From Thermostichus vulcanus str. 'Rupite' (lineage in GTDB: Bacteria > Cyanobacteriota > Cyanobacteriia > Thermostichales > Thermostichaceae), in contig NZ_JAFIRA010000020.1 of assembly GCF_022848905.1 (NCBI RefSeq), positions 1 through 58,922 of the forward strand: a stretch of 58,922 bases of DNA, read 5' to 3'. Shown in pieces: positions 1-58,922 of the stretch (its first letter is position 1; every line of letters starts with the position of its first letter). The position numbers and the translations under genes are program-made. A model generated the notes under the pieces. The model was not told where the DNA came from. It did no database searches and worked only from the letters and a program-made list of their open reading frames with translations.

Positions 1-127
1 TCAACAACCGGATCAAGGTAATCAAGCGACAAGGGTATGGGTTTACCAACATTACTAACTTCAGAGCCAGATTATTAGCAGCTTTCTGGCCTTAGTAATC
101 CTTGATCACCATAAGTCCAGGAGAGCC
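1..127 (+). mobile_element. ISL3-like insertion sequence, right end only
   Basis: The window opens inside an insertion sequence. A transposase C-terminus ends at 95, and the element appears to end at 127: read inward from there on the minus strand the terminus is GGCTCTCCTGGACTTA, which resembles the GGCTCTT-type ends of the ISL3 family. Position 128 continues an HNH nuclease gene, so the boundary is marked both by the terminal sequence and by the break in that gene. The rest of the element lies outside the window. The family call rests on a short protein tail and one end. Confidence 0.65.
3..95 (+). CDS. ISL3-like transposase, C-terminal fragment
   Basis: Thirty codons are open from the window edge to a TAG at 93-95. 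The peptide begins NNRIKVIKRQGYGFTN and ends RLLAAFWP. This matches, from memory, the end of ISL3-family DDE transposases, where an N-N-R-I-K-x-I-K-R-x-x-G-Y-G-F motif sits just before the C-terminus. The catalytic residues are not in view. The gene runs off the left edge, so whether the full gene is intact cannot be judged. Confidence 0.7.
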   Translation, partial: NNRIKVIKRQGYGFTNITNFRARLLAAFWP

Positions 128-792
128 TCTTTGACAGGATCAACCTCGTACTCTTCGGCAATTTCAGAAATGGGACAGAGATGGTGTACGTGAATAAACC
201 CCTCACCTAATTCTCCGAAAACCTGACCAAAATTGAATCCACAGGCAAAGCAACTTGTTCCATAGTAAGCTATGCATCTTTGACGAGCTTGAGGACTGCG
301 TTCATAAGCATTAACTGAAACTTTGCAGACTGCGCCTTCGCGGAAAACTGTAGTTTCATCAACTTCATCAGGAAACGTGACCGATGAAGAACGTTCAGGC
401 GTAACCCAACCCAAAGCTTCGAGAGCTTCTGCAACTTCTGGATGCATTTCCCAAAAAAATCGATAGGGATTACGCTCTTCGTATCCACTAGACCACACAG
501 ACCACCATCGATGTGTACCAATTTCTCGCTGACTTGGCTCAAACCCTGTTGCTTCGCAGAATAACCGTCCTAGCCGACCGTATAGCAGATTGACCGTGCC
601 ACGTCCGCTCTCAATGCCTATTAGCTCTGCAAGTTGGGTCGCTGTAACAGTACGATTTGGGGCGTAATACTGCTCTTGTAATAAACGAAGCTGTGATTCA
701 TTGATACGAGAACCGATCGCAGATAAGCCTGACACATACTCGTTAACAGTTGGTATTGTACTTGGTTTGAAAACGTGACCCATACCAGGCAC
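128..792 (-). pseudogene. HNH endonuclease, C-terminus cut off by an ISL3-like element
   Basis: The protein starts MPGMGHVFKPST and has about 170 residues resembling the N-terminal part of McrA/HNH-type restriction-like nucleases. A conserved CIAYYG...CxxCGF region and the motif HVHHLCPISE of an HNH fold follow. The homology stops at EVDPVK. Family members continue with D-L-R-P-V-C-P-N-C-H-A-M, which carries the second half of the metal site, but here the frame enters the IS end and stops after about six foreign codons. The conserved second CxxC and final His are therefore missing, and the protein is unlikely to be active. The gene contains no GGATCC, unlike most of the window, which fits an acquired gene. 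Confidence 0.75.
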
Positions 793-1444
793 TTTCTGAT
801 TGTGATTTAAGTGTCACACTAATGGTCTTTCGGTTGCGCCCCCACAGATAACCTTGAGCCGCATAACCAGTGATTAAACTGCACGAGTAACCTGCAACGG
901 TAGTATATCCCGCAATTTGCAAGGATAAACGGCAAGACATCCCACACCCAGCTCTTGCTAGCAATCTGAATGCGCATATAGTACCCACCAGATCACGCTT
1001 TGGGCAACCGATGAGATCATAGGTTTTCCTTTGCCCAAAGGATATTTTGGATAATACGCAGTTTGTAAGGATATACAGCATAGATGGCCTTGGGTGCCTT
1101 CCCAGACGGGAACAGCGCCTCGTCACACAAGCCAACGGAGACATGTCAAACCCCTTGGATCCTTTAGCTACGAAATAGCTGCGAATATTGGGTCTCATGG
1201 GCCATGCTGGCCAGGGCTAGGCCCAAGCTAAAGCACCTCAACTCATCAATGACTGGCCCATTTGGCTACTCTGTTGAGGCAGTTCTGATGTCTTGCGCGA
1301 GGCCAAAACCCCTGATTCCAGTAGCGCAGGGATCCCTTACCCAAAAGCTAGAAATCTAACGGGGTTGTGATCTGACTCACGCGGGATCCCCTACCTTGAG
1401 GCTATAACCCAAAGCAGCCTTCCCGAGCTAGGCAGGAGGAGTGA
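793..1444. other. Intergenic stretch with no convincing gene
   Basis: About 650 bases lie between the HNH remnant and the exosortase gene. A minus-strand open frame covers much of it (743-1198), but its composition is odd and it matches no family I recognise. A 22-base imperfect repeat occurs at about 906-927 and 1052-1073 (shared pattern CGCA-TTTG-AAGGATA). The right part carries the exosortase ribosome binding site. I see no RNA gene here. Confidence 0.5.
1434..1439 (+). promoter_or_regulatory. Shine-Dalgarno site setting the exosortase start
   Basis: AGGAGG lies five bases before a GTG at 1445. A second GTG at 1441 is too close to the site, so 1445 is the better start. Confidence 0.6.
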
Positions 1445-2977
1445 GTGGATGTGTTGAGGCCAGAGCCAGGGATCCCAGAGCCAGAAGAATCTGGGATCCC
1501 GTCCACACCCATAAAGAGCTGGCTTGTTCCGGGAGTGCTGACTGCTTCCTGGTTGGTCATCCACTGGGGATCCCTGACGGAATGGCTGGGGGAACTGGGA
1601 TCCCGGCTGAGTTTAATCCTGTGGCTGCTGGCGGGGTTGGGCTGGGTAATCCTGTGGGCCGGGGCAAAGCCTAAGGGGCTGAGGCTGGAGCCGGTCTGCC
1701 ACTGGGGATCCCTGGGGATGTTGCTGGCAGCGGGTGTGGTGCCCTATGTGGGGGGATCCCTGCCGGAGAGCATCGGGCAGTCGCTTCAACTCAGTTGGGG
1801 TCTCTATGGATTGCTGGGGTTGGGGTTGCCTGGATCCCTGTGGTGGCGAGGGTTACCCTTTGCTCTGGGGATATCCGTGTTGCTGCCTTTTGGCGGGGCG
1901 TTTGGTAATGGTTTGGGGTTTCCGGCCCGGCTGGTAACGGCTCAGGTGGTGGAGCAGTTGCTCAAAGCCAGGGGCGTTGCCGCTATTTCTTCCCACGACA
2001 TTATTCTGCTGGAGAACGGCATTGCCCATGTGGATCTGCCCTGTAGCGGCCTGAAGGGACTGTGGGTGGGCGGGTGCTTTTTGTTAGGGGCCACCTGGCT
2101 GGAAGGTCGGCGCATGGGCTGGCTTTGGCTAGGGGTGGCCAGTTTCACCCTAGTTGCCCTGATGATGGCCAATATCTTGCGGGTGTGGGCGTTGGTGGAG
2201 GTGGGGTATGGGCTGGCGCAGCCGCAACTGGCGGAACTGCTGCATGTGCCCTTGGGGGTGTTGGGGTTTGTGGGGGCCTGTGGGCTGAGCTGGCTGGCTT
2301 TGCAATGGGTACCCGCTGGGGAAATAGCCCCTTCTGAGAACGGGCCCCGTTCAACGGCTTCCCCAAAATCGGCCCCCTGGGGGGTATGGCTGGTTTTACC
2401 CCTGCTTTGGCTGGGATCCCTTCGGCTACCTCCATCAGTGGGGATCCCGCAGGCATTGGATCTGCACGCTTTGCAAATGGGATCCCTCACCTGGGTGACA
2501 ACCCCACTGGACTTGACAGCTGCTGAACAAGACTTCTTTCGCCCACAAGCGGGCACAACCGTTGTGAAAACCCACTTCGATACCGGCACTGTGCAGGGAT
2601 CCCTGCTTTTGGTGGGGAGCAGCAGTTGGCGACAGCACCATGCCCCCGAACTCTGTTGGGCGGCTAGTGGTTTACGGGTGGTCAAGATGATCCCGGTAGA
2701 GCTGAATCCTGCTCTTAAGGCCCGCTGGTTAACGTTAGAGCAAGGGATCCCAGGATCTGCTGTGACCAGTTCAGGCTTTTATTGGTTTCAATCGGCCCAG
2801 GGGACAACAGATAATCTCCTCAGTCGAATTGGAGCAGAACTGCAAGGGGCAATACAGAAAACGGATCCCCGTTGGGTTTTGGTCTCAGGCGTTTTGGAGG
2901 GATCCTATTCTCCAAATGAACCTGAAATTCAGTCGTTGGCCCTTCAGCTCCAAACTGCATTAGAGTCTGTCTTTTAG
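1445..2977 (+). CDS. Exosortase (XrtO-like) with EpsI-like C-terminal domain
   Basis: A 510-residue membrane protein predicted to cut PEP-CTERM proteins at the cytoplasmic membrane and pass them on for surface attachment or export. The N-terminal ~310 residues hold about eight hydrophobic segments and the exosortase catalytic set: Cys200 in DLPCSGLKGLW, Arg246 in NILRVW and His267 in ELLHVPLG. Residues ~330-510 resemble the EpsI/DUF3485 domain, with HHAPELCWAASG as its HxPExC-type signature. A fused exosortase-EpsI of this length in a cyanobacterium fits exosortase O. A PEP-CTERM protein follows two genes downstream and is the likely substrate. The start is GTG behind AGGAGG. The gene is packed with GGATCC sites (about 14). 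Confidence 0.8.
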   Translation: MDVLRPEPGIPEPEESGIPSTPIKSWLVPGVLTASWLVIHWGSLTEWLGELGSRLSLILWLLAGLGWVILWAGAKPKGLRLEPVCHWGSLGMLLAAGVVPYVGGSLPESIGQSLQLSWGLYGLLGLGLPGSLWWRGLPFALGISVLLPFGGAFGNGLGFPARLVTAQVVEQLLKARGVAAISSHDIILLENGIAHVDLPCSGLKGLWVGGCFLLGATWLEGRRMGWLWLGVASFTLVALMMANILRVWALVEVGYGLAQPQLAELLHVPLGVLGFVGACGLSWLALQWVPAGEIAPSENGPRSTASPKSAPWGVWLVLPLLWLGSLRLPPSVGIPQALDLHALQMGSLTWVTTPLDLTAAEQDFFRPQAGTTVVKTHFDTGTVQGSLLLVGSSSWRQHHAPELCWAASGLRVVKMIPVELNPALKARWLTLEQGIPGSAVTSSGFYWFQSAQGTTDNLLSRIGAELQGAIQKTDPRWVLVSGVLEGSYSPNEPEIQSLALQLQTALESVF

Positions 2978-3004
2978 TCATAACTATTTTTGTTGAGAAA
3001 ACCG

Positions 3005-3616
3005 ATGGCACGCGAACTCCAGCAAATCCAAAAATTAACCTTTGAAGAATTCTTAGACTGGTATCCCAACGATGGCAGCCGCTATGAGTTGATCGATGGT
3101 GAGCTAGTGGAAATGCGGCCCATTGGAGATCATGAAGAATTGGCGGGTTTGATTACGCGCAAACTGGATCGAGAAATTGAACGGCTGTCATTACCCTACT
3201 TCATCCCCAAAAGCTGCTGTGTCAAGCCAGAAAGCGCAACAGATGCTTATCTACCGGACGTGATCGTTTTGGATCGACAGGCCCTGCAAAAAGAACCCCT
3301 TTGGAAAACAGCCTCGACGATTATATATGGATCCTCAGCTCCTCTTGTGGTTGAGATTGCCAGTACTAATGGGCAGGATGATTACGCCCGCAAGCTGGAG
3401 GATTATGAAGCCATGGGGATCCGAGAATACTGGATCGTCGATTATCGAGCTTTGGATGGAAAACGATTCATCGGGGATCCCAAGCAGCCAACGGTTAGCA
3501 TCTATCAGTTGATAGACGATCGGTATCAAGCTCAGCAATTTCGTGCGAATGACCCAGTTCAGTCTAGGATTTTTTTCAGAGCTGGTTTTAGGCGCTCAAG
3601 AGATATTGAATTTTAG
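3005..3616 (+). CDS. Uma2 family (DUF820) putative endonuclease
   Basis: A 203-residue protein of the Uma2 family, a PD-(D/E)xK-like nuclease fold spread widely in cyanobacteria with no settled role. Visible motifs are FEEFLDWYP...YELIDGELVEM near the start, YLPDVIVLD (the PD part) in the middle, and VVEIAS...DYARKLEDYEAMGIREYWIVD, the E-x(n)-K catalytic part. An in-frame TTG at 2990 would add five residues, but the ATG at 3005 is the ordinary start for the family. It sits between the exosortase and its presumed target. Uma2 genes often turn up as unrelated passengers, so a role in the sorting system is not implied. Confidence 0.85.
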   Translation: MARELQQIQKLTFEEFLDWYPNDGSRYELIDGELVEMRPIGDHEELAGLITRKLDREIERLSLPYFIPKSCCVKPESATDAYLPDVIVLDRQALQKEPLWKTASTIIYGSSAPLVVEIASTNGQDDYARKLEDYEAMGIREYWIVDYRALDGKRFIGDPKQPTVSIYQLIDDRYQAQQFRANDPVQSRIFFRAGFRRSRDIEF

Positions 3617-3683
3617 CGTAAGTTAACCCTTTCATTTATTGAATACTTCTCCATCCTACACTTGCAACCCAGGGATCCCTATC

Positions 3684-6500
3684 ATGACTGCTGCTACTCC
3701 TGAGCCTCAAAAAATCAGTTGGATGCGACGACTGTTTAACTGGGCCTGTTACGGCATTTTCTGGAGCTGGAATGCGGGATCCCTGGCCTTGGTATATCTA
3801 GGGTTTCTTCCATTTATCGGATTTTCATTTCTCATTGCCATTGGGCAAGAAAATTTCAATCTCAATCTTTTCTTGACGATTCTTCTGCTAATGCTGGTGC
3901 CGGTGGGGTGTTCGATCTGGGGACTGATTCGCTATCTCAAAAAACCAGGGCAATTGATGCGGCTATTTTTTGGCCTAGAGGCACCGCTGATTTTGCTATG
4001 TTTAATTCGGCTGTTTGTCTTTCGACAAATGCCTCTTTCTAGCCTGTTCATGGTGGTCACCTTCTTGTTGGCGCTGCTGGCCTATGGTGTGGACTTGGCC
4101 TGGCCTACCAAAACCTGGGGCCGCTGGGGTAGTTGGTTACAACTCACTGGGCATAGTTTGCTGCTCACCACCGGACTGTATGGCGGGATCCTCTTGAGTC
4201 TGTATGTGCCTCCCATTGCCATGATCTTTGTCAAAGGGGTGATCGAATGGGTGGTCGGCTTTTTCCGGTTTGAATGGGTGTCTAGCCTGCAATACACCCC
4301 CTGGAAAGCCCTGCCTTTTTTCCTGCTCATCTACAGCAGCATGTTGCTGGTTTTGGGAGCAGGCGGATTGATCTTTATCCTGCTGCCCCTTGCCATGACT
4401 AGCTTGTATTTGCGTTCCGGCTGGGGGAAGTTAGTGCAGCTTGCCATCAGATGGGGATCCCCTCGCGTTTTTGCCGGATCGATTGCCGTTTTGGGTGTGT
4501 GGATGGGGCTATTTCTAACGCTGCAAACCCAACCTCAAGTTCATGCCTTTACATTACTGGAGAATCCACCCACCACCGATCAAGCTCGTCAGGAACTGAT
4601 CCAGCAGTCTGACCGAATTCGGGATGGTTTATTAAATGCCTATCTATCTCCCTACCGCTATCTCAGCACCCGTACTGAAGCCCAAAATCTGCGGGAGCTT
4701 TACCATGATATATTTCGCTTACCCCGACCCATCGGGGAGAAAATTCAGGCGGTTCACAACACCTTGTTTTCACCCTTTTTATATGACGGATCCCTGGAGG
4801 ATCAACCCAAAGCCGCTCAGCTTTACGAACAATTTTTCGATGAGCCGATCCAAAAAGCCGAGAGCGAAACCATTCGTCAGGCCCTAAATGCCACCCTCAA
4901 CAGGGATCAGGTGCAGGCGGGCCTTTTGGATATCGACCAAAAACGGGTTTGGCTGGCCAAACAGGAGGTGACGGTTCAATCTCAGGGGGATATCGCTCAA
5001 GTTGAGATCCACGAACGGTACGAAAACAATACCTGGGAGCAGCAGGAGGTTTTTTACGCTTTTTCTTTGCCCGAAAGTGCTGTTATTACCGGCCTCTGGC
5101 TTGGAGAAACCGAAAACTTGGCACAACGCTTCTCCCATGTGGTGGCCCCGCGTGGAGCAGCCCAACAGGTCTACACCCAGGAGGTGCGTCGCCAGGTGGA
5201 TCCGGCCCTACTGGAGCAGGTGGGCCCCCAACAATACCGTCTGCGGGCGTTCCCCGTTCCCCCCAGAACCTATGATCCTCAAGGAGCCGGTGGCTGGATC
5301 CCGGGTCAAATGCACCTGTGGATGACCTATCAAGTCATGGCTCAGCCGGGGGGATGGCCGCTGCCGCACCTATTGGAGCAGCGCAATATCTACTGGACAC
5401 GCCAAACCGAGCGTTGGCAAAACGGCGAACCAGTTAGCTCTCTGACCGAGTCATGGTTTCCCCCTTACGTCAGTGGGACGGTACAGCCCCAATCCCATCA
5501 GATCACCCTCACCAGTGACCCACCGACCACCCTTACGGCTCAGCCTTTTGCAGAGCAACGGATCCCCAAAAACCGGCATTTCGCCCTGGTTTTGGATACC
5601 TCCTACAGCATGTGGCAGCAACGGGGATCCCTGCGGGAAACTTTTTTGTGGTTGGATGCTCTTTTCTTGCCGCAAAATCAGGTGGATGTGTACGTCAGTT
5701 CTGCCGAGGGCATGAGTCCCCGCTTTTTGGGAGAGATCCGGCAATTGCAGGCCCAAACCCTGACCCTGTACGGATCCCTGACCCTTCAGGAGATTTTGCA
5801 TCAGTTTCATAGCCTGCAAAACAGCCGCTCCTACGATGCCGTTGTGCTCGTGACCGATACCGGCAGTTATGAACGTTCCCAAGGGGATCCCTTGCCCCCG
5901 TTAGCGGCCCCCTTGTGGATCCTGCATTTGGGAGATGTGCCTGCGGCCTATGATGACCCGGTACTGGAGGCAATCACCGATACCGATGGGGGCGTGGATA
6001 CCAACCTTCAAACCCTGATGACCCGACTGGAAACCCAACTCAGCCTGGGATCCACCGTCTTGGATGGGTACCGTTGGCAGGTGCAAACAGAAACCCAGAC
6101 AGAAGTCCAAACAAAGCCAGCAGAGGAAGAAGGGGATCCCTTCTTTGCCCCCTTGGCGGCCCGCTATTGGATCCGGTACATGAGCCGCCAAACCCCGGAG
6201 CGCACCCTGGCCGATTTGGATCGCATCCATACCATTGCCAAAGAACAGGATATCGTCACGCCTTTTTCCTCGATGTTGGTGCTAGTCAATGACCGGCAAC
6301 GACAAGCCCTTGCCGAGGCCGAAGCCGCCGCAGATCGCTTTGAGCGGGAGGTGGAAACCGGCACCGAGACCCTAACGCAACCGTTCTCGCCCTTTACGGT
6401 CACAGGGGTACCGGAGCCAGAAGAGTGGCTGTTGATCGGCATTGCTCTGGCCCTGGGTACAGGGATCCTCTACCGTCAACGACAACGGGCTAAGGCTTGA
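3684..6500 (+). CDS. PEP-CTERM polytopic membrane protein with VIT and vWA-like domains
   Basis: About 938 residues. The N-terminal ~300 residues hold roughly eight hydrophobic segments. A soluble part follows. A vault/inter-alpha-trypsin (VIT)-like domain has YAFSLPESAVITGLWLGE and later a DPALLEQV...FPVPPR stretch. A von Willebrand A-like domain has the metal-site start LDTSYSMW (DxSxS type). The C-terminus is a PEP-CTERM signal: VPEPEEW, a hydrophobic helix, then the basic tail RQRQRAKA. This layout matches the TIGR02921 PEP-CTERM integral membrane family as I recall it. The nearby exosortase probably processes it. A TTG at 3639 is in frame upstream, but the ATG at 3684 is preferred. Confidence 0.8.
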   Translation: MTAATPEPQKISWMRRLFNWACYGIFWSWNAGSLALVYLGFLPFIGFSFLIAIGQENFNLNLFLTILLLMLVPVGCSIWGLIRYLKKPGQLMRLFFGLEAPLILLCLIRLFVFRQMPLSSLFMVVTFLLALLAYGVDLAWPTKTWGRWGSWLQLTGHSLLLTTGLYGGILLSLYVPPIAMIFVKGVIEWVVGFFRFEWVSSLQYTPWKALPFFLLIYSSMLLVLGAGGLIFILLPLAMTSLYLRSGWGKLVQLAIRWGSPRVFAGSIAVLGVWMGLFLTLQTQPQVHAFTLLENPPTTDQARQELIQQSDRIRDGLLNAYLSPYRYLSTRTEAQNLRELYHDIFRLPRPIGEKIQAVHNTLFSPFLYDGSLEDQPKAAQLYEQFFDEPIQKAESETIRQALNATLNRDQVQAGLLDIDQKRVWLAKQEVTVQSQGDIAQVEIHERYENNTWEQQEVFYAFSLPESAVITGLWLGETENLAQRFSHVVAPRGAAQQVYTQEVRRQVDPALLEQVGPQQYRLRAFPVPPRTYDPQGAGGWIPGQMHLWMTYQVMAQPGGWPLPHLLEQRNIYWTRQTERWQNGEPVSSLTESWFPPYVSGTVQPQSHQITLTSDPPTTLTAQPFAEQRIPKNRHFALVLDTSYSMWQQRGSLRETFLWLDALFLPQNQVDVYVSSAEGMSPRFLGEIRQLQAQTLTLYGSLTLQEILHQFHSLQNSRSYDAVVLVTDTGSYERSQGDPLPPLAAPLWILHLGDVPAAYDDPVLEAITDTDGGVDTNLQTLMTRLETQLSLGSTVLDGYRWQVQTETQTEVQTKPAEEEGDPFFAPLAARYWIRYMSRQTPERTLADLDRIHTIAKEQDIVTPFSSMLVLVNDRQRQALAEAEAAADRFEREVETGTETLTQPFSPFTVTGVPEPEEWLLIGIALALGTGILYRQRQRAKA

Positions 6501-6591
6501 AGAATAGGGATCTATGTCTGGTTTGTTGAGCTCTGCTCATCTAGATGTTTCTCCGGGGCTATACTCAAGGCATCTAGGTTCAGTTATCAAT

Positions 6592-7068
6592 ATGTCGGAC
6601 TCAAATCAAGAGATCAAAGATCTCATCCTGGCTTTAGACAAAAAGTTAGATGGATTTGATCGAAAGTTCGAGAATCAAATTACTGAACTCAAGAATGAGG
6701 TTCGATTAGTTAAAACGGAGTTGCAGGCTGAGATCGGTTTAGCTCGGACTGAGCTAGAAGCCAAGATCGACCTGACCCGGAACGAGCTAGAAGCCAAGAT
6801 TAACCTGACCCGGAACGAGTTAGAAGCCAAGATCGACCTGAGCCGGAAGGAGTTAGAAGCCAAGATTGACCTGAGCCGAACTGAACTGGAAGCCAAAATC
6901 AGCCTTGCTCAGACTGGGCTTGAAGGCAAAATTGCTGAATTGAGCGGCAAGATGGATGGCTATGGCAAACGGTTGGAGCAACAGGAATTCGTCAGTCGAG
7001 GTGCAATCGTTGCTCTTGTAGTGGGTGTGGTCTCTGGCTTTATCAAATATCTGTTTTTTTCCTCTTAA
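6592..7068 (+). CDS. Coiled-coil protein with 11-residue repeats and C-terminal membrane anchor
   Basis: A 158-residue protein of unknown function. After a short lead (MSDSNQEIKDLILALDK) come seven 11-residue units of the form T/N-E-L-E-A-K-I-D-L-x-R. A period of 11 residues (three helical turns) fits a long, nearly straight hendecad coiled coil. After EFVSRGAI comes a single membrane segment (VALVVGVVSGFIKYLFF) at the C-terminus, so the rod probably projects from the membrane and may oligomerise. An earlier in-frame ATG at 6514 would add 26 residues, but MSDSNQE looks like the true start. It lies about 90 bases after the PEP-CTERM gene on the same strand. Confidence 0.75.
   Translation: MSDSNQEIKDLILALDKKLDGFDRKFENQITELKNEVRLVKTELQAEIGLARTELEAKIDLTRNELEAKINLTRNELEAKIDLSRKELEAKIDLSRTELEAKISLAQTGLEGKIAELSGKMDGYGKRLEQQEFVSRGAIVALVVGVVSGFIKYLFFSS
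6715..6945 (+). repeat. Seven tandem 33-bp repeats encoding hendecads
   Basis: Units begin at 6715, 6748, 6781, 6814, 6847, 6880 and 6913. The central four are close at DNA level (GAGCTAGAAGCCAAGAT core), while the outer ones have drifted. The unit number may vary between strains by slippage. Confidence 0.85.
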
Positions 7069-7165
7069 GCCCCTCTTGAGCTGACTTTTCTGGCAAGATT
7101 CAACAGGTCAGCCGCACCGTGCAGATTTGGGTAGGCTGGATCCCGAATGTCACTGCGAGTGCTTC

Positions 7166-8845
7166 ATGCTAGACGGGATCCCGTTGGCCGGTTTCAACCT
7201 CAATTGCCATTTCTCGCCTCAGGTCTTAGCCACTGCTCTGGCAACTTTAGCGGAGTCGGAGGTGCTGGATGCCTTGGAATCAGAGGTGATCAAAGCCAAT
7301 CTGGAGCGGTTTTTGCTGGTGCTGACTGTCTCTCTAAGTGTGGCCACCTTACCGCAGGTGTTTCGCTGGGTACGGCAGATCCCCTATACCCTGCTGCTGG
7401 TGATCGTCGGGGCAGCCTTGGCGCTAGTGGATGTGCGCTTGGTGAATCTCTCGCCGGAGCTGATCCTAACCATTTTCTTGCCGCCGTTGCTGTTTGAAGC
7501 GGCTTGGAACCTGAAGTGGAGGGATCTGCGCCGGGATCTGTTCCCGATTACCCTCTTTGCAGTCGTGGGGGTGATCATCTCCGTCATGGGTATTGGCTTA
7601 GGGTTGGCGCAGTGGGCCGGGATCCCCTTGTCGCTGGCTTTGTTGATCGGAGCAAGCCTATCGGCCACGGATCCGGTTTCGGTGATTGCCCTGTTTCGAG
7701 AGCTGGGGGTAGGAGAGCGCATCAAAACTCTGATGGAAGGCGAAAGTCTGTTCAACGATGGGGTGGCGGTGGTGGCTTTTGGCCTGTTGGTCGGGATCCC
7801 GTTGGGAATCGAAACTTTTGATCTGCAGGTGACGGTGCTGCGGGTCTTTACGGTGGTCGGGATTGGTGTCGGCATGGGGGCACTGGTCGGGTTCGGCATC
7901 TCCTATTTGACACAACGGTTTGATCTGCCCCTAGTAGAGCAATCCCTGACTTTAATTGCTGCCTACGGCACCTATTTGGTGGTGGAAGAATTGGGGGGAT
8001 CCGGCGTGATTGGGGTGGTGACCACTGGGCTGATTTTGGGCAATTTTGGATCCCGAATTGGCATGAATCCCCGCACCCGTTTGATCGTGAGTGAATTTTG
8101 GGAATTTCTCGCTTTCTTTGTGAATTCCATTGTGTTTTTGCTGATTGGAGATCAGATCCAGTACAGCATTTTGGGGGAGAACTTGATCCCAATCGGGGTG
8201 GCCATCACCGCAATGGTAATTTCCCGTGCCCTTTCTACTTATGGCCTCAGTAGTTTCTGTAATGTGACGCTGCTCTCCAACCGAGGGGCTTCTGGAGCAG
8301 AACCGATCAGCTGGAAGGCTCAAACGGTGCTCTGGTGGGGAGGCTTACGCGGCTCGGTCTCCATTGCCTTGGCCTTGAGTGTGCCCGAATCGTTGCCCGG
8401 TCGAGAAGCAATCATCGCCACTGTTTTTGGGGTCGTGCTCTTTACGCTGTTGGTACAGGGGCTGACCGTGAAGCCCCTCTTAGTCGGACTAGACCTTTTG
8501 GGGGATCAACCCCTGAAACAGGAATATATGGAAAAGCTGGCCCGCCGCGCCGCTCTGCAACGGGTGCTGGAGCATTTGATGCAAATGGATGGCCGTATTG
8601 AAGTCGAAGTCGATTTTTACCAGTACCAAAAAGCGCTGGTAGAAGGCGGGATCCGCGATTTGGAAGAAGAGATCAGCGCTTTGCAGAGCAAGCATCCTCT
8701 GCTCAAAGACTACGCCGCTGAACAGTTGCGAGAAGAACTGCTTTCCATCGAAGCCGATACCTACGCCGAATATGTCCGTTCTGGGCAACTCAATCGGGAA
8801 CTGGCCTCCTTTTTACAGGAGGTGCTGCGACAAAGCCTAAGCTAG
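7166..8845 (+). CDS. Na+/H+ antiporter, CPA1 (NhaP-like) family
   Basis: A cation/proton exchanger of about 559 residues in the cytoplasmic membrane, important for Na+ and pH balance. About twelve hydrophobic segments are visible. Typical CPA1 motifs are FLPPLLFEAAWN, the ion-binding GASLSATDPVSVIALFRELG (ASN-like DP pair), MEGESLFNDGVAVV and WGGLRGSVSIALALS. A charged cytoplasmic tail of about 110 residues follows. The frame is open from a TTG at 7127, but the ATG at 7166 is the more probable start. A still later start near the ESEVIKANLERF segment is possible. Confidence 0.85.
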   Translation: MLDGIPLAGFNLNCHFSPQVLATALATLAESEVLDALESEVIKANLERFLLVLTVSLSVATLPQVFRWVRQIPYTLLLVIVGAALALVDVRLVNLSPELILTIFLPPLLFEAAWNLKWRDLRRDLFPITLFAVVGVIISVMGIGLGLAQWAGIPLSLALLIGASLSATDPVSVIALFRELGVGERIKTLMEGESLFNDGVAVVAFGLLVGIPLGIETFDLQVTVLRVFTVVGIGVGMGALVGFGISYLTQRFDLPLVEQSLTLIAAYGTYLVVEELGGSGVIGVVTTGLILGNFGSRIGMNPRTRLIVSEFWEFLAFFVNSIVFLLIGDQIQYSILGENLIPIGVAITAMVISRALSTYGLSSFCNVTLLSNRGASGAEPISWKAQTVLWWGGLRGSVSIALALSVPESLPGREAIIATVFGVVLFTLLVQGLTVKPLLVGLDLLGDQPLKQEYMEKLARRAALQRVLEHLMQMDGRIEVEVDFYQYQKALVEGGIRDLEEEISALQSKHPLLKDYAAEQLREELLSIEADTYAEYVRSGQLNRELASFLQEVLRQSLS

Positions 8846-8923
8846 GGCAAGGCAAGTGGGTAAACTAAGGGGTGGGCTGTGGCCTACCTTTTCTAGCCAT
8901 TCTTCCTCAAGCCTGACCTCCCC

Positions 8924-9907
8924 ATGAGCGAGACCCTTGCCCCACCAACAGAATCGGCTCACAAGACCGAGCCTGCCATTGCCATTACAGGCCTGACCAA
9001 AACCTATCGCACCGGCTTTTGGATGAACAAGGTGGTGAGTCCCCTCAAGGATTGTTCCTTGACGGTGGCACGCGGAGAAACCTTTGGGCTGCTGGGGCCT
9101 AACGGGGCTGGCAAAACCACCACCATCAAATGTTTACTCGGGATTGTGGATCCCACCAGCGGCAGCGGTACCTTGCTGGGCAGACCCTTGGGGGATCGCT
9201 CCATCAAGCAGCAGGTGGGGTACTTGCCGGAAAATCCCTATTTTTACGACTATTTAACGGCGTGGGAGTTTCTACATTTTGCGGGGAAAGTGTTTCGGCT
9301 GCCCGACCGCCTTTTGCAAGAACGGATCCCGCAACTGCTGGAGTTGGTGGGGCTTTCCATCGATACCGCCCGTAAAAAACAACTGCGCACCTACTCCAAA
9401 GGGATGCTCCAACGCACCGGCATGGCCCAAGCCCTGATCAACGATCCGGAGCTGGTGTTTTTGGATGAGCCGATGTCCGGGTTGGATCCGATGGGCCGCT
9501 ACCAAATGCGCGAGATTATCCTATCCCTCAAACAACAGGGCAAAACCGTCTTTTTCAATAGCCATATCTTGGGAGATGTCGAGGTGATCTGCAACCGGGT
9601 CGGCCTGATCATCGGCGGCAAATTGGTGCAGCAGGGCACTTTGGATGAATTGCTCGGGCAGACCGAAAGCTATCGGGTGCAGGGGCACGATGGAGATGTC
9701 AATCAATTCCGTGAGCGCCTCCAGCATTTTCATCTGCAGGGATCCCATTGGTCGGGGGAATGGGGTGGATCCCTGTCGGAATTGCTAGGGATCCTCAATC
9801 AGGCGGGGGCAGTGGTGACGGATTTGCATTTGCAACGACAGTCGTTAGAAGAATACTTTGTCGATCAGGTGCGGGCGGTGGAGGGGGATCATCCTGTATC
9901 CACCTAA
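8924..9907 (+). CDS. ABC transporter ATP-binding protein (ABC-2 / CcmA type)
   Basis: A 327-residue ATPase for an export-type ABC transporter. Walker A is GPNGAGKTT, the signature is the variant YSKGMLQRTGMAQAL, and Walker B is LVFLDEPMSGLDP, followed by the switch His in FFNSHILGDVE. The ~95 residues after the ATPase core match the C-terminal extension seen in drug and ABC-2 type exporters. No permease gene adjoins it, so the partner must be encoded elsewhere. Its last four bases overlap the end of the convergent gene at 9904. Confidence 0.85.
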   Translation: MSETLAPPTESAHKTEPAIAITGLTKTYRTGFWMNKVVSPLKDCSLTVARGETFGLLGPNGAGKTTTIKCLLGIVDPTSGSGTLLGRPLGDRSIKQQVGYLPENPYFYDYLTAWEFLHFAGKVFRLPDRLLQERIPQLLELVGLSIDTARKKQLRTYSKGMLQRTGMAQALINDPELVFLDEPMSGLDPMGRYQMREIILSLKQQGKTVFFNSHILGDVEVICNRVGLIIGGKLVQQGTLDELLGQTESYRVQGHDGDVNQFRERLQHFHLQGSHWSGEWGGSLSELLGILNQAGAVVTDLHLQRQSLEEYFVDQVRAVEGDHPVST

Positions 9908-10566
9908 ACTTGTCGACCATCGGAGAGTTGAATTTGCAACCCTGCCCGTAGCTGCTCCTCCTGGGATCCGCTGATCCTGAGGCCAAAGTGGTGAACTTGC
10001 AGCAGGGTGCGTTCCGGATCTTCAGGGCGAATACAGGCCATGTTCAGTTGATGGGCTGCCCGCATTTCATCGTCTCCACAAGCAGCTTGTAACTCCTTTT
10101 GCCAGGCGATGTCTATCCCTCGATACAGTAGTTCCAACAGCAGCAGAGCCTTGATGTAGTCCGGGATCTGCTCCGATTGAGCCATGAGCTGTTCTTGGGT
10201 CAGCCGTTTGCTCTCGTTGGCATCGTAACCCAGTTGCTCCAAAGCGCGATCCAACACGACTCCCTGCAGGATCCGGTTCAAACACCAAGCATAGGTGAGC
10301 ACTTCTGCAGAGGCCGTTTCGGGATCCCGTGGGTAGGCGACTGGGATGGGTGGGTGGGATAGGCGCAACTGACACAAAGCTCGGGCCCACTCGATCTCAG
10401 GCGCATCTGCCTCGCCGTAGAGAATGCTTCCAGAAGGCCAAGATCCCACCTGCACCGACCAAGGAAAAGAAAGCCAGGGATCCGCTCGCCAGGAAAAGGC
10501 TGGCTTCGGAACCCCCAGTTGTTCGAAGGTCGCCTGCAGCGCTTGGGGTAGATTAGGGGATCCCAT
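9904..10566 (-). CDS. Conserved hypothetical protein
   Basis: A 220-residue soluble protein I do not recognise. It has no signal peptide or membrane segment. It is rich in Leu and acidic residues and contains SWRADPWLSFPWSVQVG near the start and a helical middle (IPDYIKALLLLELLYRGIDIAW). Its composition and GGATCC content match its neighbours, so it looks native. It is convergent with the ABC ATPase gene and overlaps it by four bases, and nothing in the context suggests a function. Confidence 0.6.
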   Translation of the reverse strand: MGSPNLPQALQATFEQLGVPKPAFSWRADPWLSFPWSVQVGSWPSGSILYGEADAPEIEWARALCQLRLSHPPIPVAYPRDPETASAEVLTYAWCLNRILQGVVLDRALEQLGYDANESKRLTQEQLMAQSEQIPDYIKALLLLELLYRGIDIAWQKELQAACGDDEMRAAHQLNMACIRPEDPERTLLQVHHFGLRISGSQEEQLRAGLQIQLSDGRQV

Positions 10567-10718
10567 TGTGGCCTCCTCAAAGATTGGGCTGGCCTCATTT
10601 TCCCATTCCAGAAGAATCTTCCCGAACTTCGACTTCGTAATAGCAGATACTTCAATCCCCGCTCAGATGACCTAGCCTCAGTAGAACTTGATGAACTTTA
10701 TATGAAAAGAGGTGAACT

Positions 10719-12362
10719 ATGGGTCAACAGGTTGCCGGATCCAATCGTAGGGGTCGGCGGCAATTTCTTAAACAAGGTCTTCAAGCTGGGATCCTAACTG
10801 GAACCGGGTTGGCGGCTTTATCCACCTCTGGGCTCCGTCATTCTCAAACGGCCCAAGCCACGCCTCAGCAGGGCGGCACGATGGTGGTGGTTGGACACCA
10901 GGAGGTTCCTACCCTGAGTCCCGGCAAGGCGGTGGGGAATGTGCCCCTGTTCGTGATCTATCAGCTTTACAATGGCCTGGTAGAGGTGGATGAGAACTTT
11001 GAGGTTCAGCCTGCTCTAGCGGAATCTTGGCAGATCAGTGCGGATGGCCTCACCTACACTTTCAAGCTACGGCAGGGGGTAAAATTTCACGATGGAGAAG
11101 ACTTCACCGCAGAGGATGTGAAGTACACCTACGAGTTTTATGGGGATCCGGATAGCGGCTCTACATTGATCGGTCAGGCAGCAGATATCGAGAGCATCGA
11201 TATCCCTGATGACTACACGGTGGTATTTACCCTAAAGCAACCCAACGCCACGTTTCTGCGTATTTCAGCCAACAACTTCTACATTGTGCCCAAGCACTAT
11301 CATGAAGAGGTGGGAGAAGAAGTTTTTGAAACCCAACCAATCGGTACTGGCCCTTTCAAGCTCAAAGAATGGCGCGCGGCAGAGTTTACGGAGCTGGAGG
11401 CTTTCGAGGAGCATTTCCGAGGTCGCCCCAATATCGATATTCTGCGCCAAGATATTGTGCCAGAAGCTTCTGTTCGAGCCATTGCTCTGGAAACCGGCCA
11501 AGCAGACTCGATGGTGTGGCCGCCGCTGATCGAAGACAACCTGCGCTTCGAAGCGGATACCGAGAACTACACTACCTTCAAAACGCCTAGCCTTAGCGTG
11601 AACCACTTCCCTTTGAACAACAACCACCCGATTCTTTCCGACAAGCGGGTGCGCCAAGCGATGATGTACGCCTTTGATCGGCCCCGCCAAATTCAGGATG
11701 TACAGCAAGGGGCAGCGGTTTTAGCCACCTCCAATCTCTCCCCCTCATTGGTGCAGTGGTACACCGAATTGGTAACTCGCTACGAATACGACCCCAACAA
11801 AGCTGTGGAATTGCTGGAAGAGGCAGGTTGGACTGTTGGGGCAGATGGCATCCGTGAGAAAGATGGGCAGAAATTCACCTTCACCTGCACAACCATCACC
11901 GGGGATCAGGCTCGTCGGCCACAAGCAGAGATTTTGCAGCAACAACTGCGGGCCGTAGGGATCGACATGCAACTTTCAGAAGCTCCGATCACTGCCATCC
12001 AGACTGGGCTACGCAACAATACCGTCGATGCCTCCCTCTACAACTGGAACTACGGCGGCACCAATGGGGATCCCGATGCACCCACCACCCTAGGTTCCGA
12101 TGGCCGTTCCAACTGGTCAAATTTTAAGAATGCTCGTGTGGATGAGCTGCTGGATTTGGGTCGCAAAGAAGTGGATCCCGAAAAACGAGCAGAATACTAT
12201 CGGGAAATTCAGCAAATCGTTGCGGATGAAGTTCCTTTCTTATTTGTCATGTATTGGGATTGGTTTACGATTTTCAGTAGCCGCATTAAGGGATTGCCAG
12301 AGTCTGCACTGATTAGCGATTTCCTCTACAAAAAGTGCTACCAATTTTGGATTGAAGCTTAA
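10719..12362 (+). CDS. ABC transporter substrate-binding protein, peptide/nickel (SBP_bac_5) family
   Basis: A 547-residue periplasmic binding protein of the DppA/OppA family. The N-terminus carries a twin-arginine type signal (NRRGRRQFLKQGLQAG, then a hydrophobic stretch ending near AQA), so it is probably exported folded through Tat. Family signatures are visible: PALAESWQISADGLTYTFKLR, VKFHDGEDFTAEDV and PIGTGPFKLKEW. An AGAGG ribosome site lies just before the ATG. It heads a three-gene operon with two permease genes. The substrate cannot be told from sequence; a di/oligopeptide is the default guess. Confidence 0.88.
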   Translation: MGQQVAGSNRRGRRQFLKQGLQAGILTGTGLAALSTSGLRHSQTAQATPQQGGTMVVVGHQEVPTLSPGKAVGNVPLFVIYQLYNGLVEVDENFEVQPALAESWQISADGLTYTFKLRQGVKFHDGEDFTAEDVKYTYEFYGDPDSGSTLIGQAADIESIDIPDDYTVVFTLKQPNATFLRISANNFYIVPKHYHEEVGEEVFETQPIGTGPFKLKEWRAAEFTELEAFEEHFRGRPNIDILRQDIVPEASVRAIALETGQADSMVWPPLIEDNLRFEADTENYTTFKTPSLSVNHFPLNNNHPILSDKRVRQAMMYAFDRPRQIQDVQQGAAVLATSNLSPSLVQWYTELVTRYEYDPNKAVELLEEAGWTVGADGIREKDGQKFTFTCTTITGDQARRPQAEILQQQLRAVGIDMQLSEAPITAIQTGLRNNTVDASLYNWNYGGTNGDPDAPTTLGSDGRSNWSNFKNARVDELLDLGRKEVDPEKRAEYYREIQQIVADEVPFLFVMYWDWFTIFSSRIKGLPESALISDFLYKKCYQFWIEA

Positions 12363-12397
12363 GGGATCCCCACCCATCAACTTAGGAGGGTCACAGC

Positions 12398-13342
12398 ATG
12401 GGCCGATATCTACTCACCCGCATCCTGCAAGGGATCCTTGTCATTCTGTTGATTAGTTTGTTCACCTTTGCCATCGTTCGCCTGATCCCTGGAGATCCGG
12501 TGGATTTGTTGCTGGGGGAGGGTCAGGTGCCCATCACAGAAGCACAGGTAGAGGCCATTCGGCGCCAGTGGGGTCTAGATCGCCCCTTGTGGGAGCAATA
12601 TCTGATCTGGATGGGCAAAATGCTCACTGGCAGTTTGGGGACCTCTATCATCCGCACCGGGGTTCCGGTTAGCCGCATGATCTGGGAAGCCGTGCCCGTC
12701 ACTGCTTTGCTCAATCTGTTGGCACTGGGGATTGCCTTGGCAGTGGCCATTCCCGCCGGTATTATCGCTGGATCCCGCCGCAACTCTTGGTTTGACTACC
12801 TGTTTACGGCTGGAACAACTCTGGGAGTTGCCGTACCCAATTTTTGGTTGGGGTTGATGTTAATCGTGCTGTTTGGGGTGGTGTTGCGCTGGTTACCGCC
12901 TTTTGGACTTCGTTCCTGGCAGGGATACATTCTGCCCGTGGCAGTGTTGGCAACGGAACAGATGGCGGTGCTAGCGCGGGTTATGCGGGGGGCGATGATC
13001 GAGATCCTTGCTCAGGACTACATTAAAACGGCGCGTAGCAAGGGGCTCTCCTACGGGGCTATTTTGTTCGGCCATGCCGTACCCAACGCTCTATTGCCGG
13101 TGGTGACAGTGATTGGTTTTCGCATCGCCTTTCTGCTGAGTGGCACCCTCATCATCGAGTCGGTGTTTGCTTTACCTGGTCTGGGGAGGTTGCTCTATGA
13201 CTCGGTCTTTCGCCTGGATTATCAGGTGGCACAAGCGATTGTGATGTTACTCTCCATTTTGGTGGTGGTGGTGAATTTGCTCACAGATCTCACCTACGCT
13301 GCGATTGATCCCCGACTGCGGCTGCTGGCTCGCTCTCGTTAG
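12398..13342 (+). CDS. ABC transporter permease, DppB/OppB family
   Basis: A 314-residue membrane protein with about six hydrophobic segments. The N-terminus (RYLLTRILQGILVILLISLFTFAIVRLIPGDP) is typical of DppB proteins. The ATPase-contact EAA loop is at TARSKGLSYGAILFGHAVPNAL. It follows the binding-protein gene by 35 bases, with AGGAGG just upstream, and precedes the DppC-type gene, with which it should form the channel. Confidence 0.9.
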   Translation: MGRYLLTRILQGILVILLISLFTFAIVRLIPGDPVDLLLGEGQVPITEAQVEAIRRQWGLDRPLWEQYLIWMGKMLTGSLGTSIIRTGVPVSRMIWEAVPVTALLNLLALGIALAVAIPAGIIAGSRRNSWFDYLFTAGTTLGVAVPNFWLGLMLIVLFGVVLRWLPPFGLRSWQGYILPVAVLATEQMAVLARVMRGAMIEILAQDYIKTARSKGLSYGAILFGHAVPNALLPVVTVIGFRIAFLLSGTLIIESVFALPGLGRLLYDSVFRLDYQVAQAIVMLLSILVVVVNLLTDLTYAAIDPRLRLLARSR

Positions 13343-13369
13343 TCCTGTGTGTTCCACTTTTGCTGGTTT

Positions 13370-14281
13370 ATGGCTTTCCCGACTTCTGCTCCTCCTTTGG
13401 CGGCGACTCCTGAAGATGCAAGCTCTCGGGCTACGGTGGCTGTTCCCCTGTGGGTAAGAGCCTGGCGACGCTTCCGAGCCAATCGATTGGCGTTGCTCGG
13501 ATTGGGATATGTGGTGCTGTTGTTGGGGGTGGCCCTGTTTGCCGATCACCTAGCCCCTTATTCCCCCGTTGAGACCTTTGCCGGGATGCGGGGCCGCGGC
13601 CCTTCTGTCGAACACTGGCTGGGATTTGACCATGTCGGGCGGGATCTGCTCAGCCGTTTGATTTTCGGCACCCGTGCTGCTTTGATCGTTGGGTTGGGGG
13701 CAACGGGGATTGCGGTGACTGTAGGGGTTTTGGTGGGATCCCTTTCCGGTTATTTCGGGGGGTGGGTGGATCTGCTCCTGTCGCGCTTGGTGGATACCTT
13801 GATGGCCTTCCCCACATTAGCGCTACTGATCATGTTGGCAGCAGTACTGGGGCCCAGTCTACTTACTACGGTGACGGTGATTGGGCTAACCTCTTGGGCT
13901 GCCTACGCACGCGTGGTGCGAGCTGATGTCCTCAGTTTGCGGGAACGAGACTTTGTCATGGCCGCCTATGCAGGTGGAGCAAAAAGCAGCCACATTCTTT
14001 GGCACCACATTTTGCCCAATGTGCTTGGCCCAGTGATTGTCTTGGGTAGCCTCGGCGTGGGCAGCACCATCATCTTGGAGTCGGCACTTTCTTTTCTGGG
14101 TTTAGGGATCCGTCCTCCCGCACCTTCTTGGGGTGGAATCCTCTCGGACGGGCGGGCCTACATTCTCACCTATCCCCACATTGCCATTGCTCCAGGTGTT
14201 CTGATCGTGTTGACGGTGCTAGCCTTTAACTTCATTGGCGATGGCTTACGGGATGCTTTGGATCCCCGACAACGGGGGTAA
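13370..14281 (+). CDS. ABC transporter permease, DppC/OppC family
   Basis: A 303-residue permease with the N-terminal signature WRRFRANRLALLGLGYV, about six membrane segments and the EAA loop AYAGGAKSSHILWHHILPN. The end, GDGLRDALDPRQRG, is the usual DppC C-terminus. It pairs with the DppB-type protein. The frame is open from a GTG at 13349, but the ATG at 13370 gives the usual length. No DppD/DppF ATPase genes follow: the next gene is convergent and starts within one base of this stop codon. Confidence 0.9.
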   Translation: MAFPTSAPPLAATPEDASSRATVAVPLWVRAWRRFRANRLALLGLGYVVLLLGVALFADHLAPYSPVETFAGMRGRGPSVEHWLGFDHVGRDLLSRLIFGTRAALIVGLGATGIAVTVGVLVGSLSGYFGGWVDLLLSRLVDTLMAFPTLALLIMLAAVLGPSLLTTVTVIGLTSWAAYARVVRADVLSLRERDFVMAAYAGGAKSSHILWHHILPNVLGPVIVLGSLGVGSTIILESALSFLGLGIRPPAPSWGGILSDGRAYILTYPHIAIAPGVLIVLTVLAFNFIGDGLRDALDPRQRG

Positions 14282-15397
14282 CTACCCTTGAGAAACAACC
14301 GTGCGGTAGTAATCCTCCAACTGTTGCGTGGCTGCCGACCAACTCCAGCGTTCTGCCTCCTGGCGGGCCTGTTGCCGAAACACCTGTCGCTGCCCGCTGC
14401 TGCTCAAAAGTTGCTGGGTGGCATGGACAAAATCGCTATCCGAATCGGGCTCAAAGAGAAACCCATTGCGGCCACTGTCCACCACATCGGTAATACCCCC
14501 AGAACGAGGCGCGATCACCGGACAACCCGCCGCCATTGCCTCCAACAAGACCAGCCCCAAGGTCTCGGTGCGGGAAGGGAACACGAACAAATCCGCTGAA
14601 GCAAAGGCCGCCGCCAGGGATTCCCCTTGTAAATAGCCGGTGAACACCACATCATGCCCAGCAAAATGCTGCTCCAGGGATCCCCGTTCTGGCCCATCCC
14701 CAACAATGGCTAGACGGGCCTGTGGGATCTGCTCCAACAACACCTTGATCCGGCCTACTTCTTTCTCAGCAGAAAGCCGCCCTACATAAAGCAAAAGAGG
14801 CCGTTCCGGTTGGCCCGCCGTGAGATGATCTCGCATTTCCGAATTGGCGGCCTGCGGATGAAACAACTCCGTATCCACCCCCCGCTGCCACAGTTGCACC
14901 CGCTCAATGCCATGAGCGCTCAGCTCCTGCACCATGGCCGTGGAGGTGCAGAGATTCACCCGCGCCAGATTGTGTCCCAGCTTCAGCAAGTTCCACAAGA
15001 CCCCCTCCAAAAAGCCCAGCCCATAATGTTTGAGGTACTTGGGCAAATGGGTATGGTAGGAGGCCACCAGCGGGATCCCCATCGTTTGGCTGTAGTAGAG
15101 CCCCCCCAGCCCCAATACCGCCGGGTTCACCACATGGATCACATCCGGGCGGAAGCGATGCAGCAGCTTACCAATCGCGGGGCCAGGGGCAGCCAGCTTC
15201 AATTCTGGGTACAAAGGCAACGGCATTCCAGGGATCCCGTAAACCCGCGCCCGTGCAAACCGCCTGGGCGCACCTTGGGGAGCAACGACGAGAACGGAAT
15301 TACCGTGGGCTGTTAAATGACGAACAGTATGACAAAGCCGGGTGACGATGCCATCTACCTTGGGCAGAAAGGTCTCCGTAAACAGAGCTATGCGCAT
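14282..15397 (-). CDS. GT4 glycosyltransferase, sulfoquinovosyltransferase-like (SQDG synthase)
   Basis: A 371-residue GT4 enzyme. It begins MRIALFTETFLPKVDGI, contains DVIHVVNPAVLGLGG, SYHTHLPKYLKHYG and YVGRLSAEKE, and has the nucleotide-sugar binding FPSRTETLGLVLLEAMAAGCPV (E-x7-E). These fit SqdX, which moves sulfoquinovose from UDP-sulfoquinovose to diacylglycerol to make the thylakoid lipid SQDG. SqdB is not in the window, so a related GT4 mannosyl/glucosyl transferase is not excluded. The ATG at 15397 is preferred over an upstream in-frame start that would add 16 unrelated residues. Confidence 0.78.
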   Translation of the reverse strand: MRIALFTETFLPKVDGIVTRLCHTVRHLTAHGNSVLVVAPQGAPRRFARARVYGIPGMPLPLYPELKLAAPGPAIGKLLHRFRPDVIHVVNPAVLGLGGLYYSQTMGIPLVASYHTHLPKYLKHYGLGFLEGVLWNLLKLGHNLARVNLCTSTAMVQELSAHGIERVQLWQRGVDTELFHPQAANSEMRDHLTAGQPERPLLLYVGRLSAEKEVGRIKVLLEQIPQARLAIVGDGPERGSLEQHFAGHDVVFTGYLQGESLAAAFASADLFVFPSRTETLGLVLLEAMAAGCPVIAPRSGGITDVVDSGRNGFLFEPDSDSDFVHATQQLLSSSGQRQVFRQQARQEAERWSWSAATQQLEDYYRTVVSQG

Positions 15398-15500
15398 CAG
15401 GGATCCCAGGCTTGACGAAAAGACTCTAGGATGAGTGTTGCACAAAAAGGCAATGCTGTTACGCCTCTGGTCGGCTAGCTCTAAAAATCATGGGCCAACT

Positions 15501-15635
15501 TCATTCCACCGGGAAAGCATAGGGCATCGGCTCTTTCAAAAGCTCCGGTTGCGCCCGACCGACGGTATCTGCGGTGGTTTTGCTGATTAACAACAGCGTC
15601 GCTGCTAGGGTCAGCCCGATAATGTCTCGCCACAT
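15501..15635 (-). CDS. Small single-span membrane protein (44 aa)
   Basis: A short gene reading MWRDIIGLTLAATLLLISK, then a polar tail ending KEPMPYAFPVE. One hydrophobic helix occupies residues 5-18 with a short soluble C-terminus. Codon use and position look like a real cyanobacterial small protein, but I cannot match it to a named photosystem or b6f subunit. It lies between sqdX and the M50 protease gene on the same strand, about 100 bases upstream of the sqdX start. The start is ATG. Confidence 0.5.
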   Translation of the reverse strand: MWRDIIGLTLAATLLLISKTTADTVGRAQPELLKEPMPYAFPVE

Positions 15636-15766
15636 AATGCACTCTTGGACTCCTCACTCCTCATGCCCACTACTGTAGCGGCGGTTTCCTCTGTTGGGCA
15701 GTGATTTGTGACGGATTTTCGCGTGATGTGAATCACTTCCAGAATTGCGGCTTTGCCCCATGCCAA

Positions 15767-16498
15767 TCAGTCACGGTAGGTCATCTGCAAACTGGTCATC
15801 AGCAAGACCAAAGAAGATACTGCCATTAGGCCGCCCCAAAACCAGTAGGGCAGCAGCAGGTTCTGGGCAATTTGGCTGGAATCGGAGTGGATTACTTGCC
15901 CATTGATCACGGCAGTGGCGGTAAACAGGTAATCCAGCTGGCGGTAGGTGCTCACACAGGCTTGTACCCCCAGAAATTGAATGGCAAAGCCCCGCACCCA
16001 GGAGGAAGCCCATAGCCCCAGGGCCAAAATCCCGATCCCCAGCGCTGGCACAAACAGCAACCCAAAGCCAGAGCGCACCCAAATCACCGCCGACAGCAAC
16101 AACAGGGATCCGAGAAACAACAACCCCAAGCGGGCTGTCCCCTGACGTCGAGAAGCCAGGATGAAAATAGCCCCCGCTATCGGTGGCCCCATCGGCCCGC
16201 CAGCCGCCACCAAAGCCCGACCCACCGGCCCCAAAAACAGCTGCCCACTGTGGAACGCCAACCCAGAGCCATTGGAATAAATCTCCAGACGGTGAAAATC
16301 TCCACCGAGTAGGAGAGCCGTCAAGCCATGGCCCATCTCATGGAACCAGGTAGCCAGGATGGTAAAGGGATAGAGGATGTAATTGCCCCACGGGAACTGC
16401 CAGAGCAAGACCGTTACACCTGCGGCAGCCACTAACCAGACCAAGCTGTGCTGAGCGGGTTGTTCTGAAGAGGGCAAAGGCAGCTCGGGGTCAGTCAT
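15767..16498 (-). CDS. M50-family membrane metallopeptidase-like protein
   Basis: A 243-residue membrane protein with about six hydrophobic segments. The zinc-binding HEMGH sits in ILATWFHEMGHGLTALLLGG, giving the HExxH motif of site-2-protease-like M50 enzymes. A second metal-ligand motif is not clear, as is usual for the M50B-like group. The substrate is unknown. The frame is open further upstream, but the ATG at 16498 (MTDPELPLPSS) is the sensible start. Confidence 0.78.
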   Translation of the reverse strand: MTDPELPLPSSEQPAQHSLVWLVAAAGVTVLLWQFPWGNYILYPFTILATWFHEMGHGLTALLLGGDFHRLEIYSNGSGLAFHSGQLFLGPVGRALVAAGGPMGPPIAGAIFILASRRQGTARLGLLFLGSLLLLSAVIWVRSGFGLLFVPALGIGILALGLWASSWVRGFAIQFLGVQACVSTYRQLDYLFTATAVINGQVIHSDSSQIAQNLLLPYWFWGGLMAVSSLVLLMTSLQMTYRD

Positions 16499-16682
16499 AG
16501 CGTGTTGAAGGTTACAATGCTTGCCAAAAAAGGCTAAGATGCCTTGTCTTCTTAGACTGCTGCGGGGAGTGGAGAGTTCCAAGCCAACCTAAAAAAAGTA
16601 GCCAGTTATAGCATGAAATCAAAAAGTTCTACTCTATGCTTTAGGGGCTTGAATGATTAGGCTTTGAAGGATACTGGGATCC

Positions 16683-17126
16683 ATGTGGCGGCTGAGTTTT
16701 CTGCTAATGGCGATTTTGAGTGGAGTTCTGCTGCCGATTCGCTACCAGTTGGATGGAAAATTGGCTCAAGCAGCCGCTTCTGTGCCGATGGCGGGGGTCG
16801 TCTCTACTTTTGTTGGTGCGACCGTTTTGGTGGTGTTGTTGCTCTCGGGTCGCTTTGGCAACGTGCATTGGGCAGGGTTGCGCCTCAGTCCTTGGTGGAG
16901 TTACTTGGGCGGGATCTCAGGGGGATCCTACGTACTGCTGGTAACCTATGCAGCGATCCAAGCCGGGACAACTCTGACCATTGGGATTGGGATCGCCACC
17001 CAGATGCTGAGTAGCCTGTTGGTGGATCATTTCGGCTGGTTGGGGTTGCAGCGGCGACCCTTGAGCTGGCAGCGACTGCTGGCTGGGATCCTTTTGGTGG
17101 TAGCGGTGGTGTTGCTTTTAGGTTAG
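16683..17126 (+). CDS. YdcZ/DUF606 DMT-type transporter, first half
   Basis: A 147-residue protein with about five membrane helices, starting MWRLSFLLMAILSGVLLPI and containing FVGATVLVVLLLSGRF and QAGTTLTIGIGIATQMLSSLLVDHFGW, the pattern of YdcZ (DUF606) proteins of the drug/metabolite transporter superfamily. A second copy follows 15 bases downstream, so the two probably form a heterodimer, the split version of a ten-helix DMT transporter. The substrate is unknown. Confidence 0.82.
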   Translation: MWRLSFLLMAILSGVLLPIRYQLDGKLAQAAASVPMAGVVSTFVGATVLVVLLLSGRFGNVHWAGLRLSPWWSYLGGISGGSYVLLVTYAAIQAGTTLTIGIGIATQMLSSLLVDHFGWLGLQRRPLSWQRLLAGILLVVAVVLLLG

Positions 17127-17141
17127 GGAGTTGGGCGCTAG

Positions 17142-17657
17142 ATGAACCTAGAGACGATACAAGCCGGGCTGGCGGCAGGAGTCGGCGGGGTCTTGTTTAC
17201 CTTGGCCTTTGCCTTCAACAGCCGGTTGCACCGCTCCCTTCACAGCCCCTTGGCGGCCTCTGCCATCAGTTTCACCATTTCCTTTGTGTTTGTTGGATCC
17301 CTGGTGGGGTTGTGGGGCCAATGGAATATCACCCCTCTCGGACAAGCTCCCTGGTGGGCCTTTTTGGGGGGAGCCACTGGCAGTTGCTCAATTATTCTCA
17401 GCCTGTTGGCTTTGCCCCGGATTGGGTTGGTGGCCTTGGGCATTGCCATTGTGTTTGGGCAGCTCGGGTTTTCCTTACTGATCGAGCAATTTGGATTGAC
17501 CACCATAGTCAGGGGTGTGCTGGGGACAAAGGAGATCCTGGGGTTGGGCTTGATCCTGGTGGCTGTGGTACTTATTCAATCGCAACGGGAAGCCGCCCCC
17601 ACTGCTGAGAGCAAGGCAGAATCCATTCCAGAAGATAGGGTGAAAGAACTCAACTAA
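17142..17657 (+). CDS. YdcZ/DUF606 DMT-type transporter, second half
   Basis: A 171-residue homologue of the preceding gene, with the same helix pattern (GVGGVLFTLAFAFNSRLHRSL, then IGLVALGIAIVFGQLGFSLLIEQFG) and an extra charged C-terminal tail of about 25 residues. The short spacing indicates co-transcription. It is likely to pair antiparallel with the first protein in the cytoplasmic membrane. Confidence 0.82.
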   Translation: MNLETIQAGLAAGVGGVLFTLAFAFNSRLHRSLHSPLAASAISFTISFVFVGSLVGLWGQWNITPLGQAPWWAFLGGATGSCSIILSLLALPRIGLVALGIAIVFGQLGFSLLIEQFGLTTIVRGVLGTKEILGLGLILVAVVLIQSQREAAPTAESKAESIPEDRVKELN

Positions 17658-17678
17658 ACTCAACTAAGGGATCCCTGG

Positions 17679-18311
17679 ATGGCTACTTTCCTGCGAGACT
17701 GGAGCTACCAATACCCCTGGCTCTACCGCAGCATCAGTCGTGTGGCCGCCCTAACGGTGGGGGGCTATAGGCGATTACGTCGGCTGCCTTTGGAAGGGAT
17801 CCCCATCCATTCCCAAGATCGGGTGTTGGATCTCTGTTGTGGCCCAGCAGAGGTGACCCCGGTGTTGGCGGAGCTTAGTCAGCAGGTGACGGGGTTGGAT
17901 GCTTCCCCAAAGGCCTTGAAGGTGGCCCGCCAGCGATTGCCGCAGGTGGAGTTTGTGGAGGCTTTTGCTCAGGCCATGCCCTTTCCCGATAACTGGTTTG
18001 ACTGGGTGCACACCAGCTTGGCTCTACACGAGTTGACCCCCAGCGAGCGGGAGCAGGTGCTGCAAGAGGTATGGCGGGTGCTTAAACCGGGAGGAGGCCT
18101 GTTGATTCTGGACTTGCACGCTCCCCAGCAACCACTGATCTGGCCGGGGTTGGCCCTATTCTTGACCCTTTTCGAGACCGACACTGCCTGGGAACTCCTG
18201 AAGATCGATTTGCCCGAAGAATTACAGCAACAGGGGTGGCAGAATATCCGGCAGACATTCCATGGATTGGGGGCTCTACAAGTGGTTCAGGCACAAAAGC
18301 CCTCTATCTAG
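17679..18311 (+). CDS. Class I SAM-dependent methyltransferase
   Basis: A 210-residue Methyltransf_11-type enzyme. Motif I is VLDLCCGPAEVTPVLAEL, the acidic strand-2 end is VTGLDASPKAL, motif II-III is FDWVHTSLALHEL, and LKPGGGLLILDLH is the usual post-motif III. The substrate is not evident. It lies 21 bases after the second YdcZ gene and could share its transcript. It ends about 50 bases before the convergent thiG gene. Confidence 0.8.
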   Translation: MATFLRDWSYQYPWLYRSISRVAALTVGGYRRLRRLPLEGIPIHSQDRVLDLCCGPAEVTPVLAELSQQVTGLDASPKALKVARQRLPQVEFVEAFAQAMPFPDNWFDWVHTSLALHELTPSEREQVLQEVWRVLKPGGGLLILDLHAPQQPLIWPGLALFLTLFETDTAWELLKIDLPEELQQQGWQNIRQTFHGLGALQVVQAQKPSI

Positions 18312-18361
18312 TTCCTAGGGGGATTCTGAGGGGATCAGAGGATTTAGAAGAGCTGCTCAAG

Positions 18362-19198
18362 CTAGCCATGATGCCAAAAGGGAGTACCCAGAACTGGGGT
18401 ACTGGGTTGAGCAGTATCTTGAGGTTGCATCGCCCCGGCAAGGTAGGCCTGACGACCGGCATGTACCGCCTGGGCAAACGCGGCTGCCATTGCTACTGGA
18501 TCCCGAGCCAAGGCCACGGCTGTATTCAACAGCACCCCATCAAACCCCCATTCCATCACCTGGCAGGCATGGGAGGGCAGCCCCAAACCGGCATCGATGA
18601 TCAGGGGGGCCGTAATGCGCTCCCGCAGCGTGCGTAGGGTGTAAGGATTGAGGGGGCCTTTGCCGGTACCGATCGGAGCTGCCCAGGGCATGACCACTTG
18701 GCACCCCACATCCAAAAGACGTTGGCAAAGCACCAGATCATCTGTGCTGTAGGGCAAAACCTTGAACCCTCGCCGAATCAGCTCTGCAGCAGCAGCGGGT
18801 AGCTGGACGGTGTCCGGCTGCAGGGTATAGTCATCCCCGATCAGTTCCAACTTGATCCAGTCGGTGGCGAACACTTCCCGGGCCATCTCCGCCGTGGTGA
18901 TGACCTCCTGCAGACTGTGGCAGCCAGCGGTATTGGGCAGGATCGGAACGCCCATCTTTTGCAAAAGAGCCCAGAAGCCCTGGGAGGTGTCCAAGCCCAG
19001 CGCCCCCTGCCGCCGCAAGGAAGCCGTCAGCAGGCAAGGACGAGCCTGGGCTACCGCCTGCTCCAAAAGGGCCGGGGAGGGATAACGGGCCGTACCCAGC
19101 ATCAGGCGGCTTTTCAAAGGCCGATCATAGAGGATCAAGGGATCCTCATCCACAGGGGTCAAGGGTAGGGGATTAGGGGGGTTGAAAAGGGTAGACAT
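18362..19198 (-). CDS. thiG: Thiazole synthase
   Basis: A 278-residue ThiG that builds the thiazole phosphate of thiamine from deoxyxylulose 5-phosphate, dehydroglycine and ThiS-thiocarboxylate. Visible are [19 protein letters not shown] near the start and [11 protein letters not shown], whose Lys should form the Schiff base with the sugar. [17 protein letters not shown] and [31 protein letters not shown] form the phosphate end of the barrel. It is the third gene of a thiO-thiS-thiG run, which supplies all steps from glycine to thiazole apart from ThiF activation. Confidence 0.93.
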
Positions 19199-19227
19199 CT
19201 CTTTCTGAACAGACTCTCAAGGTTGGT

Positions 19228-19425
19228 TTAGCCACCGACGACAGGGGTCAGGATTTCCAGCTGGTCCCCTTCTTGCAAAGGAGTTTGGGCGTACTGGGTG
19301 CGGGGGACAAAATTTTGGTTCACCGCCACGGCAAAGGGGCTGCTGACCTCCAGCAGTGCTACAGCCTCTGCCAAGGTGAGGCCATCGGGTAGCTCACGCG
19401 GTTCTTGGTTGATCACAATACGCAT
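19228..19425 (-). CDS. thiS: Sulfur carrier protein ThiS
   Basis: A 65-residue ubiquitin-fold sulfur carrier. It ends in LTPVVGG; the C-terminal Gly-Gly is adenylated and turned into a thiocarboxylate for ThiG. The first 13 bases overlap the end of thiO, and thiG begins about 30 bases after it, so the three genes are almost certainly one operon. Confidence 0.93.
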   Translation of the reverse strand: MRIVINQEPRELPDGLTLAEAVALLEVSSPFAVAVNQNFVPRTQYAQTPLQEGDQLEILTPVVGG

Positions 19426-20645
19426 GAAGCAGGGTTCTCAGGAGCAGTTGAGTGATTATTTGCAGTATCAACCTGAAAACGGATCCCTAGCTGCTTGGCC
19501 AGGGTGCAGGTACCCTGTTGCACGTATTCCAAAACAGCATCGTGGATGGCCGGAGAGATCATAAACCCATGGCGGTAGAGACCGTTAATCTGTAGCAGGC
19601 GCGGGGAGAGTTCCACCACCGCCGGTAGGTTATCCGGCAAGGTCGGGCGACAGCGACTGTTCAACTCCAGGATGCGCGCCTCGGCAAATCCCGGATGGAC
19701 GGTATAGGCAGCACTGAGCAACTCCAGCGTAGACCGCACGCTGACCGGGGAGGGATCCTCACTTTCGATTTCTGTGGCCCCGACTACGAAAAGATGATCC
19801 GGCTTGGGGGCAATGTAAATCGGGTAGCGGGGGTGTAGTAGGCGGGTTGGGCGTTGCAGCTTCACATCGGGCGCATAAAGGCGAGCCACCTCACCTCGCA
19901 CACCACGTAAAGGTTGGCCGACAGGCCCCTCGCCCCGGGATCCCAACCCACGGCAGTCCAGAACCCAACCCCCACTATGGCGCTGCCAAGCCCGTGCCGC
20001 CTCCAGATCCCAAGGGCAACCCCATTCCACCTCTAGACCCTCAGCTCGCAACTTCGCCAAGAGAGCCGAGAGCAACTGGCGGTTGTCCAGTTGGCCCTCG
20101 TGGGGCAGGTACAACCCCTGGTCAAACTGCCCGGCCACCGCCGGTTCCAGTTGGGCCAAGCTTTGGGCATTGAGAGGCTGAGGCGCTGGCAGATCCGGCA
20201 GGTGAGTGAGAACATCCGCCAGTAGCGCGGAAAACCGTCTGGCCTCGCCGGCATCTTGCCGGTGCCAAAGGATGAGGGTTCCCTGCTGCTGAAAAAAAAC
20301 CGGCTGGGGTAAGGGAGCCAAAAGAGAGGGCCAGCGAGACAGGGCATAGTACCCCTGCGCCACAACGCTGGCTTCGGTGATCACAGATTCCGCCAGGGGA
20401 GCCAGCATGGCGGCGGCTACGTGAGCAGCACTGCTACCCGTAGCTTCACCGGGGGCAGCATCCACGATGCGGACGGGATACCCGAGTTCGGCCAGACTTA
20501 CAGCCATCAAACGACCGATTAAGCCTGCCCCCATTACAAGGATGGGATCCCGTCGGCCCCCAGAAAGGATCCCGGCAGGGATCTCTATCGATATCGATGC
20601 TGGCAACAGAGGAGCTTCGGTCGGAATGGCCATGCTTGAGATCAT
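19413..20645 (-). CDS. thiO: Glycine oxidase
   Basis: A 410-residue FAD-dependent amine oxidase. The dinucleotide-binding region is ILVMGAGLIGRLMAVSLAELG, followed by SSAAHVAAAMLAPLAE, the ThiO-type FAD contact. C-terminal motifs HPRYPIYIAPK, FVVGATEIES and INGLYRHGFMISP match DAO-fold glycine oxidases. It oxidises glycine to the imine used by ThiG. In some cyanobacteria ThiO and ThiG are fused; here they are separate with thiS between. The protein starts with an ATG at 20645 or 20633. Confidence 0.9.
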   Translation of the reverse strand: MISSMAIPTEAPLLPASISIEIPAGILSGGRRDPILVMGAGLIGRLMAVSLAELGYPVRIVDAAPGEATGSSAAHVAAAMLAPLAESVITEASVVAQGYYALSRWPSLLAPLPQPVFFQQQGTLILWHRQDAGEARRFSALLADVLTHLPDLPAPQPLNAQSLAQLEPAVAGQFDQGLYLPHEGQLDNRQLLSALLAKLRAEGLEVEWGCPWDLEAARAWQRHSGGWVLDCRGLGSRGEGPVGQPLRGVRGEVARLYAPDVKLQRPTRLLHPRYPIYIAPKPDHLFVVGATEIESEDPSPVSVRSTLELLSAAYTVHPGFAEARILELNSRCRPTLPDNLPAVVELSPRLLQINGLYRHGFMISPAIHDAVLEYVQQGTCTLAKQLGIRFQVDTANNHSTAPENPASCVL

Positions 20646-20778
20646 AGCCAGCCCGGGATCCCAAGGTCTACCGTCATCGGGAGGGACTGAGAAGTTTACT
20701 ACGAACCCATTGACTCTACAGGGTGCGGCATTTTAGGGGGGTATTCTGAACTTTCCGGTTGAACCCTTTGGATCTGCC

Positions 20779-21783
20779 ATGAGCTTGCCTCTCCACCTAC
20801 CTGACTGGCTCCTAGGCCAAACTCTGTTGCAGCGCCTCTTTACCTGGAGCTTTTTGATTTCTCTATTGGTGTCTGGCATTCGTTTGGCTGTGCCGGTGTT
20901 GCTGGCGGTATTGGGGGAGGTGATAACCCAACGTTCCGGCATTCTCAACCTAGGTTTGGAAGGGATCCTACTGATGGGATCCTTGGCGGGTTTTGCCACT
21001 ACCTATCATCTGGAGCAAGCGGGGGTAATCGGGGCGGCTTGGATGGGATTGGGGGCGGGGATCCTGGCGGGCATGGCAATGGGCGCGGTGATGGCCCTTT
21101 TGGCCGTCTGGCTCAGGGCGGATCAGGTGGTGGCAGGGGTCACGCTGGTCTTGTTGGGGCAGGGGTTGAGCACCTATCTGTTTCGGCAACTGCTGCCCAA
21201 TAGCAATGTGCGGGTAACGGGGCTTGCCCCTTGGCCGGTTCCAGGACTGGCGGGGATCCCTGGGGTGGGAACGGTGTTGTTCAATCATGACCCAATGGTG
21301 TACCTGAGTGGGCTGTTGGTGCCTGCCTGTTGGTTGCTGTTGTTTCGCACCCAGTTTGGGCGATCCTTACGAGCGGTGGGGGAAAATCCGGCGGCGGCAG
21401 AGACCTCTGGCATCAGCGTCGAGAGAACCCGTTGGCTCGCCCTTTTGATCGGCTCTGCCCTGGCGGGGTTGGGAGGGGCGGTATTAACGGTCGTGCAGCT
21501 GCGCCTGTTTGCAGAGGGGATCACCGCTGGACGGGGGTGGATTGCCGTGGCACTGGTGTTTTTTGCCCGCTGGCACCCTGGGCAAGCGCTGCTGGGTTCG
21601 TTGCTGTTTGGGGTAGCGGATGCGCTGCAATTTCGCATTCAAGCCTTAGGATCCCAGCAATTTCCCTATGAGTTTTTGTTGATGTTGCCCTACCTGCTCA
21701 CCTTGGCGGTGCTGTGGCGCAAAGGCAAACAGGTGGAAGCCCCGGCTGCCCTTGGGATCCCTTATCTGCGAGGACAACGTTAA
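20779..21783 (+). CDS. ABC transporter permease, nucleoside / simple-sugar type (BPD_transp_2)
   Basis: A 334-residue membrane protein with about nine hydrophobic segments and the family motifs VLLAVLGEVITQRSGILNLGLEG, MGAVMALLAVWLRADQVVAG and RAVGENPAAAETSGISV, as in YufQ/NupQ permeases of basic-lipoprotein type nucleoside importers. The partner permease, ATPase and lipoprotein genes are not next to it. It is divergent from thiO with about 130 bases between them, and overlaps by four bases the C-terminal piece of the dead gene downstream. Confidence 0.82.
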   Translation: MSLPLHLPDWLLGQTLLQRLFTWSFLISLLVSGIRLAVPVLLAVLGEVITQRSGILNLGLEGILLMGSLAGFATTYHLEQAGVIGAAWMGLGAGILAGMAMGAVMALLAVWLRADQVVAGVTLVLLGQGLSTYLFRQLLPNSNVRVTGLAPWPVPGLAGIPGVGTVLFNHDPMVYLSGLLVPACWLLLFRTQFGRSLRAVGENPAAAETSGISVERTRWLALLIGSALAGLGGAVLTVVQLRLFAEGITAGRGWIAVALVFFARWHPGQALLGSLLFGVADALQFRIQALGSQQFPYEFLLMLPYLLTLAVLWRKGKQVEAPAALGIPYLRGQR

Positions 21784-22122
21784 ACGCTTTCTGAAGCAGC
21801 GGCGGCTCGATCCCTGTCTTGATCTAAAGCTCTGATTTGCCGAAGGGAACGCCCTATCCGCAACACGAGCGTGAGGATACAACCCACAACTAAGAAGGGG
21901 ATCCCCCAACCCCACACCTCTAGGCCAAACTGAGCCAAGAGACAGCCCAGGCCCAGCCAAGCCAAGCGATCCGTCTGTCCACAGGGGCCAACCGACTGAA
22001 CTGTGCCACCTGCCACCAAGCCCAACAGACCAAACAGCTGCACCCAGCCGGTCAAAAGCAGCAATGCCACCATCCAAGTTAAATCCCCGTGGGGCCACAG
22101 GCCCAAGATAATCAGCAGATCG

Positions 22123-22190
22123 TTGACACTCCCCCGGTTAGAAACCGGGGGATTCTCCCTTCTAGCCCCCCACAGCTTGAAGCTGTGGAG
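22123..22190 (-). ncRNA. Candidate omega (guide-scaffold) RNA, 3' part, copy 1
   Basis: On the tnpB strand the gene end and the IS end hold two hairpins. An 11-bp stem with one loop base lies at 22168-22190, overlapping the last codons of tnpB. A 9-bp stem lies at 22131-22151, followed by GAGTGTCAA and the flanking DNA. In studied IS605-family elements the omega RNA ends at this point and the flank serves as the guide. That a transcript is made here is inference. The 5' end is unknown and probably lies further inside tnpB. Confidence 0.45.
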
Positions 22191-23334
22191 TATTCATGGA
22201 GTTCAGGGGATTGCCAAGTACCCCATCCCCTGAGCCGACCGCACCCATTACAGATACGGCTTCTTTTAGACTCAGAGGACATGAGAATCCGTCCCACTGG
22301 GCTAGGTTCATAGCCGCGTTCCAGTCGGCATCACAGCAATACCCGTCCTGCCCAGTGAACAGATGCCCACTCCTTTTCCCAATCAATCCTGTCCTATGGT
22401 CGGTTTTGGATGTGTAGGCAGCAGGACGCTTGTGCAGCGTCCTACCCGCCATTTCCAGCTTGTAGGCAACCTTCCACTCCAGGTCGTAGTACGACCAGGT
22501 ATGGCGCGATTTCCCGGCATCCGAACGCGCCTTTCGACTCTGTCTGGATTGGCGGATACCTGAGAGGTCTTCCATCCACACATCCGCATTTACCGCCTTG
22601 GCAAACCGCACAATGCGGCGGCTCACGGTGTGGTTGACTGCCCTCATCCACCGGGCTTCTTTGCGCTCCAGTCGCTTAAGTGCTCGGTATTTACCCGCCT
22701 GTTGCAACTGGGCACGACGCTTCTGGAAACGACGACGACGATAGGCTATCTCTCCACCCCCAAAAAACACCGCTCGACCCCAACGGGTGGCCGCCACCGC
22801 CAAACGGTTCTGCCCCCGGTCAACACCCAGCCGCTCTGTACTCTTCACTTCGGGAACATCCCAAGTGATAGACAGAACAGCATACCAAGCCCCACGTATT
22901 TGCATCAGTTTCAAGGTTCCCCGTTCACAATCCTGCTCGGCCAGGATGCGCTCAAGACGCTCGGCATAGTAGGAACTGCCAACCTCAAGGGGAACCCGCT
23001 TGTCACCCTGAATCGTGGGGAAGCTCACTGAGTAGGTGCTACCTACTTTGTGCAGCTTCCAGTTTTGGTTGTTGACCTCTGGCCAGAACACTTTGAAGTG
23101 CTTGACCCGCTGGCCGGCTTTCCCCTTCAGGACACGAATCACCTGGTTGGAGAGGGCCGACTTGAGGGGTGTCACCACTTTGGCGGTTGTTAATGCCCTC
23201 CGCTCCTTCGGACTGATGCGGAGCAGTTCGTTTGCCAGTTCGGTTGTCGCCCAAACCGTCTGGGCAAACATCTCTGCTTTGACCGCGTTGAGATCAAGAA
23301 ACTTGAGCTTGAGTGTGGTGGTGACCCGTTTCAT
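22162..23334 (-). CDS. tnpB: TnpB, RNA-guided nuclease-like protein of an IS608-like element
   Basis: A 390-residue OrfB/TnpB with the RuvC-like residues in place: Asp172 in GVDRGQNRLAVA, Glu255 in VWMEDLSGI and Asp337 in CDADWNAAMN. The usual four-Cys zinc ribbon between the last two is absent. The region after AYTSKTDHRTG has no CxxC pairs, only an adjacent Cys pair before Asp337. About 45 C-terminal residues follow (LKEAVSVMG...LQAVGG), and their DNA overlaps a conserved hairpin. TnpB proteins of this family cut DNA under guidance of an RNA from the right end of the element. The frame is intact and nearly identical to copy 2. Confidence 0.88.
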   Translation of the reverse strand: MKRVTTTLKLKFLDLNAVKAEMFAQTVWATTELANELLRISPKERRALTTAKVVTPLKSALSNQVIRVLKGKAGQRVKHFKVFWPEVNNQNWKLHKVGSTYSVSFPTIQGDKRVPLEVGSSYYAERLERILAEQDCERGTLKLMQIRGAWYAVLSITWDVPEVKSTERLGVDRGQNRLAVAATRWGRAVFFGGGEIAYRRRRFQKRRAQLQQAGKYRALKRLERKEARWMRAVNHTVSRRIVRFAKAVNADVWMEDLSGIRQSRQSRKARSDAGKSRHTWSYYDLEWKVAYKLEMAGRTLHKRPAAYTSKTDHRTGLIGKRSGHLFTGQDGYCCDADWNAAMNLAQWDGFSCPLSLKEAVSVMGAVGSGDGVLGNPLNSMNTPQLQAVGG

Positions 23335-23378
23335 GGGGGCTATTGTACTATTCCTGTAGATGCTTCGCCGTTATCTAC

Positions 23379-23453
23379 ATGACAGAGTACAAGCATTATC
23401 GGCATTCGGTTGGAAAGGTGTTGGAATACATCAACGACCCACACCACGGCTGA
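23379..23453 (+). pseudogene. tnpA: tnpA remnant (24 codons, internal deletion)
   Basis: An open frame reads MTEYKHYRHSVG and then runs directly into KVLEYINDPHHG before TGA. The first half looks like the start of IS200-type Y1 transposases (x-x-Y-K-x-x-R-H-S-V) and the second like their C-terminus. About 100 codons, including the HUH and Tyr catalytic parts, are missing between them. It runs divergently from tnpB, the arrangement of IS608. Copy 2 lacks even this remnant. The element therefore depends on TnpA supplied by another copy. Confidence 0.6.
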
Positions 23454-23802
23454 ATCAATTCAGCCTGTGCGCTTATATCCCCCGGTTAGAAACCGGGGGC
23501 TTTACGCTGGTTTTCGTAAATTCCCCCGGCAAACGGTTCAGGTAGGCACCTAGTTTCGAGGTTTTGCCAAACTCCTCTGCCACCAACCCATCCAGAGTGT
23601 TGATCACCATGCGTCCCAGAATGCACAACAGCGCCCCAATCCACTATCCCTGCCAAAGGCAGTAAGCGGCCCCCAACCCTGGCACAAATGCCAGCAATGA
23701 CAGAGCATTGGGGGATAGTTAAGGTGCAGCAATAGCACCCCCAACCAGCGGCCCAGCCAGCGGCAACTTTCCCAGGTGATATCTGGCACTCTCGGATACC
23801 AC

Positions 23803-23991
23803 CCCAACCGCTTGACCAGGGGCTCCCCCACATCTGGCAGAGGGGAATAGTGAAACTGCATGGCCACCTCCACTGTGTTGAGAAGATCCCGCAAAGAGCG
23901 GAGCCGGGATCCCTACCGCTATTGCTATCATGCCGATGGGGACACCGCCTGTGATCGGAGGACAGTGGCTGAACTGGTCAGAGGTTGTAGA
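23803..23991. other. Short intergenic remnant
   Basis: The sequence between the dead phosphatidyltransferase frame and the TIGR04376-like gene contains one GGGATCCC and several overlapping short frames on the minus strand. None has recognisable content. It may include the decayed promoter and N-terminus of the pseudogene. Confidence 0.4.
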
Positions 23992-24552
23992 TTATCGTTT
24001 TTGTTGCCGGAGCTTGCGCAATTCTTCTTCCACCTCCAGCTGATGAAATTGTTTTTCTAGATCATCCCAAGCATCGCCGGACTTCCCCCAATTGCCAAAA
24101 CCAAAATCCGGATTGCTAGCATTTTGGGCTTGGGCAGCTTTCACCTCTTGTAGCTTGGTTTTCACCTCTTGGCGACGCTGTTGAATTTGCGGCAACAAGG
24201 CTTCCATTTGTTGGATTTTGTCCTTCAGGGTTTTCATCTGGTTCCACAACTGGCTGCCCTTCTGCAGCAGTTCTGCTTCTCGCCGTTGGGCTCCTTGGGC
24301 CAGATCGGGGCGATTGGCCCGTTGGGCTTTTTCAATGCGGAAGTGCCAGGTTTTAATTTCCTCTCCCAAGCTGAGAATGCTCTTTTGCAGGGCTTGTTCC
24401 TGGGCGCGGCTATCCTGCAGCAGTCGCAAGGTATCGGATTCCTGCTGGCGCAACTGCTCCTCAAGGGCTTGTAGCTCGATTTCGGGATGGGCCTTGAGAA
24501 ATTCCTCCAGACGGGTTTCCAAAAATCGGATCAGATCGTCAAATAGTCCCAT
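23992..24552 (-). CDS. Coiled-coil protein, TIGR04376-like, cyanobacterial
   Basis: A 186-residue protein starting MGLFDDLIRFLETRLEEFLKAHPEIE, followed by long Gln/Glu/Leu-rich helices (about residues 25-145) predicted to form a coiled coil. A short linker (NASNPDFGFGNWGKSGDAWDDLEKQF) and a charged end close the protein. This layout matches, from memory, the cyanobacterial TIGR04376 family, whose function is not settled. It has no membrane segment. Unlike many neighbours it holds no GGATCC inside the coding part. Confidence 0.7.
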   Translation of the reverse strand: MGLFDDLIRFLETRLEEFLKAHPEIELQALEEQLRQQESDTLRLLQDSRAQEQALQKSILSLGEEIKTWHFRIEKAQRANRPDLAQGAQRREAELLQKGSQLWNQMKTLKDKIQQMEALLPQIQQRRQEVKTKLQEVKAAQAQNASNPDFGFGNWGKSGDAWDDLEKQFHQLEVEEELRKLRQQKR

Positions 24553-25148
24553 CGGTGGATCCCTTTGCCCCAGCCCTCAGTTGCGTTTAGGGTAACATCC
24601 TCCCGACGCTGTAGCTTGCTTCCCCCAGGGTTGCTACGCATACAGCGCGGGGTTCCTCTTTCATCCAGCCAACTTGTCCTCACCAGTTGCTTGATTTGAT
24701 ATGGAGGTTGTTCTGTCCAGAGGCGTTGATTCTGGTACGCCCTACCGTTCGCGTAGGTGCTCTAGGGGTCGCGGCAGCGGGCGGAACCGCTCATGACGGG
24801 GAAAACCTCCAGTCGATACCATGAAGCAGTGAACTGGCTGACCTATACCCGCGCTGCCTACCAGAGGCTAAGTGGCAAGCTTACCGTGTTCAGGTGCAAA
24901 GTGCCTATGGCCGTCAACATAAATTAATGGGGCTGTTGAGGCCAAAGAACTTGTGATCGATGCAAAGCTGGGGAGCGCGACCCTCTTTACGTCTTCTTTG
25001 CATGGCAGAGGTGAACGTGTGGGAGACAGAGAGGGTTTTTCCGCCTGAAGCGGGTATAGTAGGGGCAGCTTGAGCTTGTTGTACCTTCACCTATTCTTTA
25101 CTTTTGCTCTTTGACGTTGTTGCGCGCTCCCCAGGCCCATTGGTCAGC
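24553..25148. other. Large intergenic region upstream of the histidine kinase gene
   Basis: No protein gene is visible in about 600 bases. The left half contains the multi-hairpin element annotated separately. Further right, CTATACCCGC at 24844-24853 can pair with GCGGGTATAG near 25051-25060. The second of these also resembles a promoter -10 region (TATAGT) ahead of the kinase. No tRNA, tmRNA tag sequence, RNase P or SRP motif could be found. Confidence 0.5.
24702..24811 (+). ncRNA. Candidate structured RNA (multi-branched), type unknown
   Basis: TGGAGGTT at 24702-24709 pairs perfectly with AACCTCCA at 24804-24811 and encloses three further hairpins: GGCGT/ACGCC (24722-24741, ten-base loop), CTAC/GTAG (24742-24756, loop CGTTCGC) and AGCGG/CCGCT (24776-24791, loop GCGGAA). 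A closing stem with three internal hairpins in a gene-free region suggests a folded RNA or a relic of one, such as the scaffold RNA of a lost transposon. The strand is assigned only by convention. I cannot match it to a known family. Confidence 0.35.
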
Positions 25149-26867
25149 ATGAAGCTCCGCCAAAAAATCTTCTGGCTCATGGGCTCCTCCCTCTTTTGTG
25201 GTGTTGTGGGCTTAACCGGGTTGGTGCTGCATTGGGGATCCTCCTTTCGGGTGGAATCGGCACGGATCGCAGCTCCAGAAGCTAGGGTTCAGACTGTAAC
25301 AGCCTACGAAGACTTGGCCTGGTTCTATCTGATGTTGCTAGGGATCAGCCTCGGATCTTCGGTTTGGCTGCTGGTTTTGTTGGATCAACAGGTGCTCAGT
25401 CGCTTGCAGCCCTCTGGGAGTGGATTGGAGGAGGGATCCCCAACTGGACAGAATCAAGCCCAAGCTAGGAGCAAATCTCAGCAGATCCAACACCTCAACG
25501 CTGCCCTAGAACAGCAGGTGCAACAGCAAACGGCCCAGCTACGGCAGTCCCTCAACTACGAAGCAACCCTCAAGCGCATCACCGACAAAGTTCGGGACAG
25601 CCTGGAAGAAGACCAGATTTTGCAAACGGCGGTACAGGAGCTGGCCACCAGCTTAGAGCTTCTAGGATGTGATGCAGCCCTATACAATCTGGAGCTGGGC
25701 ATCAGCACCATAACCTATGAATATGGAGCCGGTTTGCCCTCCAAACTCAAGTCCACCATAGACCTTGACGAGCAGGGTGGCCTCTACCGTCGTCTGCTCG
25801 CTGGGGATCCGGTTTTACTGTGCCAGGTTCCGCCAACTCGAGTGCGGAAGCTTACCAAACCGCTCCTGTGTCTGGCCTGTCCCATCTTCGACCGTTTCCG
25901 AAGTCCAGACGCTTTTACAGAGCGCACACAACCAAACCTGTTCACAGCCTGCAAAACCCCGCCGCAGGAGCTAGCTATCTTTGGGGATCTCTGGCTGTTC
26001 AAACCGATTGACCAAGAGTTTAGCGAGTCCGAAATCCGGCTGGTGCAGCAGGTGGCCACCCAATGTGCGATTGGACTGCGACAAGCACGCTTGTACAAAG
26101 CCTTACAGAGCCAGGTGGCTCAGCTGGAGTCGTTGCATCAACTCAAGGATGATTTTCTCAACACCATCTCCCACGAGTTGCGCACCCCCATGTCCAACAT
26201 CAAAATGTCCCTCTACATGATCCGCAAAACCCAGAATGAGGAGCAGCGGCAGCGCTATCTGGACATCCTGGAAACCGAATCTAACCGCGAGATTGAGCTG
26301 ATTAACGATTTGCTGGATTTGCAGCGGCTAGAAGCGGGCGTGGATCAACCCCTTTTAGAACCCGTGGATTTGACTCGTTGGATCCCGGCTCAGCTGCGCT
26401 CGTTTGAGGCTCGTATCGCCCATTATCAGCAAACGCTACAGGTGGAACTGGATCCGGCTTTGGAATCAACTGAGCCCCAACTGTGGTCAGATACCCAACG
26501 CCTATCCCGCATTTTGGGGGAGCTGATCAACAACGCCTGCAAGTACACTGCTCCAGGAGGCGCCATACACCTGCGGGTCGCATCTGAGCTTGGCCAAATC
26601 CGCTTTGAGATTACCAATCCTGCCCAGATCCCTGCCGATCAACTGCCGCATCTGTTTAAGAAGTTTTACCGGGTGCCAAACGGGGATCCCTGGAACCGGG
26701 GGGGTACCGGCTTGGGGTTAGCCTTGGTGAAAAAATTGGTGGAACAACTGGGGGGTAAGATCAACGTAACCAGTCAGGCAGGGTTGACCACCTTCTGGTT
26801 TGTGGTGCCCCACCACCGATCGCCATCTCACCCTGGATCATTGGCCGTGTCTCTCCCCCAGCCTTGA
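25149..26867 (+). CDS. Membrane-bound sensor histidine kinase with GAF domain
   Basis: About 572 residues. Two membrane helices near the N-terminus (FWLMGSSLFCGVVGLTGLVL and LAWFYLMLLGISLGSSVWLLVLL) flank a short outside segment. A coiled-coil linker and a GAF-like domain (about residues 150-320) follow, then the HisKA domain with the phosphorylated His in NTISHELRTPMSNIK. The ATPase domain has the N box LGELINNACKYT and the G2 box GTGLGLALVKKLVEQLGG. No response regulator gene is adjacent, so it is an orphan kinase. The ATG at 25149 is preferred to an upstream in-frame start at 25104. Confidence 0.87.
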   Translation: MKLRQKIFWLMGSSLFCGVVGLTGLVLHWGSSFRVESARIAAPEARVQTVTAYEDLAWFYLMLLGISLGSSVWLLVLLDQQVLSRLQPSGSGLEEGSPTGQNQAQARSKSQQIQHLNAALEQQVQQQTAQLRQSLNYEATLKRITDKVRDSLEEDQILQTAVQELATSLELLGCDAALYNLELGISTITYEYGAGLPSKLKSTIDLDEQGGLYRRLLAGDPVLLCQVPPTRVRKLTKPLLCLACPIFDRFRSPDAFTERTQPNLFTACKTPPQELAIFGDLWLFKPIDQEFSESEIRLVQQVATQCAIGLRQARLYKALQSQVAQLESLHQLKDDFLNTISHELRTPMSNIKMSLYMIRKTQNEEQRQRYLDILETESNREIELINDLLDLQRLEAGVDQPLLEPVDLTRWIPAQLRSFEARIAHYQQTLQVELDPALESTEPQLWSDTQRLSRILGELINNACKYTAPGGAIHLRVASELGQIRFEITNPAQIPADQLPHLFKKFYRVPNGDPWNRGGTGLGLALVKKLVEQLGGKINVTSQAGLTTFWFVVPHHRSPSHPGSLAVSLPQP

Positions 26868-27004
26868 TCCCCTGTGTTCTTGTTCAGGCAGGAATCCCAG
26901 CGAAACTCGGCAACCCTTTCTTCCCCGTACATGACCCCAGTTAGGGAGAGTTTTCCCACTGCTGTACTCCCCAACTCTCTGTTCGTACAGCCTTTTGCAG
27001 GCTG

Positions 27005-28153
27005 ATGGCATCCATGACTGCTCTTCCCCTAATTGCCGTGATCTTGGGCACTCGCCCGGAAGCAATTAAGCTGGCTCCCGTGATCCATGCTTTACAAGCC
27101 AGCCCCCATTTGCGTACGGAGGTGATTTTGACTGGGCAACACCGGGAAATGGTGGATCAAGTGATGCAGCTGTTTGGCCTAGAAGCGGATCGGGATCTGG
27201 CGATTATGCGCCCTCGCCAAAGCCTGACCGATATTACCGAAGCCACCCTACGCGGTTTGGAAACCTATTTCAACACCAGTCAGCCGGATCTGATCCTGGT
27301 GCAGGGAGATACCACCACTGCTTTTGCTGCCACCCTGGCTGCTTTTTATCAACGGATCCCGGTGGGGCATGTGGAAGCGGGTCTGCGCACCGATGATCTC
27401 TACAATCCCTTCCCAGAAGAAGCCAATCGCCGCTTGATCTCCCAATTGGCCAGCCTGCATTTTGCCCCCACCCCCCAAGCGGTCGAAAACCTGAAGCGAG
27501 ATCACGTGGTGGGATCCATCCATTGCACCGGCAACACCGTCATCGATGCTCTGCTGCAGGTGGCGGCCCAGGGGATCCCTTGCCCGATCCCCGGATTGGA
27601 TTGGGAGCGACATCGTGTTCTGTTGGTGACATTGCACCGGCGGGAAAATTGGGGGGAACCCCTCGCCTCAATTGGAGAAGCCCTGCTGCAGATCCTGGAA
27701 GAGTTTCCCGATACTGCCCTGCTGCTGCCCTTGCACCGCAACCCTGTCGTCCGGGATCCCTTACAAGCTCAACTGGGATCCCATCAGCGGGCCTTCTTGG
27801 TGGAGCCGTTGGACTATCACCTTTGGGTGGCAGCCATGCAGCGCTGCACCCTAATCCTGAGTGATTCCGGGGGGATTCAAGAAGAGGCCCCAGCCCTGGG
27901 TAAGCCCGTTTTGGTGCTGCGACACACTACCGAACGCCCAGAAGCAATCGCTGCTGGCACCGCCCGCCTGGTGGGCACCTCCACCAGTGGGATCGTCAAT
28001 GCTGCTCGGGAATTGCTCTCGGATCCCCAGGCCTATGCCCGCATGGCCCAAGCTAAAAATCCCTTTGGAGATGGCACTGCTGCCCAACATATTCGCACCC
28101 TCATCGAGCAGTGGGTTATGGCCAGGAAAAACTCGATAGGCTCAGCTGAGTAG
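27005..28153 (+). CDS. wecB: UDP-N-acetylglucosamine 2-epimerase (non-hydrolysing)
   Basis: A 382-residue enzyme converting UDP-GlcNAc to UDP-ManNAc for cell-surface polysaccharide. Typical parts are VILGTRPEAIKLAPVIHAL at the start, VQGDTTTAFAATLAAFY, HVEAGLRTDDLYNPFPEEANRRL, and the nucleotide-sugar site LILSDSGGIQEEAPALGKPVLVLR. The length matches the family. It stands alone without other polysaccharide genes next to it. Confidence 0.92.
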   Translation: MASMTALPLIAVILGTRPEAIKLAPVIHALQASPHLRTEVILTGQHREMVDQVMQLFGLEADRDLAIMRPRQSLTDITEATLRGLETYFNTSQPDLILVQGDTTTAFAATLAAFYQRIPVGHVEAGLRTDDLYNPFPEEANRRLISQLASLHFAPTPQAVENLKRDHVVGSIHCTGNTVIDALLQVAAQGIPCPIPGLDWERHRVLLVTLHRRENWGEPLASIGEALLQILEEFPDTALLLPLHRNPVVRDPLQAQLGSHQRAFLVEPLDYHLWVAAMQRCTLILSDSGGIQEEAPALGKPVLVLRHTTERPEAIAAGTARLVGTSTSGIVNAARELLSDPQAYARMAQAKNPFGDGTAAQHIRTLIEQWVMARKNSIGSAE

Positions 28154-28250
28154 GCTCATTTTACGTAGAGGGATCCGAGTCGGGTAGCAAACCGTTACGA
28201 TGAAAACCGTTTCTGTACCGGGTCTCTCAATAGAATGACCAAACCCAAGA

Positions 28251-28877
28251 ATGACCCGTGAGACTCAAAAATCGCTAGCGAAAGGGATCCCCATGATGAG
28301 CATGACCTCAACTGCCTCTGCCCCCACCGTTGTTCGGGTACCGATTGTGGATGCCACCCCGGAAAATGTACAGCCCTTCGGTCAGTTGTTGGGGGATGAT
28401 GTGGCCAAACCGGGGTTGGGGATCCCGTTTTATCAAGGGCGGGTTCTGGAAGGGGAAAACATCGACTTCGAGTACACTGGCAAAGCCGTCATCCGCACCG
28501 CCAAAATCCTGCCCGGTTACCCGCCCGTGCTCTGGTTGGAGCGCCACATGCGCATGACGCAGTTGTTCATTGCCTTGGGCCAAGAGCCCTTCATCATGGT
28601 GATGGCCCCACCCAATCATCCTAAGGAAGCTCCCGATTTGGATCAAGTCCAAGCCCTGCGTTTTCCTCCCGGACATGGGCTACTTCTGCACCTGGGCACC
28701 TGGCACGATTTCCCCATTGCCTGTGAGCGCCCTGTAGTGGTGCTAACCGCCAACTCCGACGAAGTGGTGGAGGCACTGGCCAGCATGAAAGGGGCCCATG
28801 AAATGAATCAGGGGGATGTGTTCAAAATTTCCCTGCCCCAGCGGCTCAAGGCAGAAATCCAGTTGGAACTGGTTTAG
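28251..28877 (+). CDS. Ureidoglycolate lyase-like protein (AllA fold)
   Basis: A 208-residue cupin-like protein (194 residues if started at the ATG at 28293). PTVVRVPIVDATPENVQPFGQLL is the family start, and ERHMRMTQLFIALGQEPFIMVMAP and GTWHDFPIACERPVVVLTAN contain the residues typical of ureidoglycolate lyase. Classical family members release urea from ureidoglycolate in purine breakdown. No allantoin pathway genes are present here, so the true substrate may differ. A membrane transporter gene follows 29 bases downstream and could carry a related compound. Confidence 0.75.
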   Translation: MTRETQKSLAKGIPMMSMTSTASAPTVVRVPIVDATPENVQPFGQLLGDDVAKPGLGIPFYQGRVLEGENIDFEYTGKAVIRTAKILPGYPPVLWLERHMRMTQLFIALGQEPFIMVMAPPNHPKEAPDLDQVQALRFPPGHGLLLHLGTWHDFPIACERPVVVLTANSDEVVEALASMKGAHEMNQGDVFKISLPQRLKAEIQLELV

Positions 28878-28906
28878 TTTGCCTTCACCCCCCCAAAACG
28901 GTACCC

Positions 28907-30136
28907 ATGTCCGAGAGCAGATCCCTGACAGAAACGAATCTTCCTTTGCAGAACTCCAAAATATCAGTACTCAAACTGGCGGGCTGTCAAGCTTTGGCGA
29001 TGACGGGCAACTCCGTCTTGTTTACAGTGGCAGCCTTGATCGGGGCTAACCTATTGACCGACAAAAGCTGGGCGACCCTCCCTCTGGCGCTGCTGCACCT
29101 GGCCACCCTGTTCACCACGATCCCAGCCTCATTGTGGATGGCGCGAATGGGGCGTAAGGTGGGCTTTGCCACTGGTATCGGGATGGGCATGCTCGGGGCT
29201 GGATTGGGAGCCTATGCCATTTTCGCGGGCAGCTTTGTCGGGTTTTGTCTGGCTATGGTGCTGTTGGGCTGTTTCAATGGCTTTGTTGGCTACTACCGTT
29301 TTGCAGCTGCGGAACTGGCTAGCGAGTCCTTTCGCAGTATGGCCATCTCACTGGTGGTGGCGGGGGGTGTGGTGGCAGCAGTCTTGGGGCCTCAACTGGC
29401 CACTTGGACGAAAGATTGGTTCGCGGAAGCCCCCTTTGCGGGCTGTTTACTCACGATCATCCTGTTGCAGGCAATCTCCTTGCCTTTGCTGGCCAGTGTG
29501 CCCTTACTCCCTTGGCAAAAAACTGAACAGGTGGAGCAGGGCCGTCCGTTGTTGACCATCATCAGGCAGCCGGTGTTCGTTGTGGCGGTGTTGGGCAGTA
29601 TGCTCGGGTACGGGGTAATGGTGCTGATCATGACCTCAACACCCTTGGCGATGGTGGAACATGCTTTCCCCTTTCACCAGGCTGCCTTTGTCATTCAGTG
29701 GCATGTGTTGGGCATGTTTGCACCTTCTTTTATCACGGGGGCCCTGATCGTTCGCTTTGGTCTGCTGAATATCATCCTGACGGGTGGGATCCTGAACCTG
29801 CTTTGCATCGCCATCAACCTGTCGGGTATTAGCCTGATGCACTACTGGACTGCCTTGTTGCTGTTGGGTATTGGCTGGAACTTTTTGTTTGTCGGCTCCA
29901 CTACGTTGCTCACGGAAGCCTACACGCCAGCAGAACGGGCCAAAACCCAGGCAGCCCATGACTTTCTCATGTTTAGCGGTGTCGCGGCCTCAACAATCCT
30001 GTCGGGTGACTTGTTGAATCGCTGGGGATGGCAGGCGGTAAATGGGGCTGGCCTACCCATGGTGCTGTTGGCGTTTGGGGCAGTCTTCTGGCTCCAGAAA
30101 CAACGGGGGCAGGATCCGTGGGCAAAAAGCCTGTAG
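28907..30136 (+). CDS. Major facilitator superfamily transporter
   Basis: A 409-residue protein with about twelve hydrophobic segments. The MFS loop signature appears as ASLWMARMGRKVGFATGIG between helices 2 and 3, and a second loop near WHVLGMFAPSFITGALIVRFG lies after helix 6. The start MSESRSLTETNLPLQ is soluble. It probably shares a transcript with the ureidoglycolate-lyase-like gene. The transported compound is unknown. Confidence 0.85.
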   Translation: MSESRSLTETNLPLQNSKISVLKLAGCQALAMTGNSVLFTVAALIGANLLTDKSWATLPLALLHLATLFTTIPASLWMARMGRKVGFATGIGMGMLGAGLGAYAIFAGSFVGFCLAMVLLGCFNGFVGYYRFAAAELASESFRSMAISLVVAGGVVAAVLGPQLATWTKDWFAEAPFAGCLLTIILLQAISLPLLASVPLLPWQKTEQVEQGRPLLTIIRQPVFVVAVLGSMLGYGVMVLIMTSTPLAMVEHAFPFHQAAFVIQWHVLGMFAPSFITGALIVRFGLLNIILTGGILNLLCIAINLSGISLMHYWTALLLLGIGWNFLFVGSTTLLTEAYTPAERAKTQAAHDFLMFSGVAASTILSGDLLNRWGWQAVNGAGLPMVLLAFGAVFWLQKQRGQDPWAKSL

Positions 30137-30173
30137 AGGGATGCCTTCCTCGAGTCTGGAGATGCCGTTAGGG

Positions 30174-30965
30174 TCAAGGGGATCCACGCCCGTTCAGGCA
30201 AGGTTGCGCCATCAGGGATCCATCCGGCAGGATCATCCATTGTCCGGCAAAGGTTTGTTGCAGCAGCCCCGACACCATCACCTCCTGGCACGGCCCAAAA
30301 GCGATCACGCGTCGATTGAGCAAGAGAACCTGTTGAAACCGTTGCCAAACCAAGCCCAAATCGTGGGTGGAAAGCAGGATCGTTACCCCTTGCCCTTGCA
30401 ACTCTGCCAGCACCTGCAACACCTCCTCTTGATGGGAAATATCCACCCCACTAAAGGGTTCATCCATCAACAAAACCTGGGGTTCTTGAGCCAGGGCACG
30501 GGCCAGAAACACCCGTTGTTGTTGTCCACCCGACAGTTCCCCAATGGCAGCAGTCGCCAGCTCCGCCAGCCCCAGCCGCTCCAGACAAACCCAGGCCATT
30601 TCCCGATCTGAAGCCTGCAAACGTTGATGCCAGCGCCGTTGACGGTAGCGCCCCATCAGCACCACATCCAGTACCGTCACCGGAAAGCGCCAGTCCACCT
30701 CCTCCCGCTGCGGAATGTAGGCAACGGAAAGGGCTTTCTTAGCCTGCCTCTGATCTACATCCCCATCGAAGTTTTGTAGACCCACCTGGATCCCACCCCG
30801 CCACAGGGGCAATAGACCGACCAGCGCCTTAAACAGGGTGGATTTCCCTGCTCCATTTGGCCCGACCACTGCCACCAGGGATCCCGTTGGAATATGCAGG
30901 TCGATCCCCTGGAGCACCGCCTGTTCCCCATAACCAACCCACACATCTTGCAAGCGGATATGCAC
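30174..30965 (-). CDS. Zinc/manganese ABC transporter ATP-binding protein (ZnuC/MntB type)
   Basis: A 263-residue ATPase with Walker A GPNGAGKSTLFKAL, signature ELSGGQQQRVFLARALAQ, Walker B VLLMDEPFSGVD and switch His in LLSTHDLGLV. The combination PQREEVDWRFPVTVLDVVLMGRY is characteristic of the metal-chelate ABC group. It starts with GTG. The binding-protein gene lies about 95 bases upstream on the same strand. No ZnuB-type permease gene is present on either side, so that subunit is encoded elsewhere. Confidence 0.85.
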   Translation of the reverse strand: MHIRLQDVWVGYGEQAVLQGIDLHIPTGSLVAVVGPNGAGKSTLFKALVGLLPLWRGGIQVGLQNFDGDVDQRQAKKALSVAYIPQREEVDWRFPVTVLDVVLMGRYRQRRWHQRLQASDREMAWVCLERLGLAELATAAIGELSGGQQQRVFLARALAQEPQVLLMDEPFSGVDISHQEEVLQVLAELQGQGVTILLSTHDLGLVWQRFQQVLLLNRRVIAFGPCQEVMVSGLLQQTFAGQWMILPDGSLMAQPCLNGRGSP

Positions 30966-31060
30966 GGCTTTTCACCCACACGGCTGACGGCACACCAATG
31001 GCTTAGGAGGACGACCTCCCGCTGACGCGAACGGAAAGGGATCCCCAAGCGGACTGAACT

Positions 31061-32227
31061 TCATCGCAGCGCCGTGACGATGGTTTCGGTGTTGTAGCGC
31101 ATCATGTCCAGATAGGTGGGGGCAGGACCATCCGCTGTGGAGGTGGAGTGACTGTAGAGGCGTTTAACCTGCAAATTCAACTCCTGGGCCAGTTGCTCCG
31201 CCAGTTGGGGATTGTTGCCCGTCTCCAGAAAAATCGCTGGCACATTGGTCTCCTGAAGGGTGTCGATGAGGCTGGCCAGTTCTCGCGCTGAAGGAGAGAC
31301 ATTGGTGCTCACACTAGGCAGGATCGTCCCGATCACCCGGAACCCATAGCGGTCGGCAAAATAGCCTAGGGTATCGTGGTTGGTCACCAGGAGCCGGTTG
31401 GACTCAGGGATCTGCGCCACCTGCTCTTGGATCCAAGTATCCAGCTCTTGTAACTGGGCAATGTAGGCAGCAGCATTTTCCGCATAGACATCCGCTCCGG
31501 CGGGATCCACTTTGGTCAGACCATCGCGGATATTTTCCACGTAGCGAATCACTTTCAGCGGATCTAGATAAAAGTGGGGATCCCCGTCGTGGGCATGGTG
31601 GTGTTTATCCGGTTCATGACTGTGCCCGTGGGAATGATTGTGAGAGTGCCCGTGGGAATGGCCATGGGAGTGCCCGTGGGACTCAGAGGGTTGCGCTTCC
31701 TTCTCTTCCGCGTGAGTATGCCCGTGCCCATGGGCGTGAGCAAATAAGGCTTCCTCCGATTCTGGAATCTGTCGCATGTCTAGGCCTGCCGAAGCCTCGA
31801 TTAGCAGTCGTTCACCGCCGACATTCTCCAGCAAGTTGCCCAAAAATTCCTCAAACCCACCGCCATTCACAATCAAAACTTGGCTATCGGCAACACGGCG
31901 CAAATCACTGGGAGCAGGTTCAAACCCATGCGGATCCACCCCAATGGGAATCAACGAATCCACCTGTAGACGCTCCCCAGCCACGTTTTGGGCAATATCG
32001 GCGATAAAGCTGGTACTGGCCAGTACCCGCAGCTCTACTTCTGGCTGGACAGCCTCTTCTGGATCTGCTGGAGCTGGCGCTTGGGCCACCAAGGTCGATT
32101 CCGAGATCTGAACTTGGGCAGTTCCTCTTTCCACCAGGCGACAGGCAGGCAAGCCCATCAAGCACAACAACGATAGGCTCAGGCTCCAGACAGAGGGTCG
32201 CGAAGCGCTAGGGCGTTCAATGTTCAT
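31061..32227 (-). CDS. znuA: Zinc-binding lipoprotein of a metal ABC transporter (ZnuA-like)
   Basis: A 388-residue periplasmic metal-binding protein. The signal ends in a lipobox (LCLMGLPACRL), so it should be a lipoprotein. Family motifs are VLASTSFIADIAQNVAG, PIGVDPHGFEP and RLLVTNHDTLGYFADRYG. A His-rich loop before DGDPHFYLDP, with repeated GHSH units and a KHHHAH end, marks a zinc carrier rather than a manganese one. A Zur-like box lies about 80 bases before the ATG. Upstream in-frame codons extend to 32371 but lie over the box. Confidence 0.88.
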   Translation of the reverse strand: MNIERPSASRPSVWSLSLSLLCLMGLPACRLVERGTAQVQISESTLVAQAPAPADPEEAVQPEVELRVLASTSFIADIAQNVAGERLQVDSLIPIGVDPHGFEPAPSDLRRVADSQVLIVNGGGFEEFLGNLLENVGGERLLIEASAGLDMRQIPESEEALFAHAHGHGHTHAEEKEAQPSESHGHSHGHSHGHSHNHSHGHSHEPDKHHHAHDGDPHFYLDPLKVIRYVENIRDGLTKVDPAGADVYAENAAAYIAQLQELDTWIQEQVAQIPESNRLLVTNHDTLGYFADRYGFRVIGTILPSVSTNVSPSARELASLIDTLQETNVPAIFLETGNNPQLAEQLAQELNLQVKRLYSHSTSTADGPAPTYLDMMRYNTETIVTALR

Positions 32228-32308
32228 AGGCCAACTCAGAAATCTACAGGCATCAGATAGGCACTCTCCACAGAGAGGCTGCCGCAGTAAGACCGGCAAT
32301 CCTATAAA

Positions 32309-32321
32309 GATAATCATTATC
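32309..32321. promoter_or_regulatory. Zur-like operator upstream of znuA
   Basis: GATAATCATTATC is a perfect 6-1-6 inverted repeat in an AT-rich setting and resembles cyanobacterial Zur boxes (TGATAAT-ATTATCA type). Its position about 80 bases before the start of a zinc-binding protein supports repression by Zur when zinc is plentiful. A Fur site has a similar look and is the main alternative. Confidence 0.65.
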
Positions 32322-32650
32322 ATTTTTTGCCGCAAGGGGTGGGATCCCTGTCTTGAGGTATTCCTGGTCACATTGGGTCGGGAATGCAGGTTTAACAGCA
32401 GGCAAGCCTAACAATTTGGGATCTCAACAGAAGCAAATCCGTCTGTCTAAGTGTTGAAAAATACCAATCCCTTCGCTTGGGAACTGTGTTACAAACCCTA
32501 AGTTGGGCTTCAGGGAGCAAAGCTGCCTCAAGAGCCAATTCTCAGCTCCTGCACCTGGGCTGATGTCATTGAGATCCTGAGGATCGGGGCACTGAGAAAG
32601 CGGGATCCCTCGGAAAAATCTATGCAATATCTATGCCGTTATCTGTGCCG

Positions 32651-32679
32651 TTGGCATCCGAAGAGAGTTGCTCTATATT
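32651..32679 (+). promoter_or_regulatory. Predicted ftsZ promoter
   Basis: TTGGCA (32651-32656) and TATATT (32674-32679) are separated by 17 bases and each differs by one base from the sigma-70 consensus. The ftsZ ATG follows about 55 bases later. Confidence 0.45.
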
Positions 32680-32733
32680 AAATCAGCTAGCGTGATCGAT
32701 CTTTGCCGCAATTAAGTTATCTTGAGAGCTGAC

Positions 32734-34008
32734 ATGCCATCCAATTGGTCAGACATCCATCCTCCCAATCCAGGGCAAGGCTTGGAGCAAACCCAGTCGA
32801 CACCTTCCCGTTGGAGTGACCGTTACGTGGGCGAGGCTTCTCACGTCGAGTACGAGAAGAATGGGTCGCAGACCAAAACGGCGGGTCATCCAGAGGGGAT
32901 CATGCCGAGCAGTACCGCGAAGATTAAGGTTGTGGGTGTGGGCGGCGGTGGTGGCAATGCGGTCAGTCGGATGGCGGCCAGCAGCCTCACGGGGGTTGAA
33001 TTTTGGAGTGTCAATACCGATTCTCAGGCGCTGATCCAGTCTTCCACGTTAAATCGGCTACAAATTGGACAAAAGTTGACGCGGGGTTTGGGGGCAGGCG
33101 GGAATCCTGCCATTGGTCGGAAGGCAGCAGAAGAATCCAGTGAAGAATTGTCGGCAGCTCTCAAGGGGGCAGACCTGGTCTTTATTGCTGCCGGCATGGG
33201 AGGGGGCACGGGTACCGGTGGAGCACCAATTGTTGCCCAAATTGCCAAAGAAAGTGGTGCTTTGACGGTGGGGGTAGTAACTCGGCCCTTTTCTTTTGAG
33301 GGCAAGCGCCGTACCAAGCAAGCAGAGGAAGGGATTCAAGCGCTGCAGGAGGCTGTCGATACCCTAATTGTCATCCCCAACGACAAGCTGCTCTCGGTGA
33401 TCTCGGAACAAACGCCTGTACAAGAGGCATTTCGCGTGGCAGATGATGTGTTGCGCCAGGGGGTACAAGGCATCTCGGATATCATCCTCATCCCGGGCAT
33501 GATCAATGTGGATTTTGCCGATGTGCGCAGCGTGATGGCTGATGCTGGCTCTGCCTTGATGGGCATTGGCATGGGATCTGGCAAATCTCGCGCCCGCGAG
33601 GCAGCTGTTACCGCAGTGTCTTCGCCGCTGTTGGAAACCTCCATCGAAGGGGCCAAGGGGGTTCTCTTCAACATCACGGGTGGCGCAGATCTATCCTTAC
33701 ACGAAGTCACTGCTGCAGCTGAGATCATTGCCGAGGCGGTCGATCCAGACGCCAACATCATCTTCGGCACCGTTCAAGACGAGCGTATGCAGGGGGAAGT
33801 GCGCATTACGGTCATTGCCACTGGCTTCCAAGGGGTGCAGCGCGCTGCTGCTACGTCCAAGAGTTCCTCCAACAACAGATCTGTTGATCGCAAACCGGCT
33901 ACCCCCAGTGGCGAGCCAACCTCCCGAAAAGCCCCTGAGCCGGAACCGCCAACTTCCGGTGGTTTGGATATTCCCGAGTTTTTGCGCCGCCGCCGCCCAA
34001 CCCTCTAG
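32734..34008 (+). CDS. ftsZ: Cell division protein FtsZ
   Basis: The tubulin-like GTPase that forms the division ring. The protein has about 424 residues. Key parts are [16 protein letters not shown], the tubulin signature [17 protein letters not shown], the T7 loop [15 protein letters not shown], and the conserved C-terminal peptide [12 protein letters not shown] that binds membrane anchors. A long N-terminal arm of about 65 residues before the GTPase domain is a cyanobacterial trait. The start is the ATG at 32734; a TTG at 32722 is less likely. The gene contains no GGATCC although the next gene has about six. Confidence 0.97.
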
Positions 34009-34081
34009 GGTAAAATCCAACAAAATCCAACAAAAAAATCAAACTGTCGTGCTGAGGGTGTGGTGAGGGAGAGCAAGAACC

Positions 34082-35053
34082 ATGCGTATTGTCGTCTTGG
34101 CCGGGGGGCGTTCGTCAGAGCGTCAGGTTTCTTGGGTAACAGGCAAAGCCTGCAAGCGTGCTTTGGAGGATTTGGGGCATCAGGTGAAGCTGATCGATCC
34201 GGAGGTGGATTTGCCCCTGCGCCTATGGCAAGAACGAGAAGCCGGTTGTGATTTTGTCTGGATTGCCTTGCATGGCCCCGGTGGGGAAGATGGAGTGGTG
34301 CAAGGAATGCTCGACTGGTTGGGGTTGCCTTATCAGGGATCCGGGCGGTTGGCCAGTGCCTTGGCCATGGATAAGCTGGTGTCCAAACAGATCTTCCAAA
34401 CCGAAGGGATCCCAACCCCAGAGTGGATCGCCTGGGATAACCAAGCTCCCCTCCCTTGGGCCGAGTGTGTGGCAGCATTGGGATCCCCCTTGGTGATTAA
34501 ACCCAGCAACGAGGGTTCCACCGTCGGCATTAGCATTGTTGAAGATGAACCCTCTTTTACCCAGGGGCTGCAACTGGCCCGGTCGGTCTCGTCGCGGATC
34601 CTGTTGGAGCGGTATATCCCCGGCAAAGAGATTACCCTTTCCATCTTATCGGGGCAAATTCTGCCCGCCATTGAAATTATCCCAGCTCAGGGCAGCTTTT
34701 ACGATTACGAAGCCAAGTATGCTCCTGGGGGATCCCGTCATATCATCCCCTGTTCCCTCAGCCCGGCGGGATTGGCCCGCTGTGAGGCGGCGGGGCTGCG
34801 CGCCTACCAGGCTCTAGGATGCGAGGGATTGGCCCGGGTGGATCTGCGGGTGGATGCAGCAGAGAACCCCTGGGTGCTGGAGGTGAACACACTCCCCGGC
34901 ATGACCCCCACCTCCCTCTGTCCAGACGCGGCGGCAGCGCTGGGGTGGACCTTTACGGAACTGGTGGAGCGGATGTTGCAAGAGGCCCTCCAAAAAGCTT
35001 CTCTAACCCCTGCTGCTCGGACGGGATCCCCTCTACAAGAAAGCCAGAATTAA
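34082..35053 (+). CDS. ddl: D-alanine--D-alanine ligase
   Basis: A 323-residue ATP-grasp enzyme that joins two D-alanines for peptidoglycan. It begins MRIVVLAGGRSSERQVSWVTG, then has LHGPGGEDGVVQGMLDWLGLPYQGSG, VIKPSNEGSTVGISIV (ATP contacts), the metal-ligand ARVDLRV and VLEVNTLPGMTPTSLCPDAAAALG. It follows ftsZ by about 70 bases and could be co-transcribed. The 3' end overlaps the convergent gene by 21 bases. Confidence 0.95.
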   Translation: MRIVVLAGGRSSERQVSWVTGKACKRALEDLGHQVKLIDPEVDLPLRLWQEREAGCDFVWIALHGPGGEDGVVQGMLDWLGLPYQGSGRLASALAMDKLVSKQIFQTEGIPTPEWIAWDNQAPLPWAECVAALGSPLVIKPSNEGSTVGISIVEDEPSFTQGLQLARSVSSRILLERYIPGKEITLSILSGQILPAIEIIPAQGSFYDYEAKYAPGGSRHIIPCSLSPAGLARCEAAGLRAYQALGCEGLARVDLRVDAAENPWVLEVNTLPGMTPTSLCPDAAAALGWTFTELVERMLQEALQKASLTPAARTGSPLQESQN

Positions 35054-35521
35054 AAAAGCTAACCCTATTCCAGCGGCCAGTAAAGCTCCCCCCAACCACA
35101 CCAACGAAAAACGGGATCCAGTATCGGTTCGATCCATCGGTTCTGGCTGTGGATTGCTTCGCTGGTTAACCGGATTGGGCGCGACAACAGTCAGATCCTC
35201 CAGTAACAGATCGCTCTTCTCGGCTAGGGAAATCGTAGTATCTGGCATCGCCAACGTCGGGTTGAGTAGGGATCTCGCTTGTTCCCACTCGTATTCGGCA
35301 CGGCCCAGCTCCCGCCCATAGACCGTCACCTGTTCCAGACCCGATAGGGCTAGGGCCTTCAGCTCTGCTTGCACCTGGTCAGTCAGGTGAGGATAATCCA
35401 GCTGTACCTCGGCAGAACGTCCCAGCAAAACATGCAAATGCCCCTGGCGACGTTTAACGGCAATCTTGACGGGGGCACCCAACCGGGACTGCAACACCGC
35501 TGCGATCTCAGCTTCGGTCAT
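35033..35521 (-). CDS. Conserved hypothetical protein with C-terminal membrane anchor
   Basis: A 162-residue protein starting MTEAEIAAVLQSRLGAPVKIAVK, with an alpha/beta N-terminal domain of about 90 residues (HLHVLLGRSAEVQLDYPHL and LSGLEQVTVYGRELG). A Pro/Asn-rich linker and one membrane helix at the very end (FSLVWLGGALLAAGIGLAFLILAFL, followed at once by the stop) make it a tail-anchored type. Similar proteins occur in cyanobacteria as far as I recall, without known function. Confidence 0.65.
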   Translation of the reverse strand: MTEAEIAAVLQSRLGAPVKIAVKRRQGHLHVLLGRSAEVQLDYPHLTDQVQAELKALALSGLEQVTVYGRELGRAEYEWEQARSLLNPTLAMPDTTISLAEKSDLLLEDLTVVAPNPVNQRSNPQPEPMDRTDTGSRFSLVWLGGALLAAGIGLAFLILAFL

Positions 35522-35694
35522 GAAGGCAACATCCGAACATAGGCGGGTTAATTCTAATACAATCCTAGGGTTAATGCTGCGGATGATTGGGAGGTTCCAG
35601 GCTAAAATACGGTTCGCGTCAGCGAAGAGACATCGGCCCCTGACACATCAGGGTCTGTTGCCCTTCCCCGAACCGGATCCCTACTGGCAGTTCC

Positions 35695-36360
35695 ATGCAA
35701 GAGAAAAGCATCGTCCGCGACTATTTCAACTCCATTGGCTTCGACCGTTGGCGGCGCATCTACGGAGAGGATGAGGTCAATTTTGTCCAAAAAGACATTC
35801 GCTCCGGCCATGCCCGTACCGTAGCCACTGTGTTGGAATGGCTGGGGGATCCCTCAGGTTTGCAGATTTGTGATGCGGGGTGTGGGGTCGGTAGTCTTAG
35901 TTTGCCGTTGGCTGCCAAAGGGGCCCGCGTCTTCGCCAGCGACATTTCCGAACAAATGGTGAACGAAGCCCGCCGTCGCCAGCAAATCCAGTTGGGATCC
36001 ACCGAGAACCCCCAATTTCGGGTCTCGGACTTAGAGGAACTAAGCGGAGAATATGATGCCGTCATTTGCCTGGATGTGATGATCCACTACCCAGAAGCCG
36101 ATGCCCTGCGCATGCTGGAACATCTAACCCGCCTGGCCCGCTCTCGCTTGATCTTCAGTTTTGCCCCCAAAACCCCTCTGTTGACGTTGCTAAAAAAAGT
36201 GGGAGAGTTCTTCCCCGGCCCCAGCAAAGCCACCCGTGCCTACCAACACCGAGAAGCGATTTTGGTGAGCAAATTAACCGAATTGGGCTGGAACGTTCAG
36301 CAACGACAGACCATTCGTAGCCGCTTTTACTTTGCCTGGATTCTGGATTTGGCCCGGTGA
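35695..36360 (+). CDS. chlM: Magnesium protoporphyrin IX methyltransferase
   Basis: A 221-residue SAM-dependent enzyme methylating Mg-protoporphyrin IX in chlorophyll synthesis. The start MQEKSIVRDYFNSIGFDRWRRIYG and FVQKDIRSGHARTVATVLEWL are typical of ChlM/BchM. The SAM site is ICDAGCGVGSLSLPLAAKGA, followed by CLDVMIHYPEAD and RSRLIFSFAPKTPLLTLLKKVGEFFPG. It places the organism among the oxygenic or anoxygenic phototrophs. It stands alone, with its own upstream region of about 170 bases. Confidence 0.95.
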   Translation: MQEKSIVRDYFNSIGFDRWRRIYGEDEVNFVQKDIRSGHARTVATVLEWLGDPSGLQICDAGCGVGSLSLPLAAKGARVFASDISEQMVNEARRRQQIQLGSTENPQFRVSDLEELSGEYDAVICLDVMIHYPEADALRMLEHLTRLARSRLIFSFAPKTPLLTLLKKVGEFFPGPSKATRAYQHREAILVSKLTELGWNVQQRQTIRSRFYFAWILDLAR

Positions 36361-36387
36361 ATCCCAAGTCTGAATCCAAGCTCATCT

Positions 36388-36406
36388 CCCAGCTTTTTGG
36401 GCTTTT
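36388..36406 (+). terminator. Possible weak terminator after chlM
   Basis: CCCA and TGGG can form a short stem around a GCTTTT loop, followed by CTTTTT. It lies about 30 bases after the chlM stop. The stem is only four base pairs. Confidence 0.3.
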
Positions 36407-36478
36407 TGGGTATTAAGATCACCGCCAAAACTTCGCCGCAGCTGCTATGACTAAAGCAGTGGGTGGTGAGGAATTGTG

Positions 36479-37498
36479 ATGAAAAGGCCACAGCTTGAAG
36501 AAGGATATCCGCTCATCGATTGTCGGCACTTCGATGAAACAACCGTGAATTTGTTTTTGTTGCCAGGGCCGCATCCTTATCGAGAAACCGAAGAATTCCT
36601 GCTCGATTGTGAAATGCGGGCGGATGAGTTGCCCCGTTATCTGCGGCGAGCTTTGCTGGAGTTTCAGGTCTATTCCAACCCGGAAGGGATCCTGTTGTTA
36701 CGGGGGTTACCTGTAGATCCAGGGCTTTACCACACCCGGACTCCGGCTCTAGCCCAGCGCTCGGAGGAGAAAACCACCTTTGTCAGCGAGCGGTGTTTGG
36801 CCATGATCGGCAGCCGCCTGGGTCACTTGGTTTCCTACATTCAAGAAAAAAATGGCGATTTGTTCCAAAACTTAGTGCCTACACCTGGCTGCGAGGAGGT
36901 GCAATCTTCAGAGGGATCCCGAACACGACTGCAATTCCACCGCGAGACGGTTTTTCACCCTTATCCGCCGGAATTTCTGTTGTTGTTTTGCCTGCGCCCC
37001 GACCATGACCGCCAGGCAGAGACCACCTATGCCAGCATCAGCCATGCCCTACCCCTCTTGAGTGATCGGGAACGGGAGCTGCTGTTTGAGCCCCTCTACC
37101 GCACCGGCATCGACTACTCTTTCGGTAATCTGCAAACCTTGACCAATGGCCCGATTTTGCCTGTACTGTATGGCCGCCAAGAGGATCCCTTCTTGAACTA
37201 CGACGAAGACTTGATGGTGGGGCTAACCCCCGAAGCGGGTCTGGCCCTAGAAGCCCTGAAGGAAGCAATCAACGCTGTCTACCGAGGCATTAAATTGGAA
37301 ACAGGTGATCTCCTCTGCATTGACAATCGCCGCACTGTCCATGGACGAACCGCCTTTACTCCCCGCTACGACGGGTTCGACCGCTGGATTCAACGCTCCT
37401 TTGTGGTGCGGGATCTCGGCCTTTCGGCAGTAGATCGCTACCCTGGAGAACGCATCATTCGCACGGCTTTTACCATCGACCAACCGGCACTTAACTAA
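36479..37498 (+). CDS. Fe(II)/2-oxoglutarate oxygenase, clavaminate-synthase/TauD-like
   Basis: A 339-residue enzyme of the clavaminate-synthase-like group, whose known members hydroxylate free amino acids such as asparagine and arginine (AsnO, VioC). The iron ligands are visible as the His and Glu of LQFHRETVFHPYPPEF (HxE form) and the distal His in NRRTVHGRTAF. An Arg follows in RWIQRSFVVRDL and is likely to hold 2-oxoglutarate. GILLLRGLPVDP is the usual N-terminal strand. The substrate is unknown; no peptide-synthetase genes are near. A GTG directly precedes the ATG. Confidence 0.75.
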   Translation: MKRPQLEEGYPLIDCRHFDETTVNLFLLPGPHPYRETEEFLLDCEMRADELPRYLRRALLEFQVYSNPEGILLLRGLPVDPGLYHTRTPALAQRSEEKTTFVSERCLAMIGSRLGHLVSYIQEKNGDLFQNLVPTPGCEEVQSSEGSRTRLQFHRETVFHPYPPEFLLLFCLRPDHDRQAETTYASISHALPLLSDRERELLFEPLYRTGIDYSFGNLQTLTNGPILPVLYGRQEDPFLNYDEDLMVGLTPEAGLALEALKEAINAVYRGIKLETGDLLCIDNRRTVHGRTAFTPRYDGFDRWIQRSFVVRDLGLSAVDRYPGERIIRTAFTIDQPALN

Positions 37499-37587
37499 GA
37501 GGATATTTGGAAATGCGGAAAGGATTCTGACGTTCGTGAACGTTCCGTTCGCACCTTCTCCCGCCGTAGGTATAACAGCCTCTTGGA

Positions 37588-37655
37588 TTGACACTCCCCC
37601 GGTTAGAAACCGGGGGATTCTCCCTTCTAGCTCCCCACAGCTTGAAGCTGTGAGG
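37588..37655 (-). ncRNA. Candidate omega RNA, 3' part, copy 2
   Basis: The copy 2 counterpart of the right-end hairpins. The stem over the tnpB end (37633-37655) keeps 11 pairs with one G-U, although three stem bases differ from copies 1 and 3. Expression is not known. Confidence 0.4.
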
Positions 37656-38799
37656 GATTCATGGAGTTCAGGGGATTGCCAACTACCCCATCCCCTGAGC
37701 CGACCGTACCCATTACAGATACGGCTTCTTTTAGACTCAGGGGACACGAAAACCCGTCCCACTGGGCAATGTTCATTGCGGCATTCCAGTCTGCATCACA
37801 GCAATACCCGTCCTGCCCAGTGAACAAATGCCCACTCCTTTTCCCAATCAATCCTGTCCTGTGGTCGGTTTTGGATGTGTAGGCAGCAGGACGTTTATGC
37901 AGCGTCCTGCCCGCCATTTCCAGCTTGTAGGCAACCTTCCACTCCAAGTCGTAGTACGACCAGGTATGGCGCGATTTCCCGGCATCCGAACGCGCCTTCT
38001 GGCTCTGTCTGGATTGGCGGATACCCGAGAGGTCTTCCATCCACACATCCGCATTTACCGCATTGGCAAACCGCACAATGCGGCGGCTAACGGTGTGGTT
38101 GACCGCCCTCATCCACCGGGCTTCTTTGCGCTCCAGTCGCTTGAGTGCTCGGTATTTACCCGCCTGCTGCAACTGGGCACGACGCTTCTGGAAACGACGA
38201 CGACGATAGGCTACCTCTCCACCCCCAAAAAACACCGCCCGACCCCAACGGGTGGCCGCCACTGCCAAACGGTTCTGCCCACGGTCAACACCTAGTCGCT
38301 CCGTACTCTTCACTTCGGGAACTTCCCAAGTGATAGACAGAACAGCATACCAAACCCCACGTATTTGCATCAGTTTCAAGGTTCCCCGTTCACAATCCTG
38401 CCCGGCCAAGATGCGCTCAAGACGCTCGGCATAGTAGAAACTGCCAACCTCAAGGGGAACCCGCTTGTCACCCTGAATTGTGGGGAAACTCACTGAGTAG
38501 GTGCTACCTACTTTGTGCAGCTTCCAGTTTTGGTTGTTGACCTCTGGCCAGAACACTTTGAAGTGTTTGACCCGCTGGCCGGCTTTCCCCTTCAGGACAC
38601 GAATCACTTGGTTGGAGAGGGCCGACTTGAGTGGTGTCACCACTTTGGCGGTTGTTAATGCCCTCCGCTCCTTCGGACTGATGCGGAGCAGTTCGTTTGC
38701 CAGTGCGGTTGTCGCACAAACCGTCTGGGCAAACATCTCTGCTTTGACCGCATTGAGGTCAAGAAACTTGAGCTTGAGTGTGGTGGTGACCCGTTTCAT
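37627..38799 (-). CDS. tnpB: TnpB, copy 2
   Basis: A 390-residue protein nearly identical to copy 1, with the same three RuvC residues and the same absence of a zinc ribbon. Differences are scattered, for example TVCATTALAN in place of TVWATTELAN, and NPSQLQAVGS at the end in place of NTPQLQAVGG. The reading frame is intact, so selection or very recent spread has kept both copies open. Confidence 0.88.
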   Translation of the reverse strand: MKRVTTTLKLKFLDLNAVKAEMFAQTVCATTALANELLRISPKERRALTTAKVVTPLKSALSNQVIRVLKGKAGQRVKHFKVFWPEVNNQNWKLHKVGSTYSVSFPTIQGDKRVPLEVGSFYYAERLERILAGQDCERGTLKLMQIRGVWYAVLSITWEVPEVKSTERLGVDRGQNRLAVAATRWGRAVFFGGGEVAYRRRRFQKRRAQLQQAGKYRALKRLERKEARWMRAVNHTVSRRIVRFANAVNADVWMEDLSGIRQSRQSQKARSDAGKSRHTWSYYDLEWKVAYKLEMAGRTLHKRPAAYTSKTDHRTGLIGKRSGHLFTGQDGYCCDADWNAAMNIAQWDGFSCPLSLKEAVSVMGTVGSGDGVVGNPLNSMNPSQLQAVGS

Positions 38800-38958
38800 G
38801 GGGACTATTGTATGTACTATTTCTGTTGCTGAATAAATTCAGCCTGTGCGCTTATATCCCCCGGTTAGAAACCGGGGGCTTTACGCTGCTTTTCGTAAGG
38901 AAAGCCTGTCAGAGACACGTGCTAGCGTGCCCTTGGCGAAAAGGGCTGTCAATGGATC

Positions 38959-40179
38959 TTAAGCGGGATCCACCCAGCGACCATCGGCTTTGATCAACTC
39001 GATCAGTTCTTTCACCCCATCCGCCTCCGGCACCTTCTTCACCTCTTCTTTGCCGCGATAGAGGGAGATGAAGCCGGGATTTTTGCCCACATAGCCATAA
39101 TCTGCATCGGCCATTTCGCCAGGGCCATTGACAATGCAGCCCATTACCGCAATATCCAGGCCCACCAAATGCTGGGTTGCGGCGCGAACCTTGTGCAGCA
39201 CCTCCTCCAGGTTGAAGAGGGTACGGCCACAGGAGGGGCAAGCCACGTATTCCACCATCGTCTTGCGCAGGTTCAGGGCCTGCAAAATGCTGTAGGCAAC
39301 CGGGATCTCCTTTTCCGGTGCTTCTGTCAGAGAAACGCGAATGGTATCGCCGATCCCTTCGGCCAACAGGGTTCCAATCCCCACTGCCGACTTAATCCGG
39401 CCATACTCTCCATCCCCGGCCTCGGTCACCCCTAAATGGAATGGATAGTTTAATCCCAGCGCATCAAAGCGTTGGGCTGCCAGTCGATAAGCCGCCAACA
39501 TCACCTGTGGACGGGAAGCCTTAAAGGAAAGGACGATGTTGTGAAAATCTTGCTCGGCACAGATTTGGGCAAATTCCAGGGCCGACTCCACCATACCTTC
39601 GGGAGTATCCCCATAGGTGAACAGCATCCGCTCCGCCAGGGATCCGTGGTTAACCCCAATGCGCATGGCTTTGTTTTGATCCTTGAGGGTTTGCACCAAA
39701 GGGGTAAAGGTTTCGCGGATTCGATCGCGGATGGCCTCAAATTCCGCCTGTGTGTATTCTGTACGACCCGGCTGTGGTTTTTCAAAGACAAACAGCCCTG
39801 GATTGATGCGCACCTTATCGACGTACTTGGAAACCTCCAGCGCGATCTTGACCCCGTTGTGATGGACATCAGCCACCAAGGGCACCGGCTTGTAGGTTTG
39901 GATCAACCTGTCCCGAATCGCTTCCATGGCCTTGGCATGGGCCATGCTCGGGGTGGTCACCCGCACAATTTCAGATCCCGCTTCATGTAAACGGCGGATC
40001 CCGGCCACAGCCGCTTCGATATCGAGGGTGTCTTCGTTGATCATGGATTGCACCACCACCGGATGCTGACTGCCGATCAACACATCAGCGACCGCCACAG
40101 TACGGGTAGGACGACGGGGATAGACGGGTTCTGGGTAAGGCTGTTGAGGGGAGACAGGGGGGCAGTCCAGGGTTTGCAT
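38959..40179 (-). CDS. ispG: 4-hydroxy-3-methylbut-2-enyl diphosphate synthase (ferredoxin)
   Basis: A 406-residue [4Fe-4S] enzyme of the MEP isoprenoid pathway (GcpE). The start includes [25 protein letters not shown]. The iron-sulfur ligands are in [16 protein letters not shown] (CxxC) and [17 protein letters not shown], which also carries the conserved Glu. Cyanobacterial IspG takes electrons from ferredoxin. IS copy 2 ends about 65 bases beyond its stop codon and leaves the gene intact. Confidence 0.96.
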
Positions 40180-40345
40180 AGCTCTGGCAGGGAAGGATGT
40201 CCTTTAGCTTGATTGTAGGCGGAAATGGAAGAGGAGCCGGGAGCAAGACTGGGGTTAGCTCGGCAAGCAGCGGTGGACTGTTCGGCTGAGATTGTGTCGG
40301 CTTCAGGGTTGGCAGAACTGTCGCTGGGGATTCAGGAAGACGCGG

Positions 40346-41176
40346 CTAGAGAGGCTGCTGCGGGGTTCGGCTCAGCTCAGGATAGGCACTGAGGGGTTCA
40401 ACCGCGAGGATCTCCACGGGATCCCCTACTCTCAACTTTTTGCCCGCCTCGGTTTTCGGGATCCAAGTATTCAGCCCAAGGCGATAAAAGTGATCAAACC
40501 GGCTAACCTCGGCCCACGGGGGTAAAGTTTTCTGCCGCTGGACAACGAAGTGCTTCTGAAAGCCGAGATAGGAAGCGCCCGTGATCGGATCGCGGGTGGG
40601 TACCCCACAGCGGGCACAGGGGTTAATGCCCAACAGCTCCACCTCTCCAATGCGAAAGCGCACCCCCTGATCCGCCTGGGCAAAGAGGTGATCTTCCCAA
40701 AAGGGCGGGCACTCCGATACTTCAATATTCATGCGAAACCGCTGCCGCAGCTCCTCTGCGGTGAGTCCGGGGAACCAGTTGGCCACCACTTCGAGAGTGG
40801 AGGTGCTGATCAGGGTAGGGCCACTGGCGTAAGGATCATCGGGAAAGCCTGTGATCGGTGCTTCCAGAACCTGCACCGGAAACCCCAGCCAGTTGCTCAG
40901 CCAAGTTTGTAGGGGATCCCGCTCCTGTTGCAGATCAAACTGCGCTGCCTGTCCATCCCCCCACAGCTGCACCTGTCGCAGCCCCGGATCAAATTGGGCT
41001 CGCAAGCGATGGAGCTGGGCATAGCGTTTGCCGTTCACCCGTCGGCCCTGAGCATCCACTAGCATATAGCGGCGATCCCCCAGGAGAGCACCCGCTGCTG
41101 TCAGGCTCACCTCCGGTAGTGATACCCCATCTAAGGACTTGATCGGGTAAAGGGTTAACTCAGCAACATCGGGCAT
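40346..41176 (-). CDS. MOSC-domain protein (mARC/YcbX-like)
   Basis: A 276-residue protein with the N-terminal MOSC beta-barrel (VAELTLYPIKSLDGVSLPEVSLTAAGALLGDRRYMLVD) and the MOSC domain, with RFRMNIEVSECPPFWED and the molybdenum-ligand Cys in NPCARCGVPTRDP. Related proteins bind molybdenum cofactor and reduce N-hydroxylated compounds. It has no membrane segment, so it is probably cytoplasmic. Confidence 0.82.
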   Translation of the reverse strand: MPDVAELTLYPIKSLDGVSLPEVSLTAAGALLGDRRYMLVDAQGRRVNGKRYAQLHRLRAQFDPGLRQVQLWGDGQAAQFDLQQERDPLQTWLSNWLGFPVQVLEAPITGFPDDPYASGPTLISTSTLEVVANWFPGLTAEELRQRFRMNIEVSECPPFWEDHLFAQADQGVRFRIGEVELLGINPCARCGVPTRDPITGASYLGFQKHFVVQRQKTLPPWAEVSRFDHFYRLGLNTWIPKTEAGKKLRVGDPVEILAVEPLSAYPELSRTPQQPL

Positions 41177-41221
41177 GGTTTTGGTTTACCCATCGGGATC
41201 CCTGTTGCCATCAACTGACCA

Positions 41222-41737
41222 TCAGCCATCGGCTTCGGTGGGGTAGTCGGTGAAGGGTCGGCTGCGAATGAAATCCTTGGGGCTGACATTTTCCACAAAC
41301 TTGCGAAACTGCTCCCGCTCCTCTTCATCGGCATCTTGGTTCATGGGAATGGAGGCTTCTGCGATCACTTCTTCGACCGTCCAGATGGGGACATGGGCCC
41401 GCAGGGCAATAGCAATGGCATCACTGGGGCGGCAGTCGATTTCTTGTTTTTTCTCGCCGTTCAGAGTGGTGAGCACCGCATAAAACGTATTGTCCAACAG
41501 GGCATGAATAACCACTCGCTCTAAGGTGATCCCCCAGGTCTCCCAAGAGTTGAGCAGCAGATCATGGGTCATGGGACGTAGGGGCTTTTGGTCATCTAGG
41601 GCCTGCAAAATGGCGTTGGCCTCCGCTTTACCCACCCAAATGGGCAAGGCACGGCGCTCGCTGCTGTCGCGGAGGATCACAATGGGGTTCTGGTTAACGG
41701 CATCAACCGCGATCCCAGCCACATGCATCTCGATCAT
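41222..41737 (-). CDS. Bifunctional nuclease family protein (DUF151)
   Basis: A 171-residue protein starting MIEMHVAGIAVDAVNQNPIVILRD, with LPIWVGKAEANAI and EIDCRPSDAIAIALRAHVPIW, the conserved core of the BFN/DUF151 family described in plants and bacteria as DNase/RNase. An acidic C-terminal tail is common in cyanobacterial members. The ATG at 41737 is preferred over an upstream one. It is divergent from cobK with 64 bases between. Confidence 0.85.
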   Translation of the reverse strand: MIEMHVAGIAVDAVNQNPIVILRDSSERRALPIWVGKAEANAILQALDDQKPLRPMTHDLLLNSWETWGITLERVVIHALLDNTFYAVLTTLNGEKKQEIDCRPSDAIAIALRAHVPIWTVEEVIAEASIPMNQDADEEEREQFRKFVENVSPKDFIRSRPFTDYPTEADG

Positions 41738-41801
41738 GAGCAATTGCCTCCAGCCATTAGCCTTGATCGTATCTACGGGTGTCAAAGTTTGGCAACACAC
41801 C

Positions 41802-42578
41802 ATGAACCTACTCCGTAACCCGACTCCGGTGGCAGTGCTCGGCGGTACGAGCGAGAGTCGCAGCTTAGCTCAAGCCCTCAGCCAACAAGGGATCCCCTGG
41901 CTAGTGACGGTCACTACGGCAGGCGCAACAGGACTGTATCAGGATTTACCCGGTCAGGTGATCATCACCCGATTTTCGTCGGCATCTTTGGGGCCATTCC
42001 TGCGAGAACATGGGATCCGAGTGGTGGTGGATGCTTCTCATCCTTTTGCCCAGCAGATCTCGCAACTGGCCATCCAGGTGACGGCGCAACTGGGGATCCC
42101 TTACCTGCGCTACGAACGCCCGCCGGTTGAGTTGGATCCTGCGGTACAGGTGGTGCCGGATTGGCGGGGGGTACTCACAGATGAGGTGCTGCTGGGGCGG
42201 CGGGTACTCCTGCTGGTGGGGGTGAAGGCTCTGCCGCTGTTTTTGCCCTGGCAAGAGCGTTCTCAACTGTGGGCGCGAGTCTTACCAGAATCGGTTCCCC
42301 AGGCGGTGCAAGCCGGGATCCCTGCCGAACGGGTGATCGGGATGCGGTTGCCCCTGAGTTTTGAGCAAGAATGGCAGCTTTGGCAGCAGTTGTCCATTGA
42401 AGTGGCAATCAGCAAAGCTTCTGGAGAGGCCGGCGGACTGAGGATCAAGCAAGCAGTGGCCAAAACCCTCGGGATCCCGCTGTGGGTGATCCAGCGGCCC
42501 CCTCTGGACTACCCCTGGTGTAGTGAGGATTTGGCAGAGGTGGTGCAGGAATGTCAAAGGTTACTGAGGGATGCCTAA
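41802..42578 (+). CDS. cobK: Cobalt-precorrin-6A reductase
   Basis: A 258-residue NAD(P)H enzyme of corrin-ring synthesis (CobK/CbiJ). The start VAVLGGTSESRSLAQALSQQG is the nucleotide-binding region, followed by VVVDASHPFAQQIS and YLRYERPPVELD. The C-terminal ISKASGEAGGLRIKQAVAKTLGIPLWVIQRPP is the family signature. It shows that the cell makes its own cobalamin. The frame is open to 41526, but those 92 codons lie over the divergent gene and are not part of it. Confidence 0.9.
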   Translation: MNLLRNPTPVAVLGGTSESRSLAQALSQQGIPWLVTVTTAGATGLYQDLPGQVIITRFSSASLGPFLREHGIRVVVDASHPFAQQISQLAIQVTAQLGIPYLRYERPPVELDPAVQVVPDWRGVLTDEVLLGRRVLLLVGVKALPLFLPWQERSQLWARVLPESVPQAVQAGIPAERVIGMRLPLSFEQEWQLWQQLSIEVAISKASGEAGGLRIKQAVAKTLGIPLWVIQRPPLDYPWCSEDLAEVVQECQRLLRDA

Positions 42579-42667
42579 TTTTCAGGCAGGGCACTGGCTC
42601 CCATAAGCTGGAATGGGGAACCCTAGGAAAAGCTATACGCTCTATACGCTAAGGACGCTGAATTGCG

Positions 42668-43234
42668 ATGAATGGGCCAGAAATTACCTTGACGGGGGAA
42701 ACCCTTTCGACGCTAACGCTGACCGCTCTACTGGCTATCGGCCTATTCTTTTTTTTGCGAGCTTCGGGTAAAGATCGAACGGAGAACCGCCTCTACTTTA
42801 GCAGCCGTCCGTTAAACTCCTTGGGATCCGCCTTGCGCAGCCATTTGCAGGGTCGGGCCTACCAACTGCAATCCACCGATTCTGATGGCATCGCCACCTT
42901 TGCGGGGGAGGCTAAGGCCAGTACCGGCTTGGCGCTTTTTCTCACCGGGCTGGCGGGGGTGGGGTTGGCCTGTTTGGCGCTGGTTTTGTCCACCCTTGAG
43001 CCGCAATGGGGGGGGTGGCCCTGGATGCTGATGCTGGCTTCCCCTTGGGCCGGTTGGTACTACCGCCAGCGCAACCAACGCCCGGAACAGATCCGCCTCA
43101 AACTGCAAGAGGAGAGTTCTGGATCCCGGCTGTGGGTGGAGGGGCATCGGGATGAGCTGGATATTTTGGCGGCCACCTTTGCTCTGGAGGAACGGGATCC
43201 CGTTGAGGAAGAGTTGAGCAGCAACGAGTCCTAA
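42668..43234 (+). CDS. Cofactor assembly of complex C subunit B (CCB2/CCB4-like)
   Basis: A 188-residue membrane protein similar to the CCB2/CCB4 proteins that help attach heme c(i) covalently to cytochrome b6. It has a membrane helix near the start ([24 protein letters not shown]), a soluble loop ([31 protein letters not shown]) and two more helices with [18 protein letters not shown]. It would act in the thylakoid membrane. The last four bases overlap the end of the convergent mutS gene. Confidence 0.78.
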
Positions 43235-45885
43235 CCGATATCCGGGAAAATCGGCAGTTGTTCAGTGCTGGGGTTTTGTTCCTGTTCCGGTGGATTTTTC
43301 TTCGCGCCCTGGGCACGTTCCTGGTTTCGTCCTTGGTTTCTGAGCCCCAAGCCGATGCGACTGTGCTTTTCCACCAGCTCCAGGACTTGCTTGGCCCGTT
43401 TGATCACCGGTTTGGGCAGTCCCGCCATCCGCCCCACCTCGATCCCATAGGAACGATCCGCCCCGCCCGCTTGGACTTGGTGCAGGAAGATAATGCGATC
43501 TTCCAACTCTTTCACCACCACCTGAAAATTGGCCACATTGGGCAGCAGCGTTTCCAGTTGGTTCATCTCGTGGTAGTGGGTGGCAAAGAGGGTTCGGGCC
43601 CGCACTTGGGTGGCTAGGTATTCCGCCACGGCCCAGGCAATGGAGAGACCATCAAACGTAGCGGTACCGCGACCAATCTCATCGAGCAACACCAAAGAGT
43701 GCTCGGTGGCGTGGTTGAGGATGTTGGCAGTTTCGTTCATCTCTACCATGAAGGTGGACTGCCCGGTGGCCAGATCATCAACGGCCCCTATGCGGGTAAA
43801 GATGCGGTCGCAGAGACCCAATTCGGCTCGTTCGGCGGGGACGAAGCTACCCATCTGAGCCAGGATTTGAATTAAACCGATTTGTCGCAGGTAGGTGGAT
43901 TTGCCGGACATGTTCGGCCCGGTTAGCACCATCAAGTCGGGGCCCTCAGGGGATCCCAACCGGACGGAGTTGGCCACAAATAACCCACTCGGAAGCGATT
44001 TTTCCACGACGGGATGGCGACCCTGCTCGATCCACAATCGCCGATCCCGGGTGATTTTGGGGCGGCTATACCCCTGCTGTACTGCCACTTCCGCCAGCCC
44101 CAACAGGGCATCGATGGTGGCGATGGTTTGGGCCACTTGGCGAATGGGTTCGGCTTGGGATCCCGCTTGTAGGCGCAACTGCAAAAACAGCTCGTATTCC
44201 CGTTGGTTGATCTCGGTTTGGGCGGTGAGGATGCGGGCTTCTTTTTCCTTTAGCTCGGGGGTGATGAAGCGTTCTTCGTTGGTCAGGGTTTGCTTGCGGA
44301 TGTAGTTATCCGGCACTTGGTGAGCTTTGGCGCGGCTGATGCTTAGGTAGTAGCCGAAGGCTTTGTTAAAGCCCACCTTGAGAGTGGGGATCCCGGTGCG
44401 TTCCCGCTCGATCTTCTCCAGGTTGGCAATCCATTGTCGGTCTTGTTCCACCTGCTGCCGCAGCCGATCCAGTTCGGAATCCACACCAGCCTGAATCAGT
44501 CCCCCTTCCGTCAGAAGCGGGGGAGGGGAGGGGAGGAGGGTGCGCTCAATCAGCCGGCCCAAATCCGATAGGGCGGGATCCACTCGTTGCAGGCTTTGCA
44601 GAAGAGGGGCTTGGGCATCAGCGACTAGGTCTGCCAGATCCGGCAGTTTACTTAGGGAGGATCCCAGGGCCACCAGCTCGCGGGGATTGGCGGTACCGGA
44701 TCCCACACGATTGGCTAAGCGCTCCAGGTCGTAGAGGGAATCCAGCAGGGATCCCAGGCGGGTGCGCAGGGAAGGATGGTCCAGCAGTTCTTGGATGGTG
44801 TCCTGGCGGGCTTGAATGGGTTCCGGATCCCGCAGCGGTTGGAGGAGCCAACGGCGCAGCGCCCGCCCTCCCATCGCCGTGCGACTCTGATCCAGCACCC
44901 AGAGGAGGGATCCGGCGAAAGCCCCCTCCCGAATTGTCTGGGTCAGTTCCAGGTTGCGCCGCGTCTGCGGATCCAACATTAGGTAATCCGTCAGTTGGTA
45001 GGTACGTGGGGGTTGCAACAGGCAATGGAGCCCCTTCTCCTGGATGAGGTTCTTCTGGGTTTCCTCCAGGTATTGCAACAGCCCGCCCGCTGCCCGAATT
45101 GCCAGAGGGAGCCCGGCACAGCCCAACCCTTCCAAGGATCCCAGTCGATAAGTCTGCAGCAGGTTAGCTCGGGCCACGCTCAACTCAAAGGGTTCTGGGG
45201 GGCGCAGGGTATAGCCATACTGACCCGGTAGATCCAGGAGGGCTTGGGGATCCCTGGGACGAACCAGATTGAGGCCCAGGCCATCCTCCACCGGCAGCAA
45301 CACCTCCGCCGGCTGGAGCCGTGCCAGTTCTTGTTCCAGTTTTTCTGCCCCTGCGCTCTGACATACCCAAAACTCCCCGGTGGAAATATCGGCGTAGGCC
45401 AAGCCCCAGGGGGAGTCGGGTTGCCTGAGATCCTTGAGGCGCACAATAGCCGCCAGATAGTTGTTCTGCCGCGCTTTCAGCAGTTCTTCTTCCAAAACGG
45501 TGCCTGGGGTGATCACCCGTGTTACTTCCCGGCGCACCAATCCTTTGGCTTGATCGGCGGGTTCCATTTGCTCGCAGACGGCCAGGGCATAGCCTTTGGC
45601 CACCAACTGAGCGGCATAGCGCTCAAAGGCATGGTGGGGCACGCCACACATCGGGATCCGCCCAATTGCCCCTCCCTCTCGCCCGGTGAGCACCAGCTCC
45701 AGCTCCCGCGAGACGATGTAAGCATCCTGGAAAAACATCTCGTAGAAGTCCCCCAGCCGGTAGAGCAGAATCGCCTGGGGATATTGCCGCTTCAGCTCCA
45801 CGTAGTGCTGCATCATCGGGGTGAGCAGCGCGGGATCCACCGTCAAGGCATCCCAGGTTTCGGCGGCAGAAGAGGACGAAGACAT
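43231..45885 (-). CDS. mutS: DNA mismatch repair protein MutS
   Basis: About 884 residues. The mismatch-binding Phe-Glu motif is in [13 protein letters not shown]. The ATPase has Walker [18 protein letters not shown], then [21 protein letters not shown] and Walker [24 protein letters not shown]. The C-terminal tail includes the helix-turn region [17 protein letters not shown]. The frame is open upstream to 45960, but the ATG at 45885 ([14 protein letters not shown]) is the likely start. MutL is not in the window. Confidence 0.95.
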
Positions 45886-45960
45886 GGCATCCACACTCAC
45901 GAGAGAACAATCCTGGCCAGAAATCCGGCCAATTGGCAAATTGATGCCAGCGCCAAGCAC

Positions 45961-46155
45961 CTAGTTATTCGCCTGTTATTGGTAGTCTCTTGCAATATCT
46001 GAAAGGTGCTGATATTCTGACAACTACAACTTTGTTGATTTTATTTCTCAATAACACTAGCCAATAATTAGCCAGTCCTTCTGCTCTGGGGTGAATCTGC
46101 TGGGCCTGTAGGGACTGAGTTTTCCTGGCGGATTTCTGTCGAAGAGGTTTTTGAG
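45961..46155. other. Divergent intergenic region between mutS and the TonB-linked uptake operon
   Basis: About 200 bases, AT-rich in the middle. AATATC at 45994-45999 and GATATT at 46011-46016 form a spaced inverted repeat that might be an operator. I see neither a clear Fur box nor the conserved core of a cobalamin riboswitch. Confidence 0.35.
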
Positions 46156-47193
46156 GTGCTGGTTGGCAACGAACGTGCATCGCCTGGTGTTGAAAAGATC
46201 TATAAGCAGAAGGTATGGACTATCCATCCTATCGGCCTGGCTAGCTTGCTACTGAGTGGCATTATCTTGCTGTTTTTGTTCTCCCTTTCTTTGGGCGCTG
46301 TGCCCATGAGTGGGGCGGAAGTCTGGCAGGCGCTGTGGCGACAGGGGGATCCCACCTATCAAACCATCCTTTGGCAGTTGCGCATGCCGCGAGCTTTGCT
46401 GGCGCAGTTGGTGGGGGCGGCTTTGGGCATGGCAGGGGCCTTGCTGCAAGGGATGTTGGGGAATGGGTTGGCAGATCCCTATCTGCTGGGTATTTCAGCG
46501 GGGGCAGGCCTAGCAGCAGTGGGGTTACTGACGCTAGGGGAGTGGACGAGTTGGGTACCGTTGGCGGCTTGGGTTGGGGGGTTGCTCACCACGCTGTTGG
46601 TGTATGGATTGGCGCGCACACGGGCAGGGCTAGCGGTGGAGCGGCTGATCTTGGCCGGGGTGGCGGTGAGTGCCCTGTTTGGAGCCATCAGTTCCACCTT
46701 GCTGTTGATGGCGGATGACCGGGTACAGGTGGCTCTGACCTGGTTGATCGGCAGCCTGAGCGGACGCGGCTGGCCGGAGGTGCAGACGGCGGGGCTGTAC
46801 ATCCTGGTGGGGCTGGGGCTGGGCTGGGGGCAGGCGCGGGCCTTGAACCTGTTGGGCTTAGGGGAGGAGATGGCGGTGAGCTTGGGGATCCCTTTGGCCC
46901 GTACCCGGGTGGCAATTGGCTTGGTGGCGGCTTTGTTGGCGGCGGCGGCGGTGAGCGTTGGCGGGCTGATTGGCTTTGTCGGGTTGGTGGTGCCCCACAT
47001 GGTGCGGCAGGGGGTGGGATCCGATCACCGCTGGCTGTTGCCTCTTTCGGCCCTGGCGGGGGCGGGCTTGCTGGGATCCGCCGATATCCTGGCCCGTTTG
47101 GGAGCGGTGGAGTTGCCGGTGGGGGTGGTGACGGCTCTGATGGGAGCACCTTTTTTCGGCTGGCTGCTGCAACGACAGGAGAGGGGCTTGTGA
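46156..47193 (+). CDS. FecCD/BtuC-family ABC transporter permease
   Basis: A 345-residue permease with about ten hydrophobic segments. Family motifs are LRMPRALLAQLVGAALGMAGALLQGMLGNGLADPYLLGISAGAG, LTWLIGSLSGRGW and GLIGFVGLVVPHMVRQGVGSDHRWLLPLSALAGAGLL. It moves iron-chelate or cobalamin-type substrates across the inner membrane. It is the first gene of an operon that also encodes the ATPase, an outer-membrane receptor, TonB and the binding protein. The GTG at 46156 is a possible start, and a later one nearer the first helix is possible. Confidence 0.88.
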   Translation: MLVGNERASPGVEKIYKQKVWTIHPIGLASLLLSGIILLFLFSLSLGAVPMSGAEVWQALWRQGDPTYQTILWQLRMPRALLAQLVGAALGMAGALLQGMLGNGLADPYLLGISAGAGLAAVGLLTLGEWTSWVPLAAWVGGLLTTLLVYGLARTRAGLAVERLILAGVAVSALFGAISSTLLLMADDRVQVALTWLIGSLSGRGWPEVQTAGLYILVGLGLGWGQARALNLLGLGEEMAVSLGIPLARTRVAIGLVAALLAAAAVSVGGLIGFVGLVVPHMVRQGVGSDHRWLLPLSALAGAGLLGSADILARLGAVELPVGVVTALMGAPFFGWLLQRQERGL

Positions 47194-48041
47194 GGGAGCA
47201 GGCAGCCATTCTGGAGGCGAAAAGCTTGTGGGGCGGCTACGGCAGCCAGCCGATGATCCGAGAGCTCTCGCTGCAGGTGGAGCGGGGGGAATGGCTGAGC
47301 ATTGTTGGCCCCAATGGATCCGGCAAATCGACGCTGTTGCGCTTGCTCAGCCGCATATTGCTTCCCTCGGCTGGAGTTGTGCTCCTGGACGGCAGGGATC
47401 TCCATCGTCAGTTCACGCCACAGCAGGTAGCCCAGCGACTGGCTCTCCTACCCCAACAGCAGCGGATCCCGACAGGACTGACGGTGCGACAGTTGGTGAG
47501 TTTGGGGCGTTCGCCTCACCAGCTGTGGTGGGAGTGGCAGTTACGGCGGGCCGATTGGCAGCGGGTGGAGCAGGCCCTAGGGCAAACGGGGCTGGGATCC
47601 CTAGCGGAGCGGCGGCTAGAAACCCTGTCGGGGGGAGAGCGGCAGCGGGCGTTTTTGGCCATGGCCCTGGTGCAGGAACCGCAGGTGTTGCTGTTGGATG
47701 AGCCCACCACCTTTTTGGATCTGCGCTACCAACTGGAGCTGCTGGAGCTGTTGCAACGGCTGAAACAGGAACGGAACCTGACGGTGATCACGGTACTCCA
47801 TGACCTGAATCTGGCCATTCGCTACAGCCAACGGATGGCGCTGCTGAGTTCCGGCCAGTTGCAGGCGGTGGGATCCCCTCCTGAGGTCTTGACCCCGACC
47901 CGGGTGCGGCAGGTGTTTGGCTTGGAGGTGGAGTGGATCCCGACCCCGGTGGGCCGGCAGCTTTGCCCCATAGCGGCTGTGGGGGTGGATGGGGTACCGC
48001 TGTCGGTGGGAGGGGCGGCAGGGGTAATGAATCCGTTTTGA
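47190..48041 (+). CDS. FecE/BtuD-family ABC transporter ATP-binding protein
   Basis: A 283-residue ATPase with Walker A GPNGSGKSTLLRLLSR, the FecE-type LPQQQRIPTGLTVRQLVSLGRSPH, signature TLSGGERQRAFLAMALVQ and Walker B VLLLDEPTTFLDLRYQ. It overlaps the permease gene by four bases and starts with GTG, a sign of coupled translation. The last ~35 residues (after VEWIPTPVGRQLCP) are an extension without known role. Confidence 0.9.
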   Translation: MREQAAILEAKSLWGGYGSQPMIRELSLQVERGEWLSIVGPNGSGKSTLLRLLSRILLPSAGVVLLDGRDLHRQFTPQQVAQRLALLPQQQRIPTGLTVRQLVSLGRSPHQLWWEWQLRRADWQRVEQALGQTGLGSLAERRLETLSGGERQRAFLAMALVQEPQVLLLDEPTTFLDLRYQLELLELLQRLKQERNLTVITVLHDLNLAIRYSQRMALLSSGQLQAVGSPPEVLTPTRVRQVFGLEVEWIPTPVGRQLCPIAAVGVDGVPLSVGGAAGVMNPF

Positions 48042-48090
48042 ACTTCTTTTGAACTGCAACCTTGAACTTTCTTGTTGTGAGTGAGGCGTT

Positions 48091-50529
48091 ATGGGCGTTG
48101 TCGGTCGTTTATCTGGCCTGGTGAGCTTGGGTTTGAGTGTGGGGGTGGGCTGGGGATCCCTGGCTTGGGGACAAACCCAACCGGCTACGGGATCCTTGTC
48201 GGATCCCCCGTTGCTGGCTCAGGCTACTCCCGCTCCTGTGCAAGGGGCAACCACCCTGCAGGAGCAAATCCGCGAGTTAGAAGCGCAAATTGAAGCGGCC
48301 CGCCAGCGGGGGGATGAGGCGGAAGTCGAGCGTTTGCAGGCGGATTTGCAGGTGCTGCAACAGGGGATCCCGGTGTTTAACCTGCAACAGGTGACGGTGA
48401 CCGGCACCCGCACCGAGCGCTCCTTGGCCGATTCTCCCGCCAGCATCACGGTGATCGACCGCGAGCGGCTACGGCAGGAGCTCATCCAAAACATTCAGGA
48501 TCTGGTGCGCTACGAGCCGGGGATCACGGTTCGGGATGATCTCCGCTATGGCCTCCAGGATTTCAATATCCGCGGCCTAGATGGCAACCGGGTGCTCATT
48601 CAGGTGGATGGGATCCGGCAACCGGAACGCTTTACCTTTGGCCCCTTCAACCTAGGGCGGGATACCTTTGAGCTGGAAACCACCCGCACCGTAGAAATTA
48701 TCCGCGGCCCCGCTTCCACCCTTTACGGCAGTGATGCTCTGGGGGGTGTGGTGACCTTTACGACTTTGGATCCCGCGGATCTTTTGGGAGAACGGGATAG
48801 CCATGTGGGCATCTCCAGCCAGTACAGCAGTCGTAATCAGGGCTTTGTCAATACCGTCAGTTTGGCGGGGCGGCAGGACAACCTAGAGGCGATGCTGATC
48901 TACACCCGCCGCGATGGACGGGAAACCAACATTAAAGCGGATCCCAGCCTTGTCAATCCTCAGACAGAAATTGGGGATAACGTCTTGGCCAAGCTGGTCT
49001 ATCGCTTTGATGAGTACAGCAGCCTCAACTTGACCGGAGAATATTTCAACCGTCGCACCACCTCCACCACCGCCCCCCGTAACTTAGATACAGGCATTAG
49101 CTTTTTTGAGGAAACCATCGATATCGAGCGCACCCGCCTTAGCCTGGAATATCGCTATGCCAACCCCGATACCCCAGCCTTTGAACTGGCCACAGCGCAG
49201 ATTTACTACCAACCGGCCCGCACCCAAGAGCCCAGCGTCGAAAACCGCACCCTCACTGTGCAAGGTCAGCCCGTACCCGTCCGCCGCGATACCTTTAATG
49301 AGCTGATCAGCAACATCTTGGGGGTGAACCTACAGGCCCAAAGCCGCTTCCAAACCGGGGATATCTCCCACCGCTTGGTCTATGGGGTGGATCTCTCCAC
49401 AACTCGCAATGAACGCCCTCGCAACCGCTTCCAAACCAATTTACAAACCGGGGCAGTCACCCAAAATATTCCCCCGGATAACTTCCCCACCAAAGATTTT
49501 CCCGACTCCGATACCGTGCGCTTCGGCCTTTACCTCCAGGATGAAATTGAGTTTAATGGCGGCAATTTCACCCTCATCCCCGGGATCCGCTACGACACCT
49601 ACAACCTCACCCCCAGCCCGGATGAAACCTTCTTGAAGAGTGGGGCAGAAGCCGTCAGTCTGTTTGCCGATGCGATTTCTCCAAAACTGGGCTTGGTGTG
49701 GAGGATTAACCCCAACCTAACGTTTACAGCCCAGTACAACACCGGCTTCCGTGCCCCCCAGTACAACGAAATCAACAGTGGCTTTACCAACCTCACCAGT
49801 CCCTTTTTCCGCTATCGCACCCTCTCCAATCCCGATTTGCGCCCGGAAACCAGCCAGGGCTTCGAGGTGGGCTTGCGGGGGATCTACCCTCAGGCCAGCT
49901 TTAGCTTGGCAGCCTACTATAACGACTACAACGACTTCATCGAAGCCTTTCGAGAAGTGGGATCCGAGCCTTCCCCCCCTGGCCCACCCGGTGGGCCACC
50001 TCCCCCGCCTGTTACCCTGTTCCAGAGCCAGAATGTCAGTCGGGCCCGCATTTACGGAGTAGAAGCCACAGGTCAGTATTTCTTCAGCCCAGATTTGACC
50101 GGGTGGAGCCTGAACGGCAGCTTGGCCTGGGCGGTAGGGGACAACCTCACCGAGAACAAACCCCTGCTTTCCATTGAGCCCCTAACGGCGGTACTGGGAT
50201 TGAACTACGACGATCCCAGCCAAGTGTGGGGGGCAAGGTTAATAGCCACCTTGGTGGCCGATCCACGGGATCCCCAACGGGAGGTTGTCCAAACCAATCC
50301 CAATGCTCCGCCCCAAATCCCCTTTCTGGCCAGCGGCTACTCGGTGGTGGACTTGCTGGCCTACTACAACCTGGATGACAACTGGCAGTTGAACTTTGGG
50401 GTTTACAACCTGTTTGACGAGAAGTATTTCCTCTACTCCGAAACCCGTAATCTTTTCGTCGGGCCAGCGGTAGAACGACGGGCTCAACCGGGCCGGAATG
50501 TAGCTCTCAATTTTTCTGCGCGGTTTTAA
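48091..50529 (+). CDS. TonB-dependent outer-membrane receptor
   Basis: An 812-residue receptor. A signal peptide ends near AWG-QTQ. Residues ~50-95 form an acidic coiled coil (EQIRELEAQIEAARQRGDEAE) before the TonB box/plug start (QVTVTGTRTERSLADSPASITVIDRERL). The plug has VRYEPGITVRDDLRYGLQDFNIRG and RTVEIIRGPASTLYGSDALGGVV. The rest is a 22-strand barrel ending in a terminal aromatic, ALNFSARF. It imports a scarce chelate by energy from TonB, whose gene follows directly. A siderophore, heme or cobalamin are possible substrates; sequence alone does not decide. Confidence 0.92.
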   Translation: MGVVGRLSGLVSLGLSVGVGWGSLAWGQTQPATGSLSDPPLLAQATPAPVQGATTLQEQIRELEAQIEAARQRGDEAEVERLQADLQVLQQGIPVFNLQQVTVTGTRTERSLADSPASITVIDRERLRQELIQNIQDLVRYEPGITVRDDLRYGLQDFNIRGLDGNRVLIQVDGIRQPERFTFGPFNLGRDTFELETTRTVEIIRGPASTLYGSDALGGVVTFTTLDPADLLGERDSHVGISSQYSSRNQGFVNTVSLAGRQDNLEAMLIYTRRDGRETNIKADPSLVNPQTEIGDNVLAKLVYRFDEYSSLNLTGEYFNRRTTSTTAPRNLDTGISFFEETIDIERTRLSLEYRYANPDTPAFELATAQIYYQPARTQEPSVENRTLTVQGQPVPVRRDTFNELISNILGVNLQAQSRFQTGDISHRLVYGVDLSTTRNERPRNRFQTNLQTGAVTQNIPPDNFPTKDFPDSDTVRFGLYLQDEIEFNGGNFTLIPGIRYDTYNLTPSPDETFLKSGAEAVSLFADAISPKLGLVWRINPNLTFTAQYNTGFRAPQYNEINSGFTNLTSPFFRYRTLSNPDLRPETSQGFEVGLRGIYPQASFSLAAYYNDYNDFIEAFREVGSEPSPPGPPGGPPPPPVTLFQSQNVSRARIYGVEATGQYFFSPDLTGWSLNGSLAWAVGDNLTENKPLLSIEPLTAVLGLNYDDPSQVWGARLIATLVADPRDPQREVVQTNPNAPPQIPFLASGYSVVDLLAYYNLDDNWQLNFGVYNLFDEKYFLYSETRNLFVGPAVERRAQPGRNVALNFSARF

Positions 50530-50542
50530 GCTCTCCTAGATC

Positions 50543-51925
50543 ATGCTGGCAGAACGGCCAATCCTCACCCACCCTTCCCTCGAAGTCCGGCCTCAGCGGG
50601 ATTGGGGTGTGGTGCTGCACTTGCAAAGCTATTACTGGCTGCAGGAAGGGGTGGCCTACGGGGTAGGGCTGGCTTTTGTGGAATTGGGCTTCTGGGCTAT
50701 GCCCACAGAGCTTGGCGGTCGTTGCCTAGCCTGGGGTGAGGCTCTTCTGAACGATGCTTTACAAGCCAGTTGTTGCTGTACGGCCTTGGCGGTGGCCCGT
50801 AGCCACTGGACAGAGGATCCCGCGTCTGGCTGGGTATGGACTCCCTCCCACTGGCGCCATCAGCGACCGGATCTCTCGCAACCACCCACCTGGGGAACCC
50901 TGGGATCCGCTCTTTTGCATGGCTTGGTGGTGTTGCTTTGGATCTGGCAGGGATCCCGACCGGTGCCAGAGCTGGAGCAGCGGATCCCGATTATGCTGCT
51001 GGAACTGCCCCCGGAACCGGAACTGGCAGCCGATCCAGTCGCAGAGCCTGTCCAAGAGAGTGAGCCGGAGCCAGCAGCTCCCCTCCCTCCCGCACCGGTT
51101 GCTGAGCCGGATCCCTTACCGCCGCCCGCAGTACCCGCCAGCCAACCAGAACCCCTCCCAGAACCTTTGCCGCCTCCCCCCGAGCCGGATCCCTTGCCCC
51201 TGGCCAACCTGGGCCTGCAAACGCCGTCCCCAACACCAACCTCCACTCCCACCCCAACACCAACGTTCACACCAACACCTCCACCTACCCCAGAACCCAC
51301 GCCTCCACCCACTCCCGTTCCCACAGCAACTCCCCCGCTTACCCCAACTTCCACCCCTGTTCCTACTCCTGCTGCTGTGGCCCAGCAACCGTCCTCTCCT
51401 GCTGTAATGCCTGCTTCCCCTGCGCCTGCAGGTACGCCCGTGCCTCGCTTGACCCCTCTGCTGCAAGGGATCCAATCGCGTCAGCGGGACGGAGTCCTCT
51501 CCTCCGGCCCATCAGGGGCTTCCTCTTCGACAGCGACCTCTCCTTCCCCGCAGGCCGCTTCCACTTCCATTCCCCTTGCAGCGCCTGCTGGAACACCTGC
51601 TCCTGCTCCACCGCCTTCTCCGCCCTCGGTTGCCGCCAATCCCCTGCCGGACACTTTGGCCCAACCGATTCCAGGCCGCAATGCCCCACCCCAGTACCCA
51701 CCCCAAGCCCGCCGTCTCAATCAGCAGGGGCAAGTGATACTCAGAGCCAAGGTTGATCCTCAGGGGCGGGTGCAGCAGGTGGAGATCCTCTCCTCGAGTG
51801 GTTTTCCAGCTCTAGACAGTGCCGCTCAGCAGGCGGTGCAACAGTGGCAATTCAGCCCCGCTCTGAAAAACAATGTCCCGATCGAATCTTGGGTCACGGT
51901 ACCCATTCAATTTGCCCTCAACTGA
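50543..51925 (+). CDS. tonB: TonB-family energy-transducing protein
   Basis: A 460-residue TonB. The single membrane helix lies at about residues 125-137 (LLHGLVVLLWIW), after a soluble N-terminal region of about 120 residues that ordinary TonB proteins lack. A long Pro/Glu-rich, then Pro/Thr-rich periplasmic arm (about residues 150-370) spans the periplasm. The C-terminal domain has PPQYPPQARRLNQQGQVILRAKVDPQG, SSSGFPALDSAAQQAVQQWQF and the final strand VTVPIQFALN. It couples the proton gradient to the receptor gene upstream. ExbB/ExbD genes are not in the window. Confidence 0.85.
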   Translation: MLAERPILTHPSLEVRPQRDWGVVLHLQSYYWLQEGVAYGVGLAFVELGFWAMPTELGGRCLAWGEALLNDALQASCCCTALAVARSHWTEDPASGWVWTPSHWRHQRPDLSQPPTWGTLGSALLHGLVVLLWIWQGSRPVPELEQRIPIMLLELPPEPELAADPVAEPVQESEPEPAAPLPPAPVAEPDPLPPPAVPASQPEPLPEPLPPPPEPDPLPLANLGLQTPSPTPTSTPTPTPTFTPTPPPTPEPTPPPTPVPTATPPLTPTSTPVPTPAAVAQQPSSPAVMPASPAPAGTPVPRLTPLLQGIQSRQRDGVLSSGPSGASSSTATSPSPQAASTSIPLAAPAGTPAPAPPPSPPSVAANPLPDTLAQPIPGRNAPPQYPPQARRLNQQGQVILRAKVDPQGRVQQVEILSSSGFPALDSAAQQAVQQWQFSPALKNNVPIESWVTVPIQFALN

Positions 51926-51986
51926 GGGATCAGGATGAACCCAGAACCTGGGTTCCTTCGTTCTGCTGTTCTCTGGAGGTTGGTCT

Positions 51987-52880
51987 ATGGTTTATCGCTA
52001 CTCTCGCCGCCAAATCTTGACTCTCACCCTCTCCGGCTTAGGAGCCTGGTGGTGGGGACATTCTGCAGGGGCACAAGCAGGGATCCCGCGCTCCCCACAC
52101 TCTTTAGTTGAGGCCCCGGTCAACCGCGTGGCCAGCCTCACCACTCTGACAGCGGATATTCTCTATCGTCTGGCCCCCGATAAGCTGGTGGGGATCCCTT
52201 CCGGACAGCTACTGGAGTCGGATCCCCGTTTTCAGGGCATTACCCGCTTGGGCCTGGGCAACCAACCCAACCTGGAGCAATTGGTGGCTCTGCAACCGGA
52301 TTGGGTGGTGGGCGCCAGTGGGTTTCACGATGCCTTGGCCTCACGGTTGGAGGAATTGGGGATCCCCACTTACTTAACTGCTGTCAACAGTTGGGCTGCC
52401 TTAGAAGAGACGATCACCACCCTGGCCGCCGCCCTGGGAGTTGATCCCCAGCCTTTACTGCAGGAATACGGAGCGCTCTTACCCCAGCAACTGCCCCCTT
52501 CTCAACCGAAAACGCTGCTGCTAGCGGGTACGCAGCCGATTCTTTCCCCTAACCGGCAAAGCTGGGCTGGAGATCTGCTGGAACGCTTTGGTGCGGACAA
52601 TCTGACGGCCACCCTGCAAAGCCAAGGGCAATTTCGCGGCTATGTCACCCTTTCAGCCGAGCGCATCCTGGAGGCCAATCCGGAGATTCTGTTGGTGGTC
52701 AACCCGGAGGCGGCGGATCCCTTGGCTTTTTTCCAGTCCCGTCCTTTTTGGGATCAATTGCAGGCGGTACAAACCCAGAGGGTCTATGGGTTTGACTACT
52801 ACGGCTTGGTGAATCCCGGGAGTCTGGACAAAATCAAGGTGACCTGTGAGCGGTTGGCACAAGTTTTCGGAAGTGGCTGA
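51987..52880 (+). CDS. Periplasmic iron-chelate/cobalamin-type binding protein (FecB/BtuF fold)
   Basis: A 297-residue binding protein. The N-terminus YSRRQILTLTLSGLGAWWWGHSAGAQA is a twin-arginine type signal. The mature part begins with RVASLTTLTADILYRLAPDKLVGIP, and then has NLEQLVALQPDWVVGASG, ERILEANPEILLVVNP and a short C-terminal lobe. It should hand the substrate to the FecCD-type permease encoded upstream. It closes the operon, 60 bases after tonB. Confidence 0.85.
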   Translation: MVYRYSRRQILTLTLSGLGAWWWGHSAGAQAGIPRSPHSLVEAPVNRVASLTTLTADILYRLAPDKLVGIPSGQLLESDPRFQGITRLGLGNQPNLEQLVALQPDWVVGASGFHDALASRLEELGIPTYLTAVNSWAALEETITTLAAALGVDPQPLLQEYGALLPQQLPPSQPKTLLLAGTQPILSPNRQSWAGDLLERFGADNLTATLQSQGQFRGYVTLSAERILEANPEILLVVNPEAADPLAFFQSRPFWDQLQAVQTQRVYGFDYYGLVNPGSLDKIKVTCERLAQVFGSG

Positions 52881-53027
52881 TAATGGCTTCTGCCGGTCAC
52901 GGCAGTGGGACAGAGTCTTTAGGAATTAATTAAGATGGCCTAAGTTAAGACCTCCAGCAGGCTAGCCTCAGCTCGCTAAGAATCCCTGAGGTAGAGAGTC
53001 AAGACCCTTCTTTAATTCCTCAACTTT

Positions 53028-54197
53028 GTGTACCTGCGTTCCCTTCATCTGCGGCACTTTCGCAACTACAGCGATCAAGGGATCCAGTTTGGCTCACCCA
53101 AAACGATCCTAGTGGGGGATAACGCCCAAGGGAAAACCAACCTGCTAGAGGCCGTGGAGCTGCTGGCCACCTTACGCTCGCGACGGGCCAGTCGGGATCG
53201 GGAGTTGGTGAGTCATGACTCCCCTCAGGCTCAAATCGCAGCCACCATCGAACGGCTGGGTGTGGCGCACGAATTGGTGGTGGATCTGCGCAGCAGCGGT
53301 CGGCGAACCCTCAAGGTGAACGGGCAACCGCTGCGCCGCCAAGCGGAGTTTCTCGGCCAGGTGAATGCCGTTTTGTTCTCCAGCCTGGATCTGGATTTGG
53401 TGCGGGGTGGGCCGGAGTCGCGGCGCAACTGGTTGGATGGGGTGTTGATCCAACTGGAGCCCATTTACACCGGCTTGCTCGAGCACTACCGCAAGGTGCT
53501 GAAACAGCGCAATGCCCTCCTGAAGGCGCAGCGGGATCCGGCAGGGCATTCCTTAACCGATTCCTCCACAGAAATGGCTTTTTGGAATGGCGAGCTGGCC
53601 ACAGCAGGCAGCCGCATCATGCGCCGCCGCGCCCGATTGGTACAGCGACTAGACCCTCTGGCGGATCACTGGCATCGAGCCATCAGCGGTGGACAGGAAA
53701 CCCTGACGTTGAGCTACCATCCCCAAGTGCCTTTGCCGGATCCCCAGGCCACTGCCGAGGTGGTGCAAGCCCAGTTTTTGCAGGAAATTCAAGCGAAAGC
53801 TGCCGCTGAACTGGCTTTGGGAAGCTCCTTGGTGGGGCCCCATCGGGATGATGTGGAGATGAGCATTAACCAGACCGCCGCCCGTGCCTACGGATCCCAG
53901 GGACAACAGCGCACCTTGGTGTTGGCTCTCAAATTGGCGGAGCTGCAGTTGATCGAGCAGGTGATCGGGGAGCCGCCTTTGCTGTTACTCGATGACGTGT
54001 TGGCGGAGCTGGATCTCCATCGCCAAAATCAACTGTTGGATGCCATTCAAACCCGTGTCCAAACCCTGGTCACCACCACCCATCTGGGATCCTTCGATGC
54101 CCGCTGGCTCAGTGCGGCCCAAATTGTTCAGGTACACGGCGGCCAGTTATCGCCACACAAAGCCGGGTTTTCTTCCCTACAACAGGGATCCGATTAG
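53028..54197 (+). CDS. recF: DNA replication and repair protein RecF
   Basis: A 389-residue SMC-like ATPase that loads RecA at gaps. The N-terminus MYLRSLHLRHFRNY is typical. Walker A is GDNAQGKTNLLEAVELL, the signature region is YGSQGQQRTLVLALKLAEL, and Walker B is PLLLLDDVLAELD. GSSLVGPHRDDVEM is another family motif. The start is a GTG. It is not next to dnaA/dnaN, unlike in many other bacteria, but this is common in cyanobacteria. Confidence 0.95.
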   Translation: MYLRSLHLRHFRNYSDQGIQFGSPKTILVGDNAQGKTNLLEAVELLATLRSRRASRDRELVSHDSPQAQIAATIERLGVAHELVVDLRSSGRRTLKVNGQPLRRQAEFLGQVNAVLFSSLDLDLVRGGPESRRNWLDGVLIQLEPIYTGLLEHYRKVLKQRNALLKAQRDPAGHSLTDSSTEMAFWNGELATAGSRIMRRRARLVQRLDPLADHWHRAISGGQETLTLSYHPQVPLPDPQATAEVVQAQFLQEIQAKAAAELALGSSLVGPHRDDVEMSINQTAARAYGSQGQQRTLVLALKLAELQLIEQVIGEPPLLLLDDVLAELDLHRQNQLLDAIQTRVQTLVTTTHLGSFDARWLSAAQIVQVHGGQLSPHKAGFSSLQQGSD

Positions 54198-54202
54198 GGG
54201 TT

Positions 54203-55465
54203 CTAGGCGTTGGCCTGATGCTGTTCTGCAGCGCGTGGAGCGGGAGATCCGAGTGATGTGTGGGATCCCTTGAACAAAGAGGTCTGATCCATTCTGATTC
54301 CCGACCCGGCCAGACGCTCCTGCAAGTGGGGCTGTTGGGCCAAAAGGCGCTCCACTTCGGCATTCAGTTGACTTTCGGTAAAGGGTTTGGTCAGGTAAGC
54401 GGTGGCTCCCGACCATTTGCCCCGGATGCGATCCAACAGGCCATCCCGCGAAGTGACCATGACAATCGGAATGGATTTGAACTCCTCCAAGTTGCGTACA
54501 ATCCGGCACAGCTCCAGCCCATCGATCCCCGGCATCGTCACATCCATCAGCAGCAGATCAGGCCGGTACTGAAACAACAGGTGGAGGACTTCCGCAGAGT
54601 TGCCCGTCGTGAGCACCTGGTAGTTGGGCAAAGACTGCCGCATAATTTCCTGCATTACCACGCTGTCATCCACCGCCAGAATGGTGATCGGGGTGTGGCG
54701 CTTGGCCTGAAGCAGTTCCGGGGGCGTTTGTAGGCTAATTAGCCCTTTTTTGATCCAGCCGGCAAAGAGGGTGGCCACCTCCAGCCGATCGCGGCAGAGC
54801 TTCTTGGCGATTACCTCCAGCGACTGCCCATCTTTCGTGAGGTTGTGGAGCTTTTGTCGTTGCTCCTCGGTGATGCGATAGCGATTGACGCGCTCCCAGT
54901 TCACCACTGGCACCGCCAGCATCGTCGGGATCGCCACCTTCAACGCCATCCACTGATCCCAGCGTTGGGCCGCCTCCTGTAGCAGCGGCCCCAGCTCGAA
55001 GCCGCCAATGGGGGCATCTTGGGCCACCCGCTCTTGCACCTCAAAGCGGCAGGTGCCCGCCCGCTCGAATAGGTATCGATCAAAGTCCGTCAGCAGGTTC
55101 AGCCACAGGGCATCTTCCACTTCCCCTGGCTTGAGCAATGCCAGTTGGGTCATGCCTTCGATCAGCTCCTGCAGTGAGTTCTCTTTCATCAGGCGCTCCT
55201 GCACCACCTGGATGGCCCGCTGCGACCAGCCCAAGTTCAGGCGCGGAATAAATCGGCACAGGCGCTTGAGAAAAATCTGGATATCAAGGGGTTGGTCGGC
55301 GGAGAAAATCAACCTGCCGTGGTAATAGGTGAGCACCCAAGCCTCTGTCCCCTCAGAGGGATCCATTCCTTTGAGATGAATGCGCAGATATCCGGTTGTG
55401 AACTGTCGGCTTTGCTGCCTGAGCAGTGGGGCAAGCTCCTCAGATCCGAACACAAAACGGGACAT
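54203..55465 (-). CDS. PatA-like response regulator (PATAN/DUF4388 plus REC)
   Basis: A 420-residue regulator. The N-terminal domain (about residues 20-260; FTTGYLRIHLKG, YYHGRLIFSADQP, GMTQLALLKPGEVEDALW) is the PATAN type found in PatA, PixG and PilG-like proteins of cyanobacteria. The receiver domain (about residues 270-390) has ILAVDDSVVMQEIM, the phospho-acceptor Asp in LLLMDVTMPGIDGLELC, and the Lys in AYLTKPFTESQL. Such proteins often act in phototaxis or pilus control. No DNA-binding domain is present and no kinase gene is beside it. Confidence 0.87.
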   Translation of the reverse strand: MSRFVFGSEELAPLLRQQSRQFTTGYLRIHLKGMDPSEGTEAWVLTYYHGRLIFSADQPLDIQIFLKRLCRFIPRLNLGWSQRAIQVVQERLMKENSLQELIEGMTQLALLKPGEVEDALWLNLLTDFDRYLFERAGTCRFEVQERVAQDAPIGGFELGPLLQEAAQRWDQWMALKVAIPTMLAVPVVNWERVNRYRITEEQRQKLHNLTKDGQSLEVIAKKLCRDRLEVATLFAGWIKKGLISLQTPPELLQAKRHTPITILAVDDSVVMQEIMRQSLPNYQVLTTGNSAEVLHLLFQYRPDLLLMDVTMPGIDGLELCRIVRNLEEFKSIPIVMVTSRDGLLDRIRGKWSGATAYLTKPFTESQLNAEVERLLAQQPHLQERLAGSGIRMDQTSLFKGSHTSLGSPAPRAAEQHQANA

Positions 55466-55641
55466 GCGGCTTTCTCCGGGTCAACTGGGGTTGCATCACC
55501 TCACCCACCCACCCAAAGTTCTGGCAAGGGAAACTTTACAATCCCTTCATCGTAGCGCTCCCTTCTGCCCTTTCTGTAGCGAGAAAACCCTGTTCTGAGG
55601 CAATTGCTTTAATACAGCTCATCCAGGGCTTTTACTGGAGC

Positions 55642-56382
55642 TTAACGCGAGGGGCCAAGATGGAGCGCCTGTCGTTGGGCCTGGAGCAATGCTTGAATCC
55701 CGCTTTGGGCCATATCCAGCATCTGCACCAACTGGGGACGGCTAAAGCAGGTTTGTTCGGCGGTGCCCTGAATCTCGATGAAGGATCCCTGCTCGTTCAT
55801 GACGATGTTCATGTCGACTTCCGCCTGGCTGTCCTCCTCGTAGCACAGATCCGCAATCACTTCTCCCTGGACGATCCCCACCGAAAGGGCCGCCACCTGT
55901 TGCCGCAACGGGGATCCCTGTTCCGGATCGAGCAAGCCCTGTTTGTAGAGCCAAGTGATGGCATCGTGGAGGGCCACATAGCCCCCGGTAATCGCCGCGG
56001 TGCGCGTGCCCCCATCCGCCTGCAACACATCGGCATCGAGGGTGATGGTACGGGATCCCAGCTTCTGAAAATCCAGGACACTGCGCAGGCTGCGCCCAAT
56101 CAGCCGTTGGATCTCAGCGGTACGGCCCGACAACTTCATCAGCTCGCGCGGTTGTCGTTGTTGGGTGGCTCCGGGCAACATGCGGTATTCAGCCGTCAGC
56201 CAACCCTGGCCTTTATCCCGCAAAAAGGGGGGGACTTCTTCGGCCACACTGGCGGTACAGAGGACGTGGGTATGGCCAAATTTGACCAAAACCGATCCGG
56301 GTGCATAGCGCGTAAAGTGTCGCTCAAAGGAGACCGGGCGCAATTGGGCAGGAGCCCGACCATCTGGGCGTTGCCAGCTCAT
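55642..56382 (-). CDS. rph: Ribonuclease PH
   Basis: A 246-residue phosphorolytic exonuclease that trims tRNA 3' ends. [42 protein letters not shown] is the family start. [10 protein letters not shown] and [18 protein letters not shown] follow, and [27 protein letters not shown] carries the phosphate site. The length is normal for the family. Confidence 0.95.
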
Positions 56383-56540
56383 GAGAAATTCAAGAAGGGA
56401 TCCCTCGCATTGTCGGCCATGTCAGCCAAAGCTAGGGATAGGGCTTGGAATCTCTACAGAAGTGGGGAATGGAGCCGCAGTTGACAGGGATCCCTGGGTA
56501 AACAGGCTACAGTAAAAAAACCGTTAACATTCCTTCACGC

Positions 56541-57971
56541 ATGATTCCACTCCTGCTGCAACGGCTGCGTAGACTCACCCTCAGTCGGCTGCAAGGCATT
56601 CACTGGACACCGGAGCTATTCGGGATCCTCTTGGTGTACTTTGTGCAGGGAGCGGTAGGGTTGGCACGGCTGGCCACCAGTTTTTACCTCAAGGACAGCT
56701 TGGGGTTGAGTCCAGCGCAGGTGGCGGCCTTAACGGGTATTGCGGTAATTCCCTGGACCCTCAAACCCCTGTACGGCTTGCTGTCAGATGCAGTACCGAT
56801 TGTCGGTTATCGGCGAAAGCCCTACTTGGTGCTTTCTGGCCTGTTGGGATGCGGGGCTTGGCTGGGCATGGCCCTCTGGGCACCGACAGCTGGATGGGCG
56901 ACTCTATGGATGGTGCTGGGATCCCTGGCGGTGGCGGTGGGAGATGTGATCGTCGATTCGCTGGTGGTGGAACGGGTTCGGGAGAGCGATTGGGCGGGTA
57001 CGGGGACGTTGCAATCTTTGACGTGGGGAGCGACGGCCTTGGGATCCCTGTTGACCGCTTATTTGGGAGGTGCGTTGTTGGCCCACTATCCGCCCCAGTT
57101 GGTGTTTGCGGCAACGGCCTTTTTGCCGTTGTTGATCGCATTTTCTGCGGGGGTAATTCAGGACCATCCGGTTGCCCTGTCCCAGGGCTGGGATCCCTTG
57201 CAGCAACAGGTGGGGGAGGTATGGCGGGCGGTGCGGCAGCCCAGTATTTTCTTGCCGGTGCTGTTTGTGTTTGTTTGGCAGGCCACCCCCAGTTCGGATG
57301 TGGCCTTTTTTTACTTCGTCACCAACGATTTGGGGTTTGGACCGGAATTTTTGGGCCAGGTACGACTGGTCACCAGCGTGGCTAGCTTGATCGGGGTGGG
57401 CATTTTTCAGGTGTATCTGCGGCGGATCCCGTTGCGACCGTTGTTTGGCTGGATGACGGTGATTTCGGCGGGGTTGGGCCTGACCAGCTTGATCTTGGTC
57501 AATCACTGGAACCGGGGTTGGGGCATTGACGACCACTGGTTTAGCTTGGGGGACAGCTTGGTGCTGACGGTGGCGGGGCAAATTGCCTTTATGCCGGTGC
57601 TGGTACTGGCTGCGCGCCTGTGCCCAGCGGGGATTGAGGCCACTCTGTTTGCTCTGCTAATGTCGGCCTTTAATTTGGCAGGCTTTCTCTCGCAAGAATT
57701 GGGATCCCTGCTGATGCACGCCCTGGGGGTGACGGAAACGGATTTCAGCGCTTTGGGCTTGCTGTTGATGTTGACCAATCTCTCCACGCTGCTGCCGTTG
57801 CCGTTTTTGGTTTGGTTGCCGGAGGGGATCCCTGCGGGAGGTGCAGACCTAGAAGCAGAAGCCCATACTTCCCTAGAGAGCTTGTTGCGGAATGTGCGTA
57901 CAGAAGAGGCGGAGGTGGCCTTGGCGGTAGAAGCGGTTTCTTTGGGAGAAACGGATCCGACCCATTCTTGA
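56541..57971 (+). CDS. Folate-biopterin transporter (FBT) family protein
   Basis: A 476-residue MFS-related protein with twelve hydrophobic segments. The family marks are GILLVYFVQGAVGLARLATSFYLKDSLGLSPAQ, IPWTLKPLYGLLSDAVPIVGYRRKPYLVLSG and VGDVIVDSLVVERVR. FBT proteins carry folates or pterins; the Synechocystis and plant-plastid members transport folate. A charged C-terminal tail of about 45 residues is cytoplasmic. It is preceded by a GTTAACATTCC region and its own ATG. Confidence 0.88.
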   Translation: MIPLLLQRLRRLTLSRLQGIHWTPELFGILLVYFVQGAVGLARLATSFYLKDSLGLSPAQVAALTGIAVIPWTLKPLYGLLSDAVPIVGYRRKPYLVLSGLLGCGAWLGMALWAPTAGWATLWMVLGSLAVAVGDVIVDSLVVERVRESDWAGTGTLQSLTWGATALGSLLTAYLGGALLAHYPPQLVFAATAFLPLLIAFSAGVIQDHPVALSQGWDPLQQQVGEVWRAVRQPSIFLPVLFVFVWQATPSSDVAFFYFVTNDLGFGPEFLGQVRLVTSVASLIGVGIFQVYLRRIPLRPLFGWMTVISAGLGLTSLILVNHWNRGWGIDDHWFSLGDSLVLTVAGQIAFMPVLVLAARLCPAGIEATLFALLMSAFNLAGFLSQELGSLLMHALGVTETDFSALGLLLMLTNLSTLLPLPFLVWLPEGIPAGGADLEAEAHTSLESLLRNVRTEEAEVALAVEAVSLGETDPTHS

Positions 57972-58181
57972 GGGGTTGGCTCCTGGTATGGGATCCTGGC
58001 AACGTTCTTACATATCCGTTGGGGATCCCGGATGGAATGGTCTCTCGGGTTCTTTGGTATCACTACAATCTCACCCTGCCGCTGCCCCCGCATCTCAAGT
58101 CCGGTGGATCAGAACAGGAAGAGCGCCTGGGGTGAGGGGTGCCCTTGAATGGCGAAGGACAGATCTGGCAATCCCGATATC

Positions 58182-58802
58182 CTAAACGTACTGGGTGGTA
58201 TCTTCCCCTTTCTCCGCCAATAGCGACAAGGCCCGGAAGCGCAGCCCCACCACCTGATCGTAGAGGGGATTGAGCTTGCACATGGGGGGAATGTGCATGA
58301 CTTTGTGGCCAAACACCACCACATCCTGCTCAAACGGGCACTGGGAGGGGATCATGCGGCATAAAAACCGCGCCACCCTTGGGTCACGAACTTGGATCCC
58401 GTCCATCCAGTGGCGCAAGGGATCCAACAGATTGGTCGGTTCAGGATGGCCGGCATCGGCCTGGATAGGGGTCAGGGTTTGGCGGGATCCCGCTTCTGAG
58501 GTGGCAAGAGTGGTTTTCAACAGGTCAAGCTGGGGCAACTCCAGTCCGAGGGCGGTAGCAAACCGGTGCAACAGCTGATCTTCTGACTCGGAATACACCC
58601 CATCAGCAACGGCGGTCATCACCGCTGTCCGCAAGAAATCTTCTCGAAATTCCGGCTGTAACTGGGCTGCCAATGCCTCCGGTGAGAGGGGATCCAGGGT
58701 TTTCCCCTCCTCTTGCGGCCACTCCGAACGGATTAAATCTTCGATCAGGGCTTGTTCTTTGGGGTCATATTCTCCATCCGCCCAGGCAATGCTGATTGAC
58801 AC
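58182..58802 (-). pseudogene. TerB-like / Mo-nitrogenase C-terminal domain protein, 5' end replaced by an IS
   Basis: The protein has a TerB-like helical part (WADGEYDPKEQALIEDLI, then TAVADGVYSESEDQLLHRFATALGL). A C-terminal domain follows (DPLRHWMDGIQVRDPRVARFLCRMIPSQCPFE and HIPPMCKLNPLYDQVVGLRFRAL) of the Mo-dependent nitrogenase C-terminal family. TerB proteins normally have about 15-25 more residues at the start. Here IS copy 3 ends at 58796, and the only start is a GTG made partly from the IS end (GAGTGTCAA). Without the IS the frame would read LLSIAWADGE after TTAC. It is either truncated but translated, or dead. Confidence 0.72.
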
Positions 58803-58922
58803 TCCCCCGGTTAGAAACCGGGGGATTCTCCCTTCTAGCCCCCCACAGCTTGAAGCCGCAAGGTATTCATGGAGTTCAGGGGATTGCCAAGTACCCCATC
58901 CCCTGAGCCGACCGCACCCATT
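58796..58922 (-). mobile_element. IS608-like element, copy 3 (right end only)
   Basis: TCAA (plus 58796-58799) and the terminal hairpin match copies 1 and 2, and the tnpB 3' end follows up to the window edge. It has the same orientation as the other two. The rest of the element lies outside the window. Confidence 0.88.
58835..58922 (-). CDS. tnpB: TnpB, copy 3, C-terminal end
   Basis: The last codons of tnpB are in view, ending NSMNTLRLQAVGG before the TAG. The end differs from the other copies (TLRL against TPQL and PSQL), yet the hairpin it encodes (58841-58863) keeps all 11 pairs through G-U pairs on the tnpB strand. The gene continues beyond the window. Confidence 0.8.
   Translation of the reverse strand, partial: MGAVGSGDGVLGNPLNSMNTLRLQAVGG

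Follow-up and report, generated by a model that had tools for sequence, protein, structure and literature searches.

Exosortase O and an adjacent seven-span VIT/vWA membrane protein probably form a dedicated two-gene sorting unit in Thermostichus vulcanus str. 'Rupite'

The stretch of DNA analysed here (hereafter the window) comprises 58,922 nt on contig C20 of the genome of Thermostichus vulcanus str. 'Rupite' (G000), an assembly of 3.72 Mb in 120 contigs that is 99.99% complete. Its forward strand carries three consecutive genes: xrtO, encoding exosortase O (XrtO, positions 1445..2977); a gene of the Uma2 family (2990..3616; PF05685, 115 bits); and a gene encoding a protein of the TIGR02921 (PEP_integral) family (3639..6500), the putative target of the exosortase. 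Statements about the whole genome rest on profile searches combined with pattern searches. We compared the locus with a family sample of 8 genomes, a phylum sample of 292 genomes, and a sample of 60 loci from named genomes, 59 of which have room for the next gene. There is some overlap between named loci and numbered genomes, so that counts taken from them are not independent samples. The window also contains 96 copies of GGGATCCC (about 1630 per Mb) and none of HIP1 (GCGATCGC). The former is a HIP derivative described for the hot-spring Synechococcus JA-3-3Ab and JA-2-3B (PMC4390886), and its abundance suggests that the genome is related to this group.

The gene between the two was regarded as probably incidental in an earlier note on this DNA, which was made from the sequence alone, and the comparison bears this out. 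Among the mapped loci, a Uma2 gene lies between xrtO and the target gene in the window only. In a genome of the same genus (G296), the gap between the two genes is 79 nt and contains no Uma2. Since it is absent between the pair elsewhere, we consider Uma2 to be an incidental insertion that lies outside the system. The pair of G296 (L202:4467-8871) has other neighbours as well, so the location of the pair varies even between genomes of one genus.

The identification of the first gene as an exosortase was confirmed by the TIGR04489 profile (375.9 bits, cut-off 250). The gene starts with GTG, has an AGGAGG ribosome-binding-like site directly 5' of it, and encodes a protein of about 510 aa that is also above the cut-offs of two exosortase/archaeosortase profiles, PF09721 (58.2 bits vs 25.7) and TIGR04178 (36.4 vs 23). 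Three residues of the transmembrane core (Cys200, Arg246, and His267) are kept in all 44 aligned relatives. The C-terminal part (residues 335-510, approximately) is probably the EpsI-like (DUF3485) domain that the earlier note placed in the same chain. Among the 44 relatives, PF11984 (DUF3485/EpsI) matches 21 (best E-value 3e-6) and the EpsI models of NCBIfam match as many as 21 (EpsI_type_B: 21), but the window protein itself is below the Pfam threshold and has no match to EpsI/DUF3485 profiles. That the fused domain couples cleavage to a second processing step is speculation. The AF2 model of XrtO (pLDDT 81) has no significant match in the PDB (best Foldseek E-value 0.098; VIA Z 7.0 or less), and a search by sequence found no solved relative. 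Residues 336-510 of the model weakly resemble Mog1/PsbP/SciW-type folds, with Z no higher than 7 and thus under the trust level.

The target gene probably starts at ATG 3684, not at TTG 3639, because the start residue of the G296 target corresponds to this codon (MTAATPEPQ...). The protein matches TIGR02921 with 878.1 bits (cut-off 200) over positions 4-921 of the 922 of the model and is the sole copy in the genome. Its N-terminal membrane domain (3684..4541, approximately residues 16-301) was delimited using hydropathy and loop charges over 42 homologues and the AF2 model (mean pLDDT 82). The alignment-averaged hydropathy peaks at residues 56, 86, 119, 145, 182, 239, and 286, and once more near the C-terminus at 937. 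Where about eight spans had been counted ahead of the VIT domain, there are instead seven strong ones, and one more at the C-terminus. Along the homologues, basic loops, assigned to the inside, take turns with acidic or neutral ones, assigned to the outside; the topology predicted from this has the N-terminus and the basic tail inside and the soluble part outside. As the PEP motif sits at the periplasmic face in the 2006 description of PEP-CTERM (PMC1569441), this predicted orientation is the one that an exosortase substrate needs. Span seven is followed by a conserved LQQQPQVxAF (residues 297-304), a candidate signal peptidase site.

The soluble part contains the two domains that had been read from the sequence. 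The VIT-like domain (4947..5276, approximately residues 437-546) is matched by PF08487 at residues 441-544 (47.7 bits vs 26.5), and the same profile matches all 42 relatives. The vWA-like domain (5550..6053, approximately residues 638-805) goes undetected by Pfam vWA in all 42 family members and was identified by its fold: VIA-align superposes it on 7n1o (Z 12.7, rmsd 3.1, 151 residues aligned), and, taken by itself, this part resembles many vWA domains at Z about 12. Its MIDAS-like DxSxS (D653, S655, and S657) and D740 are all invariant in the alignment. The protein ends in a sorting tail (6405..6500) made of G-VPEPEEW, a hydrophobic helix (residues 927-952 in the AF2 model), and a basic, KR-rich end (RQRQRAKA) just before the stop. 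This is the layout of PEP-CTERM, with P-E-P, a hydrophobic helix, and a basic C-terminal end, as the earlier note had described.

The pairing of the two genes is very consistent across genomes. In the family sample, the two genes occur together in 3 of the 8 genomes and are both absent from the other 5. In the phylum sample, exosortase O is above the cut-off in 9 genomes and weaker in two others (G086 and G188), and the target adjoins it in all 11, with the Uma2 gene of the window as the only one that ever intervenes. In the named loci, xrtO is directly followed by the target gene, in the same orientation, in 59 of the 59 loci with room (of 60). The spacing goes mostly from an overlap to about 140 nt, with outliers at 237 nt (L099), 444 nt (L083), and 1312 nt (L116). 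The last of these gaps (L116:9480-10791, Symploca sp. SIO3C6) contains an open frame in antisense orientation that resembles, by eye, an FkbM-type methyltransferase. Frame-broken targets were found in L088, L104, L115, and L119, which are in metagenome-assembled or draft contigs. The pair is also found outside Cyanobacteria, in a deltaproteobacterial assembly (L118), in Polaromonas sp. A23 (L126), and in another bacterium (L117). When neighbours were compared as open reading frames, no third gene accompanied the pair at over 3 of roughly 36 loci outside Microcoleus. The unit thus consists of two genes. The distances between XrtO proteins and those between targets are correlated (r 0.96, 39 pairs), a value to which shared species history contributes. 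In these samples, the target gene accompanies exosortase O wherever the locus is readable, but the converse does not hold: the target occurs without exosortase O in 9 loci.

The number of enzymes and tails in the genome is also informative. Generic tail models were tried as a means of finding other PEP-CTERM proteins and were rejected as uninformative: PF07589 has no match in the genome, TIGR04155 gives the window target 10.6 bits (vs 21.6), and the tail of the window is itself not recovered above the cut-off. We replaced them by a profile built from 31 real tails and by a scan for the PEPxxW pattern. The profile finds a single tail in the genome (E-value 6.2e-12) and no other at E-values up to 1. 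In several other genomes, the same profile picks up ordinary tails, though only at E-values of 1e-4 to 1e-2, so that a divergent second tail could be missed here. The scan of the genomic DNA for PEPxxW returned 42 sites, 41 of them distinct, and a strong helix with a nearby stop was present at the window site alone. The profile search for exosortases found just one, and exosortase O is also the sole exosortase in G280, G086, and G188. The search for further tails advised in the earlier note thus gave one tail by both approaches, and its suggestion of a one-enzyme, one-substrate system is supported by the single exosortase, the single tail, and the pairing kept across genomes. The suggestion withstood both refutations that the note had set for it, namely numerous further PEP-CTERM proteins and a separation of the two genes in relatives.

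We consider it very likely that the two genes form a dedicated sorting unit, in which exosortase O cuts the VPEPEEW tail of its neighbour and the product stays anchored in the membrane. The target is predicted to be inserted in the inner membrane via its seven spans, with the VIT/vWA part in the periplasm and the tail looping back through the membrane, and the Cys-Arg-His triad of exosortase O should face the periplasm. Judging from exosortase biology and from the co-inheritance of the genes, the enzyme would read VPEPEEW at the membrane surface and cut there, removing the C-terminal helix. The product would not be released like a normal PEP-CTERM protein, because the seven-span domain would remain. 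One possibility is a VIT/vWA protein that stays anchored in the membrane and has a free C-terminus; the other, should the enzyme catalyse transfer, is such a protein with its C-terminus linked to a component of the envelope. The Trp at the third position after PEP would be part of an address that separates the target from the ordinary PEP-CTERM proteins of the same cell.

A different product would arise if a signal peptidase cut after span seven (at A303) and exosortase O cut at the tail, since this double processing would free a soluble VIT/vWA protein. There is a V-x-A-like motif at this place, and Q298, P299, Q300, and A303 are conserved. We nevertheless find this outcome unlikely, because the conservation is wider than a signal peptidase site requires and because the AF2 model packs the helices after the motif with confidence.

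The dedicated unit is also favoured by the tails themselves. PEPxxW is present in 53 of the 53 readable tails of targets linked to exosortase O in the named loci, and P925, E926, P927, and W930 are invariant in the 42 linked targets that were aligned. We disregarded the p-value of a Fisher test, since its rows are related and in part duplicated. The ordinary PEP-CTERM tails of G060, G062, G099, and G197 (PEPSILLG, PEPSAVLG, PEPTTLMG, and TPEPLTML, among others) are missing the Trp at that place, and all four genomes encode other exosortases. These data bear on the possibility that exosortase O serves several PEP-CTERM proteins, of which the neighbour is merely one, with adjacency reflecting the convenience of an operon. 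Most exosortases have many targets, and several genomes with exosortase O do encode ordinary PEP-CTERM proteins, which would agree with such a broader role. We regard it as improbable, because these genomes have other exosortases too, because their ordinary tails are devoid of PEPxxW, and because exosortase O is alone in G000, G280, G086, and G188, the first of which shows a single tail. Two exceptions show that the Trp is not strictly needed and does not suffice either: a linked target in G280 (L064) has PEPPLV, without Trp, and a target without exosortase O in G229 (L053) retains PEPEMW.

The genomes of the 9 TIGR02921 loci without exosortase O all carry one or two other exosortases. PEPxxW is missing in 8 of these 9 loci, and the tails read PEPGMVVG, PEPGLIIG, PEPGTIWG, PEPSGGW, PEGSPLYG, and, once, PEPEMW. 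So most targets without exosortase O seem to have drifted toward the ordinary tail style. This is the pattern expected if a target switches enzyme upon the loss of exosortase O, which is the direction of change that we infer. A tree built without the tails requires the linkage to change four times, and well-supported branches force at least three of these events. A second TIGR02921 copy without exosortase O is found in G229 (L054:7637-13977); it adjoins a long ORF with a weak match to the target and an APEPSFML tail at its end, in a cluster that also holds ORFs of 1250 aa and 1036 aa. One could also suppose that the tail is vestigial or a mere anchor, in a membrane complex where exosortase O no longer cuts the target, given that the target already has seven spans, so that release of the tail would bring no export, and that transpeptidation is a hypothesis for this pair, but we give this little credence because the exosortase keeps its Cys, Arg, and His in all 44 proteins, PEP and Trp are invariant in 42 targets, and most tails are altered where exosortase O is missing.

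The soluble part of the target has its best Foldseek match in the human inter-alpha-inhibitor heavy chain 1 (PDB 6fpy, E-value 3.2e-13), with target residues 432-888 aligned (VIA Z 11.7, 407 residues, rmsd 7.4). The two proteins differ in that the identity is 12% and that the human one is without a membrane domain and has other processing machinery. Heavy chain 1 is trimmed of a C-terminal pro-part, and the resulting end is attached through an ester bond to a sugar chain, a glycosaminoglycan (PMC7170535). This sugar-linked C-terminus makes joining an attractive idea for the product of the dedicated unit as well. By analogy with the heavy chains, the C-terminus of the target might be covalently joined to an envelope polysaccharide or lipid and thus become a permanent tether of the inner membrane. 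We see this as a rather doubtful extension of the proposed mechanism.

Parts of this system were already known, since both families, TIGR04489 and TIGR02921, are curated in NCBIfam and sibling systems with VIT targets exist. The window pair belongs to both families and has as its own peculiarity the Uma2 gene inserted between them. Going by the NCBIfam names, we likened it to the systems of exosortase N with a VIT target (TIGR04476/TIGR04477) and of exosortase K with MSEP-CTERM (TIGR04287/TIGR04286). Exosortase K pairs with MSEP-CTERM, and both of these systems show one-to-one adjacency. All 44 aligned XrtO proteins also match the XrtN model; the window target has weak matches to the target families of both systems, far below their cut-offs (TIGR04477, 40.9 bits vs 250; the target family of exosortase K, 19.2 vs 150). 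The Gram-negative sortase (TIGR03784) with its VIT/vWA LPXTG target (TIGR03788) is likewise a dedicated enzyme beside a VIT/vWA target, but its enzyme family and tail are unrelated to those of the window pair. VIT/vWA relatives bear GlyGly-CTERM, PEP-CTERM, or LPXTG tails (PMC3237569). The cyanoexosortase B of Nostoc punctiforme, which has experimental phenotypes (PMC12188702), is also a cyanobacterial exosortase, but it is of another subfamily and serves PEP-CTERM proteins in general.

PEP-CTERM proteins usually have a signal peptide and no further membrane spans, a rule to which the sole exception in 2006 was one three-member integral-membrane family (PMC1569441), presumably TIGR02921. The window target departs from this rule by its seven N-terminal spans. 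The pair is less unusual than the earlier note presented it, both families being curated and sibling systems known. Our literature search found no dedicated paper on XrtO, TIGR02921, XrtN, or MSEP-CTERM, with PMC3256604 and the NCBI family notes outside its coverage. Four features are new relative to the literature searched: PEPxxW as a signature, the switching of tails, the strictness of the two-gene unit, and the resemblance in fold to heavy chain 1.

An exosortase usually has a broad set of substrates, and this makes it difficult to study its recognition rules and its chemistry in isolation. A strict pair, genomes where exosortase O is the sole exosortase, and relatives whose target has another tail and apparently another enzyme together amount to natural swap experiments on the signals that an exosortase recognises. 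The product should remain in the membrane, so that its new C-terminus could be recovered and sequenced, and whether the enzyme cuts or joins can therefore be tested directly. Time and again, dedicated C-terminal processing enzymes of unrelated kinds have VIT/vWA proteins as their cargo, and the pair of exosortase O and its target adds to this pattern.
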